Assembly: GCA_947499145.1 (NCBI GenBank)
Contig: CANMNB010000012.1
Coordinates: forward strand, 146,228-210,227
Direction: 5' to 3'
Length of the DNA stretch: 64,000 nucleotides
Source: an uncultured Arachnia sp.
GTDB taxonomy: Bacteria; Actinomycetota; Actinomycetes; Propionibacteriales; Propionibacteriaceae
Shown: one piece after another, positions 1 to 64,000 of the stretch
Numbering within the stretch: the stretch's first letter is position 1
Layout: each line of letters opens with the position of its first letter
Made by a program: the position numbers and the translations under genes
The notes under the pieces: generated by a model
What the model was told of the DNA's origin: nothing
The model's database searches: none
The model's input: the letters and a program-made list of their open reading frames with translations, nothing else

Positions 1-297
1 GACCATCTTGCGGGTCCCGATCTTCGGTGGCAGCACCATCCACACCAGACGTAGGAAGCCCGCTGACAGGCCCGGCATCGCGGCCATCCAGTAGAGCTGC
101 GCCTGCGTGAACGTGAAGCCGAGTGCGGTCAGTTTGGGAACGATCGCGCTGGGGAGGAACCAGGCGACGAATGCGAGCGTCAGCGTGAACGTCGTGACCG
201 TCAGCGTGTTCCAGGCGAGCTTCTTGTCCCACTTCTCCGGGTCCTCGGGGTCCCACGACTGCAGCCAGTCGCCCTTGGTCTCCAGCTTCGTGCTCAT
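1..297 (-). CDS. narK: NarK-type nitrate/nitrite MFS transporter, N-terminal part (runs off window)
   Basis: Reverse strand from ATG at 297 reads MSTKLETKGDWLQSWDPEDPEKWDKKLAWNTLTVTTFTLTLAFVAWFLPSAIVPKL..., NarK-like N-terminus; overlaps the upstream MFS stop by ATGA. Confidence 0.75.
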   Translation of the reverse strand, partial: MSTKLETKGDWLQSWDPEDPEKWDKKLAWNTLTVTTFTLTLAFVAWFLPSAIVPKLTALGFTFTQAQLYWMAAMPGLSAGFLRLVWMVLPPKIGTRKMV

Positions 298-1634
298 GCG
301 CGGGCCTCCTCGAGTGGCAGTTCGATGGTGCCGGCAAGCTCGGGCGAGTTGTCGTGCAACATCTTGACGATGGTGAGGTGCATCCACACCGCGCAGACCA
401 CGGTGAGGAGGAAGATGACGAAGAAGGTGGAGGTCGGGAACCCGGACCAGACCTTCGTGTAGGCGAACAGCGGCGGTAGGATGAAGCCGCCCAGCCCGCC
501 GAGGGTGCCGACGAGGCCGCCGACCGAACCGACGTTGTCCGGGAAGTACTCCGGGATGTGCTTGAAAACGGCCGCCTTCCCGAGCCCCATGGCGCAGCCC
601 AACAGGAACACCAGCAGGGCGAAGAACCACACGTTCAACTGGTAGGCCAGGTGCTGGGTCTCGGAGCCGTCGGCGTGCGTGATGACGATGTAGCCGTTGG
701 GCATCATGAGGATGCCCGACGTCAGCAGCATCAGCCCGAACGTCCAGTACAGGACGCGGCGAGCGCCGTAGCGGTCCGCCATCCAGCCACCGACCGGCCG
801 CAGGAGCGAGGCGGGGAAGATGAACGTCGCGGTCAGCAGTCCTGCGGTCCCGAGGGGGACGTCGAAGTTGTCGACGTAGTACTTCGGCAGCCATGCGGAC
901 AGGGCGACGTAGGCCCCGAACACCGCCACGTAGTACAGGCTGAAGCGCCAGACACGCACGTGCTTCAGCGGGACGAGCATCTCCCGGATGGGCTTGGAGC
1001 CGCCGGGGGCCCGATCCTGCCGAGGGACGATGAGCCACGTGGCGACGCCGATCACCAGCAGCAGGACGGCGTAGATGACCGGCACCAGCCGCCAGCCGCC
1101 CTCGATCCCGAAGGCGTAGGTGGCGCCGGCGGTGCCCGCGATGAGCGGCGGCCCGATGAACTTGGTCACTGAGGCCCCGACGTTGCCGGCCCCGAACACG
1201 CCGAGGGCCAGGCCCTGCCGCCGCCGGGAGAACCACGCGGCGTTCCAGGTGGTGCCGACCGAGAAGAGGTTGCCGGCGAAGCCGACGAGGAAGGCCAGCA
1301 CGAGCAGGGTGGCGTAGCTGTCGGCCTTGGAGACGAAGAACGATGCGACGGCCGTGGAGAACACCAGGAACAGCGTGACGCGGCGGCCACCGAAGCGGTC
1401 GGCCAGGATGCCGGCCGGAAGCCGCCACATCGAACCGTTGAGCACCGCCAGGGCGGAGATCCACGACAGCTCGACGTCACTCAGCCCCAGCTCCTGCTGG
1501 AGCGGGACGCCGAGGATGCCGAACATCAGCCATACCGCGAACATCATCGTGAATGCGATGGTCGACATGGTCGCGACGCGACCGGCCCCCTTCCCGGTGT
1601 CGTGGACGGGGGCCACTTCGATCAGCCTGGCCAT
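294..1634 (-). CDS. narK: NarK/NasA-family nitrate/nitrite MFS transporter
   Basis: 446 aa MFS protein with NarK-like motifs (GFAGNLFSVGTTWNAAWFSRRRQGLALGVFGAGNVGAS) directly downstream of narI. Confidence 0.85.
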   Translation of the reverse strand: MARLIEVAPVHDTGKGAGRVATMSTIAFTMMFAVWLMFGILGVPLQQELGLSDVELSWISALAVLNGSMWRLPAGILADRFGGRRVTLFLVFSTAVASFFVSKADSYATLLVLAFLVGFAGNLFSVGTTWNAAWFSRRRQGLALGVFGAGNVGASVTKFIGPPLIAGTAGATYAFGIEGGWRLVPVIYAVLLLVIGVATWLIVPRQDRAPGGSKPIREMLVPLKHVRVWRFSLYYVAVFGAYVALSAWLPKYYVDNFDVPLGTAGLLTATFIFPASLLRPVGGWMADRYGARRVLYWTFGLMLLTSGILMMPNGYIVITHADGSETQHLAYQLNVWFFALLVFLLGCAMGLGKAAVFKHIPEYFPDNVGSVGGLVGTLGGLGGFILPPLFAYTKVWSGFPTSTFFVIFLLTVVCAVWMHLTIVKMLHDNSPELAGTIELPLEEARA

Positions 1635-1637
1635 GGG

Positions 1638-2396
1638 CTAGCGACGGCCCCTCTCACGGTCGGGGGTGCCGATGGGATCCCAGCCGCGTCGCTGTCCGCT
1701 CGTGGACCGGGTGGGGACCTGGTCGCGGGAGCGGTAGACGATGTAGGGGCGGAACAGGTAGTGCAGCGGCGCGGTGAACGCGTGCACCAGACGCGTGAAC
1801 GGCGTGATCGCGAACAGCGCGAACCCGATGAGAACGTGCGTCTTGAACTGCCACGTCGAGGCGGCCATCGCGTCGACGTCGGGCTGCAGCACCAGGAGTG
1901 ATCGGAACCAGACCGACACGGTCTCCCGGTAGTTGTGATGCTCCCCGCTCGGCGTGGTGTCGCCCGTCAGCGTGGCGACCATGCCAGCGAGGATGACGGC
2001 CCCGAGGACCAGGTACATGAACTTGTCGTTGGCCGTCGTTGCGGCGAAGACCCGCCCGGTGCGGCGACGTCGCCAGATCAGCATCGCCAGGCCGGCGATC
2101 AGGGCCAACCCCGCCAAGCCACCGCCGTAGAGGGCGCCGGCGTGGTACATCTCCTGGCTCAGACCGATCCAGTCGGTGAACGCCTTGGGGATCAGGAGGC
2201 CGACGAGGTGGCCGATGAGGACGGCCAGGAGGGCGAAGTGGAAGACCGGCGAGGCGACCTTCAGCAGCTTTGACTCGTACAGCTGGGAGCTGCGGGTGGT
2301 CCAGCCGAACTGGTCGTACTTGTAGCGCCACACGAGTCCACCGACGAGGACGATGACGGTGAGGTAGGGAAGGATTCCCCACAGGAGGAAGTTCAT
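1638..2396 (-). CDS. narI: Respiratory nitrate reductase gamma subunit
   Basis: MNFLLWGILPYLTVIVLVGGLVWRYKYDQFGWTTRSSQLYESKLLK..., NarI family; overlaps the narJ stop. Confidence 0.93.
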   Translation of the reverse strand: MNFLLWGILPYLTVIVLVGGLVWRYKYDQFGWTTRSSQLYESKLLKVASPVFHFALLAVLIGHLVGLLIPKAFTDWIGLSQEMYHAGALYGGGLAGLALIAGLAMLIWRRRRTGRVFAATTANDKFMYLVLGAVILAGMVATLTGDTTPSGEHHNYRETVSVWFRSLLVLQPDVDAMAASTWQFKTHVLIGFALFAITPFTRLVHAFTAPLHYLFRPYIVYRSRDQVPTRSTSGQRRGWDPIGTPDRERGRR

Positions 2397-3016
2397 GCTG
2401 GCCTGCCTGTCTGGATCTGGTAGGTCTCGAGGCCGACCTGCTCGATCGGCGGGGCGTCCACGAACGTGGCGCCGTAGAGCTTCTGCACATCGGACCGGTC
2501 CTGGGCCAGGGGCCCGGGCAACGACCGGCACACGGCCTCGACGACTCCCTCGTGCGGCAGCTTGTCCTTCCGCAGCCCCAGGCGCAGCAACTCGAGGCTC
2601 GCCCGGTAACCGTTGAGCAGGCCCAGCCCCCGTTCCTCGTCGCCACGGGCGGCGAACTCGAGGACCATCGGCAGGTAGTCGGGCAGCTCGCCGTCGAGGT
2701 CGACCAGCAGCCCCGAGTCACGGTAGGTCTGCTTGATGGCTGCCAGCACCTCCCCGCGCCGGCGGGTGTCGCCGTCGGTCCAGTAGGTCAGGTGCAGGGC
2801 ATGACGACGGGACAGGTCGAATTCCTGCACGTGGAACTCCTGCAGCTCCCGCAGGGGCAGCGACCGCAGGTGCGCGATCGCCGGCGCGAACAGCGGTCCC
2901 GACGACGTCGCCGCCAGGGCTTCCTCCACGAGGTCCAGCGTGGCCAGCAGCTGCTCGTCCGGATAGCTCAGCAGCAGGCTTGCCGCCTGGAAACAGATCC
3001 GGGTCTCGGTGCTCAT
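2393..3016 (-). CDS. narJ: Nitrate reductase molybdenum cofactor assembly chaperone
   Basis: 207 aa NarJ-like (LSYPDEQLLATLDLVEEAL..., HVQEFDLSRRHALHLTYWTDGDTRRRGEVL). Confidence 0.93.
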   Translation of the reverse strand: MSTETRICFQAASLLLSYPDEQLLATLDLVEEALAATSSGPLFAPAIAHLRSLPLRELQEFHVQEFDLSRRHALHLTYWTDGDTRRRGEVLAAIKQTYRDSGLLVDLDGELPDYLPMVLEFAARGDEERGLGLLNGYRASLELLRLGLRKDKLPHEGVVEAVCRSLPGPLAQDRSDVQKLYGATFVDAPPIEQVGLETYQIQTGRPA

Positions 3017-3021
3017 GGTGA

Positions 3022-4593
3022 TCAGTCCATGCTCGTGTCGTGGGCCGCCGCCTGCCGATTCCGGTAACTCTCGATGGTGACCGGCACCGGGCGCCCGGAG
3101 GAGCTGCCGTAGGGGCCGTCGCCGTCGTACATCGGATCGCCGTCGAAGTCCACGGAGCAGCCCATCTCCTCGAGGTTGTGGGCCTGCTCGCGGTGGGCGG
3201 TGGGGATGACGTAGCGCTCGTCGTACTTGGCGATGGCCAGCAGGCGGTACATCTGCTCCATCGCGCCGCCCGTCATGCCGACGGCGGCCGCGAGCTCCTC
3301 GTCGCCGCCCCGACCGAGGGTGACATCGCGCATGTAGCTACGCATGGCGGCGAGCTTCTGCAGGACCTCGACGACGGGCTGCGTGTCACCGGCGGTGAAC
3401 AGCTCGGCCAGGTACTCCACCGGGATGCGGAGCGTGTCGATGGCACCGAACAGGTTGCCGGCGGCCTCGGCGTCGTGGCCCTGCTCCTTGAGGAGGTCCA
3501 CCACCGGGGACAGCGGCGGGATGTACCAGACCATCGGCATCGTGCGGTACTCCGGGTGCAGCGGGAGCGCCACCTTGAAGTACTTGCACAGCGCGTAGAT
3601 CGGGGACTTGGCGGCTGCGAGCAGCCAGTCCTCCGGGATGCCGCTCTCGCGTGCGGCCGCGACGACCTCGGGGTCACGCGGGTCGAGCATGAGGTCGAGC
3701 TGCGCCTCGTAGAGGTCCTTCGGGTCCTCGACGGCAGCGGCCTCGGTCACGCGGTCGGCGTCGTAGAGCACGATGCCGATGTAGCGCAGGCGGCCGACGC
3801 ACGTCTCCGAACACACCGTCGGCAGTCCGACCTCGATGCGCGGATAGCAGAAGTGGCACTTCTCGGCCTTGCCGGTGCGGTGGTTGAAGTAGATCTTCTT
3901 GTACGGGCACCCGGTGATGCACTGGCGCCAGCCGCGGCAGCGGTCCTGGTCCACCAGCACGATGCCGTCCTCCTCGCGCTTGTAGATCGCACCCGAGGGG
4001 CAGGCGGCCATGCAGGAGGGGTTGAGGCAGTGCTCGCAGATCCGCGGCACGAAGAACATGAACGTCTTCTCGTACTCCGCCTTGATCCGCATGTTCGACT
4101 CCTCGCGGAGCTTCGCGATGATCGGATCGTCCTGGATGGTCTCGTGGATGCCGCCCAGCGCGTCGTCCCAGTTGGCCGACGACGTGATGGCCATGTTGTC
4201 GCCGGTGATGAGCGACTTCGGCTGCGCCACGGGGAAGTCATCGATCAGGGGCGACTTGATGAGGTTCTCGTAGTCGTAGGTCCAGGGCTCGTAGTAGTCA
4301 TCCAGACCCGGCTGCACCGGCGAGGCGAAGATGCTGAGCAGCTTCTTGAACCGCCCGCCGGACTTGAGCTTGAGCCGCCCGTTGCGGGTGCGGACCCAGC
4401 CGCCCTGCCACTTCTCCTGGTCCTCGTACGTGCGGGGGTAGCCGAGACCGGGGCGGGTCTCGACGTTGTTGAACCACACGTACTCGATGCCGGCCCGGTT
4501 GGTCCAGGCCTGCTTGCACGTCACCGAACACGTGTGGCATCCGATGCACTTGTCGAGGTTCATCACCATCGACACCTGCGCCATGACTCGCAT
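3022..4593 (-). CDS. narH: Respiratory nitrate reductase beta subunit
   Basis: MRVMAQVSMVMNLDKCIGCHTCSVTCKQAWTNRAGIEYVWFNNVETRPG, multiple 4Fe-4S Cys motifs. Confidence 0.96.
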   Translation of the reverse strand: MRVMAQVSMVMNLDKCIGCHTCSVTCKQAWTNRAGIEYVWFNNVETRPGLGYPRTYEDQEKWQGGWVRTRNGRLKLKSGGRFKKLLSIFASPVQPGLDDYYEPWTYDYENLIKSPLIDDFPVAQPKSLITGDNMAITSSANWDDALGGIHETIQDDPIIAKLREESNMRIKAEYEKTFMFFVPRICEHCLNPSCMAACPSGAIYKREEDGIVLVDQDRCRGWRQCITGCPYKKIYFNHRTGKAEKCHFCYPRIEVGLPTVCSETCVGRLRYIGIVLYDADRVTEAAAVEDPKDLYEAQLDLMLDPRDPEVVAAARESGIPEDWLLAAAKSPIYALCKYFKVALPLHPEYRTMPMVWYIPPLSPVVDLLKEQGHDAEAAGNLFGAIDTLRIPVEYLAELFTAGDTQPVVEVLQKLAAMRSYMRDVTLGRGGDEELAAAVGMTGGAMEQMYRLLAIAKYDERYVIPTAHREQAHNLEEMGCSVDFDGDPMYDGDGPYGSSSGRPVPVTIESYRNRQAAAHDTSMD

Positions 4594-7500
4594 CAGTACT
4601 GAACCTCCTGGGAGCGACGGCGCACCGTAGAGACGATGTCGCGCTGGACACCGGTGGGGCCGAGGTAGTTGAACGCATAGCTCAGGTGGGCGTAGCCACC
4701 GATGAGGTGCGTCGGTTTGAGCAGGATCCGCGTCACCGAGTTGTGGATGCCGCCGCGGCGACCCGTCGCCTCGGACTTCGGGACGTCGATGGTGCGCTCC
4801 TGTGCGTGCTGGACGTAGGCGACGCCGTCGGGCAGCTTCGGCGAGACAACCGCCCGGGCCACGAAGACGCCGTTGGCGTTGGTGAGCTCGATCCAGTCGT
4901 TGTCCTTCACGCCGATGGACTTCGCGTCCGCGACGCTCAGCCAGGCTTGCGGGCCGCCGCGCCCGAGGCTCAGCATGAACAGGTTGTCCTGGTACTCGGA
5001 GTGGATCGACCACTTGTTGTGCACCGTGAGGTAGCGCAGCGTGATGGTCTTCTCACCGTTGGGCCCGAGCTCCGGCTCGCCGAAGCCACGAGTCATGTCC
5101 AGCGGCGGCCGGAAGATCGGCAGGTTCTCTCCCGCGTCGGTGAGCCAGTCGTGGTCGAGGAAGAAGTGCATCCGGCCCGACAGCGTGTGCCACGGCTTCA
5201 GTCGCTCGACATTGATCGTGAAGGCGGCGTAGCGTCGGCCGCCGGTCTCGGAACCGGACCACTCGGGCGACGTGATCACGGGCTGCGGGGCCTGCTGGGT
5301 CTCGATGAACGTGATCTGCTTCTCCTCCAGCCCCTCGGACAGGTCGGCGAGCCTGCGGCCGGTCTTCTTCTCGAGGTCGTGGAAGCCCTGCGTGGCCAGC
5401 TCGCCGTTGGTGGTGCCGGAGAAGGTGAGGATGGCCTCGGCGAACCGCTTGTCGGTGTCGACGGCCGGCCGACCGGCGGCCACGCCGTCGGGGAAGACGC
5501 CGTGCTTCTTGGCCAGCTTCTCCACCTGGTGGGCGATGTCGTAGGTGATGTTCTTGACCGTGAACCCGAGGCGGTCCGCGAGGGGGCCGACGGAGACGAG
5601 CTTGTCGGCGATCGCGGTGTAGTCGCGCTCCACGAGCATCAGGCTCGGCATGTTGACGCCGGGCTGGGCCGGGATCTCGGGCTTCTTCCAATCCCGCTCG
5701 ATGCCGCCGGGCTGCTTCAGCTGGCCCGGGGTGTCGTGCTGGAGGGGGACGGCGACGACGTCGTAGCGCGTGTCGAGCCGGCCCTTGGCCATCCGGGAGA
5801 TGGCGCGGGCGAGGTCGACGAACACGTCGAAGTCGGTCTTGGTCTCCCACGGCGGGTTGATGGCCGGGGTGAACGCGTGCACGTAGGGGTGCATGTCGGT
5901 GCTGGAGAGGTCGTGCTTCTCGTACCAGGTGGCGGCCGGGAAGACGAGGTCGCTCAGCATCGTCGAGCTGGTCATGCGGAAGTCGGCGGTGATGAGCAGG
6001 TCGAGCTTGCCCTCGGGGGCCTCCTCGTGGAAAGCGACCTCCTTCGGGTGCATCCCGGCCCCGTGCTCGTTGGGCATCACGTTGTTGTGCGTGCCCAGCA
6101 GGTGCTTGAGGAAGTACTCGTTGCCCTTGGCGGAGGACCCGAACAGGTTGGAGCGCCACAGGATCATCGTGCGCGGCCAGTTCTCCGGCGCATCGACGTC
6201 CTCGATCGCCGAGCCCAGTTCCCCGGACTTGAGCTTGGCCGCCACCCAGGAGCTGACATCCGGGGCCTCCCCCGCCTCGACGGCGGCGCGGGCCTCGTCG
6301 GCGAGGTCCAGCGGGTTGCGGTCGAACTGGGGGTAGAACGGCATCCAACCCTGCCGCCACGACTTGGCCATGGCATCGGCGCTGTGCAGCCCGTCGAGCG
6401 AACCGGTCGACAGCGGGCTGGTGATCGCGTCGGCGGAGTAGCCGTCGGTGCGCCACTGGTCGGTGTGCATGTACCAGTACCCGGTGCCGATCATGGTGCG
6501 CGGCGGGCGCGACCAGTCGAGCGCGTTGGCCATGTTGAACCAGCCCGTCATGGGGCGGCACTTCTCCTGGCCGACGTAGTGGGCCCAGCCGCCGCCGTTG
6601 CGGCCGATGCAGCCGGTCATCATGAGCAGCGCCATGATCGCGCGATAGGTGGTGTCGGCGTGGTACCAGTGGCAGATGCCCGCGCCGATGATGATCATCG
6701 TGCGGCCCTGGGAGTCCTCGGAGTTCTTGGCGAACTCGCGGGCGATCCGGAGGCACGCCTCGGCCGGCACCGCCGTGATGGGCGCCTGCCAGGCGGGGGT
6801 GTAGGGGACGGTCTCGTCGTCGTAGCCGCTCGGCCACACACCTGGCAGTCCCTCACGACCCACGCCGTACTGGGCGAGCATCAGGTCGAAGACGGTGGTG
6901 ACGAGGTGGTCACCGACGCGCATCGTCGGCACGCCGCGCTGCAGGATCGAGCCCTTGCCGCGCGGGTCTTCGAAGCACGGCAGCGCGATCTCGGCGGCGT
7001 CCGCGCCGTCAGCCTCGAGCAGTGAGAGGGCCGGGTCGAGATCGCCGAGCTCCAGGTTCCACTTGCCCTGGCCGTCGTCGTTGTACCGGTAGCCGATGGA
7101 GCCGTTCGGGACCTGCGGGGTGGCCGTGGCCTTGTCCCAGAGCACGGTCTTCCAGGCGGCGTCGGGGACGTCCTGGCCGAGGTCGGCGGCCGTGAGGAAC
7201 TTGGCCGCGGTGAGGCCGTGGCCGTCGGGGTGCTCGACGAGGCGCACCAGCATGGTCATGTCGGTGTACTGCTTGACGTAGTCCTCGAAGAACGGGACGC
7301 GACGCTCGACGAAGTTCTCCTTGAGCATCACGTGGCCCATCGCCATGGCCAGCGCGCCATCGGTGCCGGCCTGGGCGGGCAGCCACTCGTCGGCGAACTT
7401 GACGTTGTCGGCGTAGTCGGGGGCGACGGTGACCACCTTGGTGCCGCGGTAGCGCACCTCGGCCATCCAGTGGGCGTCGGGGGTACGGGTGACCGGGACG

Positions 7501-8300
7501 TTGGAGCCCCACATCATGAGGTAGGTGGCGTCCCACCAGTCGCCGGACTCGGGGACGTCGGTCTGGTCGCCGAACACCTGCGGCGAGGCGACGGGCAGGT
7601 CCGCGTACCAGTCGTAGAAGCTCGTCATGGCGCCACCGAGCAGGTGGGTGAAGCGGGTGCCGATGGCGTGGCTCACCATGCTCATGGCCGGGATCGGGGA
7701 GAAGGAGACCAGCCGGTCGGGGCCGTACTCCTTGATGGTGTTGACGTAGCTGGCTGCCGCGATCTCGAGTGCCTCGTTCCAGGAGATCCGCACCAGGCCG
7801 CCCTTGCCGCGGGCCTGCTGGTAACGGCGGCGCTTGTCAGGATCAGTCGAGATCTCCTTGAAGGCGGCGACGGGGTCGCCAAGGCGCTTCTTGGCCTCGC
7901 GGTACATCTCGATGAGCACGCCACGCCCGTACGGGTAGCGGACCCGGGTGGGCGAGTAGGTGTACCAGGAGAAGGCCGCGCCGCGGGGGCAGCCGCGCGG
8001 CTCGTATTCGGGGCGGTCGTTGCCCGTCGTCGGATAGTCGGTCTGCTGCGCCTCCCACGTGATGATCCCGTCCTTGACGTAGACCTTCCACGAGCAGGAT
8101 CCGGTGCAGTTCACGCCGTGGGTGGAGCGGACCACCTTGTCGTGGCTCCAGCGGTCTCGGTAGAAGACGTCACCCTCGCGTCCGCCGTCGCGGAACACGG
8201 CGCGGTTGTCGTCGGTGGTGTCCCACTTGGAGAAGAACTTCCCCAGGTTCAGCAGGGCGTCGCTGGCCGGTCCGTCGAGGCGTGCTTGCTCGGTCGTCAT
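4593..8300 (-). CDS. narG: Respiratory nitrate reductase alpha subunit
   Basis: Molybdopterin oxidoreductase with N-terminal HGVNCTGSCSWKVYVKDGI; start chosen at MTTEQARLDG (8300). Confidence 0.96.
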   Translation of the reverse strand: MTTEQARLDGPASDALLNLGKFFSKWDTTDDNRAVFRDGGREGDVFYRDRWSHDKVVRSTHGVNCTGSCSWKVYVKDGIITWEAQQTDYPTTGNDRPEYEPRGCPRGAAFSWYTYSPTRVRYPYGRGVLIEMYREAKKRLGDPVAAFKEISTDPDKRRRYQQARGKGGLVRISWNEALEIAAASYVNTIKEYGPDRLVSFSPIPAMSMVSHAIGTRFTHLLGGAMTSFYDWYADLPVASPQVFGDQTDVPESGDWWDATYLMMWGSNVPVTRTPDAHWMAEVRYRGTKVVTVAPDYADNVKFADEWLPAQAGTDGALAMAMGHVMLKENFVERRVPFFEDYVKQYTDMTMLVRLVEHPDGHGLTAAKFLTAADLGQDVPDAAWKTVLWDKATATPQVPNGSIGYRYNDDGQGKWNLELGDLDPALSLLEADGADAAEIALPCFEDPRGKGSILQRGVPTMRVGDHLVTTVFDLMLAQYGVGREGLPGVWPSGYDDETVPYTPAWQAPITAVPAEACLRIAREFAKNSEDSQGRTMIIIGAGICHWYHADTTYRAIMALLMMTGCIGRNGGGWAHYVGQEKCRPMTGWFNMANALDWSRPPRTMIGTGYWYMHTDQWRTDGYSADAITSPLSTGSLDGLHSADAMAKSWRQGWMPFYPQFDRNPLDLADEARAAVEAGEAPDVSSWVAAKLKSGELGSAIEDVDAPENWPRTMILWRSNLFGSSAKGNEYFLKHLLGTHNNVMPNEHGAGMHPKEVAFHEEAPEGKLDLLITADFRMTSSTMLSDLVFPAATWYEKHDLSSTDMHPYVHAFTPAINPPWETKTDFDVFVDLARAISRMAKGRLDTRYDVVAVPLQHDTPGQLKQPGGIERDWKKPEIPAQPGVNMPSLMLVERDYTAIADKLVSVGPLADRLGFTVKNITYDIAHQVEKLAKKHGVFPDGVAAGRPAVDTDKRFAEAILTFSGTTNGELATQGFHDLEKKTGRRLADLSEGLEEKQITFIETQQAPQPVITSPEWSGSETGGRRYAAFTINVERLKPWHTLSGRMHFFLDHDWLTDAGENLPIFRPPLDMTRGFGEPELGPNGEKTITLRYLTVHNKWSIHSEYQDNLFMLSLGRGGPQAWLSVADAKSIGVKDNDWIELTNANGVFVARAVVSPKLPDGVAYVQHAQERTIDVPKSEATGRRGGIHNSVTRILLKPTHLIGGYAHLSYAFNYLGPTGVQRDIVSTVRRRSQEVQY

Positions 8301-8418
8301 GGACCCATCAAAGCAAATTCTGCCTGTGTATAAACCCCACTCAGGGCACATTTCGGCAACGAATTGGACTGCCTTTTCGCGACGTTTCCCTTGTCAATTT
8401 CAAGGCACGCGCTCTCCC

Positions 8419-8476
8419 GAAAATCGATCACTGATCGATCTTCCCCCGTCCGCTTCCGAGGATCGATCACTGACCC
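8419..8476 (+). repeat. Palindromic intergenic repeat, copy 1
   Basis: GAAAATCGATCACTGATCGATCTTCCCCCGTCCGCTTCCGAGGATCGATCACTGACCCCC; TCGATCA-C-TGATCGA core. Confidence 0.85.
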
Positions 8477-8501
8477 CCCAAAACCGGGCCCCCGACTAGG
8501 C

Positions 8502-8566
8502 CCTCAGGTGAAAATCGACCACTGATCGATTTTCCCGAGGTCGGCGACGAGGAGCGTCACTGACCC
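8502..8566 (+). repeat. Palindromic intergenic repeat, copy 2
   Basis: CCTCAGGTGAAAATCGACCACTGATCGATTTTCCCGAGG...CGTCACTGACCCCC; its tail contains the stop codon of the 8557-9510 CDS. Confidence 0.85.
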
Positions 8567-9510
8567 CCGAAGGCCGCCTCCAGACGCGCCCACTCGTCGC
8601 CGAGCAACGGGAGTACGGCGCCATGCTTGGTGTCCGGAGGCAGGTGGAAGTCGGCGTCGTCCACCGGCCGCCACTCCCCCGACGCCAGGTCCGTCGTGGT
8701 CAACGCGTGGTAGCCGTGTGGCATCCGGGAGTACTGGTCGACCCACAGGTACCAGCGCTGCTCCCGGTTGTCCTTGAACACCAGAGGCCCCTCGACGGTG
8801 TCGCCGAAGCACTGACCGAGGTTGCGCGCCAGCAGCGCGAAGTCATCGCTCCACACCCCCGTCCCCCGCTGGTGGAACACCTGCCAGGAGTCCGGAGCCC
8901 GGTCGTCCTGCTTCGCGAAGCGATGGATGCACCCGTCATCGACGGCGACCGTCATGTCGATCACCCCGACGGGGAGGCGCAAGTACGGCTCGGCGGGGCC
9001 AAAGCTCTGGAAGTCTGCGGTTCGGACGGTCATCAGCTGGGCCACCGCATCACCCTGGCGCGACGAATCCGCGTAGAGCTTGGACGCGAAGTGCACCACG
9101 TAGTCCCCGGTCTCGGGATCGTGGAACGACTCCGGCGCCCATGCCATCCCGGCCTCCGGGGGCGCAACCTCGACGGCGCGGGGCCCGTCCCAGTGCACCA
9201 GGTCACCGGAGTCCCACACCAGGATCGAGCGACTGCCGTGCCGTTGGAAGGCATCCCAGTCCTGGCCCTCCTCGCGCCAGACGCGCAGGTCCGAGGCGAC
9301 GATGTGGAACTGTCCGTCGCACGCCCGGATGATGTGCGGGTCCCGGACACCGGTGGTGCCGATCGTCGACGAAAGCACCGGTCGTCCACCGTTCAGACGA
9401 TGCCAGCGGAGTGGGTCGTCACCGTCGCTCAGCGAGAAGTAGATCTTCTCGGCGTGGCCGAGTGGGTCCTCGACGAAGTGCACCAGGAGGTAACCATGTG
9501 GGGATGCCAT
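8557..9510 (-). CDS. GH43-like glycoside hydrolase (five-bladed beta-propeller type)
   Basis: 317 aa: VRDPHIIRACDGQFHIVASDLRVW, GMAWAPESFHDPETGDYVVHFASK, EGPLVFKDNREQRWYLWVDQY. Confidence 0.75.
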   Translation of the reverse strand: MASPHGYLLVHFVEDPLGHAEKIYFSLSDGDDPLRWHRLNGGRPVLSSTIGTTGVRDPHIIRACDGQFHIVASDLRVWREEGQDWDAFQRHGSRSILVWDSGDLVHWDGPRAVEVAPPEAGMAWAPESFHDPETGDYVVHFASKLYADSSRQGDAVAQLMTVRTADFQSFGPAEPYLRLPVGVIDMTVAVDDGCIHRFAKQDDRAPDSWQVFHQRGTGVWSDDFALLARNLGQCFGDTVEGPLVFKDNREQRWYLWVDQYSRMPHGYHALTTTDLASGEWRPVDDADFHLPPDTKHGAVLPLLGDEWARLEAAFGGQ

Positions 9511-9517
9511 GCGCCCA

Positions 9518-9536
9518 TTATCGCGTATAACGATAA
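9518..9536. promoter_or_regulatory. Putative LacI-family operator in the divergent promoter
   Basis: TTATCG-CGTATAA-CGATAA inverted repeat between the GH43-like gene and the lacI-type gene. Confidence 0.5.
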
Positions 9537-9608
9537 ATGCGTATAGTCTGAGCCGAAAACGTGCCGCGACGACCCATCGCTGGGCACGACCAATCCTGTG
9601 GAGGCGCC

Positions 9609-10604
9609 ATGGTCACGATGAATGACGTGGCACGGGCGGCCGGCGTCTCCGTCATGACGGTCTCCAACGTGCTCAACGGGCGCCCCAACGTGAGTACCCC
9701 CACCCGGGACCGCGTGCTGGAGGTCGTGAGCGACCTGGGTTACCAGATGAACCTCACGGCCCGGCACCTCCGCGCCGGGCGCACCGACTCGATCGCCATG
9801 GTCGTCCCCAACTTCAACGGCTATTTCGGCGAACTGGCCGACGACCTGACCCACCTCCTGCAGGACTCCGGACGGCACCTCGTCCTGGAGAGCACCTCCG
9901 CCCGGCCCGACGCCGAGCTCCAGGCATTCTCGATGGCACGGCTCCGGATGCACGACGCCGCCATCATCTCCGTGTCGGGACTGAGCGCCGACGAGGTGGC
10001 CCGGCTGCGGCCGCTGGTACCCGTCGTGCTGCTCGGTGAGCGGGAGATGCCCGACGACCTGGACCACCTCCAACTCGACAACGTCACAGGCGCACGGATC
10101 GCGACGGAGCACCTCATCTCCCGGGGCGCCACGCGCATCGCCATGCTCGGAGGCTCCTCCAACCCCGAGCACGACATGTCGTACCGCCGACGCTGCGGCT
10201 GGCAGGAGGCGCTCGAAGCGGCCGGTTTGGAACACGACGCCGAGCTTGTCGCCACCCTCGAGCGCTTCTCGCCCAGCGAGGCACACGGTGCCCTCAAGGA
10301 GTTGCGCGCGCGCACGAACTTCGACGGCCTGTTCTGCGCCACCGACACGGCCGCCCAGGGCGCCGTAGCGGCGCTGCACGACGCCGGGCTGCGGGTGCCG
10401 GAGGACGTACAGGTGGTCGGCTTCGACAACCTGGCGTCGTCCCGATTCTCGCCTCCATGTGGCCTGACCTCCGTCGGGCCGGAACTGGGCGAACTCCCGC
10501 GCCGGGTGCTGGCGATGCTGGAACGCCGGATGAGCGACCCGGACGCGCCCCCACAGCACGTCGTGCTCCCACTGCACCTGTTTGCGCGCGGCACCACGCG
10601 CTGA
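9609..10604 (+). CDS. LacI-family transcriptional regulator
   Basis: MVTMNDVARAAGVSVMTVSNVLNGRPNVS HTH plus periplasmic-binding-like domain. Confidence 0.9.
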   Translation: MVTMNDVARAAGVSVMTVSNVLNGRPNVSTPTRDRVLEVVSDLGYQMNLTARHLRAGRTDSIAMVVPNFNGYFGELADDLTHLLQDSGRHLVLESTSARPDAELQAFSMARLRMHDAAIISVSGLSADEVARLRPLVPVVLLGEREMPDDLDHLQLDNVTGARIATEHLISRGATRIAMLGGSSNPEHDMSYRRRCGWQEALEAAGLEHDAELVATLERFSPSEAHGALKELRARTNFDGLFCATDTAAQGAVAALHDAGLRVPEDVQVVGFDNLASSRFSPPCGLTSVGPELGELPRRVLAMLERRMSDPDAPPQHVVLPLHLFARGTTR

Positions 10605-10647
10605 CCTCGCCACATTCCTTTTCGACCCCCTCTGGACATCCGCAATA

Positions 10648-10681
10648 TTGATCGTTACACTCGCTGTGGTTGATCGTTACA
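10648..10681. promoter_or_regulatory. Two direct TTGATCGTTACA repeats, 22-bp period
   Basis: TTGATCGTTACA at 10648-10659 and 10670-10681 upstream of the SBP gene. Confidence 0.55.
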
Positions 10682-10784
10682 AACCGCGGGGCGCTGTCGC
10701 TCCAACCGCCCGTTCTCCCCAACGGACGGAGCTACAACAACCGGGTAGGCGAGCCGTTCGCCCCCACCTCACCGAGGAGGAAAT

Positions 10785-12455
10785 ATGCAACACACCACCC
10801 AGACGCGGCACGGGGTGCGCCGCCGGTTGGCAGCCACGGCAGCCGCCACGGCCCTCCTGGCGGTCGCGGCGTGCGGCGGCGACACCGAGGAGCCGAAGGA
10901 GGAGATCGACCTTGAGGAGAGCTCCACCGCCATGGCCGACTACGCGGCCGGGGACACGTTCAAGGCGCAGGAGCCGGTGACGTTCTCCATGCTGTGGACC
11001 GACTGGCCGGACTACCCGGTCGAGGACAGCTGGTTGCTCTTCGACGAGATCAAGAAGCGCACCAACGTCGACCTCGAACTCACCCACATCCCGTTCAGTG
11101 ACGCGGTGGAGAAGCGGAGCCTGCTGATCAGCGCCGGCGACGCCCCCTACATCATCCCGCTGACCTACACGGGCGATGAGCGCCAGTTCGCAGCGTCGAA
11201 GGCCCTCGTGCCGCTCAGCGACTACGAGGACATGATGCCCCACTTCCAGAAGTACGTGGAGGAGTGGGACCTGCGCGAGATGATCGACAACCTCCGCCAG
11301 GAGGACGGCAAGTACTACATGATGCCGGGCCTGCAGGAGGTCTCCGCACCGGTCTTCACCCTCATCATCCGCCAGGACATCTTCGACGAGGTCGGCGCGC
11401 CGGCCCCCGAGACGTGGGCGGACCTCGAGGAGGGCCTGAAGCTCATCAAGGAGAAGTACCCGGACAGCTACCCGCTGGCCGATGGCTTCGAGGGCCAGTC
11501 CATGCTCAACTACGCCGCCCACGCCTTCGGCACCGTCGCGGGCTGGGGCTACGGCCAGGGCATCTTCTGGAACGAGGAGGCCGGTGAGTTCGAGTACGCC
11601 GGCACGTCCGACGGCTACCGCGACATGGTCGAGTACTTCCGTGGCCTCGTGGACCAGGGCCTCCTGGACACCGAGTCCTTCACCGCCGCCAACGACGGCA
11701 TGGGCACGGTCCTGGAGAAGGTTGCGGCAGAGAAGGTCTTCGCCGCCTCCGGCGCCTCCGGCACCGTCCAGGAGTTCGGCACTGCCCTGAACGAGACCGT
11801 GGGCGAAGGCAACTACGAGCTGGTGCAGATCGCTCCCCCGGGCGGCCCGGCCGGTGACATCATCGAGCCGCGCAACTTCTGGCACGGGTTCATGCTGAGC
11901 GCCAAGGCCGAGGAGGACCCGAACTTCCCGGCACTCATCCAATTCCTCGACTGGCTGTACTACAGCCCCGAGGCGCGGGAGATGCTCCAGTGGGGCATCG
12001 AGGGCCAGACCTACACCAAGGCCGAGGACGGCACCATCACGATCGACGAGAACCATTCGCTGGACAACTTCAACATCAACCCCGACGGTGAGATCGACAT
12101 CAAGAAGGACCTCGGCTTCGCCAGCGACGTCCTCGCCGGTGCCACCGAGTCCCGCGAGCTGAAGGAGTCCTACAACCCGGACCAGTTCGTCGAGTACCTC
12201 GACGCCGTCCTGTCCAGCCGCACGCCCCGGGATCCCTTCCCGCCGGCTCCGCTGAACGAGTCCGAGCTGGAGCAGGCCTCCCTGCTGGGCACTCCGATCA
12301 AGGACACCGTCGACACCAACACCCTGGCCTTCATCCTGGGCCAGCGTGACATGAGTGAGTGGGACGCCTACGTGGCCGAGGTGGAGGGCAGTGGCCTCCA
12401 GCAGTACCTCGACATCATCAACGGCGCCCACGAGCGCTGGGCGTCGAACCAGTAG
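10785..12455 (+). CDS. Extracellular solute-binding lipoprotein (LipO-like ABC sugar SBP)
   Basis: Lipobox LLAVAACGG; solute-binding-protein family 1 features; followed by two permeases. Confidence 0.88.
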   Translation: MQHTTQTRHGVRRRLAATAAATALLAVAACGGDTEEPKEEIDLEESSTAMADYAAGDTFKAQEPVTFSMLWTDWPDYPVEDSWLLFDEIKKRTNVDLELTHIPFSDAVEKRSLLISAGDAPYIIPLTYTGDERQFAASKALVPLSDYEDMMPHFQKYVEEWDLREMIDNLRQEDGKYYMMPGLQEVSAPVFTLIIRQDIFDEVGAPAPETWADLEEGLKLIKEKYPDSYPLADGFEGQSMLNYAAHAFGTVAGWGYGQGIFWNEEAGEFEYAGTSDGYRDMVEYFRGLVDQGLLDTESFTAANDGMGTVLEKVAAEKVFAASGASGTVQEFGTALNETVGEGNYELVQIAPPGGPAGDIIEPRNFWHGFMLSAKAEEDPNFPALIQFLDWLYYSPEAREMLQWGIEGQTYTKAEDGTITIDENHSLDNFNINPDGEIDIKKDLGFASDVLAGATESRELKESYNPDQFVEYLDAVLSSRTPRDPFPPAPLNESELEQASLLGTPIKDTVDTNTLAFILGQRDMSEWDAYVAEVEGSGLQQYLDIINGAHERWASNQ

Positions 12456-12532
12456 TCCACCTGACGGATCCGAGGGTGGCGGGCCGCGCCAACGTGCGGC
12501 CCGCCACCCTCCCCACACAAAGGAGTGGAGAG

Positions 12533-13516
12533 ATGGTGGCTGTCCTCGAAACCGAAGAATCCCCTCGCCAAAACAAGAAGGGCGTCGACCCCACGACGTC
12601 TGCCCGCATTCCCAAGGTGCCCTGGCGCAAGGCCCTGCGCCGTGACTGGCCCCTCTACGCCATGGCGGCCCTGCCGTTGCTGTTCCTGTTCGTCTTCCGC
12701 TACCTGCCCATGGCCGGCAACGCCATCGTGTTCCGACGCTTCCGGCCCGGTGGCAGCATCTTCGGCGAGGAATTCGTCGGGATGCAGTACATCGAGATGT
12801 TCATCAACGACCCGAAGTTCTGGAACGTCTTCGCCAACACCGCGATCATCGGCGGCCTGTCGCTGCTGTTCACCTTCCCTCTGCCGATCGTGCTGGCCCT
12901 CCTCCTCAACGAGGTGCGGGGCCGGGTGTTCAAGCGCACGGTGCAGTCGATCACGTACCTCCCGCACTTCCTGTCCATCGTGATCGTGGCAGGCATGGTG
13001 TTCCAGCTCCTCTCGCTACAGGGCACCGTGAACCAGGTCATCACGGCCGTCGGCGGAGAGGCCATCCCCTTCCTCCAGCGCGCCGAGTGGTTCCGCACCA
13101 TCTACGTCACCTCGGAGGTCTGGCAGACGGTCGGTTGGGGCACCATCCTCTACCTGGCCGCGCTGACGACCATTGATTCGTCGCTCTACGAGGCCGCGAA
13201 GATCGACGGCGCCGGTCGGCTGCGGCAGACCTGGCACGTGACCCTCCCCGGCATTCGCCCGACGATGGTCACGCTGCTGATCCTGAACATCGGAACGTTC
13301 CTCAACGTGGGCTTCGAGAAGGTCCTCCTGCTGTACAACCCCCTCACCTACTCGAACGCAGACGTCATCTCCACCTACCTGTACCGGGTGGGTCTGGTGT
13401 CCAACAACTTCAGCTACGCCGCTGCCATCGGCCTCTTCCAGGCCCTCATCGGCCTCGGCATGGTCATGGGCGCGAACTACATTTCCCGCCGAGTGGTAGG
13501 AGCAAGCCTGTGGTGA
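12533..13516 (+). CDS. ABC transporter permease (LplB/YteP-like)
   Basis: Permease with EAAKIDGAGRLRQTWHVTLPGIRPTM EAA loop. Confidence 0.9.
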   Translation: MVAVLETEESPRQNKKGVDPTTSARIPKVPWRKALRRDWPLYAMAALPLLFLFVFRYLPMAGNAIVFRRFRPGGSIFGEEFVGMQYIEMFINDPKFWNVFANTAIIGGLSLLFTFPLPIVLALLLNEVRGRVFKRTVQSITYLPHFLSIVIVAGMVFQLLSLQGTVNQVITAVGGEAIPFLQRAEWFRTIYVTSEVWQTVGWGTILYLAALTTIDSSLYEAAKIDGAGRLRQTWHVTLPGIRPTMVTLLILNIGTFLNVGFEKVLLLYNPLTYSNADVISTYLYRVGLVSNNFSYAAAIGLFQALIGLGMVMGANYISRRVVGASLW

Positions 13517-14451
13517 CCACGCACGACAACGACATCATCGTCCCCCGCGCGGGCCGGGCCCCCAAGTCCGTGGGGCCCCGCGACTCCAACGCATACAAGG
13601 CGTTCACCGTGTTCAACACGGTCCTGCTGATCGTGATCTGCCTGATCACGCTCTACCCGTTCATCACGGTGATCGCCCAATCGTTCTCCAGCCCCGGGGC
13701 GGTCAAGGCGGGCCTGGTCAACTTCTGGCCGGTGGGCTTCAACGTCGACACGTACGAGGCGGTGGCCAAGAACGAGATGTTCTGGCGCAACTACCGCAAC
13801 ACGGTGGTCTACACGGTCGTCGGGACCACCATCGCCATGGTGCTGACCACCACGTACGCGTTCGTGATCTCCAAGCACCACCTGCGCGGCCGCGGCATCC
13901 TCATCGGCCTGGCCGTCTTCACGATGTTCTTCAACGGCGGCATCATCCCGAACTACGTGCTGATCTCGAACCTCGGGCTCAAGAACACGATGTGGTCCGT
14001 GGTGCTGCCGGGCGCGATCTCGGTCTTCAACCTGCTGGTCATGAAGTCCTTCTTCGAGAACCTTCCGAAGGAACTCGAGGAGGCGGCGCAGATCGACGGC
14101 CTGGGATGGTTCGGGATCTTCTTCCGCATCGTCCTCCCGCTGTCCAAGGCGGTCCTGGCGACGATGATCCTGTTCTACGCGGTGCAGTACTGGAACGACT
14201 GGTTCACGGCGTTCCTCTACATCGACCAGCGTGAGCTGTTCCCGGTGACGCTGTTCCTCCGGAACCTCATCGCGGGGGCGTCGACGACGGCGTCGGAGGG
14301 CGCTGCCGCCACCGGCATGTCCACCGAGGCTCTCTCGGCGAACATCGAGGCGGTCACCATGATCCTGACGATCCTGCCGATCCTCATGGTCTACCCGTTC
14401 GTGCAGCGCTACTTCGTCTCGGGCGTCATGCTCGGCTCGATCAAGGGCTGA
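13510..14451 (+). CDS. ABC transporter permease (YtcP/LplC-like)
   Basis: EEAAQIDGLGWFGIFFRIVLPLSKAVLATMILFYAVQYWNDWF; ends GVMLGSIKG. Confidence 0.9.
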   Translation: MVTTHDNDIIVPRAGRAPKSVGPRDSNAYKAFTVFNTVLLIVICLITLYPFITVIAQSFSSPGAVKAGLVNFWPVGFNVDTYEAVAKNEMFWRNYRNTVVYTVVGTTIAMVLTTTYAFVISKHHLRGRGILIGLAVFTMFFNGGIIPNYVLISNLGLKNTMWSVVLPGAISVFNLLVMKSFFENLPKELEEAAQIDGLGWFGIFFRIVLPLSKAVLATMILFYAVQYWNDWFTAFLYIDQRELFPVTLFLRNLIAGASTTASEGAAATGMSTEALSANIEAVTMILTILPILMVYPFVQRYFVSGVMLGSIKG

Positions 14452-14454
14452 GCG

Positions 14455-15159
14455 ATGTCGTCCACCTCCCACCCGATGGATGCCGGGGCCCTGCTCGGCT
14501 CCGGCATCCTGTCGCGGGTCACCTTCGCGGTCTACCGCCACCTGGCCCTCGCTCTCTGGCTGGCCCTCTGCTGCGCCCCGGCAGTGGTCGGCATGACACT
14601 GCTGGGCGGGCACGCCTCCAACGTGCTCCTCCTGGTCTGGCTCCAGCTCCCCGTGGCACCCTCCGTGGCCGCGGGCCTCTTCTCCGTCCGCGTGTGGCGC
14701 AAGGATGGCGACACCTCGCCGTTCGCGCTCTTCCTGCGCGGTCTGCGTCGCAACACGCTCGACGTGCTGCGCTGGTGGGTGCCGGCGCTGGCCGTGGCCT
14801 CGGTCCTGGCTGTCAACGTCGTCAATGCCGACGCGGTGCCGGGCGGTTCGGCGCTGAGGATCTGGAGCCTCGGGCTCGGACTGCTGCTCGTCCTGTGGAG
14901 CGGACATGCGCTGCTGCTGAGCTCCCACTTCTCCTTCCGCACCCGCGACACCGCGCGCATCGCCCTATACCTGGTGGCGGCCGAGTGGCGCACGACCGTG
15001 GCGTTCGTGTCCCTGCTCATCGTGGCGGCCGGCGTCACCTACCTGGCCTCCGAGGCGGTCCTCGTCCTGTTCGCCTGGGCCTTCATCTCCGTCCTTGAGC
15101 TGATCAGCCGCCCTGCGCTTGCCCACATCGAAGAGAGGTTCACCGTACGTGACAACTGA
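14455..15159 (+). CDS. DUF624 / YesL-like membrane protein
   Basis: Multi-TM protein after the permease pair; resembles the second DUF624-like gene at 56670. Confidence 0.7.
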   Translation: MSSTSHPMDAGALLGSGILSRVTFAVYRHLALALWLALCCAPAVVGMTLLGGHASNVLLLVWLQLPVAPSVAAGLFSVRVWRKDGDTSPFALFLRGLRRNTLDVLRWWVPALAVASVLAVNVVNADAVPGGSALRIWSLGLGLLLVLWSGHALLLSSHFSFRTRDTARIALYLVAAEWRTTVAFVSLLIVAAGVTYLASEAVLVLFAWAFISVLELISRPALAHIEERFTVRDN

Positions 15160-16672
15160 CCAGGCGCTGCCTTTCGCGTCGGCCACCAACCCTGTGCTGT
15201 CCGGCTTCCACCCCGACCCGTCGATCTGTCGCGTCGACGGAGCTGACGGTACCTGGTACTACCTCGCGACCTCAACGTTCGAGTACCTTCCGGGGCTGCC
15301 GATCCACCGCTCCCGGGACCTCGTCGAGTGGGAACTGGTGGGGCACGCCATCCACCGCCCGGAGCAGCTGGACCTCAGCCGGGTGGCGGACTCCCAGGGT
15401 CTCTTCGCCCCCACCATCCGCCACGACGGCGAAAGGTTCCTCGTCGTCTGCACCGTCGTCGGCGGCACGGATGGTGCGAGCGGAAACTTCGTGGTGACCG
15501 CAGAGGATGCGGCTGGTCCCTGGTCGGACCCGATCTGGTGGGAGGGCGGCGGCATCGACCCGTCGCTGTTCCTCGACGACGGCAGCATCTGGGCCCACGG
15601 CACGCGTCCCGCCCGGAATCCCGAGTGGGACCAGCAGACCGAAGTGTGGGTGCGGGAGCTGGACCCGGTCACGCTGCAACTGAAGGGCGACGAGCACATC
15701 GTCTGGTCCGGGGCCGTCCGGGGGGCGGTCTGGGCCGAAGGCCCACACCTGTACCGGAAGGACGGCCGCGTCTACCTGCTGGCCTCCGAGGGCGGCACGA
15801 GCATCCATCACGCCCTGTCCGTGGCGCGCGCAGACCACCCGACGGGCCCCTACGAGGGCTGCAAGGGCAACCCGATCTTCACCCACCGTCATCTCGGCCG
15901 CAGCTACCCGGTGATCAACGTCGGTCACGCCGACCTCGTCGAGGCCCCCGACGGCAGCTGGTACTCCGTCGTGCTCGCGAGCCGGCCCGTGGAGGGGGTC
16001 GACGTGCTTGGCCGCGAGACCTTCCTCGTCCCCGTGGAGTGGGAGGACGGCTGGCCCGTCTTCGCCCCGGGCACGGGGACACTGGTCGCCGACCCGACGC
16101 ACCCGACACCCGAGGTGGGGGCTGCACCGGCCCCCGCAGCCTCAGCCTCGGACCTCCTGGCCGTCCGGCGCCTCCCCGAGGAGGTCTGCACCGTCGATGG
16201 TGACCGGCTCGTCGTGACGGCGGGCGACGGCCTCGGCGCCCTCCGTCCCGGCTTCGTCGGCCGCCGACTCTCCACCCTGCCAGCCACCGTCGGGGTGACG
16301 CTCCAGGAGGTTCCCGACGGAGTCCTCGCCGGCGTCGCGCTGCGCTACGACTCCACGGCCTGGGCCACCGCCCTGGTGGGTCCCGACCCGGACGGGTGCC
16401 GGATTCGGCTGCTCCAGGGCGGCTCGGACGGGGAACGGGTGGTGGCGGAACACACCGCGTCGTCTGCCCCGCGGGGCCGGGTTGAACTGGCCATCGAGGG
16501 GCTGGAGGCCCGCGCCTCCTGGATGCCGGAGGACGGGGAGCGCCAGGAACTGGGCAGCGTCAGCCTGGCGGAGATGGGCGCGATCCGGTCCGGTGGCTTC
16601 GTCGGCACCGCCTTCGGGATCCTCGCCATCGGCGACGGCACCGTGACCGCGGCCGAGCTCCGCCAGGACTGA
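15149..16672 (+). CDS. GH43 beta-xylosidase/arabinofuranosidase
   Basis: NPVLSGFHPDPSICRV start, YLATSTFEYLPGLPIHRSRDLVEW, C-terminal beta-sandwich. Confidence 0.92.
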   Translation: MTTDQALPFASATNPVLSGFHPDPSICRVDGADGTWYYLATSTFEYLPGLPIHRSRDLVEWELVGHAIHRPEQLDLSRVADSQGLFAPTIRHDGERFLVVCTVVGGTDGASGNFVVTAEDAAGPWSDPIWWEGGGIDPSLFLDDGSIWAHGTRPARNPEWDQQTEVWVRELDPVTLQLKGDEHIVWSGAVRGAVWAEGPHLYRKDGRVYLLASEGGTSIHHALSVARADHPTGPYEGCKGNPIFTHRHLGRSYPVINVGHADLVEAPDGSWYSVVLASRPVEGVDVLGRETFLVPVEWEDGWPVFAPGTGTLVADPTHPTPEVGAAPAPAASASDLLAVRRLPEEVCTVDGDRLVVTAGDGLGALRPGFVGRRLSTLPATVGVTLQEVPDGVLAGVALRYDSTAWATALVGPDPDGCRIRLLQGGSDGERVVAEHTASSAPRGRVELAIEGLEARASWMPEDGERQELGSVSLAEMGAIRSGGFVGTAFGILAIGDGTVTAAELRQD

Positions 16673-16757
16673 GGCCGGGCCTCGAGCTCCGCATCGGACG
16701 ACGGCCGCTGTCCCCCAACTCACCCCACTGGCCGACCCACCTCCCTACACTCGGGGT

Positions 16758-17609
16758 ATGACAGTCGCAGTGATCATCGGCGGAGGGCGTTCCGAGCGCA
16801 TGGGCACCAACAAGGCTGAGCTGACCCTCGAGGGTCGCACCTTGATGGAACGGGCTGTCGACGCGGTGACCGACGCCGACGTCGTGGTCATCGTCGCGCC
16901 CGAGACGCCGCTCAACCCGGCGCGCAACTGGCCGCAGGTGATGTTCACGTTGGAGAACCCTCCCTTCGGAGGCCCCGTGGCGGGTCTCGCCGCCGGCGTC
17001 GCGAAGCTGTCCAACCGCGGTGACGAGGAGGAGGTCATCGTCCTGCCGGTGGACATGCCCGCCGTCAGTGATGCGGCCGGAGAACTGGCAGCCGGGACCC
17101 CGAAGCGCGACGGCGTCGTGTTGATGGACCAGTCGGGGCACGCCCAGTACCTCACCGCCCGCTATCGCCTGGGGTCCCTGCGACGTGCCCTCGGCGACCT
17201 CGGGACGGTGCGCAACGTCTCCATGAGGCGACTCGGCGACCTGCTGGAGGTGGGCCGGGTCAGCGTCCCCAATGACCTCGTGGCGGACCTCGACACCCCC
17301 GAGCAGGCGGCGGAGTTCGGCATCCAGGTGCGACCCCGCAAGCGACGCAACGATCCGGAGGAGCTGGCACGGGTGGAGCAGTGGCAGACGAGGCTGCGTG
17401 GGGAGCTCGGCGTCGACGCTGCGCCCTGCGACGTCGAGGAGATCCTCTCTCTGGCCGACGTGGTGGCGAAGAAGGTCGCACGACCGGGCGTCCCTGTCAC
17501 CGGCTACGTCGTCGGACTCGCCGTCGGCGCGGCCCTGGCCCGAGGCGAGGACCCCGAGGCAGCGGCCACGCGGGCGATCGCTCGCGCCAAGGAGCTGGCC
17601 GAAGGCTGA
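16758..17609 (+). CDS. mobA: Molybdenum cofactor guanylyltransferase with fused C-terminal DUF6457-like domain
   Basis: VAVIIGGGRSERMGTNKAEL, LPVDMPAVS, then extra C-terminal helical domain (PCDVEEILSLADVVAKKVARP...). Confidence 0.8.
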   Translation: MTVAVIIGGGRSERMGTNKAELTLEGRTLMERAVDAVTDADVVVIVAPETPLNPARNWPQVMFTLENPPFGGPVAGLAAGVAKLSNRGDEEEVIVLPVDMPAVSDAAGELAAGTPKRDGVVLMDQSGHAQYLTARYRLGSLRRALGDLGTVRNVSMRRLGDLLEVGRVSVPNDLVADLDTPEQAAEFGIQVRPRKRRNDPEELARVEQWQTRLRGELGVDAAPCDVEEILSLADVVAKKVARPGVPVTGYVVGLAVGAALARGEDPEAAATRAIARAKELAEG

Positions 17610-17858
17610 TCAGCCGCCGGCGAAGGGCGGCAGGACATCCAGCTGGGCGGCGTCCCCGACGGCCGAGCCGCGGTCGTCGACGCGCGCGCCGTCGAGCAGC
17701 AGCGAACTGACTTCCAGCACCCGCGCGAGGTGGTCGTCGTTGCCGGCCAGGGAGTCGACGACGTCAGCCACCGTCTGGGTGGGCTCGACGTCGATCGTGC
17801 GCAGGGTGGCACCGGCCGCCTCGGCGGCTCCGGCGAAGAACCTCACGTCCATGGTCAT
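17610..17858 (-). CDS. moaD: MoaD/ThiS-family sulfur carrier protein
   Basis: MTMDVRFFAGAAEAAGATL...DAAQLDVLPPFAGG, terminal Gly-Gly; overlaps moaA by ATGA. Confidence 0.85.
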   Translation of the reverse strand: MTMDVRFFAGAAEAAGATLRTIDVEPTQTVADVVDSLAGNDDHLARVLEVSSLLLDGARVDDRGSAVGDAAQLDVLPPFAGG

Positions 17859-18889
17859 CCTCCGATGGCACTCATCGTGCGTTGTGGTGGTTGGAAACCG
17901 GGCTCCCCGATCCCGTGCCCGGCCTTCTTCTGGTACTGCGCGCCCTGCCACAGGGCGGCGATCTCCTCGTCGCTCGCGCCGGCTCGCATCGGTCCCCGCA
18001 GGTCCGTCTCCGTGCGGGAGAACAAGCAGGTGCGCATCTGGCCGTCGGCGGTGATGCGGGTGCGGTCGCAGGCGCCGCAGAAGGGCGCCGTCACCGAGGC
18101 GATGACTCCGATCCTGCCTCCCGGCTGCTCGGCGTCGGGCGCCACCTCCCAGAGGCCGGCCGGGGCCGCACCGCGCGGCTCCGCCACCGGCGACAGGACG
18201 TAGCGCTCGGCCAGGGCGTCGAGGATCTCCTGCTGCGTGACGAGCTGCGTGCGATCCCACTCGTGCTTCGGGCCGAGCGGCATCTGCTCGATGTAGCGCA
18301 GCTGGTGGCCGCGGCTGAGGCAGTACTCGGCGAGCGGGACGATGTCGGCCTCGTTGGTGTCCCTCATGATGACGGAATTCACCTTGACGGGAGTGAGCCC
18401 CACCGCGGCGGCGGCGTCGATGGCCTCGAGGACGTCGGGGAGCCGGTCGCGCCGGGCCAGACGGGCGTAGCGCTCGCGGTCGAGCGAGTCGAGGGAGATG
18501 TTGACGCGGTCCAGACCGGCGTCGCGGAGCGCCCGGGCGCGGTGCGCGAGTCCCAACCCATTGGTGGTGAGCATCGTCTCGGGACGCCCGCCGTCGACGA
18601 TGGTCATGGCGGCCGTCGCCGCGACGATGCCCTCGAGCCCCTTGCGCAGCAACGGCTCCCCACCGGTGAAGCGGACCTTGGTGATGCCGAGCAGTTCGAC
18701 GGCGATCCGCACCAGTCTCACCACCTCGGCGTCGGTGAGGGCCTCGTCGGTGGGCAGCCACGGCAGTCCCTCCGCGGGCATGCAGTAGGTGCAGCGCAGA
18801 TTGCAGCGGTCGGTGAGGGAGACACGCAGGTCCCGCGCCGTGCGCCCGAAGGCGTCCACGAGCGGCGTTGCGACAGCGGTCCCCAGCAC
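17855..18889 (-). CDS. moaA: GTP 3',8-cyclase
   Basis: RDLRVSLTDRCNLRCTYCMPAEGLPWLP radical SAM motif; C-terminal FCGACDRTRITADGQMRTCLF. Confidence 0.96.
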   Translation of the reverse strand: MLGTAVATPLVDAFGRTARDLRVSLTDRCNLRCTYCMPAEGLPWLPTDEALTDAEVVRLVRIAVELLGITKVRFTGGEPLLRKGLEGIVAATAAMTIVDGGRPETMLTTNGLGLAHRARALRDAGLDRVNISLDSLDRERYARLARRDRLPDVLEAIDAAAAVGLTPVKVNSVIMRDTNEADIVPLAEYCLSRGHQLRYIEQMPLGPKHEWDRTQLVTQQEILDALAERYVLSPVAEPRGAAPAGLWEVAPDAEQPGGRIGVIASVTAPFCGACDRTRITADGQMRTCLFSRTETDLRGPMRAGASDEEIAALWQGAQYQKKAGHGIGEPGFQPPQRTMSAIGG

Positions 18890-18967
18890 GGCTCAACTCT
18901 AACCGGCAGTTTCTCCACGGGGCAGCCTGATGATCGGCTCGCGAGCACGACGCCTAGCATGGGCGCC

Positions 18968-19699
18968 ATGGACGCCCCCCTCAGCCGCGTGTACTGCCCC
19001 GCCAGCCAGCGGGTCGACGACGAGGCGCGCTGCCGCGAGCTCTTGACCGACGTCGGGGCCGCCCTCTGGATCACCGGTACCGACGGTGTCCCGGACGTCA
19101 CGCTGCTGCCCACCACATGGGAGGGCGACCGCCTGACGGCCCACGCGTCGGGTCACAACCCGCAGTTCCAGCTGTCTGGCGGCGAACCCGTGGCGTGCCG
19201 CGTCGTGGTCCAGGGTCCGCACAGCTACGTCAGCCCGCGCTGGTACCCCAGCGTCCAGCCGCCCGCGGAGGGGGGTTCGGCCCGCGGCCGGGCCGAGGGC
19301 CGCGCCGTCGGCACGTGGGACTACTCACAGGTGCAGATCGCGGGCTGGCTGCGCGTCCACCACGACCTGGAGCGGCTCCGAGCGGAGGTGATGGGCCAGT
19401 CCACGGCCATCGACGCCGCCCGGCTGGCCGACGTCCCGCACGCACCCGACGCCCACCGCGGCCCGTGGACCGACGCCGAGGCTCCCGGCGACTTCATGGA
19501 CGCCATGCTGCTCGGCATCGTCGGCCTGGAACTGGAGATCACCGAGGTCGTCGGCCGGTTCAAGCTGTCGCGCAACCGCGCCGACGCCGACCGGGCGGGC
19601 ATCGTCGAGGGCCTGCGGGGTCGTGGACGGGAGCGGGATCGGCAGGTGGCCGACGCCGTCGAGGCGGTCGACCCCCTGCCGCGGGGCACCGGCTACTGA
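18968..19699 (+). CDS. FMN-binding negative transcriptional regulator, PaiB-like
   Basis: LLPTTWEGDRLTAHASGHNPQ, GPHSYVSPRWYP, KLSRNR. Confidence 0.85.
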   Translation: MDAPLSRVYCPASQRVDDEARCRELLTDVGAALWITGTDGVPDVTLLPTTWEGDRLTAHASGHNPQFQLSGGEPVACRVVVQGPHSYVSPRWYPSVQPPAEGGSARGRAEGRAVGTWDYSQVQIAGWLRVHHDLERLRAEVMGQSTAIDAARLADVPHAPDAHRGPWTDAEAPGDFMDAMLLGIVGLELEITEVVGRFKLSRNRADADRAGIVEGLRGRGRERDRQVADAVEAVDPLPRGTGY

Positions 19700-22146
19700 G
19701 ACTGCCGCACCGTGAACGGCCGCGACATCATCACGAAGCGCAGCACCCGCGCCGCGACCTGCTGGACCTCCCCGAGCCGGACGCCGTTCGGCTTCGCCAG
19801 CGACTTCAGCAGGGAGCCGTCCTTGCCGCGCCGCAGCCCGTCGATCGTCGCCCCGGGCATGAGGACGTCGACCCCCGCGCGGACGCGATAGGCGGAGTCC
19901 TCGAGGTCGGGGAAGTCGGGATCCTTGTCGTGCTGCATCCACCAGTCGGTCATGACCATGCCGTCGTAGCCCCACTGGCCGCGCAGGATGGTGGTGACGA
20001 GCTCGTAGTTGTAGTGGGCCCAGACGCCGTTGACCTTGTTGTAGGAGGTCATAATCGTCTGCGGGCTGGACTCGGCGACACAGATCTCGAAGCCCTTGAG
20101 GTAGATCTCGCGGAGCGCACGCTCGGAGACCCGGGAGTCGTGCTTGTTGCGGTTGGTCTCCTGGTTGTTGGCCGCGAAGTGCTTCGGGCAGGCGGCGACG
20201 CCCTGGGACTGGACCCCGTTGACGACGGCGGCTGCCGCGCGGCCGGTGACCAGCGGATCCTCAGAAAAGTACTCGAAGTTCCGCCCGCACAGCGGGTCGC
20301 GGTGGATGTTCATGCCCGGGCTGAGCAGCACGTCGGAGCCCTTGGCGATCATCTCCTTGCCGTGCTCGGCAGCGAGCTGCTGCACGAGGGCGGGGTTCCA
20401 GGTGGACGCGAGCGCGGTGCCGCAGGGCAGCAGGGACGCGTAGGCGCTGAGCCGGATGCCGGACGGGCCGTCGGTGCAGGTGACCGGCGGCACCCCCTTG
20501 GCGCGGAGTGACTCGGTCAAGCCGCCGAAGACGCCCGCGTTGCCCGCGGCTCCGAGGGGGCTGTTCATGCGACGGTCACCCCGCGTCAGGGCCTCCAAGT
20601 CCTCGTTCCCGAGCTGGGCGACGAACTCCTCCAGCGTGTGACGACCGGCGGCGACGTCGTCGAGGGAGATCCCCCGGTCTCCGGTGGGCCGGATGTCGGC
20701 GGGAAGACCGGACTCGATCCGCTCCTTCAGAGCGACCGTGCGTGTCGGCACGGGCTCCCAGCCGATCTGGATGGCCTCGCCGTCGCGGGCGACGGTCATG
20801 CGCTCGAAGCGATGGGCGGGATCGACGGCGCAGGCCTCCTCCAGTTGCTCCACGACACGCAGCTCCGGGACCTCGTGGCGGCCGACGGGCTCGGCCGTGC
20901 GAACATCCGTACCGACGAGGAACTCGTAGGTGCCCGGCTGCAGCACCCACGCCGACTTGTGGCCGCTGGCACCCGAGTCGTCGTAGGACGCCACGGTGGC
21001 CAGGGGGAATTCCAGGTCCAGGAGCTGGGTCTCGCCAGGGGCGAGCTCCCGGGTCTTGGCGAAGGCGGCGAGGACCCGGGCGGGGGTGGCCAGCGGACCG
21101 TCGGGTTGGGCGACGTAGACCTGCACGACCTCCTGGCCTGCGTGGTGGTTTCCGGTGTTGGTGACGTCGACGGCCAGGCGGACCACGTCGTCGACCACCT
21201 CGACGGAGGTGGCGGTCAGCCGGAAGCTTGCGTAGCCGAGGCCGAATCCGAAGGGGAACTGGACGGCGTCGCGAGCGAAGGTCTCGAAGTAGCGGTAGCC
21301 GACGAAGATGTCCTCGGCGTAGTCGTTGTGGTCGTGGTGCCCGAAGTTCGGGGCGCTCGGGTAGTCCTCGTAGCGGCGGGCGATGGTGTCGGTGAGCCGT
21401 CCCGACGGCGCGACGGCCCCGGTAAGGACGTCCACCAGCGCGCGAGCACCCTCCATGCCGCCCTGCCAGGCGAGCACGAGCCCCTGCAGCCGGTCGCGGT
21501 ACTCCTCCACCCAAGACAGATCCATCACGTTGCCGGTGTTGACCACCGCCACCACGCGCTCGAAGCGTGCGACGACGGCGTCGAGCATGGCCCGCTCGGC
21601 GTCGGTCAGGTAGTAGGAGCCTGGCTCGAGTGCGCTCTCGCGGTCCTCACCGGCGGCGCGGCCGATCACGACGACGGCCACGTTGGCCTCGGCTGCTGCC
21701 TCGCGGAGCAGCGATGCCTCCAGCGGCATCTCCTCGAAATGTCGCGGCCAATGTCCCCAGAACCCCTGGTCCGGGGGGTTGGCTGCGGACCAGCGCTCGT
21801 ACGCGCCGGCGAGGCCGTCGACGAGGGGGACGTCCGCCTCGCGCAGGGCCTGGAGCAGCGATACCTCGTAGAGCGGCTTGACGTCGCCGCCGGATCCGTA
21901 GCCGACGGCGAACCAGTCGCACTGCACCCGCCCGAACACCGCCACCTTCTGCGTCGGCTCCAGCGGGAGGACGTCGTCGTGGTTGCGCAGCAGGACGACT
22001 CCTTCGGCCGCGGCACGCCGCGCGAGGTCGGCAAGCTCCTGCGGCACGGTCCGATCCGTGTTGACGATCTCGGTGGACGCCTGCGTCAGGCCGTTGAACG
22101 CGCGATGCATCAGCTTGTTGTAGACGCGCCAGAATTCTTGCTTCAT
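19693..22146 (-). CDS. GH3 beta-glucosidase with reversed domain order
   Basis: C-terminal-type GH3 domain (GVVLLRNHDDVLPL, GFGLGYASF) precedes catalytic barrel (DGPSGIR, KHFAANNQETNR, VMTDWW). Confidence 0.9.
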   Translation of the reverse strand: MKQEFWRVYNKLMHRAFNGLTQASTEIVNTDRTVPQELADLARRAAAEGVVLLRNHDDVLPLEPTQKVAVFGRVQCDWFAVGYGSGGDVKPLYEVSLLQALREADVPLVDGLAGAYERWSAANPPDQGFWGHWPRHFEEMPLEASLLREAAAEANVAVVVIGRAAGEDRESALEPGSYYLTDAERAMLDAVVARFERVVAVVNTGNVMDLSWVEEYRDRLQGLVLAWQGGMEGARALVDVLTGAVAPSGRLTDTIARRYEDYPSAPNFGHHDHNDYAEDIFVGYRYFETFARDAVQFPFGFGLGYASFRLTATSVEVVDDVVRLAVDVTNTGNHHAGQEVVQVYVAQPDGPLATPARVLAAFAKTRELAPGETQLLDLEFPLATVASYDDSGASGHKSAWVLQPGTYEFLVGTDVRTAEPVGRHEVPELRVVEQLEEACAVDPAHRFERMTVARDGEAIQIGWEPVPTRTVALKERIESGLPADIRPTGDRGISLDDVAAGRHTLEEFVAQLGNEDLEALTRGDRRMNSPLGAAGNAGVFGGLTESLRAKGVPPVTCTDGPSGIRLSAYASLLPCGTALASTWNPALVQQLAAEHGKEMIAKGSDVLLSPGMNIHRDPLCGRNFEYFSEDPLVTGRAAAAVVNGVQSQGVAACPKHFAANNQETNRNKHDSRVSERALREIYLKGFEICVAESSPQTIMTSYNKVNGVWAHYNYELVTTILRGQWGYDGMVMTDWWMQHDKDPDFPDLEDSAYRVRAGVDVLMPGATIDGLRRGKDGSLLKSLAKPNGVRLGEVQQVAARVLRFVMMSRPFTVRQSQ

Positions 22147-22231
22147 GTTGTCCTCGCGGTGATGGTCGGGCGTGCCGCCGACTGTGGCGAGGTTACGCCG
22201 ACATCCTCGACTGGCACGAACCCAGTGTAGG

Positions 22232-22243
22232 CGAAACGCTTCG
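22232..22243. promoter_or_regulatory. Putative LacI-family operator upstream of GH3
   Basis: CGAAACGCTTCG, central CG near-palindrome about 86 bp upstream of the GH3 ATG. Confidence 0.4.
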
Positions 22244-22283
22244 ACGATGGCACGCTCGGGGAACGAGGAGCACCACAACTGAC

Positions 22284-22321
22284 TGTCACATCTGTGCTGG
22301 TCTTCCGTCACAGATGTGACA
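22284..22321. repeat. Perfect 13-bp inverted repeat with conserved 12-nt loop
   Basis: TGTCACATCTGTG-CTGGTCTTCCGT-CACAGATGTGACA; diverged second copy at 42238-42275. Confidence 0.85.
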
Positions 22322-22332
22322 CCTAGTGCCTC

Positions 22333-23136
22333 CTACGTCAGGCGCGCGGCCACGTCGATGGCCTGTCGCACGTAGCCGCCGCCGAAGAGGGCCACGTGTA
22401 CCAGCAGCATGTGGAACTGGTGCAGCTCGACGCGGTCCCGCCAACCGTCGGCGAGCGGACTCACCTCGCGGTAGCCCGCAAGGGTCTCCGCGAGGTGCGG
22501 CGACCCGAAGAGGGCCAACTCGGCAAGGTCGGTCTCGGCGTGCCCACCGTGCGCGCTGGGATCGATGAGGGTGCCGACGACCTCGTCACCCGTCGCAGCC
22601 CACACGACGTTCCCACCCCAGAGGTCGCCGTGGATCCGAGCGACACCATCCCTGGCCACGAGCGCCGGCTGCGGGGCGTCGTGGGTGCCGGCGGCGATCA
22701 CCTCGATGGCCCGCTCCACCGTGGAGGTCTGGGCGCGTGCCAGGTTGCCGTTGTCGGCGGCGATGCGGACGTACGGCGCCAGCCGCGTGTCAGCGTAGAA
22801 CTCACCCCATGTCGCGTACCGGGGCTCCGCGACGGCGTGGGCCGGCAGCTCGGCGAGCCGGGCGTCGGCGACGTCGAGTCCTGGCGGCGGCTCCCCCCAC
22901 CATCCAGCGCCTGACGCATGGGTGCGGGCGAGCCGTCGGCCGAACTCCGCGGCCTGCGTGGCGCTGGGCGCGGTGGGGACGAGCATGCGGGTGGAGAGGT
23001 GCTGCTCCCCCACGTCGACGACCTCGGCCACCGCCGCTCCCCCTTCGACCTCGGCCTCGGCGAGCCAGGCCAAGCTCGCAACCTCCGTGGCCACGCCCGC
23101 ACGGGATCCGGTCTTGCGGAAGACCTCCCCGATCAT
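22333..23136 (-). CDS. Fructosamine kinase family protein
   Basis: ARIHGDLWGGNVVWAATGDEVVGTLIDPSAHGGHAETDLAELALFG. Confidence 0.9.
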   Translation of the reverse strand: MIGEVFRKTGSRAGVATEVASLAWLAEAEVEGGAAVAEVVDVGEQHLSTRMLVPTAPSATQAAEFGRRLARTHASGAGWWGEPPPGLDVADARLAELPAHAVAEPRYATWGEFYADTRLAPYVRIAADNGNLARAQTSTVERAIEVIAAGTHDAPQPALVARDGVARIHGDLWGGNVVWAATGDEVVGTLIDPSAHGGHAETDLAELALFGSPHLAETLAGYREVSPLADGWRDRVELHQFHMLLVHVALFGGGYVRQAIDVAARLT

Positions 23137-23927
23137 CCCGGGGCCGCCCCCGGCATGTCGAGGAGTTGGTGCACGCCGTCGAGGATCTCGGAGGGGCGGA
23201 ACGGGAAGCGCTCGACCTGCGTCCGCGTCGCGATTCCCGTGAGGACGAGGACGGTGTGCAGGCCGGCCTCCATCCCGGCGATGATGTCGGTGTCCATGCG
23301 GTCGCCGATCATGCCGGTCTCCTCGGAGTGGGCGCCGATCCGGTTCAGGGCGGAGCGGAACATCATCGGGTTCGGCTTGCCGACGACGTACGGCTTGCGG
23401 TTGGTGGCCTCGGAGATCATCGCCGCGATGGCGCCCGTCGCGGGCAGGATCCCCTCGGCGCTGGGGCCCGTGGGGTCCGGGTTCGTGATGATGAAGCGCG
23501 CGCCCTTGGCGATCAGTCGAACAGCCGTGGTGATGGACTCGAAGGAGTAGGTCCGGGTCTCGCCCACCACGACGAAGTCCGGGTCACGCTCGGTCATGAC
23601 GAAGCCCGCATCGTGAAGGGCGGTGATCAGGCCGGCCTCGCCGATGACGTACGCCGAGGCGCCGGGCAACTGGGACTGCAGGAAGTCGGCCGTGGCCATG
23701 GCGGAGGTCCAGAGCCGTTCCTCGGGGACCTCGAGCCCGGAGTCGCGCAGCCGCGCGGCGAGGTCGCGGGGGGTGAAGATGGAGTTGTTCGTCAGGACGA
23801 GGTACTCCGTGCCCTCTGTCCTCCACTTCTCGAGGAGTTCCTGGGCGCCCGGGAGGGCACTGTTCTCGTGGACGAGGACGCCGTCCATGTCGGTGAGCCA
23901 GCACCGGATGTCCTTACGCGTACGCAT
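23133..23927 (-). CDS. HAD-IIA family hydrolase (NagD-like)
   Basis: IRCWLTDMDGVLVHENSALPGAQELL, VLTNNS, MIGDRMDTDIIAGMEAGL. Confidence 0.92.
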   Translation of the reverse strand: MRTRKDIRCWLTDMDGVLVHENSALPGAQELLEKWRTEGTEYLVLTNNSIFTPRDLAARLRDSGLEVPEERLWTSAMATADFLQSQLPGASAYVIGEAGLITALHDAGFVMTERDPDFVVVGETRTYSFESITTAVRLIAKGARFIITNPDPTGPSAEGILPATGAIAAMISEATNRKPYVVGKPNPMMFRSALNRIGAHSEETGMIGDRMDTDIIAGMEAGLHTVLVLTGIATRTQVERFPFRPSEILDGVHQLLDMPGAAPG

Positions 23928-23960
23928 GGCCCAACCGTATCCCGCCTGCCCGGATCCCAC

Positions 23961-24905
23961 TCAGGAGAGTTCGACGACCCACGTCTGCAGGATGTCCTCC
24001 AGACGACCGTGCAGGCGGATGTTCGCGAGGTCGTCGCCACGGGTGGCGCCGTCGTTGACGATCACGACCTCCTTGCCGTCGCGCGCCGCCCGGCGCACGA
24101 AGCGCAGGCCGCTCATCACCGTCAGGCTCGAGCCCAGCACGACGAGCGCGTCGGCGGCGTCCAGCGCGGCGAACGCCTCGTCGACGACGCGACGATCCGC
24201 GTTCTCGCCGAAGAACACCACGTCCGGCTTGAGGATTCCGGTGCAGCGCGGGCAGGCGGGCACCCGGAACTCGTCGGTGCGGTCCACCTCGGCGTCGCCG
24301 TCGGGCAGGGTCATGGCCTCACGGGCGAGGTCGTCGAGGCGGCGGGCGACCTCCGGGTTGCGGGCCAGCAGGTCGTCCTGGAAGTCGTCGCGGTCGATGA
24401 GGAGGCCGCAACCCAGGCACACGACCCGCGACAGGGCGCCGTGGAGGTCGATCACCGGGTCCGAGCCGGCCTCCTGGTGCAGCTGGTCCACGTTCTGCGT
24501 GACCACGGCGCGGACGGACAGGCGGCGCTGGAGGCTGGCCAGCCTGAGGTGGTTGTCGTTGGGTTCGGCTGCCTGGAAGGCCTGCCAGCCGACGACGCTG
24601 CGAGCCCAGTAGCGGCGTCGCGATGTCTCCGAACCGACGAACTCCTGGAACGTCATGGGCGAGCGGGGCCGGGCGTCGGGACCGCGATAGTCCGGCAACC
24701 CGGACGCCGTCGACATGCCCGCCCCGGTGAGGAACGTGACCGTGCTCCCGGCGATCCGACGGGCGGCCGCCACGACGTCCTCCTCCGGCGAGGTCCTCCC
24801 GAAGCCCCCGGTGCCAGGGCCCCAGGCACCCGTCGATGGCAGGGTGACGCCCCCGTCGACGGCCGTGCGGAACCATCCGCCGACGTCCGGCATGCGCTCG
24901 CTCAC
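23961..24905 (-). CDS. SIR2-family NAD-dependent protein deacetylase
   Basis: TGAGMSTASGLPDYRGPDARP, TQNVDQLHQEAG, zinc Cys pairs, VVFFGEN; start uncertain (24905 or 24893). Confidence 0.92.
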   Translation of the reverse strand: MSERMPDVGGWFRTAVDGGVTLPSTGAWGPGTGGFGRTSPEEDVVAAARRIAGSTVTFLTGAGMSTASGLPDYRGPDARPRSPMTFQEFVGSETSRRRYWARSVVGWQAFQAAEPNDNHLRLASLQRRLSVRAVVTQNVDQLHQEAGSDPVIDLHGALSRVVCLGCGLLIDRDDFQDDLLARNPEVARRLDDLAREAMTLPDGDAEVDRTDEFRVPACPRCTGILKPDVVFFGENADRRVVDEAFAALDAADALVVLGSSLTVMSGLRFVRRAARDGKEVVIVNDGATRGDDLANIRLHGRLEDILQTWVVELS

Positions 24906-24936
24906 GCTGTCACCGTACCCGGCTTGACCGATGCGC

Positions 24937-24948
24937 ATATCGTGATAT
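24937..24948. promoter_or_regulatory. Putative PadR operator
   Basis: ATATC-GT-GATAT inverted repeat in the divergent SIR2/padR intergenic region. Confidence 0.5.
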
Positions 24949-24987
24949 ATCTTTAGCGCATCGATACATGACACTGAAGGAGAATCG

Positions 24988-25539
24988 ATGACCTACGACA
25001 TGCACCCTGAACGCCGCGGAGGACGCGGACATCGCCGAGGCCCCGGGCCGGAGGGTCGCCGGCATGGCGGACCCGACACCGGCCATGGGCGGGGCCAGGG
25101 CAGGCGCCGGCACCGCGGACACGTCCGCGTCGCCGTCCTGACCCTGCTCTCCGAGGAGCCCATGCACGGCTACCAGCTCATGCAGACCATCTCCGAGCGC
25201 ACCAACGGCGCCTGGGCACCGAGCCCCGGGGCCATCTACCCCACGCTGGCACTGCTGGAGGACGAAGGCTTGGTCAGCGTCGTCGAGAGCGACGGACGCA
25301 AGCTGGCGACCCTCACGGATGCCGGCCGCGCCTACGTGGCCGAGCACCAGACCACCTGGCCCGACCCGTTCCCGAGCGACGAGACCCGGGCGGAGAACCT
25401 GCGCGAGCTCGTGCAGCAGGTCGCCGAGGCCACGCGCCAGGTGGGGCGCAGCGGAAGCCCCGACCAGCACAGCGCCGCAGCACAGGTGCTGCGCGACGCC
25501 CGCAAGGCGCTGTACCTCCTGCTGGCCGAGCAGGACTGA
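24988..25539 (+). CDS. PadR-family transcriptional regulator
   Basis: VRVAVLTLLSEEPMHGYQLMQTISERTNGAWAPSPGAIYPTLALLEDEGLV. Confidence 0.93.
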   Translation: MTYDMHPERRGGRGHRRGPGPEGRRHGGPDTGHGRGQGRRRHRGHVRVAVLTLLSEEPMHGYQLMQTISERTNGAWAPSPGAIYPTLALLEDEGLVSVVESDGRKLATLTDAGRAYVAEHQTTWPDPFPSDETRAENLRELVQQVAEATRQVGRSGSPDQHSAAAQVLRDARKALYLLLAEQD

Positions 25540-25540
25540 C

Positions 25541-27772
25541 CTACCCGACCACCACCGACCGGGTGTGGCGGACCGCCACCTGGTCGAGGGCCAACAGCGG
25601 CCCCGCGGTGGCATCGCGACGATCGGCCGCGGCGGGAGGCAACCAGACGAGCGCCTCCGGATGCAGCGGGAGGATCTCGAGCACGAGCTCGTCCCCGGTC
25701 CCCGGCAGGGCCTCGACGTCGAGCAGCCAGGGCGTCTGGTCGTAGAAGCGATCGGCCACCACCTCGCCACCGCGCACGAGTCGCGCGACGTCGCCCGCCC
25801 AGCTGATCTCCAGTAGTCGCTCGCCGCCGTCCAGCGGGTCAGGCAGCTTGAACCCCCAGCGAGCGGCCGCGTCCCAGTCACCCCCGGTCGGCGCCGCTGC
25901 GCGCCCCCCGGAGGATCCGTACGACGCGGGCGCCTCACCCGCGTCCCGCACGAGCCCCGTCGCCAGCACCACCGGCGAGGGGGCTCTCGTCGTTCCTGCG
26001 TCGAGCCCCACCCAGGCGCCGTCGCGCCATGCGTCGACGCGCGGGCGTCCCGATGTGCGCACCACGAGCCTGCCCCCGTCTATCCACACCGGTTCATCGG
26101 AGCGGACCACTCGGCGCTCGGCACCGAGCACCCAGAGCCGGGCAGCATCGTGGGCGGCGATGACGTGCACGTCGACGGCGGCGTCGCCGTCGCGGATGTG
26201 GAGGCGACCGCCGTCGGTGAGTTCCCAGACGCCCTGCTCGAGTTCCAGCCCGTCCCCGGTCACCTGCGCCCCCGCCGCGAACGCGACCTGCGCGGGGATG
26301 CCCGGTTCCGCCACCAGGAACAGGCCGTCGCCGTTACGGGTGAGCAGCGACGCCGTCGCCCAGCGCACGGTCACGCCGTCGACGTCGACGTTCACCGGCC
26401 AGCGGGCGACGGTGCCGGGTGGAATGTCGAGTGGCGCGTGGCCGAGCACGACGGTCTCCCCGTCCAGCCCGACCTCCAGCCTGACTCCGGGGATCGCGGG
26501 AAGCGGGATGTGCGGTTGGTGCCAGTTGACGAACACCACCCCGGAGCGGCCATCGCTACGAAGGCTCCAGCGGGGAGCGTCGTCCGGCGAGATGGCGGCC
26601 GGCATGGGCGCGAACCACTCGTCGAACGCCTCGACGAAGGCATGCTGCAGTCGTAGGCCGGCCATCGCCGGCCCCGGGCTCCCGGCGGCGCCGATCGGCG
26701 CCTGGAAGTCGTAGTCGAACTCCGGCAGGTCGTTGGGGTAGCCAGTGGCCTGCGACTCCTGCATGCCCGGCTCCGGGTTCGTGCCTCCGACGTACATGTA
26801 GTAGCCCTGCCACGCTGATCCGCTGCCCAGCTTGGCGTTCGCGACGGCTGGGACGTCGAGGGGCAGCAGCACCGGTCGGCGATGGTAGGCCGTCGCCATT
26901 CCCCCACCCAGCTCGCACGTGGCGACGGGGAACGTGGGGTCCACGTCCTTGGTTGCGACGCTGTCGATGTCGACGCCGCGGACGTCCGCGCCGGTACCCG
27001 GGTCGTCCCACTCGTGCGACATCCGAAAGTGCGCCCTGAACGTCGGATGCCAGGGCGAGTCGTGATCCACCCAGAACCCGTCGCCGTAGCCCGACCACAC
27101 CGGCAGGACCTCGTCGGGGGGCAGGTCTGCACCGCCCCACGCCGTCGCGGTCCAGATGGGGGTGCTGAGGCCCGCCTCACGGGCCAGTGATTTGAGGGTG
27201 GCAAGGTGCTGCGGCTGGTCGTAAAGCTCGTTCTCGAGCTGGATCGCGACGATCGGCGAGGTGGGCCCGCACAGGTCTCCGACCGCGTCCGCGACGTGGG
27301 CGTACCAGCCGCGCACGACGTCGAGGTAGGCCGGGTCGTCGGTGCGGTGCTGAACCGGCAGCTCCTGGACCCAGTCCGGGAAGCCGCCGTTGCGGGCCTC
27401 GGAATGGACCCAGGGCCCGATGCGCAGGGCGACGAGGAGCTCCAGCTCGGCGCAGAGCTCGATGAAGGCGCGGAGGTCGAGCTCACCGTCGAACGTGGCC
27501 CGGCCACGGACGGGCTCGTGGTGCAGCCAGATGACGTAGGTGGACACGACGTCGACTCCGCTGGCCTTCAGAAGCAAGAGCCGTTCGCGCCAGTCGCGAC
27601 GGGGCACGCGCGAGTAGTGCATCTCGCCCGAGATGGGCAGCCACGGCCGACCGTCGAGCGTGAGGTGCCGACTGGTCATGGCGACACGCTCGTGACGGTC
27701 GACCTCGTTGGACATGCGGGGCCGGGTCAGTGGCGTCTGCCAGGCGGCTGCGGTGAGGCGGGACACGGGCAT
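25541..27772 (-). CDS. GH35 beta-galactosidase
   Basis: ISGEMHYSRVPRRDWRERLLLLKASGVDVVSTYVIWLHHEP, GPWVHSEARNGGFPDW, AIQLENELYD. Confidence 0.92.
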   Translation of the reverse strand: MPVSRLTAAAWQTPLTRPRMSNEVDRHERVAMTSRHLTLDGRPWLPISGEMHYSRVPRRDWRERLLLLKASGVDVVSTYVIWLHHEPVRGRATFDGELDLRAFIELCAELELLVALRIGPWVHSEARNGGFPDWVQELPVQHRTDDPAYLDVVRGWYAHVADAVGDLCGPTSPIVAIQLENELYDQPQHLATLKSLAREAGLSTPIWTATAWGGADLPPDEVLPVWSGYGDGFWVDHDSPWHPTFRAHFRMSHEWDDPGTGADVRGVDIDSVATKDVDPTFPVATCELGGGMATAYHRRPVLLPLDVPAVANAKLGSGSAWQGYYMYVGGTNPEPGMQESQATGYPNDLPEFDYDFQAPIGAAGSPGPAMAGLRLQHAFVEAFDEWFAPMPAAISPDDAPRWSLRSDGRSGVVFVNWHQPHIPLPAIPGVRLEVGLDGETVVLGHAPLDIPPGTVARWPVNVDVDGVTVRWATASLLTRNGDGLFLVAEPGIPAQVAFAAGAQVTGDGLELEQGVWELTDGGRLHIRDGDAAVDVHVIAAHDAARLWVLGAERRVVRSDEPVWIDGGRLVVRTSGRPRVDAWRDGAWVGLDAGTTRAPSPVVLATGLVRDAGEAPASYGSSGGRAAAPTGGDWDAAARWGFKLPDPLDGGERLLEISWAGDVARLVRGGEVVADRFYDQTPWLLDVEALPGTGDELVLEILPLHPEALVWLPPAAADRRDATAGPLLALDQVAVRHTRSVVVG

Positions 27773-27829
27773 GGGCTTCCCCCAAACTGGACGATGACCC
27801 CACACCCTAGAGCAGGTAGTCCCCCTGCG

Positions 27830-27895
27830 CCCTCAGGAAAATCGAACACTGATCGATTCTCCCCCGTCCGCGTCCGAGACTGCTTCACTGACCCC
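27830..27895 (+). repeat. Palindromic intergenic repeat, copy 3
   Basis: CCTCAGGAAAATCGAACACTGATCGATTCTCCCCCGTCCGCGTCCGAGACTGCTTCACTGACCCC. Confidence 0.85.
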
Positions 27896-27908
27896 AACGG
27901 TTCCGGCC

Positions 27909-28367
27909 TCAGCCCACCTCGGAGACGGCCAACAACTGTCCCAACACCGAGCGGTACCCCAACTTCAACACCTGCGCCGCCGGGCGCTGCAGGAACCCGG
28001 GCAGCCACGGGAGTTGGACCTCGTGGTGCCAGCGGACGAAGCTGCCCCCGGGCATGGGCGTGACCAGGAGGCGGATGCTGCCGCGGATGGCGCGGCTGTG
28101 CTTGCTGATGCGTGCGCTGGCGGTGGGACTGTCGTCGCCGAGCCGCAGTTCCTCGACCCGCATGACGTCGTTGAAGCCCACGGGCCCCAGACCCGTGCGC
28201 GCGACGAACTGCGAACCGACCCTGAGCTCGTCCGCGGCGACGGCGGGGGTCACCGTCGTCAGCGGGATCACCCGCGAGTGCTCGCGCAGGTCGAGGATGC
28301 GCCGGATCGCCTCCGGCGGCCGGCAGCCACACTCGATCTCGATCGTGAACGACGCCCGCTCAGCCAC
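27909..28367 (-). CDS. SRPBCC-family protein
   Basis: 152 aa; FTIEIECGCRPPEAIRRILDLREHSRVIPLT... GFNDVMRVEEL... WHHEVQLP. Confidence 0.65.
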   Translation of the reverse strand: MAERASFTIEIECGCRPPEAIRRILDLREHSRVIPLTTVTPAVAADELRVGSQFVARTGLGPVGFNDVMRVEELRLGDDSPTASARISKHSRAIRGSIRLLVTPMPGGSFVRWHHEVQLPWLPGFLQRPAAQVLKLGYRSVLGQLLAVSEVG

Positions 28368-29091
28368 GGCGTCCCCTGACGAGATGGAGGATGTCGCGTT
28401 GCCAGCCGTCGACGGTGCGCGCCTCCAAGCGCCTGAACCCCGCGTCGGCCATCTGGTCCATGAGCACCGGGATGGAGGCGAAGTCGTCGACGGAGCGGTG
28501 CAGGTAGTCGTACAACTCGCGCTGCCGGGCGACCACGGCGGAGAGCGGTGTGATGACCAGCTTGTTCACCCAGCTCCAGCGACGCTGCGCGTGGCCAGCT
28601 CCGGCCACCGAGTAGTCCATCGCCACGAACGGCGCGTCGTCCGCCATCGCCGTCGCGATCGCGGTGAGCGTGCCGGGCACGTCCGGGACGTTGCGCAGCA
28701 GGTAACAGGCGAGCGCGCCGTCGACCCTCGGGAGATCCAGCTCGGCGAGTTGCTCGGCGCGGGCGTGGCGGAACGTCACCTCGGCAGGCCAGTCGCGGCG
28801 GCGGGCCTGTTCCAGCATCCCGGCCGACGCGTCGACCCCCACAATGGTGGGCTCCATGCCACGCTCGCGGGCGGCAGCCAGGAGGGCTGCCGTCGAGAGG
28901 CCGGTGCCGCACCCCAGGTCGAGGAGGAGCGGCCGGGGCTCGTCGACGAGGTCGAGCAGTGCCTCGGCAGCGGTGCGCAGGTGGCGGTGGTACCCGGGGT
29001 TGAGGCCGACCATGACGTCGTAGGTGTCGGCGACGGCGTCGAAGCCGTGGGCGACGGAGCGGCGGGTGAGCGGTCGGCGGGCGTCGTGCAT
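28360..29091 (-). CDS. Class I SAM-dependent methyltransferase (UbiE-like)
   Basis: VAHGFDAVADTYDVMVGLNPGYHRHL, LLLDLGCGTGLSTAALL, VDGALACYLLRNVPD. Confidence 0.9.
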   Translation of the reverse strand: MHDARRPLTRRSVAHGFDAVADTYDVMVGLNPGYHRHLRTAAEALLDLVDEPRPLLLDLGCGTGLSTAALLAAARERGMEPTIVGVDASAGMLEQARRRDWPAEVTFRHARAEQLAELDLPRVDGALACYLLRNVPDVPGTLTAIATAMADDAPFVAMDYSVAGAGHAQRRWSWVNKLVITPLSAVVARQRELYDYLHRSVDDFASIPVLMDQMADAGFRRLEARTVDGWQRDILHLVRGRRG

Positions 29092-29130
29092 GACGGCAAC
29101 GCTACTGGCGACGCGTGCCCTGCGCGGGGA

Positions 29131-30315
29131 TCAGCGACCGAGTCTCAGTGTGAAGCCCCGCAGCCAGTAGCCCGCGATGAGGTCATCCCAGCCCAGCTGG
29201 GGCTCCGCGATGATCTCGGGCTCGCGGGCGAGCAGCCGCGTCAGCAGGATGTCGGACTCCAGGATCGCCAGCGGATGACCCGGGCACTTGTGCGCCCCGT
29301 CGCCGAAGCTGAGCCCGGTCCCGTCGACGCCGCGCGGCAGCTCGCGTCCCGGGCACAGGGCGAGCGGATCCGCGCCGACGGCGTCGGGGTCCGCGTTGGT
29401 CTGGCGGATGTGGACGTCGACCAGCTCCCCCGGGTGGAGCGTGTAGGCGTCGTCGCCGTCGGTGACGTCGATGGATTCCTGGACGCGCCGGTAGATGTGG
29501 CCGACGACGGGCTCGAGCCGCATGATCTCCTCGAGAATCGCGTGGCGCTCGGGTTGGCCCGCGACGAGGTAGCGGGCCCGGAGGACGTCGTCGTCGAGGA
29601 GGTGGCGGGCGGCCATGCAGATGAACTCGCGGGTGGTGACCATGCCAGCGGTGCCGTAGGTGACGCACTCGACGAGGATGTCGACGTCGGTGTAGTCCTC
29701 GGCGATCAGGTGGCTGATGATGTCGTCCTGCGGCTCCTTGCGACGGGCACGGATGGCGGGCCGGACGTCGCGGAGGTGGAACTTGAGGATCGGCGCCAGT
29801 CCGTTGAACGCGGCCTGCATCCACTGCCGATTGGTGCGTCCGAGTCCCGGCTTGGTGATGTCGAAGGGCGGCTGGTTGAAGAAGCTCACCAGCCGCCTGG
29901 ACATGCGCTCGACCGGCGAGTTGGTGAGCCCGACGACCTCCGCGGTGACCTCGACGGTGTAGTGCAACGCGAGCTCGTCGAGGTCGAAGGTGTCGCCGGC
30001 CTCACGCAGCAGCCTGTCGGCGCAGGCCTCCATGTTGTGCGTGTACTTGCGCGCCACGACGGCGGGCGCGAAGAAGCGTGCGACCTTCTTGCGCTGCTCG
30101 TCGTGCAGCGGCCCGTCGGACATGAGGATCGGGTGGTGCTTGAGGTAGCCCTTGGGGATGGCCTCGGCGGTGAAGCCCGCCTGCGTCGTCGCGTGCCGGG
30201 CCCTGAGCACCTGTCTGGCCGCCTCGAGCGACCGGATCCGCCACAGCTGCCCGGACTTCTCCACCCGGGGAGTGTCGCGCTCGCCGTCGCGCACAGCCCG
30301 TCGCTGGTTCGCCAC
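29131..30315 (-). CDS. Cytochrome P450
   Basis: Heme motif FGDGAHKCPGHPLA; I-helix region GTAGMVTTREF; GTG start at 30315 inferred. Confidence 0.9.
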   Translation of the reverse strand: MANQRRAVRDGERDTPRVEKSGQLWRIRSLEAARQVLRARHATTQAGFTAEAIPKGYLKHHPILMSDGPLHDEQRKKVARFFAPAVVARKYTHNMEACADRLLREAGDTFDLDELALHYTVEVTAEVVGLTNSPVERMSRRLVSFFNQPPFDITKPGLGRTNRQWMQAAFNGLAPILKFHLRDVRPAIRARRKEPQDDIISHLIAEDYTDVDILVECVTYGTAGMVTTREFICMAARHLLDDDVLRARYLVAGQPERHAILEEIMRLEPVVGHIYRRVQESIDVTDGDDAYTLHPGELVDVHIRQTNADPDAVGADPLALCPGRELPRGVDGTGLSFGDGAHKCPGHPLAILESDILLTRLLAREPEIIAEPQLGWDDLIAGYWLRGFTLRLGR

Positions 30316-30350
30316 TGTCCCACCTCCGGCCCCCAGTATCCCGCGCGCCA

Positions 30351-30414
30351 CCCTCCGAAAATCGATCAGTGGTCGATCTTCCCCCGTCCGCTTCCGAAAA
30401 TAAACCGCCAACCC
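30351..30414 (+). repeat. Palindromic intergenic repeat, copy 4
   Basis: CCCTCCGAAAATCGATCAGTGGTCGATCTTCCCCCGTCCGCTTCCGAAAATAAACCGCCAACCCC. Confidence 0.8.
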
Positions 30415-30448
30415 CGCCGAAACGTCACGTGGCCGGAATACTGGCCCC

Positions 30449-31438
30449 ATGCAGATCCGCACCCACAGCGTCGGCCACGACGCCACCCTCACCGCCTACG
30501 TCCAGGAACCCAGCGCGGAGCTCGGCAACGCCGCGACCCGACCGGCCGTCCTCGTGCTGCCAGGCGGCGGATACTTCTACACCTCCGACCGCGAAGCCGA
30601 GCCCATCGCGCTGGCCTACCTCGCCGAGGGGTTCAACGCCTTCGTTCTCCGCTACGCCGTCGGCGCGGAGTCGCCGTTCGAGAAGTCCTTCGACGACGCC
30701 AAGGCGGCGCTCGCCTGGATCCGCGGGAACGCGGCCGACCTGCTCATCGACCCGACGAAGGTGGCAGCCGTCGGCTTCTCGGCCGGCGGGCACCTGGCCG
30801 CCAGCCTCGCCACGGCCGCGGAGGACAAGCCCGACGCCCTCGTCGTCGGCTACCCCGTCACACTCGAGGAGTTCGGCCCGCCCGTGGGCAAGGAACTGCT
30901 CGACGTCCCCAGCCACGTCACCGCCGACACGCCTCCCACGTTCCTGTTCAGCACCTGCGACGACACGGTGGTGCCGATCCGCAACTCCCTCGCCTTCCTC
31001 AGCGCCCTCGCCGAGGCGGGGGTGCCGTTCGAGTCCCACATCTATCTCCTCGGCCCCCACGGCCTCAGCCTGTCCACGGCGGCGACGGCGAACGGTCGGG
31101 GCGAGATGGTGGAGCGCTCCGTCGCCCAGTGGTTCCGCGACTCCGTCCGCTTCCTCCTCACCGTGTTCGGGGACTTCGCCGTCGACGGCGCCCCGGAGAC
31201 CTTCGACACCCTGCTCCGGCGCCGCCGGCCCGGCCTCGACATGCCCATCGGACGACTCCTCGACGACGACCGCGCGGCCGAGGTGCTGCGTCGCCATGCC
31301 CCCGACGTCGTCGCCGCTGCGGAGAGCGACCGGTTCACCCGGGGAATCTCCATCCGGCAGGTAATGGATTACCGTCCCAATGCGCTGGCCCCGGAGGCCG
31401 TCGCTTCCCTGGAGCGAGAACTGGCCAACTTGGCCTGA
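30449..31438 (+). CDS. Alpha/beta hydrolase (esterase/acetyl-esterase type)
   Basis: VLVLPGGGYFYTSDREAEP, VAAVGFSAGGHLAASLA, DDTVVP.. Confidence 0.85.
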   Translation: MQIRTHSVGHDATLTAYVQEPSAELGNAATRPAVLVLPGGGYFYTSDREAEPIALAYLAEGFNAFVLRYAVGAESPFEKSFDDAKAALAWIRGNAADLLIDPTKVAAVGFSAGGHLAASLATAAEDKPDALVVGYPVTLEEFGPPVGKELLDVPSHVTADTPPTFLFSTCDDTVVPIRNSLAFLSALAEAGVPFESHIYLLGPHGLSLSTAATANGRGEMVERSVAQWFRDSVRFLLTVFGDFAVDGAPETFDTLLRRRRPGLDMPIGRLLDDDRAAEVLRRHAPDVVAAAESDRFTRGISIRQVMDYRPNALAPEAVASLERELANLA

Positions 31439-31454
31439 CAAGCAGCGCAAGACT

Positions 31455-31856
31455 GGGCTGGCGCGCGGCACCGGCCTGGCCGTCCCCGCCGCGTCCGAGC
31501 ATGCCGAGCTCGCGGCCGAGTTCAACGCCTTCGCCAAGCTCTCCCTCCCCGCGAACGTCGCGGTCTGGGAAGTTCTCGGCTTCGATCCGGTCAACATGTC
31601 GGTCTGGGAGGACAAGGAAGTCACTCACAACGAGGACAACAAGTTCAACCAGTACTTCACGACCAACCTGTTCGACGTCCTCAACGAGGTCAAGGGCGGC
31701 ATCGGGCACTTCCAGTCCTTCGCCAACCCCAACCTGCCCCCCGTGGACAACTGGTTCCGCACCGTCACTCTCAACGAGATCTACGAGAACGGCACCCCGG
31801 TCCAGGAGGCCCTCGACCAGGCCCAGTCGGACCTGGAGAACGAGATCGGCGAGTGA
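31455..31856 (+). pseudogene. 3' remnant of an AraN-like sugar ABC substrate-binding protein
   Basis: In-frame GTGLAVPAASEHAELAAEFNAFAKLS...VWEVLGFDPVNMSVWEDKEV...NKFNQYFTTNLFDVLN...TVTLNEIYENGTPVQEALDQAQSDLENEI resembles only an SBP C-terminus; no signal peptide or N-terminal lobe. Confidence 0.7.
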
Positions 31857-31889
31857 TCCTGGGCTGACCCAGCCCGCGTAGCAACAAGG

Positions 31890-31926
31890 GCGGCCGAGAC
31901 GGGCTCAACTCGTCTCGGCCGCTCTC
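31890..31926 (+). terminator. Rho-independent terminator-like hairpin
   Basis: GCGGCCGAGACG-GGCTCAACT-CGTCTCGGCCGC followed by TCTCTCT. Confidence 0.7.
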
Positions 31927-31941
31927 TCTGTCCCCCGACTC

Positions 31942-33099
31942 TTACCGGCCCCACGGGAGGTTGCGGCGCCAGCGCAGGAGGAACGGTCTGGTGACGTCCT
32001 CGTGCTCCGCGCCCGTGAGCGTCTGGACGCGGACGGTGAGGACGTCGAACTCGGCGGGCTTCAGGGTCGCGACGAAGACGGTGAGCACCAGGCGTCCGGC
32101 TTCGAGGTCGGCCTGGGTCATCGTCTCGCCGAGCCCACAGCGCACGCCGAAGGCCTCCTCCGGTGTGGCCCCCTGCAGGGCTCCGCGCCGCCAAAGGTCG
32201 AGAAGGAAGTTCCCGGCGAGCATCCGCACCCGGGCCCACAACGGCGCCTCGTTGGGCTCGAAGACCGCGAACTCCAGTCCGGCCGCCAGGGATCCGCTGA
32301 TGTGGTCGACGAGCCGTCGCATGGCCAGATACCGGCGTGGGGGCTCCGCACTGTCGACAGCGGCGAGCGTCCGCGCCCCCCACACCCTCAGGCCCCGGCC
32401 GGGGAACTCCCGGATCGGGTTGACCCCGTGCTCGGTCAGAAGTTGGCCCGCCGCCTCGTCGATGGTCTCGGTCAGTGCGTCAATTCCGTGCAACGCAACG
32501 TTCGCGGGCGCCTTCCACACGCCACGCGTCGCGTCGGTGTGAGCGATGCTCCCCGCGACAGCTCCCGACGGCGGGATTTCCACCCCACCCATCACCAGCC
32601 AGGGATGGTAGACAGCGGCCCGCTCCCGATGGGGACCCGCCTGCGCGGCCGCGGCGCGCGCGTCGTTGCCCCACGGCCCAAGGGGCAGATCCAGGAGCAG
32701 CACGGCTCGACGCTCCGCACACCAGTTCAGCGCATGGGCCACGGGGAGGGAGTGGACGGCTGTCAGGCCGGGGACTACCAGGACCGTCACGCCGGCCCCG
32801 TCGAGGGCGTGCAGCCCGCCCACACCGGCGGTGGGGACGAGCAGCTCCGGCGCCGGTCCGGCGGCGCGGACCACCGTCGCGCTGGTGCCGCCGTTGGCGA
32901 AGAACAGATCCACGGCGTGCCCCAGGGGCTGGTCCCCATCCAGGCTGGGTCCGAACGTGGCGTGGTACTCCGACGGGCTGGTCACCACCACCGGCGTGTC
33001 CACCGGCCCCTGACTGCAGGCGCCGACGAAGCCCGTCACGGACGTGGGCAACGGCTGGATCGCCGCGCCCGCAGACAACACCTCCTCGATGTACGGCAT
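31942..33099 (-). CDS. Phage tail sheath / contractile injection system sheath protein
   Basis: PTSVTGFVGACSQGPVDTPVVVTSPSEYHATFG N-terminus and sheath C-terminal domain ...EFAVFEPNEAPLWARVRMLAGNFLLDLWRRGALQGATPEEAFGVRCGLGETMTQADLEAGRLVLTVFVATLKPAEFDVL. Confidence 0.88.
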   Translation of the reverse strand: MPYIEEVLSAGAAIQPLPTSVTGFVGACSQGPVDTPVVVTSPSEYHATFGPSLDGDQPLGHAVDLFFANGGTSATVVRAAGPAPELLVPTAGVGGLHALDGAGVTVLVVPGLTAVHSLPVAHALNWCAERRAVLLLDLPLGPWGNDARAAAAQAGPHRERAAVYHPWLVMGGVEIPPSGAVAGSIAHTDATRGVWKAPANVALHGIDALTETIDEAAGQLLTEHGVNPIREFPGRGLRVWGARTLAAVDSAEPPRRYLAMRRLVDHISGSLAAGLEFAVFEPNEAPLWARVRMLAGNFLLDLWRRGALQGATPEEAFGVRCGLGETMTQADLEAGRLVLTVFVATLKPAEFDVLTVRVQTLTGAEHEDVTRPFLLRWRRNLPWGR

Positions 33100-33120
33100 C
33101 TCCTCACCTTGTCCGAGGCG

Positions 33121-33168
33121 GCGGACGTCCGCAAGGCCTTGGGACGTCCGATCTCGACGGGCGTCCGA
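33121..33168. promoter_or_regulatory. Clustered GGACGTCCG repeats in a divergent intergenic region
   Basis: GCGGACGTCCGC (perfect palindrome, 33121-33132), GGGACGTCCGA (33141), GGGCGTCCGA (33159). Confidence 0.4.
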
Positions 33169-33228
33169 GTTCCGCTACCCACCACCACTAGGGTCGGTCC
33201 CGACGCACCACAGCCACCGGAGGCCGCC

Positions 33229-35373
33229 ATGTCCACCACCTGCATCTCGTTCGGCGCCAGCGGCGTCGGCATCGTCCTCGCCAGCATCGACGGGCGACTG
33301 CCCCAGGTCCTGCACTGGGGCCCGCGGGTCGCCGTCGAACCGGGCGACGTCGACGCCCTCACGCTGACTGACACGTGGGGTGTCGCCCCCAGCTCGCTGG
33401 ACCACCCTCTGGTCCTCGGCATCGTCCCCGAGGCCAGGTTCGGCTGGACGGGGACACCCGGCCTCATCGGCTCCCGCGACGGGGAGGACTGGTCACCGGA
33501 GTGGCAGGTGACCGGAGTCACGGTGGACGGCGACGCCGTCGGGGAGGGCCTCACCAGCCGCGACTCCGGCATCGCCGAGTTCCACGCCACGGCTGAGCAC
33601 AGCCGCCTCACGCTCGCGATCCGCATCGAGATGCTCCCGACGGGGCTGGTCCGGGCCCGCGCCACCCTGACGAACGACGACGATGCGACCTACGACGTGC
33701 AGGAACTGACGCTGCGGTTCCCGGTCCCGTCCGAAGCCCGCGAGATCCTCGACTTCGCTGGCCGCTGGGGCAACGAGCGCGCGCCCCAGCGCGGTGTGCT
33801 CAACGTCGGCGCGCACCGGCGCGAGGGCCGTCACGGCCGCACCGGGGCCGACGCCGCCTACGTCCTCACGCTCGGCGAGGCGGGCTTCCGCTACGAACGG
33901 GGCCAGACCTGGGCGGTCCACACCGCCTGGAGCGGCAATCACCTGCACATCGCGGAGCGTGACTACCTTGGCGCGCACGTCGTCGGCGGTGGCGAACTCC
34001 TCTTGCCCGGCGAGGGTCGACTCGACCGGGGACAGGCCTACGAGTCCCCGTGGGTCTACTTCAACTACGCCGACGGTCTCGACGAGCAGGCCGCCCGCTT
34101 CCATGACCACCTGCGCGGGCTGCCCGTCCATCCCGACAGCCCACGACCGGTGAGCCTCAACGTGTGGGAGGCCGTCTACTTCGACCACGATGCCGCACGG
34201 CTGATCGACCTGGCCGAGCGTGCGGCCCGCTTGGGCGTCGAGCGCTACGTCCTCGACGACGGGTGGTTCGGTGCCCGTCGCGACGACAAGGCGGGCCTGG
34301 GCGACTGGGTGGTCAGCGCTGACGTCTGGCCAGACGGCCTGCACCCGCTCGTGGACCGGGTCAAGGAGCTCGGCATGGAGTTCGGGTTGTGGTTCGAGCC
34401 CGAGATGGTGAATCTCGACTCCGACGCGGCCCGCGCGCACCCCGACTGGGTGATGCAGCCCGGCGGGCGTTTGCCGATCCCGGCCCGGACCCAGTACGTC
34501 CTGAACCTGACCGTCCCGGGAGCCTTCGACCACGTCCTGGGCCAGATGTCGGCGATCCTCAACGACTACGCCATCGACTACGTGAAGTGGGACCACAACC
34601 GCGACCTCGTCGACGCCGGTACCGCGCCGCACGGCCAGCCGGCCGTCGCCGCGCAGACCCGGGCGTTCTACCGCCTCCTGGACGAACTTCGCACCCGGTT
34701 CCCGCACGTGGAGTTCGAGTCCTGCTCCTCCGGCGGCGGCCGCATCGACCTCGAGGTGATGGAGCGCGCCGAGCGGGTCTGGGTCTCCGACAACATCGAC
34801 CCCGAGGAGCGCCAGCGCATGCTCTGGTGGACCGGCCAGCTCCTGCCGCTGGAGCTGATGGGCAGCCACATCGCCTCCGGCCGCTCCCACACCACCGCCA
34901 GGTTGCACGACCTCCACTTCCGGGCAGCCACCGCCGTCTTCGGGCACCTCGGTATCGAGTTGGACCTGGCCCAGGCCACCGAGGAGGAGCTGGAGCAGCT
35001 CGGTTGGTGGATCGACTGGTACAAGACCCACCGCCGCACCCTGACCACCGGCCGGCTCCATCGCGTGACCCTGTCGGACCCGGAGGTGTACTTCAAGGGC
35101 GTCGTCGCGGATGACGCGGCGATCTTCTCGCTGAGCATGCTGCGCGTCACGCCGTCGTTCAGCCTGGGCAAGCTCCGTTTCCCCGGCCTCGACCCCGATG
35201 CCCGGTACCGCCTCACCGTCATCGACCGGCAGCACATCTTCGAGGGCATCCGCACGCCGTGGCAGCGGCACGACGGCGTGGTGCTGACCGGCGCGCAACT
35301 CACCCACGTCGGGGTGCGCGCGCCGGCCATGCATCCGTCGACGGCGGTCCTGTTCACCCTGGAGCGCGTCTGA
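33229..35373 (+). CDS. GH36 alpha-galactosidase
   Basis: YVLDDGWFGARRDDKAGLGDW, FGLWFEPEMVN, YVKWDHNRDL, ESCSSGGGRID, WVSDNID. Confidence 0.96.
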   Translation: MSTTCISFGASGVGIVLASIDGRLPQVLHWGPRVAVEPGDVDALTLTDTWGVAPSSLDHPLVLGIVPEARFGWTGTPGLIGSRDGEDWSPEWQVTGVTVDGDAVGEGLTSRDSGIAEFHATAEHSRLTLAIRIEMLPTGLVRARATLTNDDDATYDVQELTLRFPVPSEAREILDFAGRWGNERAPQRGVLNVGAHRREGRHGRTGADAAYVLTLGEAGFRYERGQTWAVHTAWSGNHLHIAERDYLGAHVVGGGELLLPGEGRLDRGQAYESPWVYFNYADGLDEQAARFHDHLRGLPVHPDSPRPVSLNVWEAVYFDHDAARLIDLAERAARLGVERYVLDDGWFGARRDDKAGLGDWVVSADVWPDGLHPLVDRVKELGMEFGLWFEPEMVNLDSDAARAHPDWVMQPGGRLPIPARTQYVLNLTVPGAFDHVLGQMSAILNDYAIDYVKWDHNRDLVDAGTAPHGQPAVAAQTRAFYRLLDELRTRFPHVEFESCSSGGGRIDLEVMERAERVWVSDNIDPEERQRMLWWTGQLLPLELMGSHIASGRSHTTARLHDLHFRAATAVFGHLGIELDLAQATEEELEQLGWWIDWYKTHRRTLTTGRLHRVTLSDPEVYFKGVVADDAAIFSLSMLRVTPSFSLGKLRFPGLDPDARYRLTVIDRQHIFEGIRTPWQRHDGVVLTGAQLTHVGVRAPAMHPSTAVLFTLERV

Positions 35374-35382
35374 ACCCGAGCG

Positions 35383-35931
35383 TCAGGCGTGAGCGTGCGG
35401 CGTCGGGGTGTGGTGCTTGGCCGCTGCAGCCGCCAGGAACAGGAGGGCGGCCAACAGCAGCGGAACCGCGATCGCCGACGCGGGGCCGCCGAAGCTGCGG
35501 AACTCACCGCTGGAGAACATGATCAGCAGGCGGGGCAGGACCATCCAGACGAGCGTGCCGAGGAGGAGCCAGCCCGCCGGCGTTGCTCGCTTGAGACCCA
35601 GGAACCCGGTCGCGACGGCGAACCCGACGGCCACCACCTCGCGCGCCGGCCCCCAGGCCTCGGGCAGGAACTGCACCGCGCCATTGACCAGGAAGGCCAC
35701 GACGATGACGGCGGCGACGCCCACCAGCACCCACAGCGCCGTGTCGGGGCGGGCCAGGGCGAGCCAACCCAGGACTCCGACGGGCACGATCCACGCGGCG
35801 GCGAGCGCCGCAGCCACGGAACTCCCCAGGTCCGCGAAGGCGTACCCGAAGAAGAACATTGCCGTCACGATCCCGAGCAGGATCACGAGGCCGAACGCCA
35901 CAAACCTCAACCAACCAGCGGTGCGTGTCAT
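35383..35931 (-). CDS. Hypothetical multi-TM membrane protein
   Basis: MTRTAGWLRFVAFGLVILLGIVTAMFFFGYAF..., about six hydrophobic segments. Confidence 0.6.
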   Translation of the reverse strand: MTRTAGWLRFVAFGLVILLGIVTAMFFFGYAFADLGSSVAAALAAAWIVPVGVLGWLALARPDTALWVLVGVAAVIVVAFLVNGAVQFLPEAWGPAREVVAVGFAVATGFLGLKRATPAGWLLLGTLVWMVLPRLLIMFSSGEFRSFGGPASAIAVPLLLAALLFLAAAAAKHHTPTPHAHA

Positions 35932-36090
35932 CGCCCCACTCCGTTCACGAGCCGCGGCACGTGCGGGACGCCATCCGCGTTCCGCCTTGTGCTGGATCCC
36001 AGCAGGGTTGCTGCTCTTCACTCCAGATTACGCCGGTCGTGAGCGATGGGGGGCAGATCGTTCCTCGATGGGGCGCGCAACTGCTCTTCC

Positions 36091-36228
36091 GTTCCCCGAG
36101 CAAGGCACGAAGCGCCCGTGTCGAGGGGACGCCTCGACACGCCGCCTCCAGCGGCTACTCGGCGACCGTTGCGGAGGCTACTCAGCGACCGTTCTCCGAG
36201 TAAGCGCGAAGCGCCGTGTCGAGGAGAG
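36091..36228. repeat. Dispersed CTCGACACG / CGGCTACTC intergenic repeat cluster, left of the FAD-Rieske gene
   Basis: GTTCCCCGAGCAAGGCACGAAGCGCCCGTGTCGAGG and GTTCTCCGAGTAAGCGCGAAGCGCCGTGTCGAGG direct repeats plus CGCCTCGACACGCCGCC...GGCGGCTACTCGGCGACCGTT. Confidence 0.75.
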
Positions 36229-36229
36229 A

Positions 36230-37720
36230 TCAGCCGAGCTGCTCGAGGTCCTCCACCGCCGGGCCCTCGAGGCGCGTCCCGTCGGCCCCGAAACGCGAGC
36301 CGTGCAGCGGGCAGTCCCACGTGCGCTCGGCGTCGTTCCAGCGGAGCACTCCGCCCAGGTGGGTGCAGACGCCGGTGACCTTGCAGGTCTGGCCGTCGAC
36401 CGTTGAGACGCCCACCGGTCGACCACTCTCGCCGCGGCCGACCACGCCGTCGCCGTCGGACGGGATCTCCGACGGTACGGGCCGCAGTTCGGCTGTCACC
36501 CAGTCCTTCACCAGTTCGCCCGCCACCCCGGCGTTCTCCTTGATGGCCGACAAGACACCGGCGGGCTTGGTCACCCGGTTGCCGAGCGTCTCGGCCCACG
36601 GCATGGAGCCGCCGAGGATCTGGCCACTCAGGTTGAGTGCGGCGGCCACGCCGTTGGTCATACCCCACTTGTTGTAGCCGGTGGCGACGTAGATCGACCC
36701 GCCGCCGCGAGGGAGCTTGCCGACGAACGGCACACGGTTGACCGACTGGTAGTCCTGCGCCGACCAGGCGTGCGTGCGTTCCGCGCCGGGGAACTGCAGG
36801 CGGGTCCAGTCCTCGAGGTCCTGGACGGCCGCAGCCTCCGAGTCGGCGCGACCGGTGATGTGGCCGTTGCCCCCCACCATCAGCAGGTCGCCGTCGGGGG
36901 TCGGGACGGTGCGCAGCGAGCGCGTCGGCTGGTCGATGCTGAGGTACATGCCCTGCGGGATGGCGATCGGCACCCGGTACGTGGACGCGTAGGAGCGCTG
37001 CGGCACCAGCTTGGCGAAGTAACCGCCGCGGTCGAGGATCGGCGTGCCCGTCGCGAGCACCAGCCGGTCGGCGACGACCTTGCCGCGCGTGGTCGTGATC
37101 GTGACCGGGTTGTCGGACGTGGCGTTTGTCACGCGCGTGCCCTCCACCAGCCGGCCGCCGTGGGCGAGGAACTCGCTGCGCAGCAGGTCCAGGACCGCCA
37201 GCGGGTCGATCTGCGCCTGGTCGGGAAGCATGAGTGCGCCCTCGACGCGGTACGGCAGCTCGGTGTCGGTGGACCACTGGACGTCGACGTCGACCGCCCG
37301 GCAGGCCTCAAACTCCTTACGCAAGTCTTCGTAGCCGAGCCGGGTCGTCGCGTAGGTCCAGGCGGTGCGCCGCTCGTAGGCGACGCCGTGCTCGTCCAGC
37401 AGACGCGTCAGCCACGCCTGCCCCTCGCGATTGCCCTCGGCGTAGGCGTGCAGGACGCCGCGGGAGTGGTGCTTCAGGATCTCGGCGTAGACGTTGCCCT
37501 GGAGCAGCGAGACCTTGGCGGTGGTGTGGCCGGTGGTGACGGCGCCGACGTGGCGGTCCTCCAGCAGAAGGACGTCCTGCCCGGATCGGGCGAGCAGGAG
37601 GGCGGTGGTCAGGCCCGTGATACCGGCTCCGGCGACGACGGTGTCGGCGCGCTCGCCCTCGATGGGCGCTGCGCTCGGGGCTTCCAGGTCAGGGTGCAGG
37701 TCAAACCAGATGGACTCCAT
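36230..37720 (-). CDS. FAD-dependent oxidoreductase with C-terminal Rieske [2Fe-2S] domain
   Basis: DTVVAGAGITGLTTALLLARSGQDVLLLE; Rieske CTHLGGVLRWN...WDCPLHGSRF. Confidence 0.92.
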   Translation of the reverse strand: MESIWFDLHPDLEAPSAAPIEGERADTVVAGAGITGLTTALLLARSGQDVLLLEDRHVGAVTTGHTTAKVSLLQGNVYAEILKHHSRGVLHAYAEGNREGQAWLTRLLDEHGVAYERRTAWTYATTRLGYEDLRKEFEACRAVDVDVQWSTDTELPYRVEGALMLPDQAQIDPLAVLDLLRSEFLAHGGRLVEGTRVTNATSDNPVTITTTRGKVVADRLVLATGTPILDRGGYFAKLVPQRSYASTYRVPIAIPQGMYLSIDQPTRSLRTVPTPDGDLLMVGGNGHITGRADSEAAAVQDLEDWTRLQFPGAERTHAWSAQDYQSVNRVPFVGKLPRGGGSIYVATGYNKWGMTNGVAAALNLSGQILGGSMPWAETLGNRVTKPAGVLSAIKENAGVAGELVKDWVTAELRPVPSEIPSDGDGVVGRGESGRPVGVSTVDGQTCKVTGVCTHLGGVLRWNDAERTWDCPLHGSRFGADGTRLEGPAVEDLEQLG

Positions 37721-37770
37721 GCCCCATCATCGCTTGTCAGGGGTTCGCCTGCCGGGCTTCGGGCACTTCA

Positions 37771-37885
37771 CCCCTCGACACGGGCGCTCCGCGCTCTACT
37801 CCGGGAACGGGGGACAAACAGCTCCGCACCCTACTCCGGGAACAGTTGCCGAGTGGCCGCCGAAGGCGGCGTGTCGAGGCGCAGT
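37771..37885. repeat. Inverted copies of the same dispersed repeat, right of the FAD-Rieske gene
   Basis: CCCCTCGACACGGGCGCTCCGCGC...CCGGGAAC and GAACAGTTGCCGAGTGGCCGCCGAAGGCGGCGTGTCGAGGCG. Confidence 0.75.
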
Positions 37886-37893
37886 TACCAGAC

Positions 37894-37970
37894 GGCCACA
37901 GATCTGCCCAGGCGTCGCGATGTCGTCCTATCCCAGACTTCGTCACCCATACGCAGATCTGTGTACCGGC
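37894..37970 (+). repeat. Structured element A with CACAGATCTGC/GCAGATCTGTG ends
   Basis: CACAGATCTGC-45 nt-GCAGATCTGTG. Confidence 0.8.
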
Positions 37971-38041
37971 CGCGCGACGATGACGCCTAGGCTGGGCGCG
38001 ACAGGCACAGCCCACCCCACTGACAACTGACAGGATTCCCC

Positions 38042-38761
38042 ATGGCCACCACCGAGGAGCGCGAGGAACGGCTCGCCGTCCTCATCGACGCCGACAACGC
38101 CCGCGCCGACTTCATCGAGCCGCTGCTGGTGGAGGTCGCCAAGCACGGCAGGGCCAGCGTGCGGCGCGCCTACGGCGACTGGACCTCCACGCAGCTGAAT
38201 TCCTGGAAGACGCAGCTGCTGCAGCACTCGATCCAGCCGATCCAGCAGTTCAGCTACACCACGGGCAAGAACGCGACGGACAGCTCACTGATCATCGACG
38301 CCATGGACCTCCTGCACGCGGGCAACCTCGACGGCATCTGCATCGTCTCGAGCGACAGCGACTTCACCCGGTTGGCAGCCCGTATCCGGGAGGAGGGCCT
38401 CACGGTGTACGGGTTCGGGGAGCGCAAGACGCCCAAGCCGTTCGTGGCCGCCTGCGACACCTTCATCTACGTCGAGAACCTCACGACCACCCGCGACTCC
38501 TCCCAGCCGTCGGAGTCCAAGAGCTCCCGGTTGAAGGGCGACGTGGGCCTCGACAAGCTACTCGCCGAGGCCGTCGATGCGGCCGCCGGGAACGACGCCT
38601 GGGCCGAGCTGGGCGCCGTCGGCAGCAACCTCTCGCGGATCGCGTCCGACTTCGACTCCCGCACCTGGGGGTTCAGCAAGCTGAAGGACCTGTTCGCGGC
38701 CCACCCGGGGTACACCGTGGAGTCGCGTGCCAACGGCGTCCGGGTCAAGCCCAAGGACTGA
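38042..38761 (+). CDS. NYN (PIN-like) domain protein with C-terminal OST-HTH/LOTUS domain
   Basis: AVLIDADNARADFIEPLLVEVAKHGRASVRRAYGDW, IVSSDSDFTRLAARIREEGLTVYGFGERKTPKPFVAACDTFIYVENL; LOTUS-like tail. Confidence 0.9.
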   Translation: MATTEEREERLAVLIDADNARADFIEPLLVEVAKHGRASVRRAYGDWTSTQLNSWKTQLLQHSIQPIQQFSYTTGKNATDSSLIIDAMDLLHAGNLDGICIVSSDSDFTRLAARIREEGLTVYGFGERKTPKPFVAACDTFIYVENLTTTRDSSQPSESKSSRLKGDVGLDKLLAEAVDAAAGNDAWAELGAVGSNLSRIASDFDSRTWGFSKLKDLFAAHPGYTVESRANGVRVKPKD

Positions 38762-38767
38762 CCAACT

Positions 38768-39814
38768 TCAGGCCTCGCGCGGGACCTGGGCGGCGTCCTC
38801 GACCTCGCCGATCAGGCGCTCGACGACGTCCTCCAGCATCGCGGCACCCACGAGTTCGTCGTCGTCGGTCACCACTGCGAAGTGGGTTCCGCCGGCCTGC
38901 ATCGACGCCAGGGCCGACTCGAGCGTCGCGTCCTTGTCGATGGTGGCGAGCGGCCGAATGGAGCGTTCGTCGAGGGGCTTGGTATGCGCCTCCTCATCGA
39001 TCCTCAGGAAGTCCTTGAGGTGGACGTAGCCGCGCAACTCGCCACGCTCGCCCACGACAGGGAAGCGGGAGTAGCCGGTGCGGGCGAACTCGGCCTGCAC
39101 CTGCTCGGGCGTGGCGTCGTGGGCCAGGGTGACGAGCTCGTCGCGGGGCACCAGGACGGCCTCGACGGTCTCGTTGCCCATGGTCACGGATCCGTGCAGG
39201 AGCTGGTGCTGTTCCTCCTCCAGGAGACCCTCCTCGTGCGACTCGGCGATGAAGGCGGCCACCTCCTCGGCGGTGAACACCGACGCCACCTCCTCCTTCG
39301 GCTCGACGCGGAGCAGCTTCAGCACGGCGTTGGCCACCCAGTTGAGGAACCAGATGAGAGGCCGCAGCACGAGCACGATCCCGTAGAGGATGGGCCCGAG
39401 CACAATGGCGGAGCGTTCCGGGCCCGCGATGGCGATGTTCTTCGGGACCATCTCGCCCAGCACCATGTGGAGGAACACCACGATGGCAAGGGCGATCGTG
39501 AAGGAGATCGTGTGCAGCAGTGTCCCGGTGATGCCGATGGCTGCCAAGGGCACCTCGAGGGCGTGAGCGACGGCGGGCTCACCGATGGCGCCGAGGCCGA
39601 GCGAGCACATTGTGATGCCGAGTTGGGCGCCGGCCATCATGAGGGAGACGCGCTCCATGGCACGCAAGGTGATGCGGGCCGGCCGCGAGCCGGCGGCGGC
39701 CCGGGGCTCGATCTGGGTGCGGCGGGCGGCGATGAGCGCGAACTCCGCACCGACGAAGAACGCATTGCCGATCAGCAGGACGACGGCGATGAGGATGGCG
39801 GTGAGATCAAACAT
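38768..39814 (-). CDS. CNNM/hemolysin-family protein with CBS domains
   Basis: NAFFVGAEFALIAARRTQIEPRAAAGS, VLVPRDELVTL, CBS pair. Confidence 0.9.
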   Translation of the reverse strand: MFDLTAILIAVVLLIGNAFFVGAEFALIAARRTQIEPRAAAGSRPARITLRAMERVSLMMAGAQLGITMCSLGLGAIGEPAVAHALEVPLAAIGITGTLLHTISFTIALAIVVFLHMVLGEMVPKNIAIAGPERSAIVLGPILYGIVLVLRPLIWFLNWVANAVLKLLRVEPKEEVASVFTAEEVAAFIAESHEEGLLEEEQHQLLHGSVTMGNETVEAVLVPRDELVTLAHDATPEQVQAEFARTGYSRFPVVGERGELRGYVHLKDFLRIDEEAHTKPLDERSIRPLATIDKDATLESALASMQAGGTHFAVVTDDDELVGAAMLEDVVERLIGEVEDAAQVPREA

Positions 39815-41168
39815 CGTCGTCCTCCTCCTGGTCCTCGACCTCGAGGACCAGGCGGTCGACCCGCCAGCCGTCGAGTCGTGTGACCTTCAGCCGGGCCTGG
39901 GCGGGCCGCGGGAGACCGTCCCCGTCGGGTCGGTTCTCGTCGCGGACCTCGAGGACCACCTCGTCGCCCACCTGCGGGAAGCGTTCCAGCAGCTCAGTCA
40001 TGAGGCCTCCGAGGGTGTCGGACTCCTTGGCCTCCGGGATCTCGAGACCGAGGATCTCGCCCGCCTCGTCGGGGCGCAGGAGGCCCGACAGGGACCACCG
40101 GCGCTCGTCGAGCTGGCGGTGGGCACGCGTGGGGAGGTCCTGCTCGTCGTCGATCTCGCCGACGATCTCCTCCACGACGTCCTCGAGCGTGATGATGCCG
40201 TCCGTGCCCCCGTACTCGTCGACGACGACGGCCATCTGGACGCCGGCCCGCAGGATCCGCAGGACGGAGCCGAGCGGCATCGTCGAGGGGACGGCGCGGA
40301 CCTCGTGGAGGAAGTCGGTGACCGGTGTCGTCGCGCGGCGGTCCGCATCGATCGCGAGGGCGTCCTTGAAGTGGACCACCCCCACGACGGTGTCCACGTT
40401 CTCGCCGATCACGGGGAACCGGGCATGGCCGGTGGCGGCCGCGTCGTCGAGGACGGTGGCGGCCGTGTCGTCGGAGTCCAGGAACCGCACGCGTGGGCGC
40501 GGGGTCATGGCGTCGGATGCGGTGCGTTCGGAGAGGGCGACGGAGTGCTCGAGCCGCCTTGCCAGGCCCTCGCCCAGAGTGCCCTGCTGGGCCGACCTGG
40601 CGGCGAGGGAGCCGAGCTCCTGGGCCGAGCGCGCGGAGGCCAGTTCCTCCTGGGGCTCGATGCCCAGCGCGCACACGATGGCGTTGGCGGAACCGTTCAG
40701 GAACGTGATGAGCGGCCGGGTGATGAAGGTGAAGCCACGCTGGAAGTTGGTGACGGCCCGCCCCACCTTGAGCGGCTCGGCGATGGCCCAGTTCTTGGGC
40801 ACGAGCTCTCCGAAGACCATCTGCACCGCCGTGGCGATGAGGAACGCCACCGTGAACGCAACCACCGACGCCGTCTCGTCCGGGAGCCCCAGCGCCTCGA
40901 CCGGGACGCGGAGCAGCGCGGCCAGCGACGGCTCGGCGATGAAACCGACCACGAGGCTGGTCACGGTGATGCCGAGCTGGGCGCCGGAGAGCTGCGTCGA
41001 CAGCGTCTTCAGCGCCTTGCGCACGGACGCGGCCTTGGGATCGGTCTCCGCCAGCCGGGCGACCGTCGGGCGGTCCACCGTCACGAGAGCGAACTCGGCA
41101 GCCACAAACATGGCGTTGGCGGCGATCAGCAGCACCGCGACCAGCAGCAGCAACCACTCAACGATCAC
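39807..41168 (-). CDS. CNNM/hemolysin-family protein with CBS and CorC/HlyC domains
   Basis: NAMFVAAEFALVTVDRPTVARLAETD, AMTPRPRVRFLDSDDTA, VVDEYGGTDGIITLEDVVEEIVGEIDDE. Confidence 0.93.
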   Translation of the reverse strand: MIVEWLLLLVAVLLIAANAMFVAAEFALVTVDRPTVARLAETDPKAASVRKALKTLSTQLSGAQLGITVTSLVVGFIAEPSLAALLRVPVEALGLPDETASVVAFTVAFLIATAVQMVFGELVPKNWAIAEPLKVGRAVTNFQRGFTFITRPLITFLNGSANAIVCALGIEPQEELASARSAQELGSLAARSAQQGTLGEGLARRLEHSVALSERTASDAMTPRPRVRFLDSDDTAATVLDDAAATGHARFPVIGENVDTVVGVVHFKDALAIDADRRATTPVTDFLHEVRAVPSTMPLGSVLRILRAGVQMAVVVDEYGGTDGIITLEDVVEEIVGEIDDEQDLPTRAHRQLDERRWSLSGLLRPDEAGEILGLEIPEAKESDTLGGLMTELLERFPQVGDEVVLEVRDENRPDGDGLPRPAQARLKVTRLDGWRVDRLVLEVEDQEEDDDV

Positions 41169-41269
41169 GACGGCACCTCCCCCGTCGCGTGCGGCAGGAT
41201 GTCAGCGGCCCCGAGGGGCCAGGTACTTTGACCGTCGTCCATCCCGAAAGCCTAGACGCCCAGCAGGGC

Positions 41270-41318
41270 CGCCCCGTCGATCGCCGAGTAGCCGCCGCAG
41301 GCGGCCTGTCGAGGCGAG
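41270..41318. repeat. Third copy of the dispersed CGAGTAGCCGCC/GTCGAGGCG repeat
   Basis: GTCGATCGCCGAGTAGCCGCCGCAGGCGGCCTGTCGAGGCG. Confidence 0.65.
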
Positions 41319-41365
41319 TGCGTGCCAGCGGAACTAGCTCGCTCTCCCGGCGCAAGCCGACGGAG

Positions 41366-41440
41366 GGCCACAGATCTGCGCAGAGGTGGCGATGACCGGA
41401 TATGCACGACATCGCGGCGCATGTGCAGATTTGTGTCCCG
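41366..41440 (-). repeat. Structured element B, inverted copy of element A
   Basis: CACAGATCTGC-45 nt-GCAGATTTGTG; reverse complement shares CGCGATGTCGT and TATCC blocks with element A. Confidence 0.8.
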
Positions 41441-41514
41441 GGGTTTGGTCGATGCGCCAGGCCTTGGAAATATGAGGGGTTTGGTCCTACCAAGGTCCGT
41501 GAAAGGAACCCCTT

Positions 41515-42192
41515 GTGAAGAAGGCATTCGCCCTCGCCTCCGTCCTGCTGCTCAGCGCCTGCGGCGGCTCCACCGTCCCAGCCGACGCACCCGCGCCGGA
41601 GACGGCCGACGACACCGCCGCGATCTCGCTCCCCTCCGAGCGGAGCACCTCGACGTCGCAATGCCGCACCTCCCTGCGGCGCGCTGGGATCCAGGCCGAC
41701 GCACCGTTCGTCTCGCTGTCGGCCTGCGACAACCTCGTCGACTGGATGTCGTCGTTGGAGCAGTACCCTGGCGCCCTGCAGCTCGCGGGCGACGAGCAGG
41801 TGACGGCCGACGAGGTCGCCGCGCTCTGTGAGGGACGTGACTCGGCCCCCGTCTGCGCCGACGCCATCGAACGCGGCATCGTGGAATCCACGGGCGACGA
41901 CCAGCCCCGCGGGACGCTCGCCGTGGCTGCCATCTCCTGCCAGGCCGAGGTGGGACTTGCCGATCAGGGGCTTGCCCTGACCCTCTCCACCCCAGGAGGA
42001 GAGCCCGCCGAGGGCCAGTTCGACACTGTGAACTGCGTGCTCGACGCCACCCAGGCGCCCGAGGACGTGCGGAGCGGCATCACCTCGCCCGCAGATGGCG
42101 AGCAGACGACCACCTGGGAGAACCTCCAGGCGGACTGGACGCACACCGTCGACGAAGGTCTCAACCTGACACTGACCGAAGTCGGCGCCTGA
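41515..42192 (+). CDS. Hypothetical secreted lipoprotein
   Basis: GTG start; MKKAFALASVLLLSACGGS lipobox; no recognised domain. Confidence 0.7.
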   Translation: MKKAFALASVLLLSACGGSTVPADAPAPETADDTAAISLPSERSTSTSQCRTSLRRAGIQADAPFVSLSACDNLVDWMSSLEQYPGALQLAGDEQVTADEVAALCEGRDSAPVCADAIERGIVESTGDDQPRGTLAVAAISCQAEVGLADQGLALTLSTPGGEPAEGQFDTVNCVLDATQAPEDVRSGITSPADGEQTTTWENLQADWTHTVDEGLNLTLTEVGA

Positions 42193-42205
42193 GCCAACGT
42201 CCTGT

Positions 42206-42234
42206 TCCCGGGGGATCCATCCGGACCCCCGGGA
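42206..42234 (+). terminator. Terminator-like hairpin after lipoprotein gene
   Basis: TCCCGGGGG-ATCCATCCGGA-CCCCCGGGA, 9-bp perfect stem, no U tract. Confidence 0.5.
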
Positions 42235-42237
42235 CAC

Positions 42238-42275
42238 TGGCACATTTGTGCTGGTCTTTCGTCCACGAAGTGACA
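42238..42275. repeat. Diverged copy of the 22284-22321 inverted repeat
   Basis: TGGCACATTTGTG-CTGGTCTTTCGTC-CACGAAGTGACA. Confidence 0.7.
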
Positions 42276-42283
42276 GCCAAGCG

Positions 42284-42643
42284 TTAGTCCTCGGTGCTTT
42301 GCGCGGACGTGAGGCGAGCCCCCATCTGCCAGTGGCGGAGCAGGAACGCCTGCTCGTCGAGTCGCTTGCGGCGCAGCCAGCCGATGACCTCGTGGTCGCA
42401 CTTGCTGGTGTTGCAGCTGCGGCAGGCGGGCACGACATTGTCGAGGGTGTACCGGCCGCCGCGGGAGATGGGGATGACGCAGTCCTTCTGCAGCGGGACC
42501 CCCACGGCGCCGCAGTAGGCGCATCCACCCCAGCCTTCACGGATGGCGGCCCACTGGGCCGGCGTGAGGTCCTGGACCTTGCCGCCCAGCCGCCGCTTGC
42601 GACGTCGCGCGGCGCGCTGCTTCATCGTCCGGGGAGCAGCCAT
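42284..42643 (-). CDS. HNH endonuclease family protein
   Basis: CAYCGAVGVPLQKDCVIPISRGGRYTLDNVVPACRSCNTSK. Confidence 0.92.
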   Translation of the reverse strand: MAAPRTMKQRAARRRKRRLGGKVQDLTPAQWAAIREGWGGCAYCGAVGVPLQKDCVIPISRGGRYTLDNVVPACRSCNTSKCDHEVIGWLRRKRLDEQAFLLRHWQMGARLTSAQSTED

Positions 42644-42815
42644 GGAAACAGCCTAGGCAGAAGCGCTGACCGGCATCGTCCGGACACGCTCCATTCCGCT
42701 TCTGAGACCGGCGAGCCGAGCAGAGGGCGCGCCGCTTGGGGTACCCCACGAGCTTGTCGTCGTCGAAGACGGGCAATCGCCTCTCGGCGGCACGCGAATC
42801 TGGTAATCCGGATAC

Positions 42816-43748
42816 ATGCGCATCGTCCTGGCCCTCGGAGGGAACGCGCTCACCGGAGTCAATGAATCGGTCAGCGAGGAGCACCAGATCGCGGCTGTGG
42901 AGGCCGCGGCCACCCAGGTGGCCGAGCTCGTCGCCCACGGACACCAGGTGCTGCTGTCCCACGGAAACGGTCCCCAGGTCGGCGACATCCTGGCGAGGAA
43001 CGACACCACCGCCCATTCCCTCTCCCCCATCCCTCTCGACTGGTGCGTCGCGAACACACAGGGCTCCATGGGTTTCATTCTCCTCAACGCCCTCGACGGG
43101 GCGCTCAACGAGCGCGGCCTCGACATCTCCCCCACCGTGGTCGTCTCGCGCACGGTCGTCGAACCCGACGACCCAGCCTTCAGTGCCCCCACCAAGCCGA
43201 TTGGTCGGCACGTCGACGTCGAGACCGCGGAGCGACTGATCAGACACGGCCAGACGTGGGTGGACGATGGCAAGGCGGGATGGCGACGCGTCGTCCCCAG
43301 CCCGCGGCCGCTGCGAATCATCGAGGCACCCGCCATTTCCGCACTCCTCGACGCCGGGTTCCTCGTCGTCAGCGGCGGCGGCGGAGGCATCCCCGTCGTC
43401 GAGCAATCGGCCGGCCACTACGTCGGCGTCGAGGCGGTCATCGACAAGGACCTGAACTCGGTCCTCCTGGCTAACCAGATCTCTGCCGACGCCCTTGTCC
43501 TCGCCACCAACGTCGACAACGCGTGGCTGGACTGGGGTACCGACGACGCCCGAGCGATCGGCGAGGTCGACGTGCGCACCATGCGGCAGTACCAGGCCGA
43601 CGGCCAGTTCCCCGCCGGCTCGATGGGCCCGAAGGTCGACGCGGTCTGCTCCTTCGTCGAGTCGACGGGTGGTCGCGGCATCATCACGCGCCTGGAGAAG
43701 ATCACCAACGCGGTTGCCGGCAACGCCGGGACGATCGTCACGCCCTAG
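42816..43748 (+). CDS. arcC: Carbamate kinase
   Basis: MRIVLALGGNALTG, LLSHGNGPQVGDI, GGGGIPVVEQSAG, GSMGPKVDAVCSFVESTGGRGIIT. Confidence 0.95.
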   Translation: MRIVLALGGNALTGVNESVSEEHQIAAVEAAATQVAELVAHGHQVLLSHGNGPQVGDILARNDTTAHSLSPIPLDWCVANTQGSMGFILLNALDGALNERGLDISPTVVVSRTVVEPDDPAFSAPTKPIGRHVDVETAERLIRHGQTWVDDGKAGWRRVVPSPRPLRIIEAPAISALLDAGFLVVSGGGGGIPVVEQSAGHYVGVEAVIDKDLNSVLLANQISADALVLATNVDNAWLDWGTDDARAIGEVDVRTMRQYQADGQFPAGSMGPKVDAVCSFVESTGGRGIITRLEKITNAVAGNAGTIVTP

Positions 43749-46729
43749 GAGTCCACCTCCAGCGTGAACCCGAAGCTCGCCATCCTCGGCCACAGCTGGT
43801 ACTGCGGCATGACGTCGGAACCGCAGGACCGGCTGCCCAGGCCGTGCTGGAACGCGTCGAGGTACAGGTGCAGCCCCCGGCTCTCCGGCAGTTCGTGCTG
43901 GTGCAGGGCCGCCGTGAGCTCGTGGGCGTCGTGGCGCAGTAGCGAGAAGCCCGGGAGGTCCGGCCCGAAGGCGCCGACCCGAAGACCGTTCCCCGAGCCG
44001 CTGATCTCGAGCCGTCGCAGCGCCTCCCGATGTCCCGTCTCCTGCGGCACCGCGTAGGGGAACGCCAGGTCGTCGATCGCGGACTCGTGAGCACCGACCA
44101 TCGACGCGGACCGGGAGTCGGCGTACGCTTCCCCCGGGCCGCCGCCTAACCAGCTGGCCCGGGGGAAGTCCCCCGGCAGCATGAGGTGGAACCCGATCCG
44201 CGGCCATGTGACGTCGGTTCGGGGACGGATGGGCGCGACCAGCACCTGACAACCAGCCCCGTCGCCAACGCGCCGCCAGCGGTAGGTGACCTCCGCGCCG
44301 TGGCGCCCCTGCGCCGCGATGAGCCGCTCCACGACGACGAACTCGTCGCCCTCGACGTCGGCCCGCACCGTGCGGCGCATGAGCCGGTCGAGGCCCTGCG
44401 CCCGCCACCGGGCCGCCGAGCTCGGGCCGTCGACGCCGTAGCCGCGGGTGGCGGTGTAGTCGCCGATCTCGAGCGAGCCGAAGCCGGTCAGCGAGTCGTT
44501 CTCCGTGGGGGCGCGCCACAGCTCGACGCCGGACTCCCCCACCTCGAGACCGCCGATGGACAGCACCCGCCCGGATCGGGAGAGCCGCACCGGACCCACC
44601 TCGACGACGTCGCCCACCGTCGGGGCGCCTGCCGCGGGCGGCAGCAACGGGGTGGCGTGGTCGTCGAGGCGCACCTGCGCCGTCGTGACCGCGAAGCCCG
44701 CCTCGCACCAGGGGCGTGGCTCGCGCTCCCGGACGGTGACGGTGAGCCAGGAGTCGCGCTCGGTGGACGCGTCGGCCGGGAGATCCGGCAGAGGGACGGT
44801 CGTCTCATCACCGGCCGCGACGGCCGGGACAGGGAGCTCGCCGCTCGCGCGCTGGACGCCGTCGACCTCCCAGCTCCAGGTGAACGCGTAGGCGGAGGTT
44901 TCGACGTCGTGTTGGCGGTTGCGCACGGCGACGCCGTCGCGGGTCACGGTGAGGACCACGGGGCTGTAGACCTGCTTGACCTCGGCCATCGCGGGCGACG
45001 GGCGGCCGTCGGAGTGGACCAGACCGTCCATGATGAAGCTGCCGTCGTGCGGGTTCTCCCCGAAGTCGCCGCCGTAGGCGAAGAAGGGCGTGCCGTCCGG
45101 CGTCGTGGTGCGGATCCCGTGGTCGCGCCACTCCCAGATGAAGCCGCCGTGCCAGTCGTCGAGCCGCTCGAACTCGGCGACGTAGTCGGCCAGCGCGCCG
45201 GGACCGTTGCCCATGGCGTGCGCGTACTCGCACAGCACCTTGGGCTTGTCGAGGAAGCGGGTGGACTGAGACGGTCGCGGGCTGAGCGACGCCGACGTCC
45301 CGGCGGAGATGTCCCCCAGGTCCGGGATCGGGGCGTACATGCGGGAGACGATGTCGGAGTAGGACGCCTCATAGTCGCCCTCGTAGTGGACGGGCCTCGA
45401 CGGGTCGAGCGTGTGGGCCGCCTCCGCCATCGCTGCCAGGTTGGCGCCGGTCCCCGACTCGTTGCCGAGGCTCCAGCAGATCACCGACGGGTGGTTCTTG
45501 TCGCGATCGATGGTGCGGCGCATCCGGTCCACCAGGTTGCCCCGCCACTCCGGGTCCTCGGAGGGGTTGCCCTCCCAGCCGTAGCGCTCGAAGGCGTGGG
45601 TCTCGAGGTCGCACTCGTCCATCACCCAGAAGCCCAGCTCGTCGGTCAGCTCCAAGAGGCGGGGGTGGGGCGGGTAGTGGCTGGTGCGGATGGCGTTGAT
45701 GTTGTGCTGCTTCATCAGCAGCAGACCCGCCCGTGCGGCGTCCTCGTCGAAGACGCGTCCGCGGTCGGGGTCGTACTCGTGGCGGTTGACACCGGCGATG
45801 CGGATCTGGCGGCCGTTGACGAGCCAGCGGTTGCCGTCGATGCGCACGGTGCGGTAGCCCACGCGCGACTCGATCGTCTCCGCGACGTTGCTCAGCCGCA
45901 GGTCGTACAGGTGGGGCCGGTCGGGGCTCCACGGGGTGACGTCGTCGATGGTGATGGGGGCGACGTCGTCGGCCGTCTCCCAGGTGACCGCCACTCCTGC
46001 GTCGGGCAGCTCCAGCGTGACCGGGAAGGAGGCGTCGCGCAGCCGCACGTCCAGGGTGCCACGGCCGGTGGTGTGGTCGAAGTCCGCCAGGACGGTGTAG
46101 TCCTCGATGCCGTTCACCGGTCGCCCGACCAACGTCACCTCACGGTAGATGCCCGGCAGCCACCACTGGTCCTGGTCCTCGACGTAGGTCTGCGCGGACC
46201 ACTGGGCGACGCGCACGTGGACGACGTTGCGGCCGGGCCGCACGACGTCGGTGACGTCCAGCTCGGTGGCCAGGCGGGAGCCCCGGACCACTCCGACGTG
46301 CTGACCGTTGAGGGTGACGATGCCGAGGGACTCGACGCCGTCGAAGCGCAGGCGGATGGAGCGGAGGTCGGCCCAGTCGGCGGGGAGGTCGAACTCGCGG
46401 CGGTAGTCGCCGATCCCGTTCTCGTCCGGCACCGCGGGCGGGTCCATCGGGATGGGCAGCTGGACGTTGGTGTAGATCGGGCGGCCATAACGGCCCTGCT
46501 CGTCCAGCACCCAGTGGGCGGGGACCTGCTGCGTGTCCCAGCCGCTGTCGTCGAAGTCCTCGACGTCGCAGCCGTCCGGGGCGTCCGCCAGCCGGGAGGC
46601 GTGGTGGAAGCGCCACGCGCCGTTGAGGTCCAGCCGCCACTCCTCCCGGCGACGCCAGGAGCGCGGCCGGACGCCGTCGCCCGGCGCGACGTCGGTGAGA
46701 GCGTGGAGCGTGAGGTCACGAAGAGACAT
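43745..46729 (-). CDS. GH2 beta-galactosidase (LacZ-type)
   Basis: NRHEYDPDRGRVFDED, IRTSHYPPHPRLLELTDELGFWVMDECDLETH, CWSLGNESGTGANLAAM. Confidence 0.97.
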   Translation of the reverse strand: MSLRDLTLHALTDVAPGDGVRPRSWRRREEWRLDLNGAWRFHHASRLADAPDGCDVEDFDDSGWDTQQVPAHWVLDEQGRYGRPIYTNVQLPIPMDPPAVPDENGIGDYRREFDLPADWADLRSIRLRFDGVESLGIVTLNGQHVGVVRGSRLATELDVTDVVRPGRNVVHVRVAQWSAQTYVEDQDQWWLPGIYREVTLVGRPVNGIEDYTVLADFDHTTGRGTLDVRLRDASFPVTLELPDAGVAVTWETADDVAPITIDDVTPWSPDRPHLYDLRLSNVAETIESRVGYRTVRIDGNRWLVNGRQIRIAGVNRHEYDPDRGRVFDEDAARAGLLLMKQHNINAIRTSHYPPHPRLLELTDELGFWVMDECDLETHAFERYGWEGNPSEDPEWRGNLVDRMRRTIDRDKNHPSVICWSLGNESGTGANLAAMAEAAHTLDPSRPVHYEGDYEASYSDIVSRMYAPIPDLGDISAGTSASLSPRPSQSTRFLDKPKVLCEYAHAMGNGPGALADYVAEFERLDDWHGGFIWEWRDHGIRTTTPDGTPFFAYGGDFGENPHDGSFIMDGLVHSDGRPSPAMAEVKQVYSPVVLTVTRDGVAVRNRQHDVETSAYAFTWSWEVDGVQRASGELPVPAVAAGDETTVPLPDLPADASTERDSWLTVTVREREPRPWCEAGFAVTTAQVRLDDHATPLLPPAAGAPTVGDVVEVGPVRLSRSGRVLSIGGLEVGESGVELWRAPTENDSLTGFGSLEIGDYTATRGYGVDGPSSAARWRAQGLDRLMRRTVRADVEGDEFVVVERLIAAQGRHGAEVTYRWRRVGDGAGCQVLVAPIRPRTDVTWPRIGFHLMLPGDFPRASWLGGGPGEAYADSRSASMVGAHESAIDDLAFPYAVPQETGHREALRRLEISGSGNGLRVGAFGPDLPGFSLLRHDAHELTAALHQHELPESRGLHLYLDAFQHGLGSRSCGSDVMPQYQLWPRMASFGFTLEVDS

Positions 46730-46794
46730 GCCAGCGATTTCCTATCGGTCGGCCCAGTTCCCTCAGCACCGTATCCCACCCCGATCCGCCGGGT

Positions 46795-46876
46795 GCGTAC
46801 ACGAAGGGGGCCGAATGGAGCCAGGCATGGACGCATCGTCCGCGCCGGTGCGAATCCGGCCCCTTTCGTGCACGCC
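46795..46876. repeat. Imperfect inverted repeat / hairpin element in divergent intergenic region
   Basis: GCGTACACGAAGGGGGCCGAAT ... CGAATCCGGCCCCTTTCGTGCACGC. Confidence 0.65.
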
Positions 46877-46961
46877 ACCACCGCCAAGACGAGCTCAGTC
46901 ACGCCTGTGAGGCCGGCGACGCCGGAGTAACGTCGGCACCACACGCATTGGTAGGTGCCCC

Positions 46962-47999
46962 ATGCCTGACGCCGCCGCCATCCTGGCGTTCATCGCGTGT
47001 GCCGTCGCGATCTTCTACGCCGGCGGGCGGCTGTCCCACTACGGAGATCGCATCGCCGACCTGAGCGGCTGGGGCCGTGCATGGGTGGGCCTCATCCTCA
47101 TGGCATCGGTGACGTCCCTGCCCGAGCTCATCGTCGGCATCAGCTCCGCTGCCATCGTGGGATCACCCGACCTCGCCGTCGGCGACGTCCTCGGCAGCTG
47201 TGCGCTCAACCTGCTCATCCTGGCCACCCTGGACGCCTTCGTGCCGCGCCGCCGGCTCTTCGGGCTGGCCTCCCACTCCCACGTCATGGCCGCCGCCCTC
47301 GGGATCGTGCTGCTCGCCACCGTCGGGGTGGGCATCCTCACCGGCGACGCCTTCGCGCTCACCCCGTGGCTCGGTCTCTCGTCGGTGGTGTTCCTCACCC
47401 TCTACGTGGGGTCCGTGCGACTGATCTTCCGGCATGGTCGGGGGATCCCACCGTCGTTGGAGGTCCAGCCGCCCCTCGACGAGGCCCTCGACCCGCGCGA
47501 CGCCGACACCGCCGGACTGAGCCTGCGCCAGGCCGCCGTTCGCTACGCGGGGTTCGCCGCGGTCGTCGTCGTGGCGGCCGTGATCCTGCCACAGGCTGCC
47601 GAAGTCATCGCTCGTATGACGGGTCTGCAGGAGTCATTCGTCGGGACGGTGTTCCTGGCGCTGTCGACGTCGCTGCCAGAGGTGGCGGTGTCGCTGGCCG
47701 CGATCCGAATGGGCGCCTTCGACTTGGCCGTGGGCAACATCCTGGGATCCAACCTCTTCAACATCCTCATCCTCGCCATCGACGACCTGGCCTACACCGA
47801 CGGCCTCCTGCTCGCCGACGCATCACCCAATCACCTCTTGACCGTGCTGGCGACCGTCTCCATGTCGGCCATCGCGATCATTGGGCTCACGTACTCGACG
47901 GCCACGCACAAGCGCTTCCTGCTGGCCGGCGACGCGGCACTGATGCTGCTCGTCTACGGCGGCAACGCGGTGATGCTGTTCACGCTCCAGCTCGCGTGA
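46962..47999 (+). CDS. CaCA-family sodium/calcium-type antiporter
   Basis: Two alpha repeats: MASVTSLPELIVGISSAAIVGSPDLAVGDVLGSCALNLL and ALSTSLPEVAVSLAAIRMGAFDLAVGNILGSNLFNILI. Confidence 0.92.
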   Translation: MPDAAAILAFIACAVAIFYAGGRLSHYGDRIADLSGWGRAWVGLILMASVTSLPELIVGISSAAIVGSPDLAVGDVLGSCALNLLILATLDAFVPRRRLFGLASHSHVMAAALGIVLLATVGVGILTGDAFALTPWLGLSSVVFLTLYVGSVRLIFRHGRGIPPSLEVQPPLDEALDPRDADTAGLSLRQAAVRYAGFAAVVVVAAVILPQAAEVIARMTGLQESFVGTVFLALSTSLPEVAVSLAAIRMGAFDLAVGNILGSNLFNILILAIDDLAYTDGLLLADASPNHLLTVLATVSMSAIAIIGLTYSTATHKRFLLAGDAALMLLVYGGNAVMLFTLQLA

Positions 48000-48187
48000 T
48001 TCGCACTGGGCCTCGTCGCCGGCGAAGGGTGTGGCGAGCGCAACCGGACGCCGTGCGTTTGCATGACCACAGCGAATGAGGGAGTGTGGAGATTGTTCGA
48101 GGCGCGTGCGCACCCGCCCTCCGGGGTGGCCGTGGGCGTCACGACCGGCCCCGAGCCGGTCGCCGCATCGACGAATGGAGAAGACCC

Positions 48188-48475
48188 ATGCTGAACGTCA
48201 CCGAGGAAGCCCAGGCCGTCGTCAAGGGCCTGACATCCCAGGAGGGCATGCCCGAGACCGCTGGTCTCCGGCTTTCCCTGGCCGATGACCAGTCCGAGCT
48301 CCGGTTGGCCCTCGTGCCGCAACCAGAGCCGACCGATCAGGCCGTTCCCAGCACCCAGGCGCCGGTCTACCTGGCCGAGGAAACCGTCCCAGTGCTGGCC
48401 GACCAGACCCTGGACGCGGCGCAGACCCCCGAGGGTGTCGGCTTCACGCTGCAGCCGCAGCAGCCGACCGTCTGA
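48188..48475 (+). CDS. HesB/IscA-like fold protein lacking cysteines
   Basis: MLNVTEEAQAVVKGLTSQEGMPETAGLRLSLADDQSELRLALVPQPEPTDQ...PVYLAEETVPVLADQTLDA; A-type-carrier pattern with no Cys. Confidence 0.65.
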   Translation: MLNVTEEAQAVVKGLTSQEGMPETAGLRLSLADDQSELRLALVPQPEPTDQAVPSTQAPVYLAEETVPVLADQTLDAAQTPEGVGFTLQPQQPTV

Positions 48476-48592
48476 GAAGACGCAACGCAGCACCGACGGC
48501 TGTCAGACCCACAGGGTCCGGCGGCCGTCGTCGCGTCCAGGGGGCCTTGGCCTTCCTCGACGGTGTGTCGACCCCAACGTGCCTCTACGACT

Positions 48593-48975
48593 GATCAGCG
48601 GGGGTCCGTCCGAATCGAGCGTCGATGGTTTCCAGCAGCACCCGATCCACCTCCAGCTCGGCCGCACGCGGGCCGTCGCTGGATCGGAACCAGGATTGAG
48701 CAGCCCCGATGATCCGTTGCGCGGCATCATCCTCCGACAGGTCGGACGTGTCGACGACGAGGTCGTAGCTGCCCTCGTCGCCCCAGTTCTCTCCGTAGTA
48801 GCGGCGGACGAAACGCGTCTTTGTGTCCGCGTCGCGCTCCACCATCTCCCGGGCGACGCCCTGGGAGACCTTGTTGTCCTCCATGACCCGCTTGACCCTG
48901 AGCTCCTCGGGCGCCGTCACCAGCACGTTGAAGACATCCGAATACCCCTTCAGGGCGGCGAATCTGCACCGGTGT
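48593..48975 (-). pseudogene. 5'-truncated cytidylate-kinase-like family protein
   Basis: FAALKGYSDVFNVLVTAPEELRVKRVMEDNKVSQGVAREMVERDADTKTRFVRRYYGENWGDEGSYDLVVDTSDLSEDDAAQRII; P-loop N-terminal half missing. Confidence 0.65.
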
Positions 48976-49000
48976 GGATGCGGCCCCCTTCGAGCACGCC
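48961..49000. repeat. Half copy of the 46795-46876 element at the truncation point
   Basis: CGGTGTGGATGCGGCCCCCTTCGAGCACGCC versus CGGTGCGAATCCGGCCCCTTTCGTGCACGCC (26 of 31 by eye). Confidence 0.6.
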
Positions 49001-49116
49001 GTCCCGTCCAGATGGACTTCCGCCACGTCGGTGGGGCCGGTGTCGTCGCCGTCGTCGGCATCCCGGCACGGTCGGTGCTTCTCCAGGGAATAGACTGCCC
49101 GACTATCCTGTCGGCC

Positions 49117-50121
49117 ATGGCTACGATGCGTGACGTGGCGGCACTCGCCGGCGTGTCGATCAAGACGGTGTCACGCGTCGTCAATGGGGAGCCCCACACG
49201 AGTCGCGCAGTCATCGACAAGGTCCATGCCGCCGCAGACCAGCTGGGCTGGACCCCCAACTCCAACGCCCGCAATCTGCGCACAGGGCGCACCGGCGTGA
49301 TCGCCATCGCCGCCACGGGGTTGCGCCGCCCCACCACGGCTCAGCTCGTGGAAGTCCTCGTGGAGGAGATTCGCCGCCGCGGGCTCGAGGCGACCGTCGA
49401 GCCGACGGAGCAGGACCCTCGTCGCATCGAGGAGATCCTCACCGCCATTGGAACCCACCACGACGGGGCCGTGCTCGTCCAACCGCCGGAGGTCCCCTTC
49501 ATGACGGGCCGCAGCCAACTCCCGGTGGTGGTGCTGCAGGGCTACGGCGCGGCTGTTCCCTTCGATCGAGTCGACGAGGATGTCGAGACGGCAGCGACCC
49601 TGGTCGCGCGACACCTCTCGCTCATGGGGCGCAGCAGGCCTGCCGTATTGGGTCGGGATCGTGGGACTGCCTTCGAGGAAGGTTCCAACGAAGGCGCTTC
49701 ACGCCTGCTGCTGGCGGCCCTGCAGAACTCGGGGATTCGAGTCCCTCATTTCGTGCCCATAGTCGACCAGCCCGACCGCCGTGCAGGACTGGCGGCGGCG
49801 GCCAGCGTGCTGAAGCAGTACCCGGACACCGACTCACTGATCTGCGCCAACGACGAAGTTGGCTTGGGTGCCTTGACGGCGTTGGAGTTGCGGGGAATTG
49901 CCTGCCCGGACCAGGTGGCAGTGGTGGGTCACGGCAACCTGATCGACAGCCGATTCGCTGTTCGGTCCCTCACCACGCTGGACCATCACCCACTCGACCT
50001 TGCTCGTGCAACACTTGACCTGCTTGCCGAGCGAATCTCGGGATCTGCCCCGACCACCGCCCGTGCTGTAACAATCCCCGTGACACTGTTGCGTCGCGAG
50101 TCGACCATGGGCAGGCGGTGA
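49117..50121 (+). CDS. LacI-family transcriptional regulator
   Basis: MATMRDVAALAGVSIKTVSRVVNGEPHTSRAVIDKV. Confidence 0.95.
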   Translation: MATMRDVAALAGVSIKTVSRVVNGEPHTSRAVIDKVHAAADQLGWTPNSNARNLRTGRTGVIAIAATGLRRPTTAQLVEVLVEEIRRRGLEATVEPTEQDPRRIEEILTAIGTHHDGAVLVQPPEVPFMTGRSQLPVVVLQGYGAAVPFDRVDEDVETAATLVARHLSLMGRSRPAVLGRDRGTAFEEGSNEGASRLLLAALQNSGIRVPHFVPIVDQPDRRAGLAAAASVLKQYPDTDSLICANDEVGLGALTALELRGIACPDQVAVVGHGNLIDSRFAVRSLTTLDHHPLDLARATLDLLAERISGSAPTTARAVTIPVTLLRRESTMGRR

Positions 50122-51125
50122 ATGTGACGAAGCGCCCCACCCTGCAGGATGTGGCAACCGTTGCGGGGGTCTCTGCCAAAACGGTGTCGAACGTCCTCCT
50201 CGATCGTGCAGGCGTGTCGGACGCGACGCGCTCCAGAGTGCGAGCCGCGATTGACGCGGTCGGGTACGTGGTGAACACCGCGGGTCGCGGCTTGGCGTCG
50301 GGCCGGACGGGCCGAGTCGCCCTCGCAGTACCCAACCTGCACCAGCCCTACTTCGCCGAGATGGCGGAGCGTGTCATGTCCGAGCTGGCGAAGTACGGAT
50401 TGTCCGCGACCCTTGTCATCACCCGGTCGGGACTGGATGAACGACGCGTCGTGACCGGCGAGACGGCGCGCGAGGTGGATGGTGTCGTCGTCCTTCCGCA
50501 CATCCTGAACTGGGACGACGACGAGCAGCCCCTCCTGCCGCGCCCCGTCGTGCAGCTCGGAGGCGCTTGGACCGGGCGACTGGACTGGGTCGCCATGGGC
50601 GAGCGCACCGGCATGCGAGCCGCCACCGAGCACCTCCTCGGATTGGGGCGCCGCCGCTTCGCCATCCTGTGGAACGAAGACATTGGAGACGCACCCACGG
50701 ACCGATTCGCGGGCATCCTCGACGCCCTCGACGGCGCCGGCCTGAGTCGCGACGACGTCGCGGTCGTCACCGGATCCGACTGGGACCGGAGGGAGTCCGG
50801 GTACGAGGCGATGGCCGGGCTTCTCAGGCGCAGGACGGAGTTCGACGCCCTCGTCTGCGTCAACGACGCGCTGGCGGTCGGTGCGCTCCGGGCTCTGAAT
50901 GATGCTGGACTCCGCGTTCCGGAAGACGTCGCGGTCACGGGATTCGACGACACTGAGGAGGGTACGTTCACGCACCCGCCGCTCACCTCTGTCTCTCCTG
51001 AAGCCGAGGTCATGGCCAGCGTCGCGGTACGCATGCTGATCGAGCGCCTGGAGGGGTACTCCGGGCCACCTCGACAGGTCCACACGAGCGCGCATCTGGT
51101 ACCGCGGGCGTCCACCGGCTCCTGA
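50118..51125 (+). CDS. LacI-family transcriptional regulator
   Basis: KRPTLQDVATVAGVSAKTVSNVLLDRAGVSDATRSRV; GTGA start/stop overlap with preceding lacI-type gene. Confidence 0.95.
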   Translation: MNVTKRPTLQDVATVAGVSAKTVSNVLLDRAGVSDATRSRVRAAIDAVGYVVNTAGRGLASGRTGRVALAVPNLHQPYFAEMAERVMSELAKYGLSATLVITRSGLDERRVVTGETAREVDGVVVLPHILNWDDDEQPLLPRPVVQLGGAWTGRLDWVAMGERTGMRAATEHLLGLGRRRFAILWNEDIGDAPTDRFAGILDALDGAGLSRDDVAVVTGSDWDRRESGYEAMAGLLRRRTEFDALVCVNDALAVGALRALNDAGLRVPEDVAVTGFDDTEEGTFTHPPLTSVSPEAEVMASVAVRMLIERLEGYSGPPRQVHTSAHLVPRASTGS

Positions 51126-51250
51126 ACGAACAAGATCCGCGCCACAGCGCTGGCGTTCGGCGAGCGGACCGAGCCCTTTCTTCGACCCGTTACGAATCTG
51201 TGACCTACCGATTCCTGTCCACTTATTGACAACGCTGAATCACACGGAGC

Positions 51251-53170
51251 ATGATCCTCTCGAGACACTTCACCGTCGAAAGGCTCGCCGTGGTTTCGAC
51301 CGCCCCCCTGCCATCGCCCGCCGTCCCCCGCACGCCGTCGCCCCGACGCCCGCTGGGTGTTGCAGAGGTCCGGCTCCGGCCTGAGGACCAGCTGGGCGGC
51401 TGGCAGGTTCGCAACGCCTCGGCCACCATTCCCCACTGCATCTCGCAGTTGGAGGAGGCCGGGAACTTGGACAATTTCCGACGCGTGATCGGGGAGTCGG
51501 ACGCTGATTGGCGAGGCTTCTGGTTCGCCGACTCGGACGTCTACAAGACGATCGAGGCCGTGGCCTGGGAGATCGGCCGGAGCGGAACCAGCGAGTTCAA
51601 CGCCTGGCTCGACGACGTCATCGGTCTGGTGGCCCGGGTTCAAGAACCCGACGGCTACGTCATGACGTGGATCCAAGGGGTTCACCCCGAGAAGAAGTTC
51701 GTCGAGCTCGACTGGACGCACGAGATGTACGTCCTCGGGCACATGGTCCAGGCCGCCGTCGCCCTGGATCGGGCCGCCTCCCGGTCCGACCTCCTGGAGA
51801 TCGCGACCCGATTCGTCGATCTCGTTGACGCCACCTTCGGACCGGGCGCCGACGCCGTGGGGTACTGCGGCCATCCCGAACTGGAGACGGCTCTTGTGGA
51901 GCTCTACCGCCACACGGGTGAGCGACGCTACCTCGACCTGGCCCGCTACCAGGTGGACCAGCGCGGGTCCGGCCTCCTGAAGGTGGGAGCGCTCGGCCCC
52001 CACTACTTCCAGGACCACGCCCCGGTCCGCGAGTCGAGGAGCGCCGTCGGGCATGCAGTCCGGCAGCTGTACCTGAACGCCGGTGTCACGGACCTGGTGC
52101 TGGAGAACGGCGATGAGGAACTGCTGGAGGCCATGCGCGCCCAGTGGTCCAGTGCCCACGACCGCAAGATGTATATCACCGGGGCGTTCGGTTCCCGCCA
52201 CCGCGACGAAGCCTTCGGTGATGACTACGAACTCCCGTCGGATCGTGCCTACGCGGAAACCTGCGCCACCATCGCCGACATCCACTGGAACTGGCGGATG
52301 TACCTCGCCGAGGGTGGCTCACGCTACGGCGAGACCATCGAGCGGGAGATCTACAACGCACTTGCCGCCTCACTGGACGAGACCGGGACTCGCTTCTTCT
52401 ACTCCAACCCCCTGCAGCTGCGCCCCGACCGGTACTCGCAGGAGAACTCGCCGCGGGAGCGGACGCCTTGGTACGCCTGCGCGTGCTGTCCCCCCAACAT
52501 CGCCCGTGTGTTCGCGCAACTGGCCGCTTACGTCGCTTCCGTCGAGGAGGACGCACTCGCCATCCACCAGTTCACCGGCGCGGACATCGACGTGCCCGAG
52601 GAACTCGGGGGCGGTGTCGTCGAGATGCGGACCAACTACCCCAACGATGGTCGGGTTATGATCTCCGGCCCGTCAGGCCTGCATGTTCGGGTGCGCGTTC
52701 CGTCCTGGGCACCGGACACGACGGTGGACGGCCGGGCCACTGTCACAGCGGACGACGGATACGTCGACATCACGCTCTCCGAGTCCCCAGCGCTGATCAA
52801 CATCCCGATGGCGCCGCGTTGGACCACCGCGCATCACCGGGTCGATGCCACCCGAGGGTGCGTGGCCCTTGAGCGGGGACCCATCGTCTACTGCATCGAG
52901 CAGGTGGACGCCCCCGAGGACGTCCGTGTGGATGACGTCCTCGTCGATGTCTCGCACGAGCCCGTGCAGGTCCAGGACTCGCTGGAAATCGCCTGCACCA
53001 CCATCACCGAGTCCACCGGTCTCTACGGGCCGGCCATCCACACACCCACAACGGGACATCGCGCGAAGTTGCGCGCCGTCCCGTTCCACACCTGGGGCAA
53101 CCGTGCCTCCGGTGCCATGCGCGTCTGGCTCCCAGCGCGCGACCTTGAGGAGAGAGGAACCCTGAAGTGA
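51251..53170 (+). CDS. GH127 (DUF1680) beta-L-arabinofuranosidase family protein
   Basis: MYITGAFGSRHRDEAFGDDYELPSDRAYAETCATIADIHWNWRMYL, ACACCPPNIARVFAQLAAYV. Confidence 0.93.
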   Translation: MILSRHFTVERLAVVSTAPLPSPAVPRTPSPRRPLGVAEVRLRPEDQLGGWQVRNASATIPHCISQLEEAGNLDNFRRVIGESDADWRGFWFADSDVYKTIEAVAWEIGRSGTSEFNAWLDDVIGLVARVQEPDGYVMTWIQGVHPEKKFVELDWTHEMYVLGHMVQAAVALDRAASRSDLLEIATRFVDLVDATFGPGADAVGYCGHPELETALVELYRHTGERRYLDLARYQVDQRGSGLLKVGALGPHYFQDHAPVRESRSAVGHAVRQLYLNAGVTDLVLENGDEELLEAMRAQWSSAHDRKMYITGAFGSRHRDEAFGDDYELPSDRAYAETCATIADIHWNWRMYLAEGGSRYGETIEREIYNALAASLDETGTRFFYSNPLQLRPDRYSQENSPRERTPWYACACCPPNIARVFAQLAAYVASVEEDALAIHQFTGADIDVPEELGGGVVEMRTNYPNDGRVMISGPSGLHVRVRVPSWAPDTTVDGRATVTADDGYVDITLSESPALINIPMAPRWTTAHHRVDATRGCVALERGPIVYCIEQVDAPEDVRVDDVLVDVSHEPVQVQDSLEIACTTITESTGLYGPAIHTPTTGHRAKLRAVPFHTWGNRASGAMRVWLPARDLEERGTLK

Positions 53171-54750
53171 AAATGACGAGAGCAGTCGCTGCGGCGGCCA
53201 CACTGGCGCTGAGCGCCACCCTGCTGGCCGGATGCGGTGGAGAGCAGCAAGAGGAGGGGACGCTGCGCATCCTTGCGGTGAAGCATGCGCTCACCAAGCC
53301 CATGGCTGACATGGCGTGGGTGGACAAGATCGAGGAAGCGACCGGCGCGACCATCGAGTGGGAGGAGGTGTCCGCGGACTGGGAGGAGAAGAAAGCCACG
53401 ATGCTCGCCGCCGGTGACGTCCCGGACATCATTGTCGGTGGCAACGCCGTGACCGACACCGATCTGGCCACGTACAACTCGCTCTTCCTCAACCTGGCCG
53501 AGCACATGGATGCGCTGCCGAACGTGTCCGCCATGTTCGAGGAGAACCCCCGCCTCGAGGCGTTGGCGACGCTCCCCACCGGTGAGGTCTACAGCCTGCC
53601 GTCCTACAAGCGCTTCTGGCCCCTGGCCATCACGCGGATGTACATCAACCAGAATTGGCTGGACAACCTCGGCCTGCAGGCACCCACCACCTGGGATGAG
53701 CTGTTCGAGGTCCTCTCGGCCTTCAAGGCCGAGGACGCCAACGGCAACGGCGATCCCAATGACGAGATCCCGTGGGACTGGTCCCCCGTGGGCACCGGTG
53801 GCTTCGGCTACTTCCAGCCGTCCGCATTGCTCGGATCCACCGGTCTGCCGATCAACAACGGCGGCGGGCAGGGCTACTTCGTCGAGGACGGCGAGGTCTC
53901 CAACTTCATGGTGGACGAGCGCTACCGCGACCTCGTCGCCTTCCTTCACAAGGCATGGGCCGCAGGCCTCATCAGTGAGCAGGCCTTCACACAGGACTAC
54001 TCCGCCTACCAGTCCGTCGGCCGCGGCAATGGCGATGAGGCTGCCGTGGGATTCTCCTGGGGTTGGACGGCGTCCGACCGGTTCGGCGCTCAGCTCGCAC
54101 CCCAGTACACGTCGATCGCCCAGCTGGAGGCTGAGGCCGGGCAGTCCGAACCCGTGACGTGGAGCTATGACGACGAGAACTACACCGGCAACCACATCAT
54201 CGTGTCCTCCGAGTCGAACAACCAGGACCTGGCACTCGCCGTGGTCAACGAGTTCTACGACCAGACGCGCTCCGTGGAGGTCCTCTTCGGCGACATCGGC
54301 GAGTACGTCGAGGAGACTGGGGACAACGCCTACAAGGTCCTGCCCCCTGCGGACGGCCAGTCGGACCCGTCCACGTGGAAGTGGACCAACACCTTGGCGG
54401 ATTTTGGCCCGTTCTGGATCCGCGAGTCCATTGAACTCGAGTTGCCGACAGACGTGGCCGAGGCCGTCGAGCAGTCCGAGCCCCTGCAACCGGCGCTGGA
54501 CAACGTCGATCCCGAGACCGACGTCTATCCGTTCAAGTTCGTCAAGATGACGGCGGATGACCTCAACACGCTCAACCTCAACAACACCAACGTCCTGGCC
54601 CTGACGATGGCGAAGTTCGCCGAGTGGGTGACCGAGGGTGGGGTCGAGGAACAGTGGGATGACTACGTGACGCAGCTCGAGGGTCTCGGAATGCCCGAGA
54701 ACATCGAGATCTACCAGCGCTACTACGACGGATACGTCGCCAACCAGTGA
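53167..54750 (+). CDS. Extracellular solute-binding lipoprotein (ABC sugar SBP)
   Basis: Lipobox TLLAGCGGE; SBP-like; followed by two permeases. Confidence 0.9.
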   Translation: MKMTRAVAAAATLALSATLLAGCGGEQQEEGTLRILAVKHALTKPMADMAWVDKIEEATGATIEWEEVSADWEEKKATMLAAGDVPDIIVGGNAVTDTDLATYNSLFLNLAEHMDALPNVSAMFEENPRLEALATLPTGEVYSLPSYKRFWPLAITRMYINQNWLDNLGLQAPTTWDELFEVLSAFKAEDANGNGDPNDEIPWDWSPVGTGGFGYFQPSALLGSTGLPINNGGGQGYFVEDGEVSNFMVDERYRDLVAFLHKAWAAGLISEQAFTQDYSAYQSVGRGNGDEAAVGFSWGWTASDRFGAQLAPQYTSIAQLEAEAGQSEPVTWSYDDENYTGNHIIVSSESNNQDLALAVVNEFYDQTRSVEVLFGDIGEYVEETGDNAYKVLPPADGQSDPSTWKWTNTLADFGPFWIRESIELELPTDVAEAVEQSEPLQPALDNVDPETDVYPFKFVKMTADDLNTLNLNNTNVLALTMAKFAEWVTEGGVEEQWDDYVTQLEGLGMPENIEIYQRYYDGYVANQ

Positions 54751-54809
54751 TCCGCGAGCGGTGGACGCCGGCCTCCCCCGGCGTCCACCGCCTCACACAG
54801 GAGCAGTCA

Positions 54810-55754
54810 ATGACGACTCAATCCGTCGCAACACGCCCCAAGCTGCCGCTGCAGGCTCGCCTGGGGCGCCACTTCTCGCGGCAGTGGCAGCTGTGGGTAA
54901 TGCTTCTCCCAGCCGTCCTCTTCGTCGCCCTGTTCTCCTACGTGCCCATGTACGGGATCCAGCTCGCGTTCCGGGAGTTCGACTTCCGCGCGGGGCTGAC
55001 CGGTGGGGACTGGGTGGGCACCAAGTACTTCCGGCAGTTCTTCGAGAGTCCGTTGTTCTGGACCCTGATGCGCAACACCTTCGTCATCAGCTTCACGACG
55101 CTGGTGTTCGGATTCCTGGCACCCATCGTCCTGGCCCTGGTCGTCAACCAGATCATGGGGCCGGGCCGGAAGCGCTTCATGCAGACCGCCACCTACCTGC
55201 CACACTTCATCTCCGTCGTGGTCCTGGTCGGGATGCTGCAGGTGTTCCTCAACCCGACGTCCGGCGTCATCGCCAGGCTCCTGTACTTCTTCGGCATGGA
55301 GGGCAACTTCCTGGGTGACCGGGCGGCCTTCGTGCCCGTCTACGTCATCTCGGAGGTATGGCAGCACGCCGGGTGGAACTCGATCATCTACCTTGCGGCC
55401 CTGTCATCCATCGATCCCCAGCTCTACGAGGCCGCCCGCGTCGACGGCGCCAACCGGTGGCGGATCATCCGTCACATCGACGTCCCGGCCCTCGTTCCGA
55501 CCATGATCGTGCTGCTCATTCTCACCATGGGCGGGATCCTGGCGACCGGCTTCGAGAAGATCTTCCTGATGCAGAACACGCTGAACCTCCCGGTCTCGGA
55601 GGTCATCGCGACCTACGTGTACAAGATCGGCATCATCAGCAACCAGTTCAGTTACGGAACGGCGATCGGCCTGTTCAACACCGTCATCAACTTCGCGTTC
55701 CTCGTGGGAGCCAACTGGCTCGCGAAGCGCTACTCCAACACGAGTTTGTGGTGA
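54810..55754 (+). CDS. ABC transporter permease (LplB-like)
   Basis: YEAARVDGANRWRIIRHIDVPALVPTM EAA loop. Confidence 0.92.
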   Translation: MTTQSVATRPKLPLQARLGRHFSRQWQLWVMLLPAVLFVALFSYVPMYGIQLAFREFDFRAGLTGGDWVGTKYFRQFFESPLFWTLMRNTFVISFTTLVFGFLAPIVLALVVNQIMGPGRKRFMQTATYLPHFISVVVLVGMLQVFLNPTSGVIARLLYFFGMEGNFLGDRAAFVPVYVISEVWQHAGWNSIIYLAALSSIDPQLYEAARVDGANRWRIIRHIDVPALVPTMIVLLILTMGGILATGFEKIFLMQNTLNLPVSEVIATYVYKIGIISNQFSYGTAIGLFNTVINFAFLVGANWLAKRYSNTSLW

Positions 55755-55761
55755 GGACATC

Positions 55762-56670
55762 ATGACTACGTTCACACGATTCAAGAACCAGTCGTTCGGC
55801 GACAAGACGTTCACCATCACCCTCGCCGTGGTCAGCGTCGCGATCCTGGTGGCAATCATCTACCCCGTCTACTTCGTCCTGATCGCATCAGTGAGCGAAC
55901 CACGACTCGTCTCCACGGGGCGCGTGGTCCTGTTCCCTGAGGGCATCAACCTCTTCGGGTACAAGCAGGTGCTGGACGACGGCCGCATCTGGACCGGCTA
56001 CCGCAACACGATCATCTACTCGGTGGTGGGCACGGCGCTCAACCTGCTGGTGACGCTTCCGGCGGCCTACGCCCTGTCCCGCCCGGAGTTCCGACCCCGT
56101 CGGTTCCTGATGATCTTCTTCGCGTTCACGATGTTCTTCAACGGCGGCCTGATCCCCACCTACCTGCTGTACCGGGACCTGGGACTCATCGACAACTGGC
56201 TGGTGTTCATCCTCCCGGGCGCGATCAACGTCTACAACCTGATCATCGCGCGCGCGTTCTTCGAGCACTCCCTGCCCAACGAGCTCTACGAGGCCGGCAT
56301 GCTGGATGGGCTGGACCACTTCCAGTACTTCACCCGCGTCGCCCTGCCGTTGAGCAAGGCCATCATCTCGGTGATCGGTCTCTATTACCTCGTGGCCAGG
56401 TGGAACGACTTCTTCACGGGCCTCGTCTTCGTCAGGACGTACGACAAACAGCCGTTGATGATCGTCCTGCGCGACATCCTCCTGCAGAACCAGGCGTTCG
56501 CCGGAGGAGCAGGCACGGCCGGCGGCACGGGTGGGGCGTACGGACAGGACTACGCGGACCAGATCAAGTACGCGGTGATCGTGGTGGCGACCCTTCCTGT
56601 CATCGTCGTGTACCCGTTCATCCAGAAGTACTTCGAGAAGGGCGTGATGATCGGCTCGGTGAAGGGCTGA
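55762..56670 (+). CDS. ABC transporter permease (YtcP/LplC-like)
   Basis: NELYEAGMLDGLDHFQYFTRVALPLSKAIISVIGLYYLVARWNDFFTGL; ends GVMIGSVKG. Confidence 0.92.
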   Translation: MTTFTRFKNQSFGDKTFTITLAVVSVAILVAIIYPVYFVLIASVSEPRLVSTGRVVLFPEGINLFGYKQVLDDGRIWTGYRNTIIYSVVGTALNLLVTLPAAYALSRPEFRPRRFLMIFFAFTMFFNGGLIPTYLLYRDLGLIDNWLVFILPGAINVYNLIIARAFFEHSLPNELYEAGMLDGLDHFQYFTRVALPLSKAIISVIGLYYLVARWNDFFTGLVFVRTYDKQPLMIVLRDILLQNQAFAGGAGTAGGTGGAYGQDYADQIKYAVIVVATLPVIVVYPFIQKYFEKGVMIGSVKG

Positions 56671-57338
56671 TGCGACGCATTGCGGCGTGGCACACCAGCC
56701 TGGGCGAGCTGGCGCTCAGGCTCTTCCTCCTCCACCTCCTCTGGATCGGGGGCGCCTTGGCGGGCGGTGTCGTCCTCGGGATCTTCCCGGCCACCGCAGC
56801 CGCGATGGGGGTCCTGCGGCGGGATGCCATGGACCACCGCGCCGAGGAAGCGGGAGCGGCGGCGGAACCCCGCTCGTCCCTGCTCCGGGAGTACGTGACC
56901 CTCTGGCGACGTGAGTTCCGGTCGGCCAACATCCTGGGATGGCTGCTGACGACGGCGTGGGCGGTCCTCCTGTACGAGTACTGGCTCCTCGGCGCAAACC
57001 GGATCGGGATCCCCGGGAGCGCCGTGGCTGCCGGAATCCTGGTCCTGCTGGTCCTGGTGTTCGTCATGACCGCGAACGTCTGGCCGCTGCAGGCGCACTT
57101 CGACGAAGGGCCGCTCGCGCTCCTGCGTCGAAGCCTGATCTTGACCCTGGGACGGCCAGTCCACTCCCTGTTGCTCGCCGCCGGCGTGGGCGCCGTCGCG
57201 GGGGCTTACTACATGCTGCCGGGATTGGGCGCCGTCTTCGGTGTCTCTCTGGCAGCCTTTCTGACGACCCAACTCCTATGGGGGGCCGGAATCCTCGCCC
57301 CCGCCACCATCCGCACCGAGGAGGCTGCACATGTTTGA
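56670..57338 (+). CDS. DUF624 / YesL-like membrane protein
   Basis: WIGGALAGGVVLGIFPATAAAMGVLRRD; follows permeases. Confidence 0.8.
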   Translation: MRRIAAWHTSLGELALRLFLLHLLWIGGALAGGVVLGIFPATAAAMGVLRRDAMDHRAEEAGAAAEPRSSLLREYVTLWRREFRSANILGWLLTTAWAVLLYEYWLLGANRIGIPGSAVAAGILVLLVLVFVMTANVWPLQAHFDEGPLALLRRSLILTLGRPVHSLLLAAGVGAVAGAYYMLPGLGAVFGVSLAAFLTTQLLWGAGILAPATIRTEEAAHV

Positions 57339-59343
57339 CGCCCAGCAGGACGCCATCGTCTGGCGAGGGGGCGGAGAGACCCTGGTGGTCCAGGCCTGGG
57401 GCGAGGGCGCCGTCCGGGTGCGATCCAGCCTCGGGGACGTCGAGGACACCGACTGGGCGCTCCTCCCCCAGTCCGATCACACGGCAGCCGTCACCATCGA
57501 CGGTGACGTCGCCACCCTGACCACCGGCGGTCTGACCGTCGTCGCGCGCCAGACGTCCGGATATGACTGGCAGGGTGGGCAGGACCGTTTCGACTGCCGC
57601 CTGGAGTTCCGCGACGCCGACGGCCGACTCCTCTTCCGTGAGCTCACCTCCGGTGGTGCGCTCAAGCGCGACGCCAGGCGCTACGAGCCGCTGCCGGGCG
57701 GCGGGTACCGGATCACCCTTGCCTTGGAGGCGCCCGCCGAAGAGCGGCTGTGGGGGATGGGCCAGTACCAGGACGGCGTCGGCGACCTCAAGGGTTCCAC
57801 CTTGGAACTGGCGCACCGCAACTCGCAGGCCAGCGTTCCGTTCCTGCTCTCCAGCGCCGGGTACGGGTTCCTGTGGCACTGCCCGGCCATCGGGCGGGCC
57901 ACGTTCGCCGCGAACCGCACCGAGTGGGTCGCCGAGGCGGCCGACCAGATCGACTACTGGGTCACCGCGGACCGCACCCCCGCGGGGATCCACCGGAACT
58001 ACGCCGGGGCCACCGGGCACGCGCCGATGATGCCGGAGCTCGGGCTCGGATACTGGCAGTGCAAGCTCCGCTACAGCACCCAGGAGGAGCTCCTCGAGGT
58101 GGCCCGGGAGCACAAGCGCCGCGGCCTGCCGCTCGACGTCATCGTCGCCGACTTCTTCCACTGGCCCAAGATGGGCGACTACCGCTTCGACGACGAGTTC
58201 TGGCCCGACGTCCGGGCGATGACGGACGAGCTGAAGTCGCTGGGCGTCGAGCTGATGGTCTCGGTGTGGCCGCAGGTCTCGCTGGAGTCGGAGAACTTCA
58301 CCGAGCTCGCCGAGCGGGGACTGCTGGCCCGCACCAACGCCGGCATCGACGTCCAGATGTGGTTCCAGGGTCCCAGCCGCTTCCTCGACGTCACGAACCC
58401 GCGCGGGCGGCAGTGGCTCTGGGACACCTGCCGGAAGAACTACGCCGACCACGGCGTGCGGCTCTACTGGCTCGACGAGGCCGAGCCCGAGTGGGGGCTG
58501 TACCACCCGTCGGCGTACCGCTTCCACGCCGGCCAGGCGCTCGCCGTCGGCAACCTCTACCCGCAGCACTTCTCCCGCGCGTTCCATGACGGCCAGGTCG
58601 AGGCCGGGACCGACGGCGTCGTGAACCTGGTGCGCTGCGCCTGGGCGGGGTCGCAGCGCTACGGGGCCCTGGTCTGGTCCGGCGACATCGCGTCGACGTG
58701 GGAGTCGCTCCGGGCGCAGATCACCGCGGGCATCCACATCGGCGTTGCCGGCATCCCCTGGTTCACCACCGACATCGGCGGCTTCTACGGTGGCCGCGTC
58801 GACGACCCGGCGTTCCACGAACTCCTGGTCCGGTGGTTCCAGGTCGGGACCTTCCTGCCCGTGATGCGGATGCACGGGGACCGCGCGCCGTCGCACCCGG
58901 TGGTGGCCGCCGACGGCTCCGAGCGGCAGCCGTCCGGCGCGCCGAACGAGGTGTGGAGTTACGGCGACGAGGTCTACGACATCCTCCGCGACCACCTGTT
59001 CCTCCGCGAGTCCCTCCGCGACTACACGCGTCAGGCGATGGCCCAGGCCCACGAGGACGGCCAGCCGGTGATGCGCGGGCTCTTCCACGGCTTCCCCGAC
59101 GATCCCGTGGCGTGGACGATCACGGACCAGTACCTCTACGGCGGCGACCTCCTGGTGGCGCCGGTGGTCGAACCGGGGGCGCGGTCGCGTCGGGTGTACT
59201 TGCCGGCCGGGGCGCGCTGGACCGATCTCACCACGGGCACCGAGTACGAGGGCGGTGCGTGGGCCGAGGTGGACGCTCCGCTCGAGGTGATCCCCGTGTT
59301 CGCCCGCGACGACGCGTGCCGGGAGCTCATCCGGGCGCGCTGA
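57331..59343 (+). CDS. GH31 alpha-xylosidase/alpha-glucosidase family
   Basis: LPLDVIVADFFHWPKMGDYRFD, LYWLDEAEPEWGLYHP, WAGSQRYGALVWSGDI, MRMHGDRAPSHP. Confidence 0.95.
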   Translation: MFDAQQDAIVWRGGGETLVVQAWGEGAVRVRSSLGDVEDTDWALLPQSDHTAAVTIDGDVATLTTGGLTVVARQTSGYDWQGGQDRFDCRLEFRDADGRLLFRELTSGGALKRDARRYEPLPGGGYRITLALEAPAEERLWGMGQYQDGVGDLKGSTLELAHRNSQASVPFLLSSAGYGFLWHCPAIGRATFAANRTEWVAEAADQIDYWVTADRTPAGIHRNYAGATGHAPMMPELGLGYWQCKLRYSTQEELLEVAREHKRRGLPLDVIVADFFHWPKMGDYRFDDEFWPDVRAMTDELKSLGVELMVSVWPQVSLESENFTELAERGLLARTNAGIDVQMWFQGPSRFLDVTNPRGRQWLWDTCRKNYADHGVRLYWLDEAEPEWGLYHPSAYRFHAGQALAVGNLYPQHFSRAFHDGQVEAGTDGVVNLVRCAWAGSQRYGALVWSGDIASTWESLRAQITAGIHIGVAGIPWFTTDIGGFYGGRVDDPAFHELLVRWFQVGTFLPVMRMHGDRAPSHPVVAADGSERQPSGAPNEVWSYGDEVYDILRDHLFLRESLRDYTRQAMAQAHEDGQPVMRGLFHGFPDDPVAWTITDQYLYGGDLLVAPVVEPGARSRRVYLPAGARWTDLTTGTEYEGGAWAEVDAPLEVIPVFARDDACRELIRAR

Positions 59344-59413
59344 ACTCTTGGTCACGGCTTGGCCGAGCGACTCGCGGGTGCCCGCCGGGTCCTCGAAGTT
59401 TTCGGGACCCGGC

Positions 59414-60268
59414 TCACCAGGCGTGGGCCAGCACCTGCGCCAGGACGTCGTCGCCGTCCACCTCCAATCCGGTGCGGGTGAACCAGGCGGCCATGTTGGT
59501 GCAGTCGCGGTGGAGGTACTCGTAGGCGTAGGGGTTCGAGGCCAGGTCCACCAGCTGCGGCACGTCGATGATCACCAGCCGCGGCTCGACGTCGTCCAGC
59601 CCGGTCACCAGCGTGTTGTAGGGGCTGAGGTCGCCGTGGACGAGCCCGAGGCGGGCCATCGTCTGCATCGCGGTGAGGAGCTGCGCGAAGAGCGACTGCA
59701 GCTGCGACGGCGACGGTCGGGTCTGGTGGAGGCGCGGGGCCGCGGCGTCGCCGTCGGCGATGAACTCCATGAGGATCTCCGTCCCGTCGATCTGCACCGG
59801 ATACGGCACGGGAACCCCGGCCGCATACAGGGTCACGAGCGCGGCCCACTCCGCATGCGCCCAGAGGCCCGACTCGAAGCCGCGGCCGTAGCCGGACTTC
59901 CGTGCCATCGCCCGGGTGTCGCGGCTGTTGCGGACGCGGCGGCCCTCGGTGTAGCCGGTGTCGCGGTGGAACAGGCGACGCTCGCTCGAGCGGTAGCGCT
60001 CGGCGGCCATGACGCAGGACCGCGAGGGGTCGCCCGGCACGGCGCGCTCGAGCAGGGAGACGTCGGCCTCCTTCCCGGATTTGAGAAGGCCGAGGTCGGT
60101 GTCGACGGCGGCCGCGGCGGTCACCAGCCAGTCGGGCCAGGGTTGGGGTCCGCGACAGAGTCGCTCGACGGAGTCCCAGGTGGACCAACGTTGGTCGTCG
60201 GCGAGTTCGTCGAGGTAGGGGGTGTGTGGGGCGTCGCTCCAACTGAACGACGACAGAAGGTTGGGCAA
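59414..60268 (-). CDS. RIO-type serine/threonine protein kinase
   Basis: LKSGKEADVSLLERAV, RMARLGLVHGDLSPYNTLV-type catalytic loop, LVIIDVPQLVD. Confidence 0.9.
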   Translation of the reverse strand: MPNLLSSFSWSDAPHTPYLDELADDQRWSTWDSVERLCRGPQPWPDWLVTAAAAVDTDLGLLKSGKEADVSLLERAVPGDPSRSCVMAAERYRSSERRLFHRDTGYTEGRRVRNSRDTRAMARKSGYGRGFESGLWAHAEWAALVTLYAAGVPVPYPVQIDGTEILMEFIADGDAAAPRLHQTRPSPSQLQSLFAQLLTAMQTMARLGLVHGDLSPYNTLVTGLDDVEPRLVIIDVPQLVDLASNPYAYEYLHRDCTNMAAWFTRTGLEVDGDDVLAQVLAHAW

Positions 60269-60544
60269 GGGTGTTCTCCTGAGGAGGAGGCACCCAGGCG
60301 CGAGTGTCAGGCGGCGGGAGCCTCAAGTGAAGGGGGGTTCGAGCATGGGTACACAGCAATGGGTGTCATCTCTCACTCCCTTCACGAGGCTGCCGGACGC
60401 GGGTGCGACCTGAGTTCAGAGTAACGCGACGATCGCCGGACGGATAGAGCCAACGAGACGGCGATCGCGATTGGACAGCGGCCAGCGACCCGCAGGAATA
60501 GCATGGGAAGTAGCCCGAAAGGGCGGTGAATCCCGGGAGGGGTC

Positions 60545-60946
60545 ATGCTCGTCACACTTGTGGGTGTCGTGCTCGCCATCATCATCGTCGGGGTGATTGT
60601 CACCATCGACCGTAGAAGACCAGCTGCCTCCGGTCCCCCACCACGTCCCACGCTCCCGGCGTGGTCCTCCCTCGGCTTCGGCTTGGTGTCGCTCGTCGCG
60701 CTGGTCTGGCCGCTGCTGCTGAGCCGCACCGCGCCGTCGGGCGACGAGGGCGCCGTGACGGTGTCCAATTCGCAGCTGGTGCCGCTGGCGTCGATCTCGT
60801 TCTCGCTGGTCGGGTTCGCGCTCGGCGTGTATGCCCTCCGGCGCGGGGATCGGCACTGGCCGACGTGGGTGGGGATCGTCGCGAGCGGCCTGACCGTCGC
60901 GTTCTGGCTGTTCTTCCTGATCGGGAACATCGTCTCCCCGGCATAG
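60545..60946 (+). CDS. Hypothetical membrane protein (DUF4190-like)
   Basis: Three to four TM segments; LASISFSLVGFALGVYALRRGDRHWPTWVGIVASGL. Confidence 0.6.
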   Translation: MLVTLVGVVLAIIIVGVIVTIDRRRPAASGPPPRPTLPAWSSLGFGLVSLVALVWPLLLSRTAPSGDEGAVTVSNSQLVPLASISFSLVGFALGVYALRRGDRHWPTWVGIVASGLTVAFWLFFLIGNIVSPA

Positions 60947-61032
60947 GAGTGTCGAAGGGTGATCTGACCACCAAGCCTGCTCGATGTGTGTGTTTCCAGC
61001 TAGCGTTCAGTGGAACGACAAGGAGACAACGC

Positions 61033-62823
61033 ATGGCGAAGTACTCAGTTACACAGTCCGCAGTCACGCAGCTACTGACCGACGTCAAGAGCGACCGCAT
61101 CGCCATACCCGAACTTCAACGCCCTTTCGTTTGGGACAGCATCAAGGTCCGTGACCTGATGGACTCCCTGTACAAGGGCTATCCCGTTGGGTACCTGATC
61201 ACTTGGCAATCTGTAGGTGCCAAACTCAAAGGCGGCCAGATCGCGGCCCACCAGCAGATCCTCATCGACGGGCAGCAGCGCATCACCGCACTCCGCGCTG
61301 CAGTAGCTGGCCTCAAAGTCATCAACAAGAGGTACAAGCCAGTACGAATCGTCATCGCCTTCAATCCGCTTACGGAGGAATTCGCGACGGCGACTCCGGT
61401 GATTCGCAAGAACCCCCAGTGGATCGCCGATATCAGCGAGTACTTCAACTCCGAGTCACCCCTGTCCTTTGCACGTGAGTACCTGGAACGAAACCCAAAC
61501 GTCGACGCCAAGGTCTTTGAGACCAACCTCGGGCGCCTCGGGAGGATCCAGAACGCACAGATCGGCATCATTGGGTTGGCGGATGATCTCGACGTCGAGA
61601 CGGTCTCGGAGATCTTCATCAGGATCAACTCGAAGGGCGTGCCACTGAGTAGTGCGGACTTCGCCATGAGCAAGATCGCGACCTACGGCGATCGCGGACG
61701 AAACCTGCGCAAACTCATCGACTACTTCTGCCATCTCGCCGTCGCGCCACACGCCTTCGCCGACATCCAGGAGAACGACCACGAGTTCGCCGTCACCTCG
61801 TACATGAAGGCGATCAGTTGGCTCAAGGACGAGGCAGAGGACCTCTACGACCCGGAATACAGCGACATCATCCGCGTCGCCGGGCTCGTTGGATTCAGCC
61901 GCGGCAAGGCGTCCAGCATCGTCAGCGAACTGTCGGGGCGAGACCCGGAGACACGACGAATCGACGAGGGGCGTATCCCCGTCTCGTACGACAGGCTCGA
62001 ACGGGCGCTCCTCCAGATCGTGAGCAACTACCACTTCGACAACTTCCTCATGCTCATCAAGTCCGCGGGATTCATCTCGTCCGGGATGGTGAACTCACGA
62101 AACGCGCTCAACTTCGCGTACGCGTTCTATCTCCGCCTCCGGGAGGACAAGGAGATGAGCGAGGGAGAACGCAAGCGAATCGTGAAGCGCTGGTTCGTGA
62201 TGTCGATGTTGACTGCCCGGCACTCAGGGAGCTTCGAGTCCACGTGGGAGCAGGACATCCGTCGCATCGATGAACAGGGCGCGGCCAACTATCTCAAACA
62301 GGTTGAGGAGTCTGAGCTCTCTGACGCGTTCTGGGCTGTCACGCTGCCCTCGGCACTGGAAACGACAAGCACCGTCAGTCCGTTCTTCCAGACCTTCCTC
62401 GCCGCACAGGTCGCCAACAACTCCCGCGGATTCCTATCAAGAGGAATCACGGTGGCAGCCATGACTCAGCAGTCCGGCGACATCCATCACATCGTCCCCA
62501 AGGACTACCTGCAGAAGAACGGCTACCCTGACCGCGGAGACTACAACCAGGTCGCCAACTTCGCGCTGACCGAGACGTCCATCAACATCAGCATCAGCAA
62601 CAAGCCGCCCGTGGAGTACATGGCCCAACTGGAGGTACAGATCCGCTCCGGGCACTTGACTCTGGGCGAGATCACGGATTTCGATGATCTGGCCACGAAT
62701 CTTTCCGAGAATGCAGTCCCCACTAATCTGTTCGAGGTCACGGCCGAAAGCTACAAAGCGTTCCTCGCTCAGCGGCGAAAGTTGATGGCTGCCACGATCC
62801 GGGACTACTACCACTCGCTATGA
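61033..62823 (+). CDS. DUF262 (GmrS-like) plus HNH (DUF1524-like) domain protein, candidate modification-dependent restriction protein
   Basis: DRIAIPELQRPFVWDSIKVRDLMDSLYKGYPVGYL, ILIDGQQRITALRA, C-terminal DIHHIVPKDYLQKNGYPDRGDYNQVANFAL. Confidence 0.88.
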   Translation: MAKYSVTQSAVTQLLTDVKSDRIAIPELQRPFVWDSIKVRDLMDSLYKGYPVGYLITWQSVGAKLKGGQIAAHQQILIDGQQRITALRAAVAGLKVINKRYKPVRIVIAFNPLTEEFATATPVIRKNPQWIADISEYFNSESPLSFAREYLERNPNVDAKVFETNLGRLGRIQNAQIGIIGLADDLDVETVSEIFIRINSKGVPLSSADFAMSKIATYGDRGRNLRKLIDYFCHLAVAPHAFADIQENDHEFAVTSYMKAISWLKDEAEDLYDPEYSDIIRVAGLVGFSRGKASSIVSELSGRDPETRRIDEGRIPVSYDRLERALLQIVSNYHFDNFLMLIKSAGFISSGMVNSRNALNFAYAFYLRLREDKEMSEGERKRIVKRWFVMSMLTARHSGSFESTWEQDIRRIDEQGAANYLKQVEESELSDAFWAVTLPSALETTSTVSPFFQTFLAAQVANNSRGFLSRGITVAAMTQQSGDIHHIVPKDYLQKNGYPDRGDYNQVANFALTETSINISISNKPPVEYMAQLEVQIRSGHLTLGEITDFDDLATNLSENAVPTNLFEVTAESYKAFLAQRRKLMAATIRDYYHSL

Positions 62824-63121
62824 ACACGCTCTGACACCTACACGAGCCTGCGTCGCGAGATCCCTCGGGCTGCGACCCGGCGGGGGCCAACCGAGCCAGC
62901 ACTCACTCGACCAAGACGGGATCAGCCTGCGCACTTCAGAGACCGGGCGGGGGCGGCCGTCGTCGTCCGGTCAGCCCCCGCTGGACCTGCCAGCAGACTC
63001 CATGGGGTCCCGGACGCAGCGCGCTGAGCGCGACATGCCCCGTGCGTTCGTGATGACACCGCTGTCCATCAGTGGTCGACCAAGGACGATGTCGGTCTTC
63101 GCTGCCCGATAGGCCGCTACC

Positions 63122-63322
63122 TTGTCCATCATGGTTGAGGAACCCGCATCGACTGGGGACGTGAAGCGGATGCGGCTGCGCTACGCCGGCACCTGCGCGA
63201 GTTGTGGCGCGAAACTAGATCCAGGCACAACGGCGGACTACGACCGGGTGAGCAAGACGGTGGCGTGCGTGACGTGCCCGCCCGAGTTCCGGGATAGAGC
63301 CCCGCTGGGTGGTGGGCTTTGA
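63122..63322 (+). pseudogene. Truncated N-terminus of a NERD-type (nuclease-related domain) protein, or a small zinc-ribbon ORF
   Basis: MRLRYAGTCASCGAKLDPGTTADYDRVSKTVACVTCPP: CxxC...CxxC lead-in seen before NERD domains, then stops before the IS remnant. Confidence 0.45.
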
Positions 63323-63337
63323 GGTGGTCCTCGGTGC

Positions 63338-64000
63338 TCACTTGCCGCCTTCGATGGCGGCTCGGTCATCACCAGTATCCATGGTTTCGGTGAGTATGGT
63401 CATGGATTCTTCGGAGGGGTAGCGGCGGTCGTCGGCGATCCATTCGTCGTGGGTGTCGATGAGGACGGCGCCGACGAGGCGCTCGAGCGGGTTGGTGGCC
63501 CAGATCTTGCGCCAATGGGCTTTGGGAAAGCCGGTGAACGCGAGGACCTCGGCCTTCGCCTCGTCCATCACTCCTGCGATCTTGGGGAAGCTGGCGGCGA
63601 GTTGGTCACGGACCTCGTCCCAGGCCGCGGAGGCGGCTTCGGTGTTGGGTTGGGCGAAGATGGTGCGGGACACCGCCGCGACCATGTCGGCGTGGGATTT
63701 CGGGACGTGGGCGAGCAGGTTGCGGGCGAAGTGGACCCGGCATCGCTGGTGGGCTGAGCCCTGGAAGGCCCGCTTCAGTGCCGCTACCAGCCCGGAGTGT
63801 TGGTCGGAGATCACCAGCCTCACTCCCGTCAGGCCGCGCTGTTTGAGGCTGAGCAGGAAGCTGCGCCAGAACGTCTCGTCCTCGCTGTCGCCGACGTCAA
63901 GGCCGAGGACCTCACGTGATCCGTCGGCAGCGATCCCGGTCGCGACCACGACCGCCATCGACACCACCTGCCCGCCCTTGCCGGGCTTGTTACGAACGTG
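63338..64000 (-). mobile_element. IS256-family (mutator) transposase, C-terminal part; runs off window
   Basis: VVSMAVVVATGIAADGSREVLGLDVGDSEDETFW, LVISDQHSGLVAALKRAFQGSAHQRCRVHFARNLLAHVPK, NPLERLVGAVLIDTHDEWIADDRRY. Confidence 0.92.

Follow-up and report, generated by a model that had tools for sequence, protein, structure and literature searches.

Contractile sheaths are usually regarded as parts that are meaningful only together with a tube and a baseplate. The window analysed here, a stretch of 64,000 nucleotides from an uncultured Arachnia sp., carries what looks like a lone sheath gene, and the question is why it is there. If a lone sheath is kept by selection, an injection machine would have been turned into a cellular protein, and the action of a sheath by itself could be studied in a simple system of one gene. 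In related species the same gene also stands alone and is kept under selection, which points to a role of its own for the sleeve protein; a single injection-machine part kept after the machine was lost is a real and somewhat surprising case.

The frame was confirmed as an intact, full-length contractile sheath gene with an ATG start (Table 1), in agreement with the preliminary description made from the letters of the window. The product matched Phage_sheath_1 (PF04984) above the cut-off (E = 5e-14, 52.9 bits versus 31.4) and Phage_sheath_1C below it (E = 3e-4), and gave PHROG tail sheath matches at 9e-52 and 2e-44. PDB sequence matches included 9ezm (4e-57), the S. coelicolor CIS sheath 8bky (1e-56), Pvc2 (2e-48) and Afp2 (9e-43). 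The AF2 model had a pLDDT of 91.3 and a pTM of 0.89, with pLDDT above 90 along most of the core and a stretch below 50 only in residues 365–385. Foldseek matches to CIS sheaths (prob 1.00, TM 0.7–0.8) were headed by that of S. coelicolor (E = 3.5e-28), followed by the PVC, AFP and Anabaena CIS sheaths, so the structure prediction suggested earlier as a check returned a sheath fold. The label “phage-type” was right about the sheath and wrong about the type: the product belongs with the short eCIS sheaths like Afp2 and Pvc2 and not with those of phages.

Table 1 Features of the sheath gene and its surroundings in the window.
Feature	Position	Strand	Basis or remark
5′-truncated sugar-ABC solute-binding protein (SBP) remnant	31380..31856	+	SBP_bac_8 C-terminal match E 0.003, below cut-off
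GC-rich hairpin, ~12 bp stem	31890..31925	.	Between SBP remnant and sheath stop
Solitary eCIS-type contractile sheath gene, 385 aa, intact	31942..33099	-	Pfam, PDB, PHROG, AF2, Foldseek
Variable low-confidence C-terminal tail, residues 360–385	31945..32022	-	pLDDT, alignment, domains
Sheath core, ~residues 4–359	32023..33090	-	Pfam coordinates and model confidence
Subtilisin-like sheath domain, residues 94–244, then C-terminal sheath domain			Pfam; both within core
Purine-rich ribosome-binding-site-like stretch AAGGTGAGGAG	33100..33110	-	Directly 5′ of ATG; sequence

Afp2 and Pvc2 (antifeeding prophage and Photorhabdus virulence cassette) share this short architecture (354–355 aa versus a core of ~360 aa here) but are encoded in complete eCIS operons. 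The S. coelicolor CIS sheath (PDB 8bky, 9gts, 9gtp), the best structural match, has the same fold at 34–38% identity. It belongs to an actinobacterial, cytoplasmic injection system of the eCIS lineage, where the 534-aa sheath is part of a complete machine with tube and baseplate whose function needs the membrane protein CisA (PMC10066040, PMC12237407). Beside it, the window sheath is the shorter protein, is missing the “PGV” segment of the N-terminal arm and had no partner that was detected. It retains 73 of the 82 columns conserved among sheaths encoded in clusters. Among the arms linking neighbouring subunits, the conserved C-terminal strand (PAEF) is present, and the N-terminal arm falls ~7 residues short of its cluster-borne counterparts, with no “PGV” ahead of YVEE. 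As a protein this is an ordinary eCIS sheath; what is unusual is that it was retained alone.

The neighbours were confirmed as an alpha/beta hydrolase (previously called an esterase), a truncated SBP and a divergent GH36 alpha-galactosidase. The SBP remnant next to the sheath gene is a probable rearrangement scar or junction. The hairpin (-33.2 kcal/mol, z -3.4; absent from the list of the consensus scan) is probably a terminator shared by the convergent SBP remnant and sheath gene. The SBP remnant also overlaps the end of the upstream esterase frame. An ATPase remnant adjoining the window sheath gene was looked for and none was found.

The absence of virion genes, noted before for the window, held for the whole genome (G000; 2.88 Mb, 26 contigs, completeness 100%) in profile searches with four Pfam probes: tube (PF06841, Phage_T4_gp19), Baseplate_J (PF04865), GPW_gp25 (PF04965) and spike (PF04717, Phage_base_V). 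The tube, gp25 and spike profiles matched the positive controls, i.e., the cluster-bearing congeners G010 and G022 and the more distant G055, at 1e-16 or better. In G000 and the three genomes with related solitary sheaths described below (G021, G030 and G400), the tube profile had no match, and the gp25 and spike profiles had no convincing one. The best matches in G000 were E 0.22 for gp25 (12.8 bits versus a cut-off of 27.2) and E 0.016 for the spike (17.2 bits versus 23.8, in a 1144-aa frame on another contig); Baseplate_J had none in G000, and no convincing second sheath copy was found genome-wide. By these searches, the sheath gene is alone in G000. This leaves very little probability for a CIS that still works in split form, with its remaining genes placed elsewhere or diverged beyond recognition. 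The number of contigs and the fact that short Afp2-like sheaths are normal in multi-sheath eCIS would fit it, but the genome is complete and profiles that readily found the controls returned nothing convincing. The same searches contradict the earlier option that the sheath serves a cluster at a distance.

Orthologs of the gene were present in 2 of the other 39 genus genomes searched, G030 (69% identity) and G021 (67%), and a relative with 58% identity was detected in Ornithinimicrobium cavernae (G400). These four sheaths form one clade (support 1.0), with the next relatives at ~40% identity. The C-terminal tail varies within the clade, being an eCIS AAA+ ATPase fragment in G030 and a cupin domain in O. 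cavernae, and absent in G021. The G030 gene (L113:16154-17569) is fused in frame to the ATPase fragment, which gave an AAA Pfam match over 73 residues (386–458; E 6e-9), is 59–70% identical to ATPases in eCIS loci, and has Walker B but is missing Walker A. With the frame continuing into an eCIS-type ATPase piece, the fusion is a deletion scar, and the sheath once stood inside an eCIS cluster. Phage sheath relatives were at most ~35% identical among the phage records listed; given this and the ATPase scar, the gene is an eCIS descendant and a prophage origin was rejected. For a prophage or R-type tailocin, there was neither a close phage relative among those listed nor a tail gene found in the genome. 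The earlier idea of a last survivor of a lost prophage thus keeps the lost contractile machine and gives up the prophage. Plasmid and viral collections yielded only relatives below 60% identity. In O. cavernae, the sheath and the cupin form one frame (L003:9851-11428), flanked by genes for a metal P-type ATPase and an APH-type phosphotransferase.

The genomic context of the gene differed between the species. In G021 and G030 it occupies a common locus (acyl-CoA dehydrogenase, 296-aa gene, sheath, pan genes), and therefore the solitary state is probably older than the split of these two. In G000 it sits at another locus adjoining GH36, and this neighbourhood, proposed for a conservation check in related genomes, turned out not to be conserved. 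G018 has the G021/G030 locus with the 296-aa gene and with the sheath cleanly absent; given this and the patchy distribution (3/40 genus genomes, G000 included), the sheath gene is dispensable. The 296-aa protein has no Pfam match, and its family (L113:15255-16145, L115:11845-12852, L243:9314-10183) occurs in 8/397 genomes of the order, adjoining the sheath in G030 and G021 and unlinked to one in the others. Its overlap with the sheath-bearing congeners had p ~0.003, not corrected for relatedness. As a fixed partner it was rejected, being on another contig in G000 and also present in G018, G014 and G141 without a detected sheath.

The absence of frameshifts had been taken to favour retention, and measures of selection across relatives agreed. 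The NG86 dN/dS of the G000 sheath was 0.24 versus G030 and 0.29 versus G021, inside the range of neighbouring orthologous genes (0.22–0.47); these values are approximate, with synonymous sites near saturation (4-fold site differences of 0.51–0.55 among the intact frames of the three species). For changes on the G000 lineage, N/S was 0.79 versus a neutral expectation of 2.78, and the choice of sites probably biases this value upward, which makes the estimate conservative. In a neutral simulation run to 0.45 substitutions per site, 0/200 frames of the sheath length were stop-free; that the frame stayed open without selection can practically be excluded. Judged from this divergence, the frame appears to be under constraint by purifying selection. 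The O. cavernae lineage had an N/S of 2.82, not below neutral, an estimate biased by saturation, and some of the selection could predate the loss of the cluster if the losses were independent.

These measurements bear on the possibility that the gene is a decaying relic, the last intact piece of a recently and independently lost eCIS with no present function. Sheath genes do decay in this order: G025 has a truncated remnant with a 114-aa frame (L127; G025:C1:303877-304074) and the sheath match in G246 (L155) is interrupted by a stop. The sheath-free G018 locus and the scar fusion in G030 also fit a relic. Against it, the frames are intact in three species despite near-saturated synonymous divergence, the G000-lineage N/S is far below neutral, and the same solitary locus is found in both G021 and G030. 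We consider a relic unlikely, though still the strongest of the competing explanations.

On balance, we lean towards a retained eCIS sheath, the other parts deleted, that is now a stand-alone gene and probably a self-assembling, polysheath-like oligomer. Among the options of the preliminary description, a domesticated sheath-fold protein is the best supported, with tube-less congeners carrying orthologs, purifying selection and a preserved fold. In such a course of events, deletion would have removed the rest of the eCIS cluster and left the sheath gene on its own. Without tube and baseplate, the sheath may associate with itself in the cytoplasm, either as rings or tubes of the contracted type (polysheath) or as short homo-oligomers, and these might serve as a scaffold or as a sequestering polymer or sink. 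The variable C-terminus (tail, ATPase piece, cupin) could be the place where new parts are attached. The oligomer step takes phage sheaths as its only analogy, and the shortened N-arm counts against it. Lone phage sheath proteins form polysheath, and FV3 gp053 can do so with 25 residues missing from its N-terminus or 100 from its C-terminus (PMC6357053). Such polysheaths (T4 gp18, FV3 gp053) are likewise sheaths without tube or baseplate and provide a model for a lone sheath, but they consist of phage proteins, seen when assembly is recombinant or defective, and do not come from a bacterial gene kept for the purpose.

A sheath that polymerises could also act on the machines of others. As a dominant-negative decoy or sink, it would co-polymerise with the sheath subunits of a phage tail, or of a CIS that is resident or belongs to a rival, spoil the assembly and so be a defence factor. 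The full-length conserved core, the CIS loci in the congeners G010 and G022, and a patchy distribution like that of defence genes are consistent with this. However, no close sheath turned up in a phage (the best among those listed is ~35% identical), no defence-gene neighbours were seen and the idea is purely inferential, which makes it rather improbable.

Solitary sheaths were not restricted to this clade. In the order sample, a sheath match with E of 1e-30 or better was obtained in 63/397 genomes, and 56 of the 63 also have a tube. The seven tube-less genomes are G000, G021, G030, G003 and G012 (a fragmented assembly of 210 contigs) in this genus, and G246 and G389 elsewhere; the tube-less share is thus 5/7 in this genus versus 2/56 in the rest of the order (Fisher p = 6e-5, without correction for relatedness). 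Next to the sheath of G389 lies a weak tube-like match, and the sheath systems of G389 and G246 are probably decaying. The single-contig genome G003 encodes a solitary sheath of full length (516 aa; L125:10935-12485) from another lineage, with no tube, gp25 or spike detected genome-wide. Two Algoriphagus genomes carry syntenic solitary sheaths (L015:9095-10573 and L043:9098-10573; 88% identical, dN/dS ~0.145), and no gp19 tube was found in either, the tube being the one part covered by this absence in the pair. Like the window gene, the G003 and Algoriphagus sheaths are intact genes without a tube detected in the genome, but they are longer (491–516 aa), belong to other sheath lineages and lie at unrelated loci. 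We tentatively raise, as a possibility somewhat short of an even chance, that, in Algoriphagus and at least one actinobacterial genus, sheath genes have repeatedly been released from their CIS and have persisted by themselves as bacterial genes that took on a new cellular role; the roles in this reading would be scaffold, sink or fusion partner, e.g., the sheath-cupin.

Nothing relevant on orphan or solitary sheath genes was found in the open-access literature searched. A published eCIS survey set a minimum of ten core genes per operon (PMC8213781), and therefore single-gene survivors would be missed. The congener G010 carries, besides its cluster, a second, isolated full-length sheath, likewise from a lineage other than that of the window gene (L119:17027-18547). 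The isolated sheaths of G010 and G003 both lie between housekeeping genes and are 46% identical to each other.
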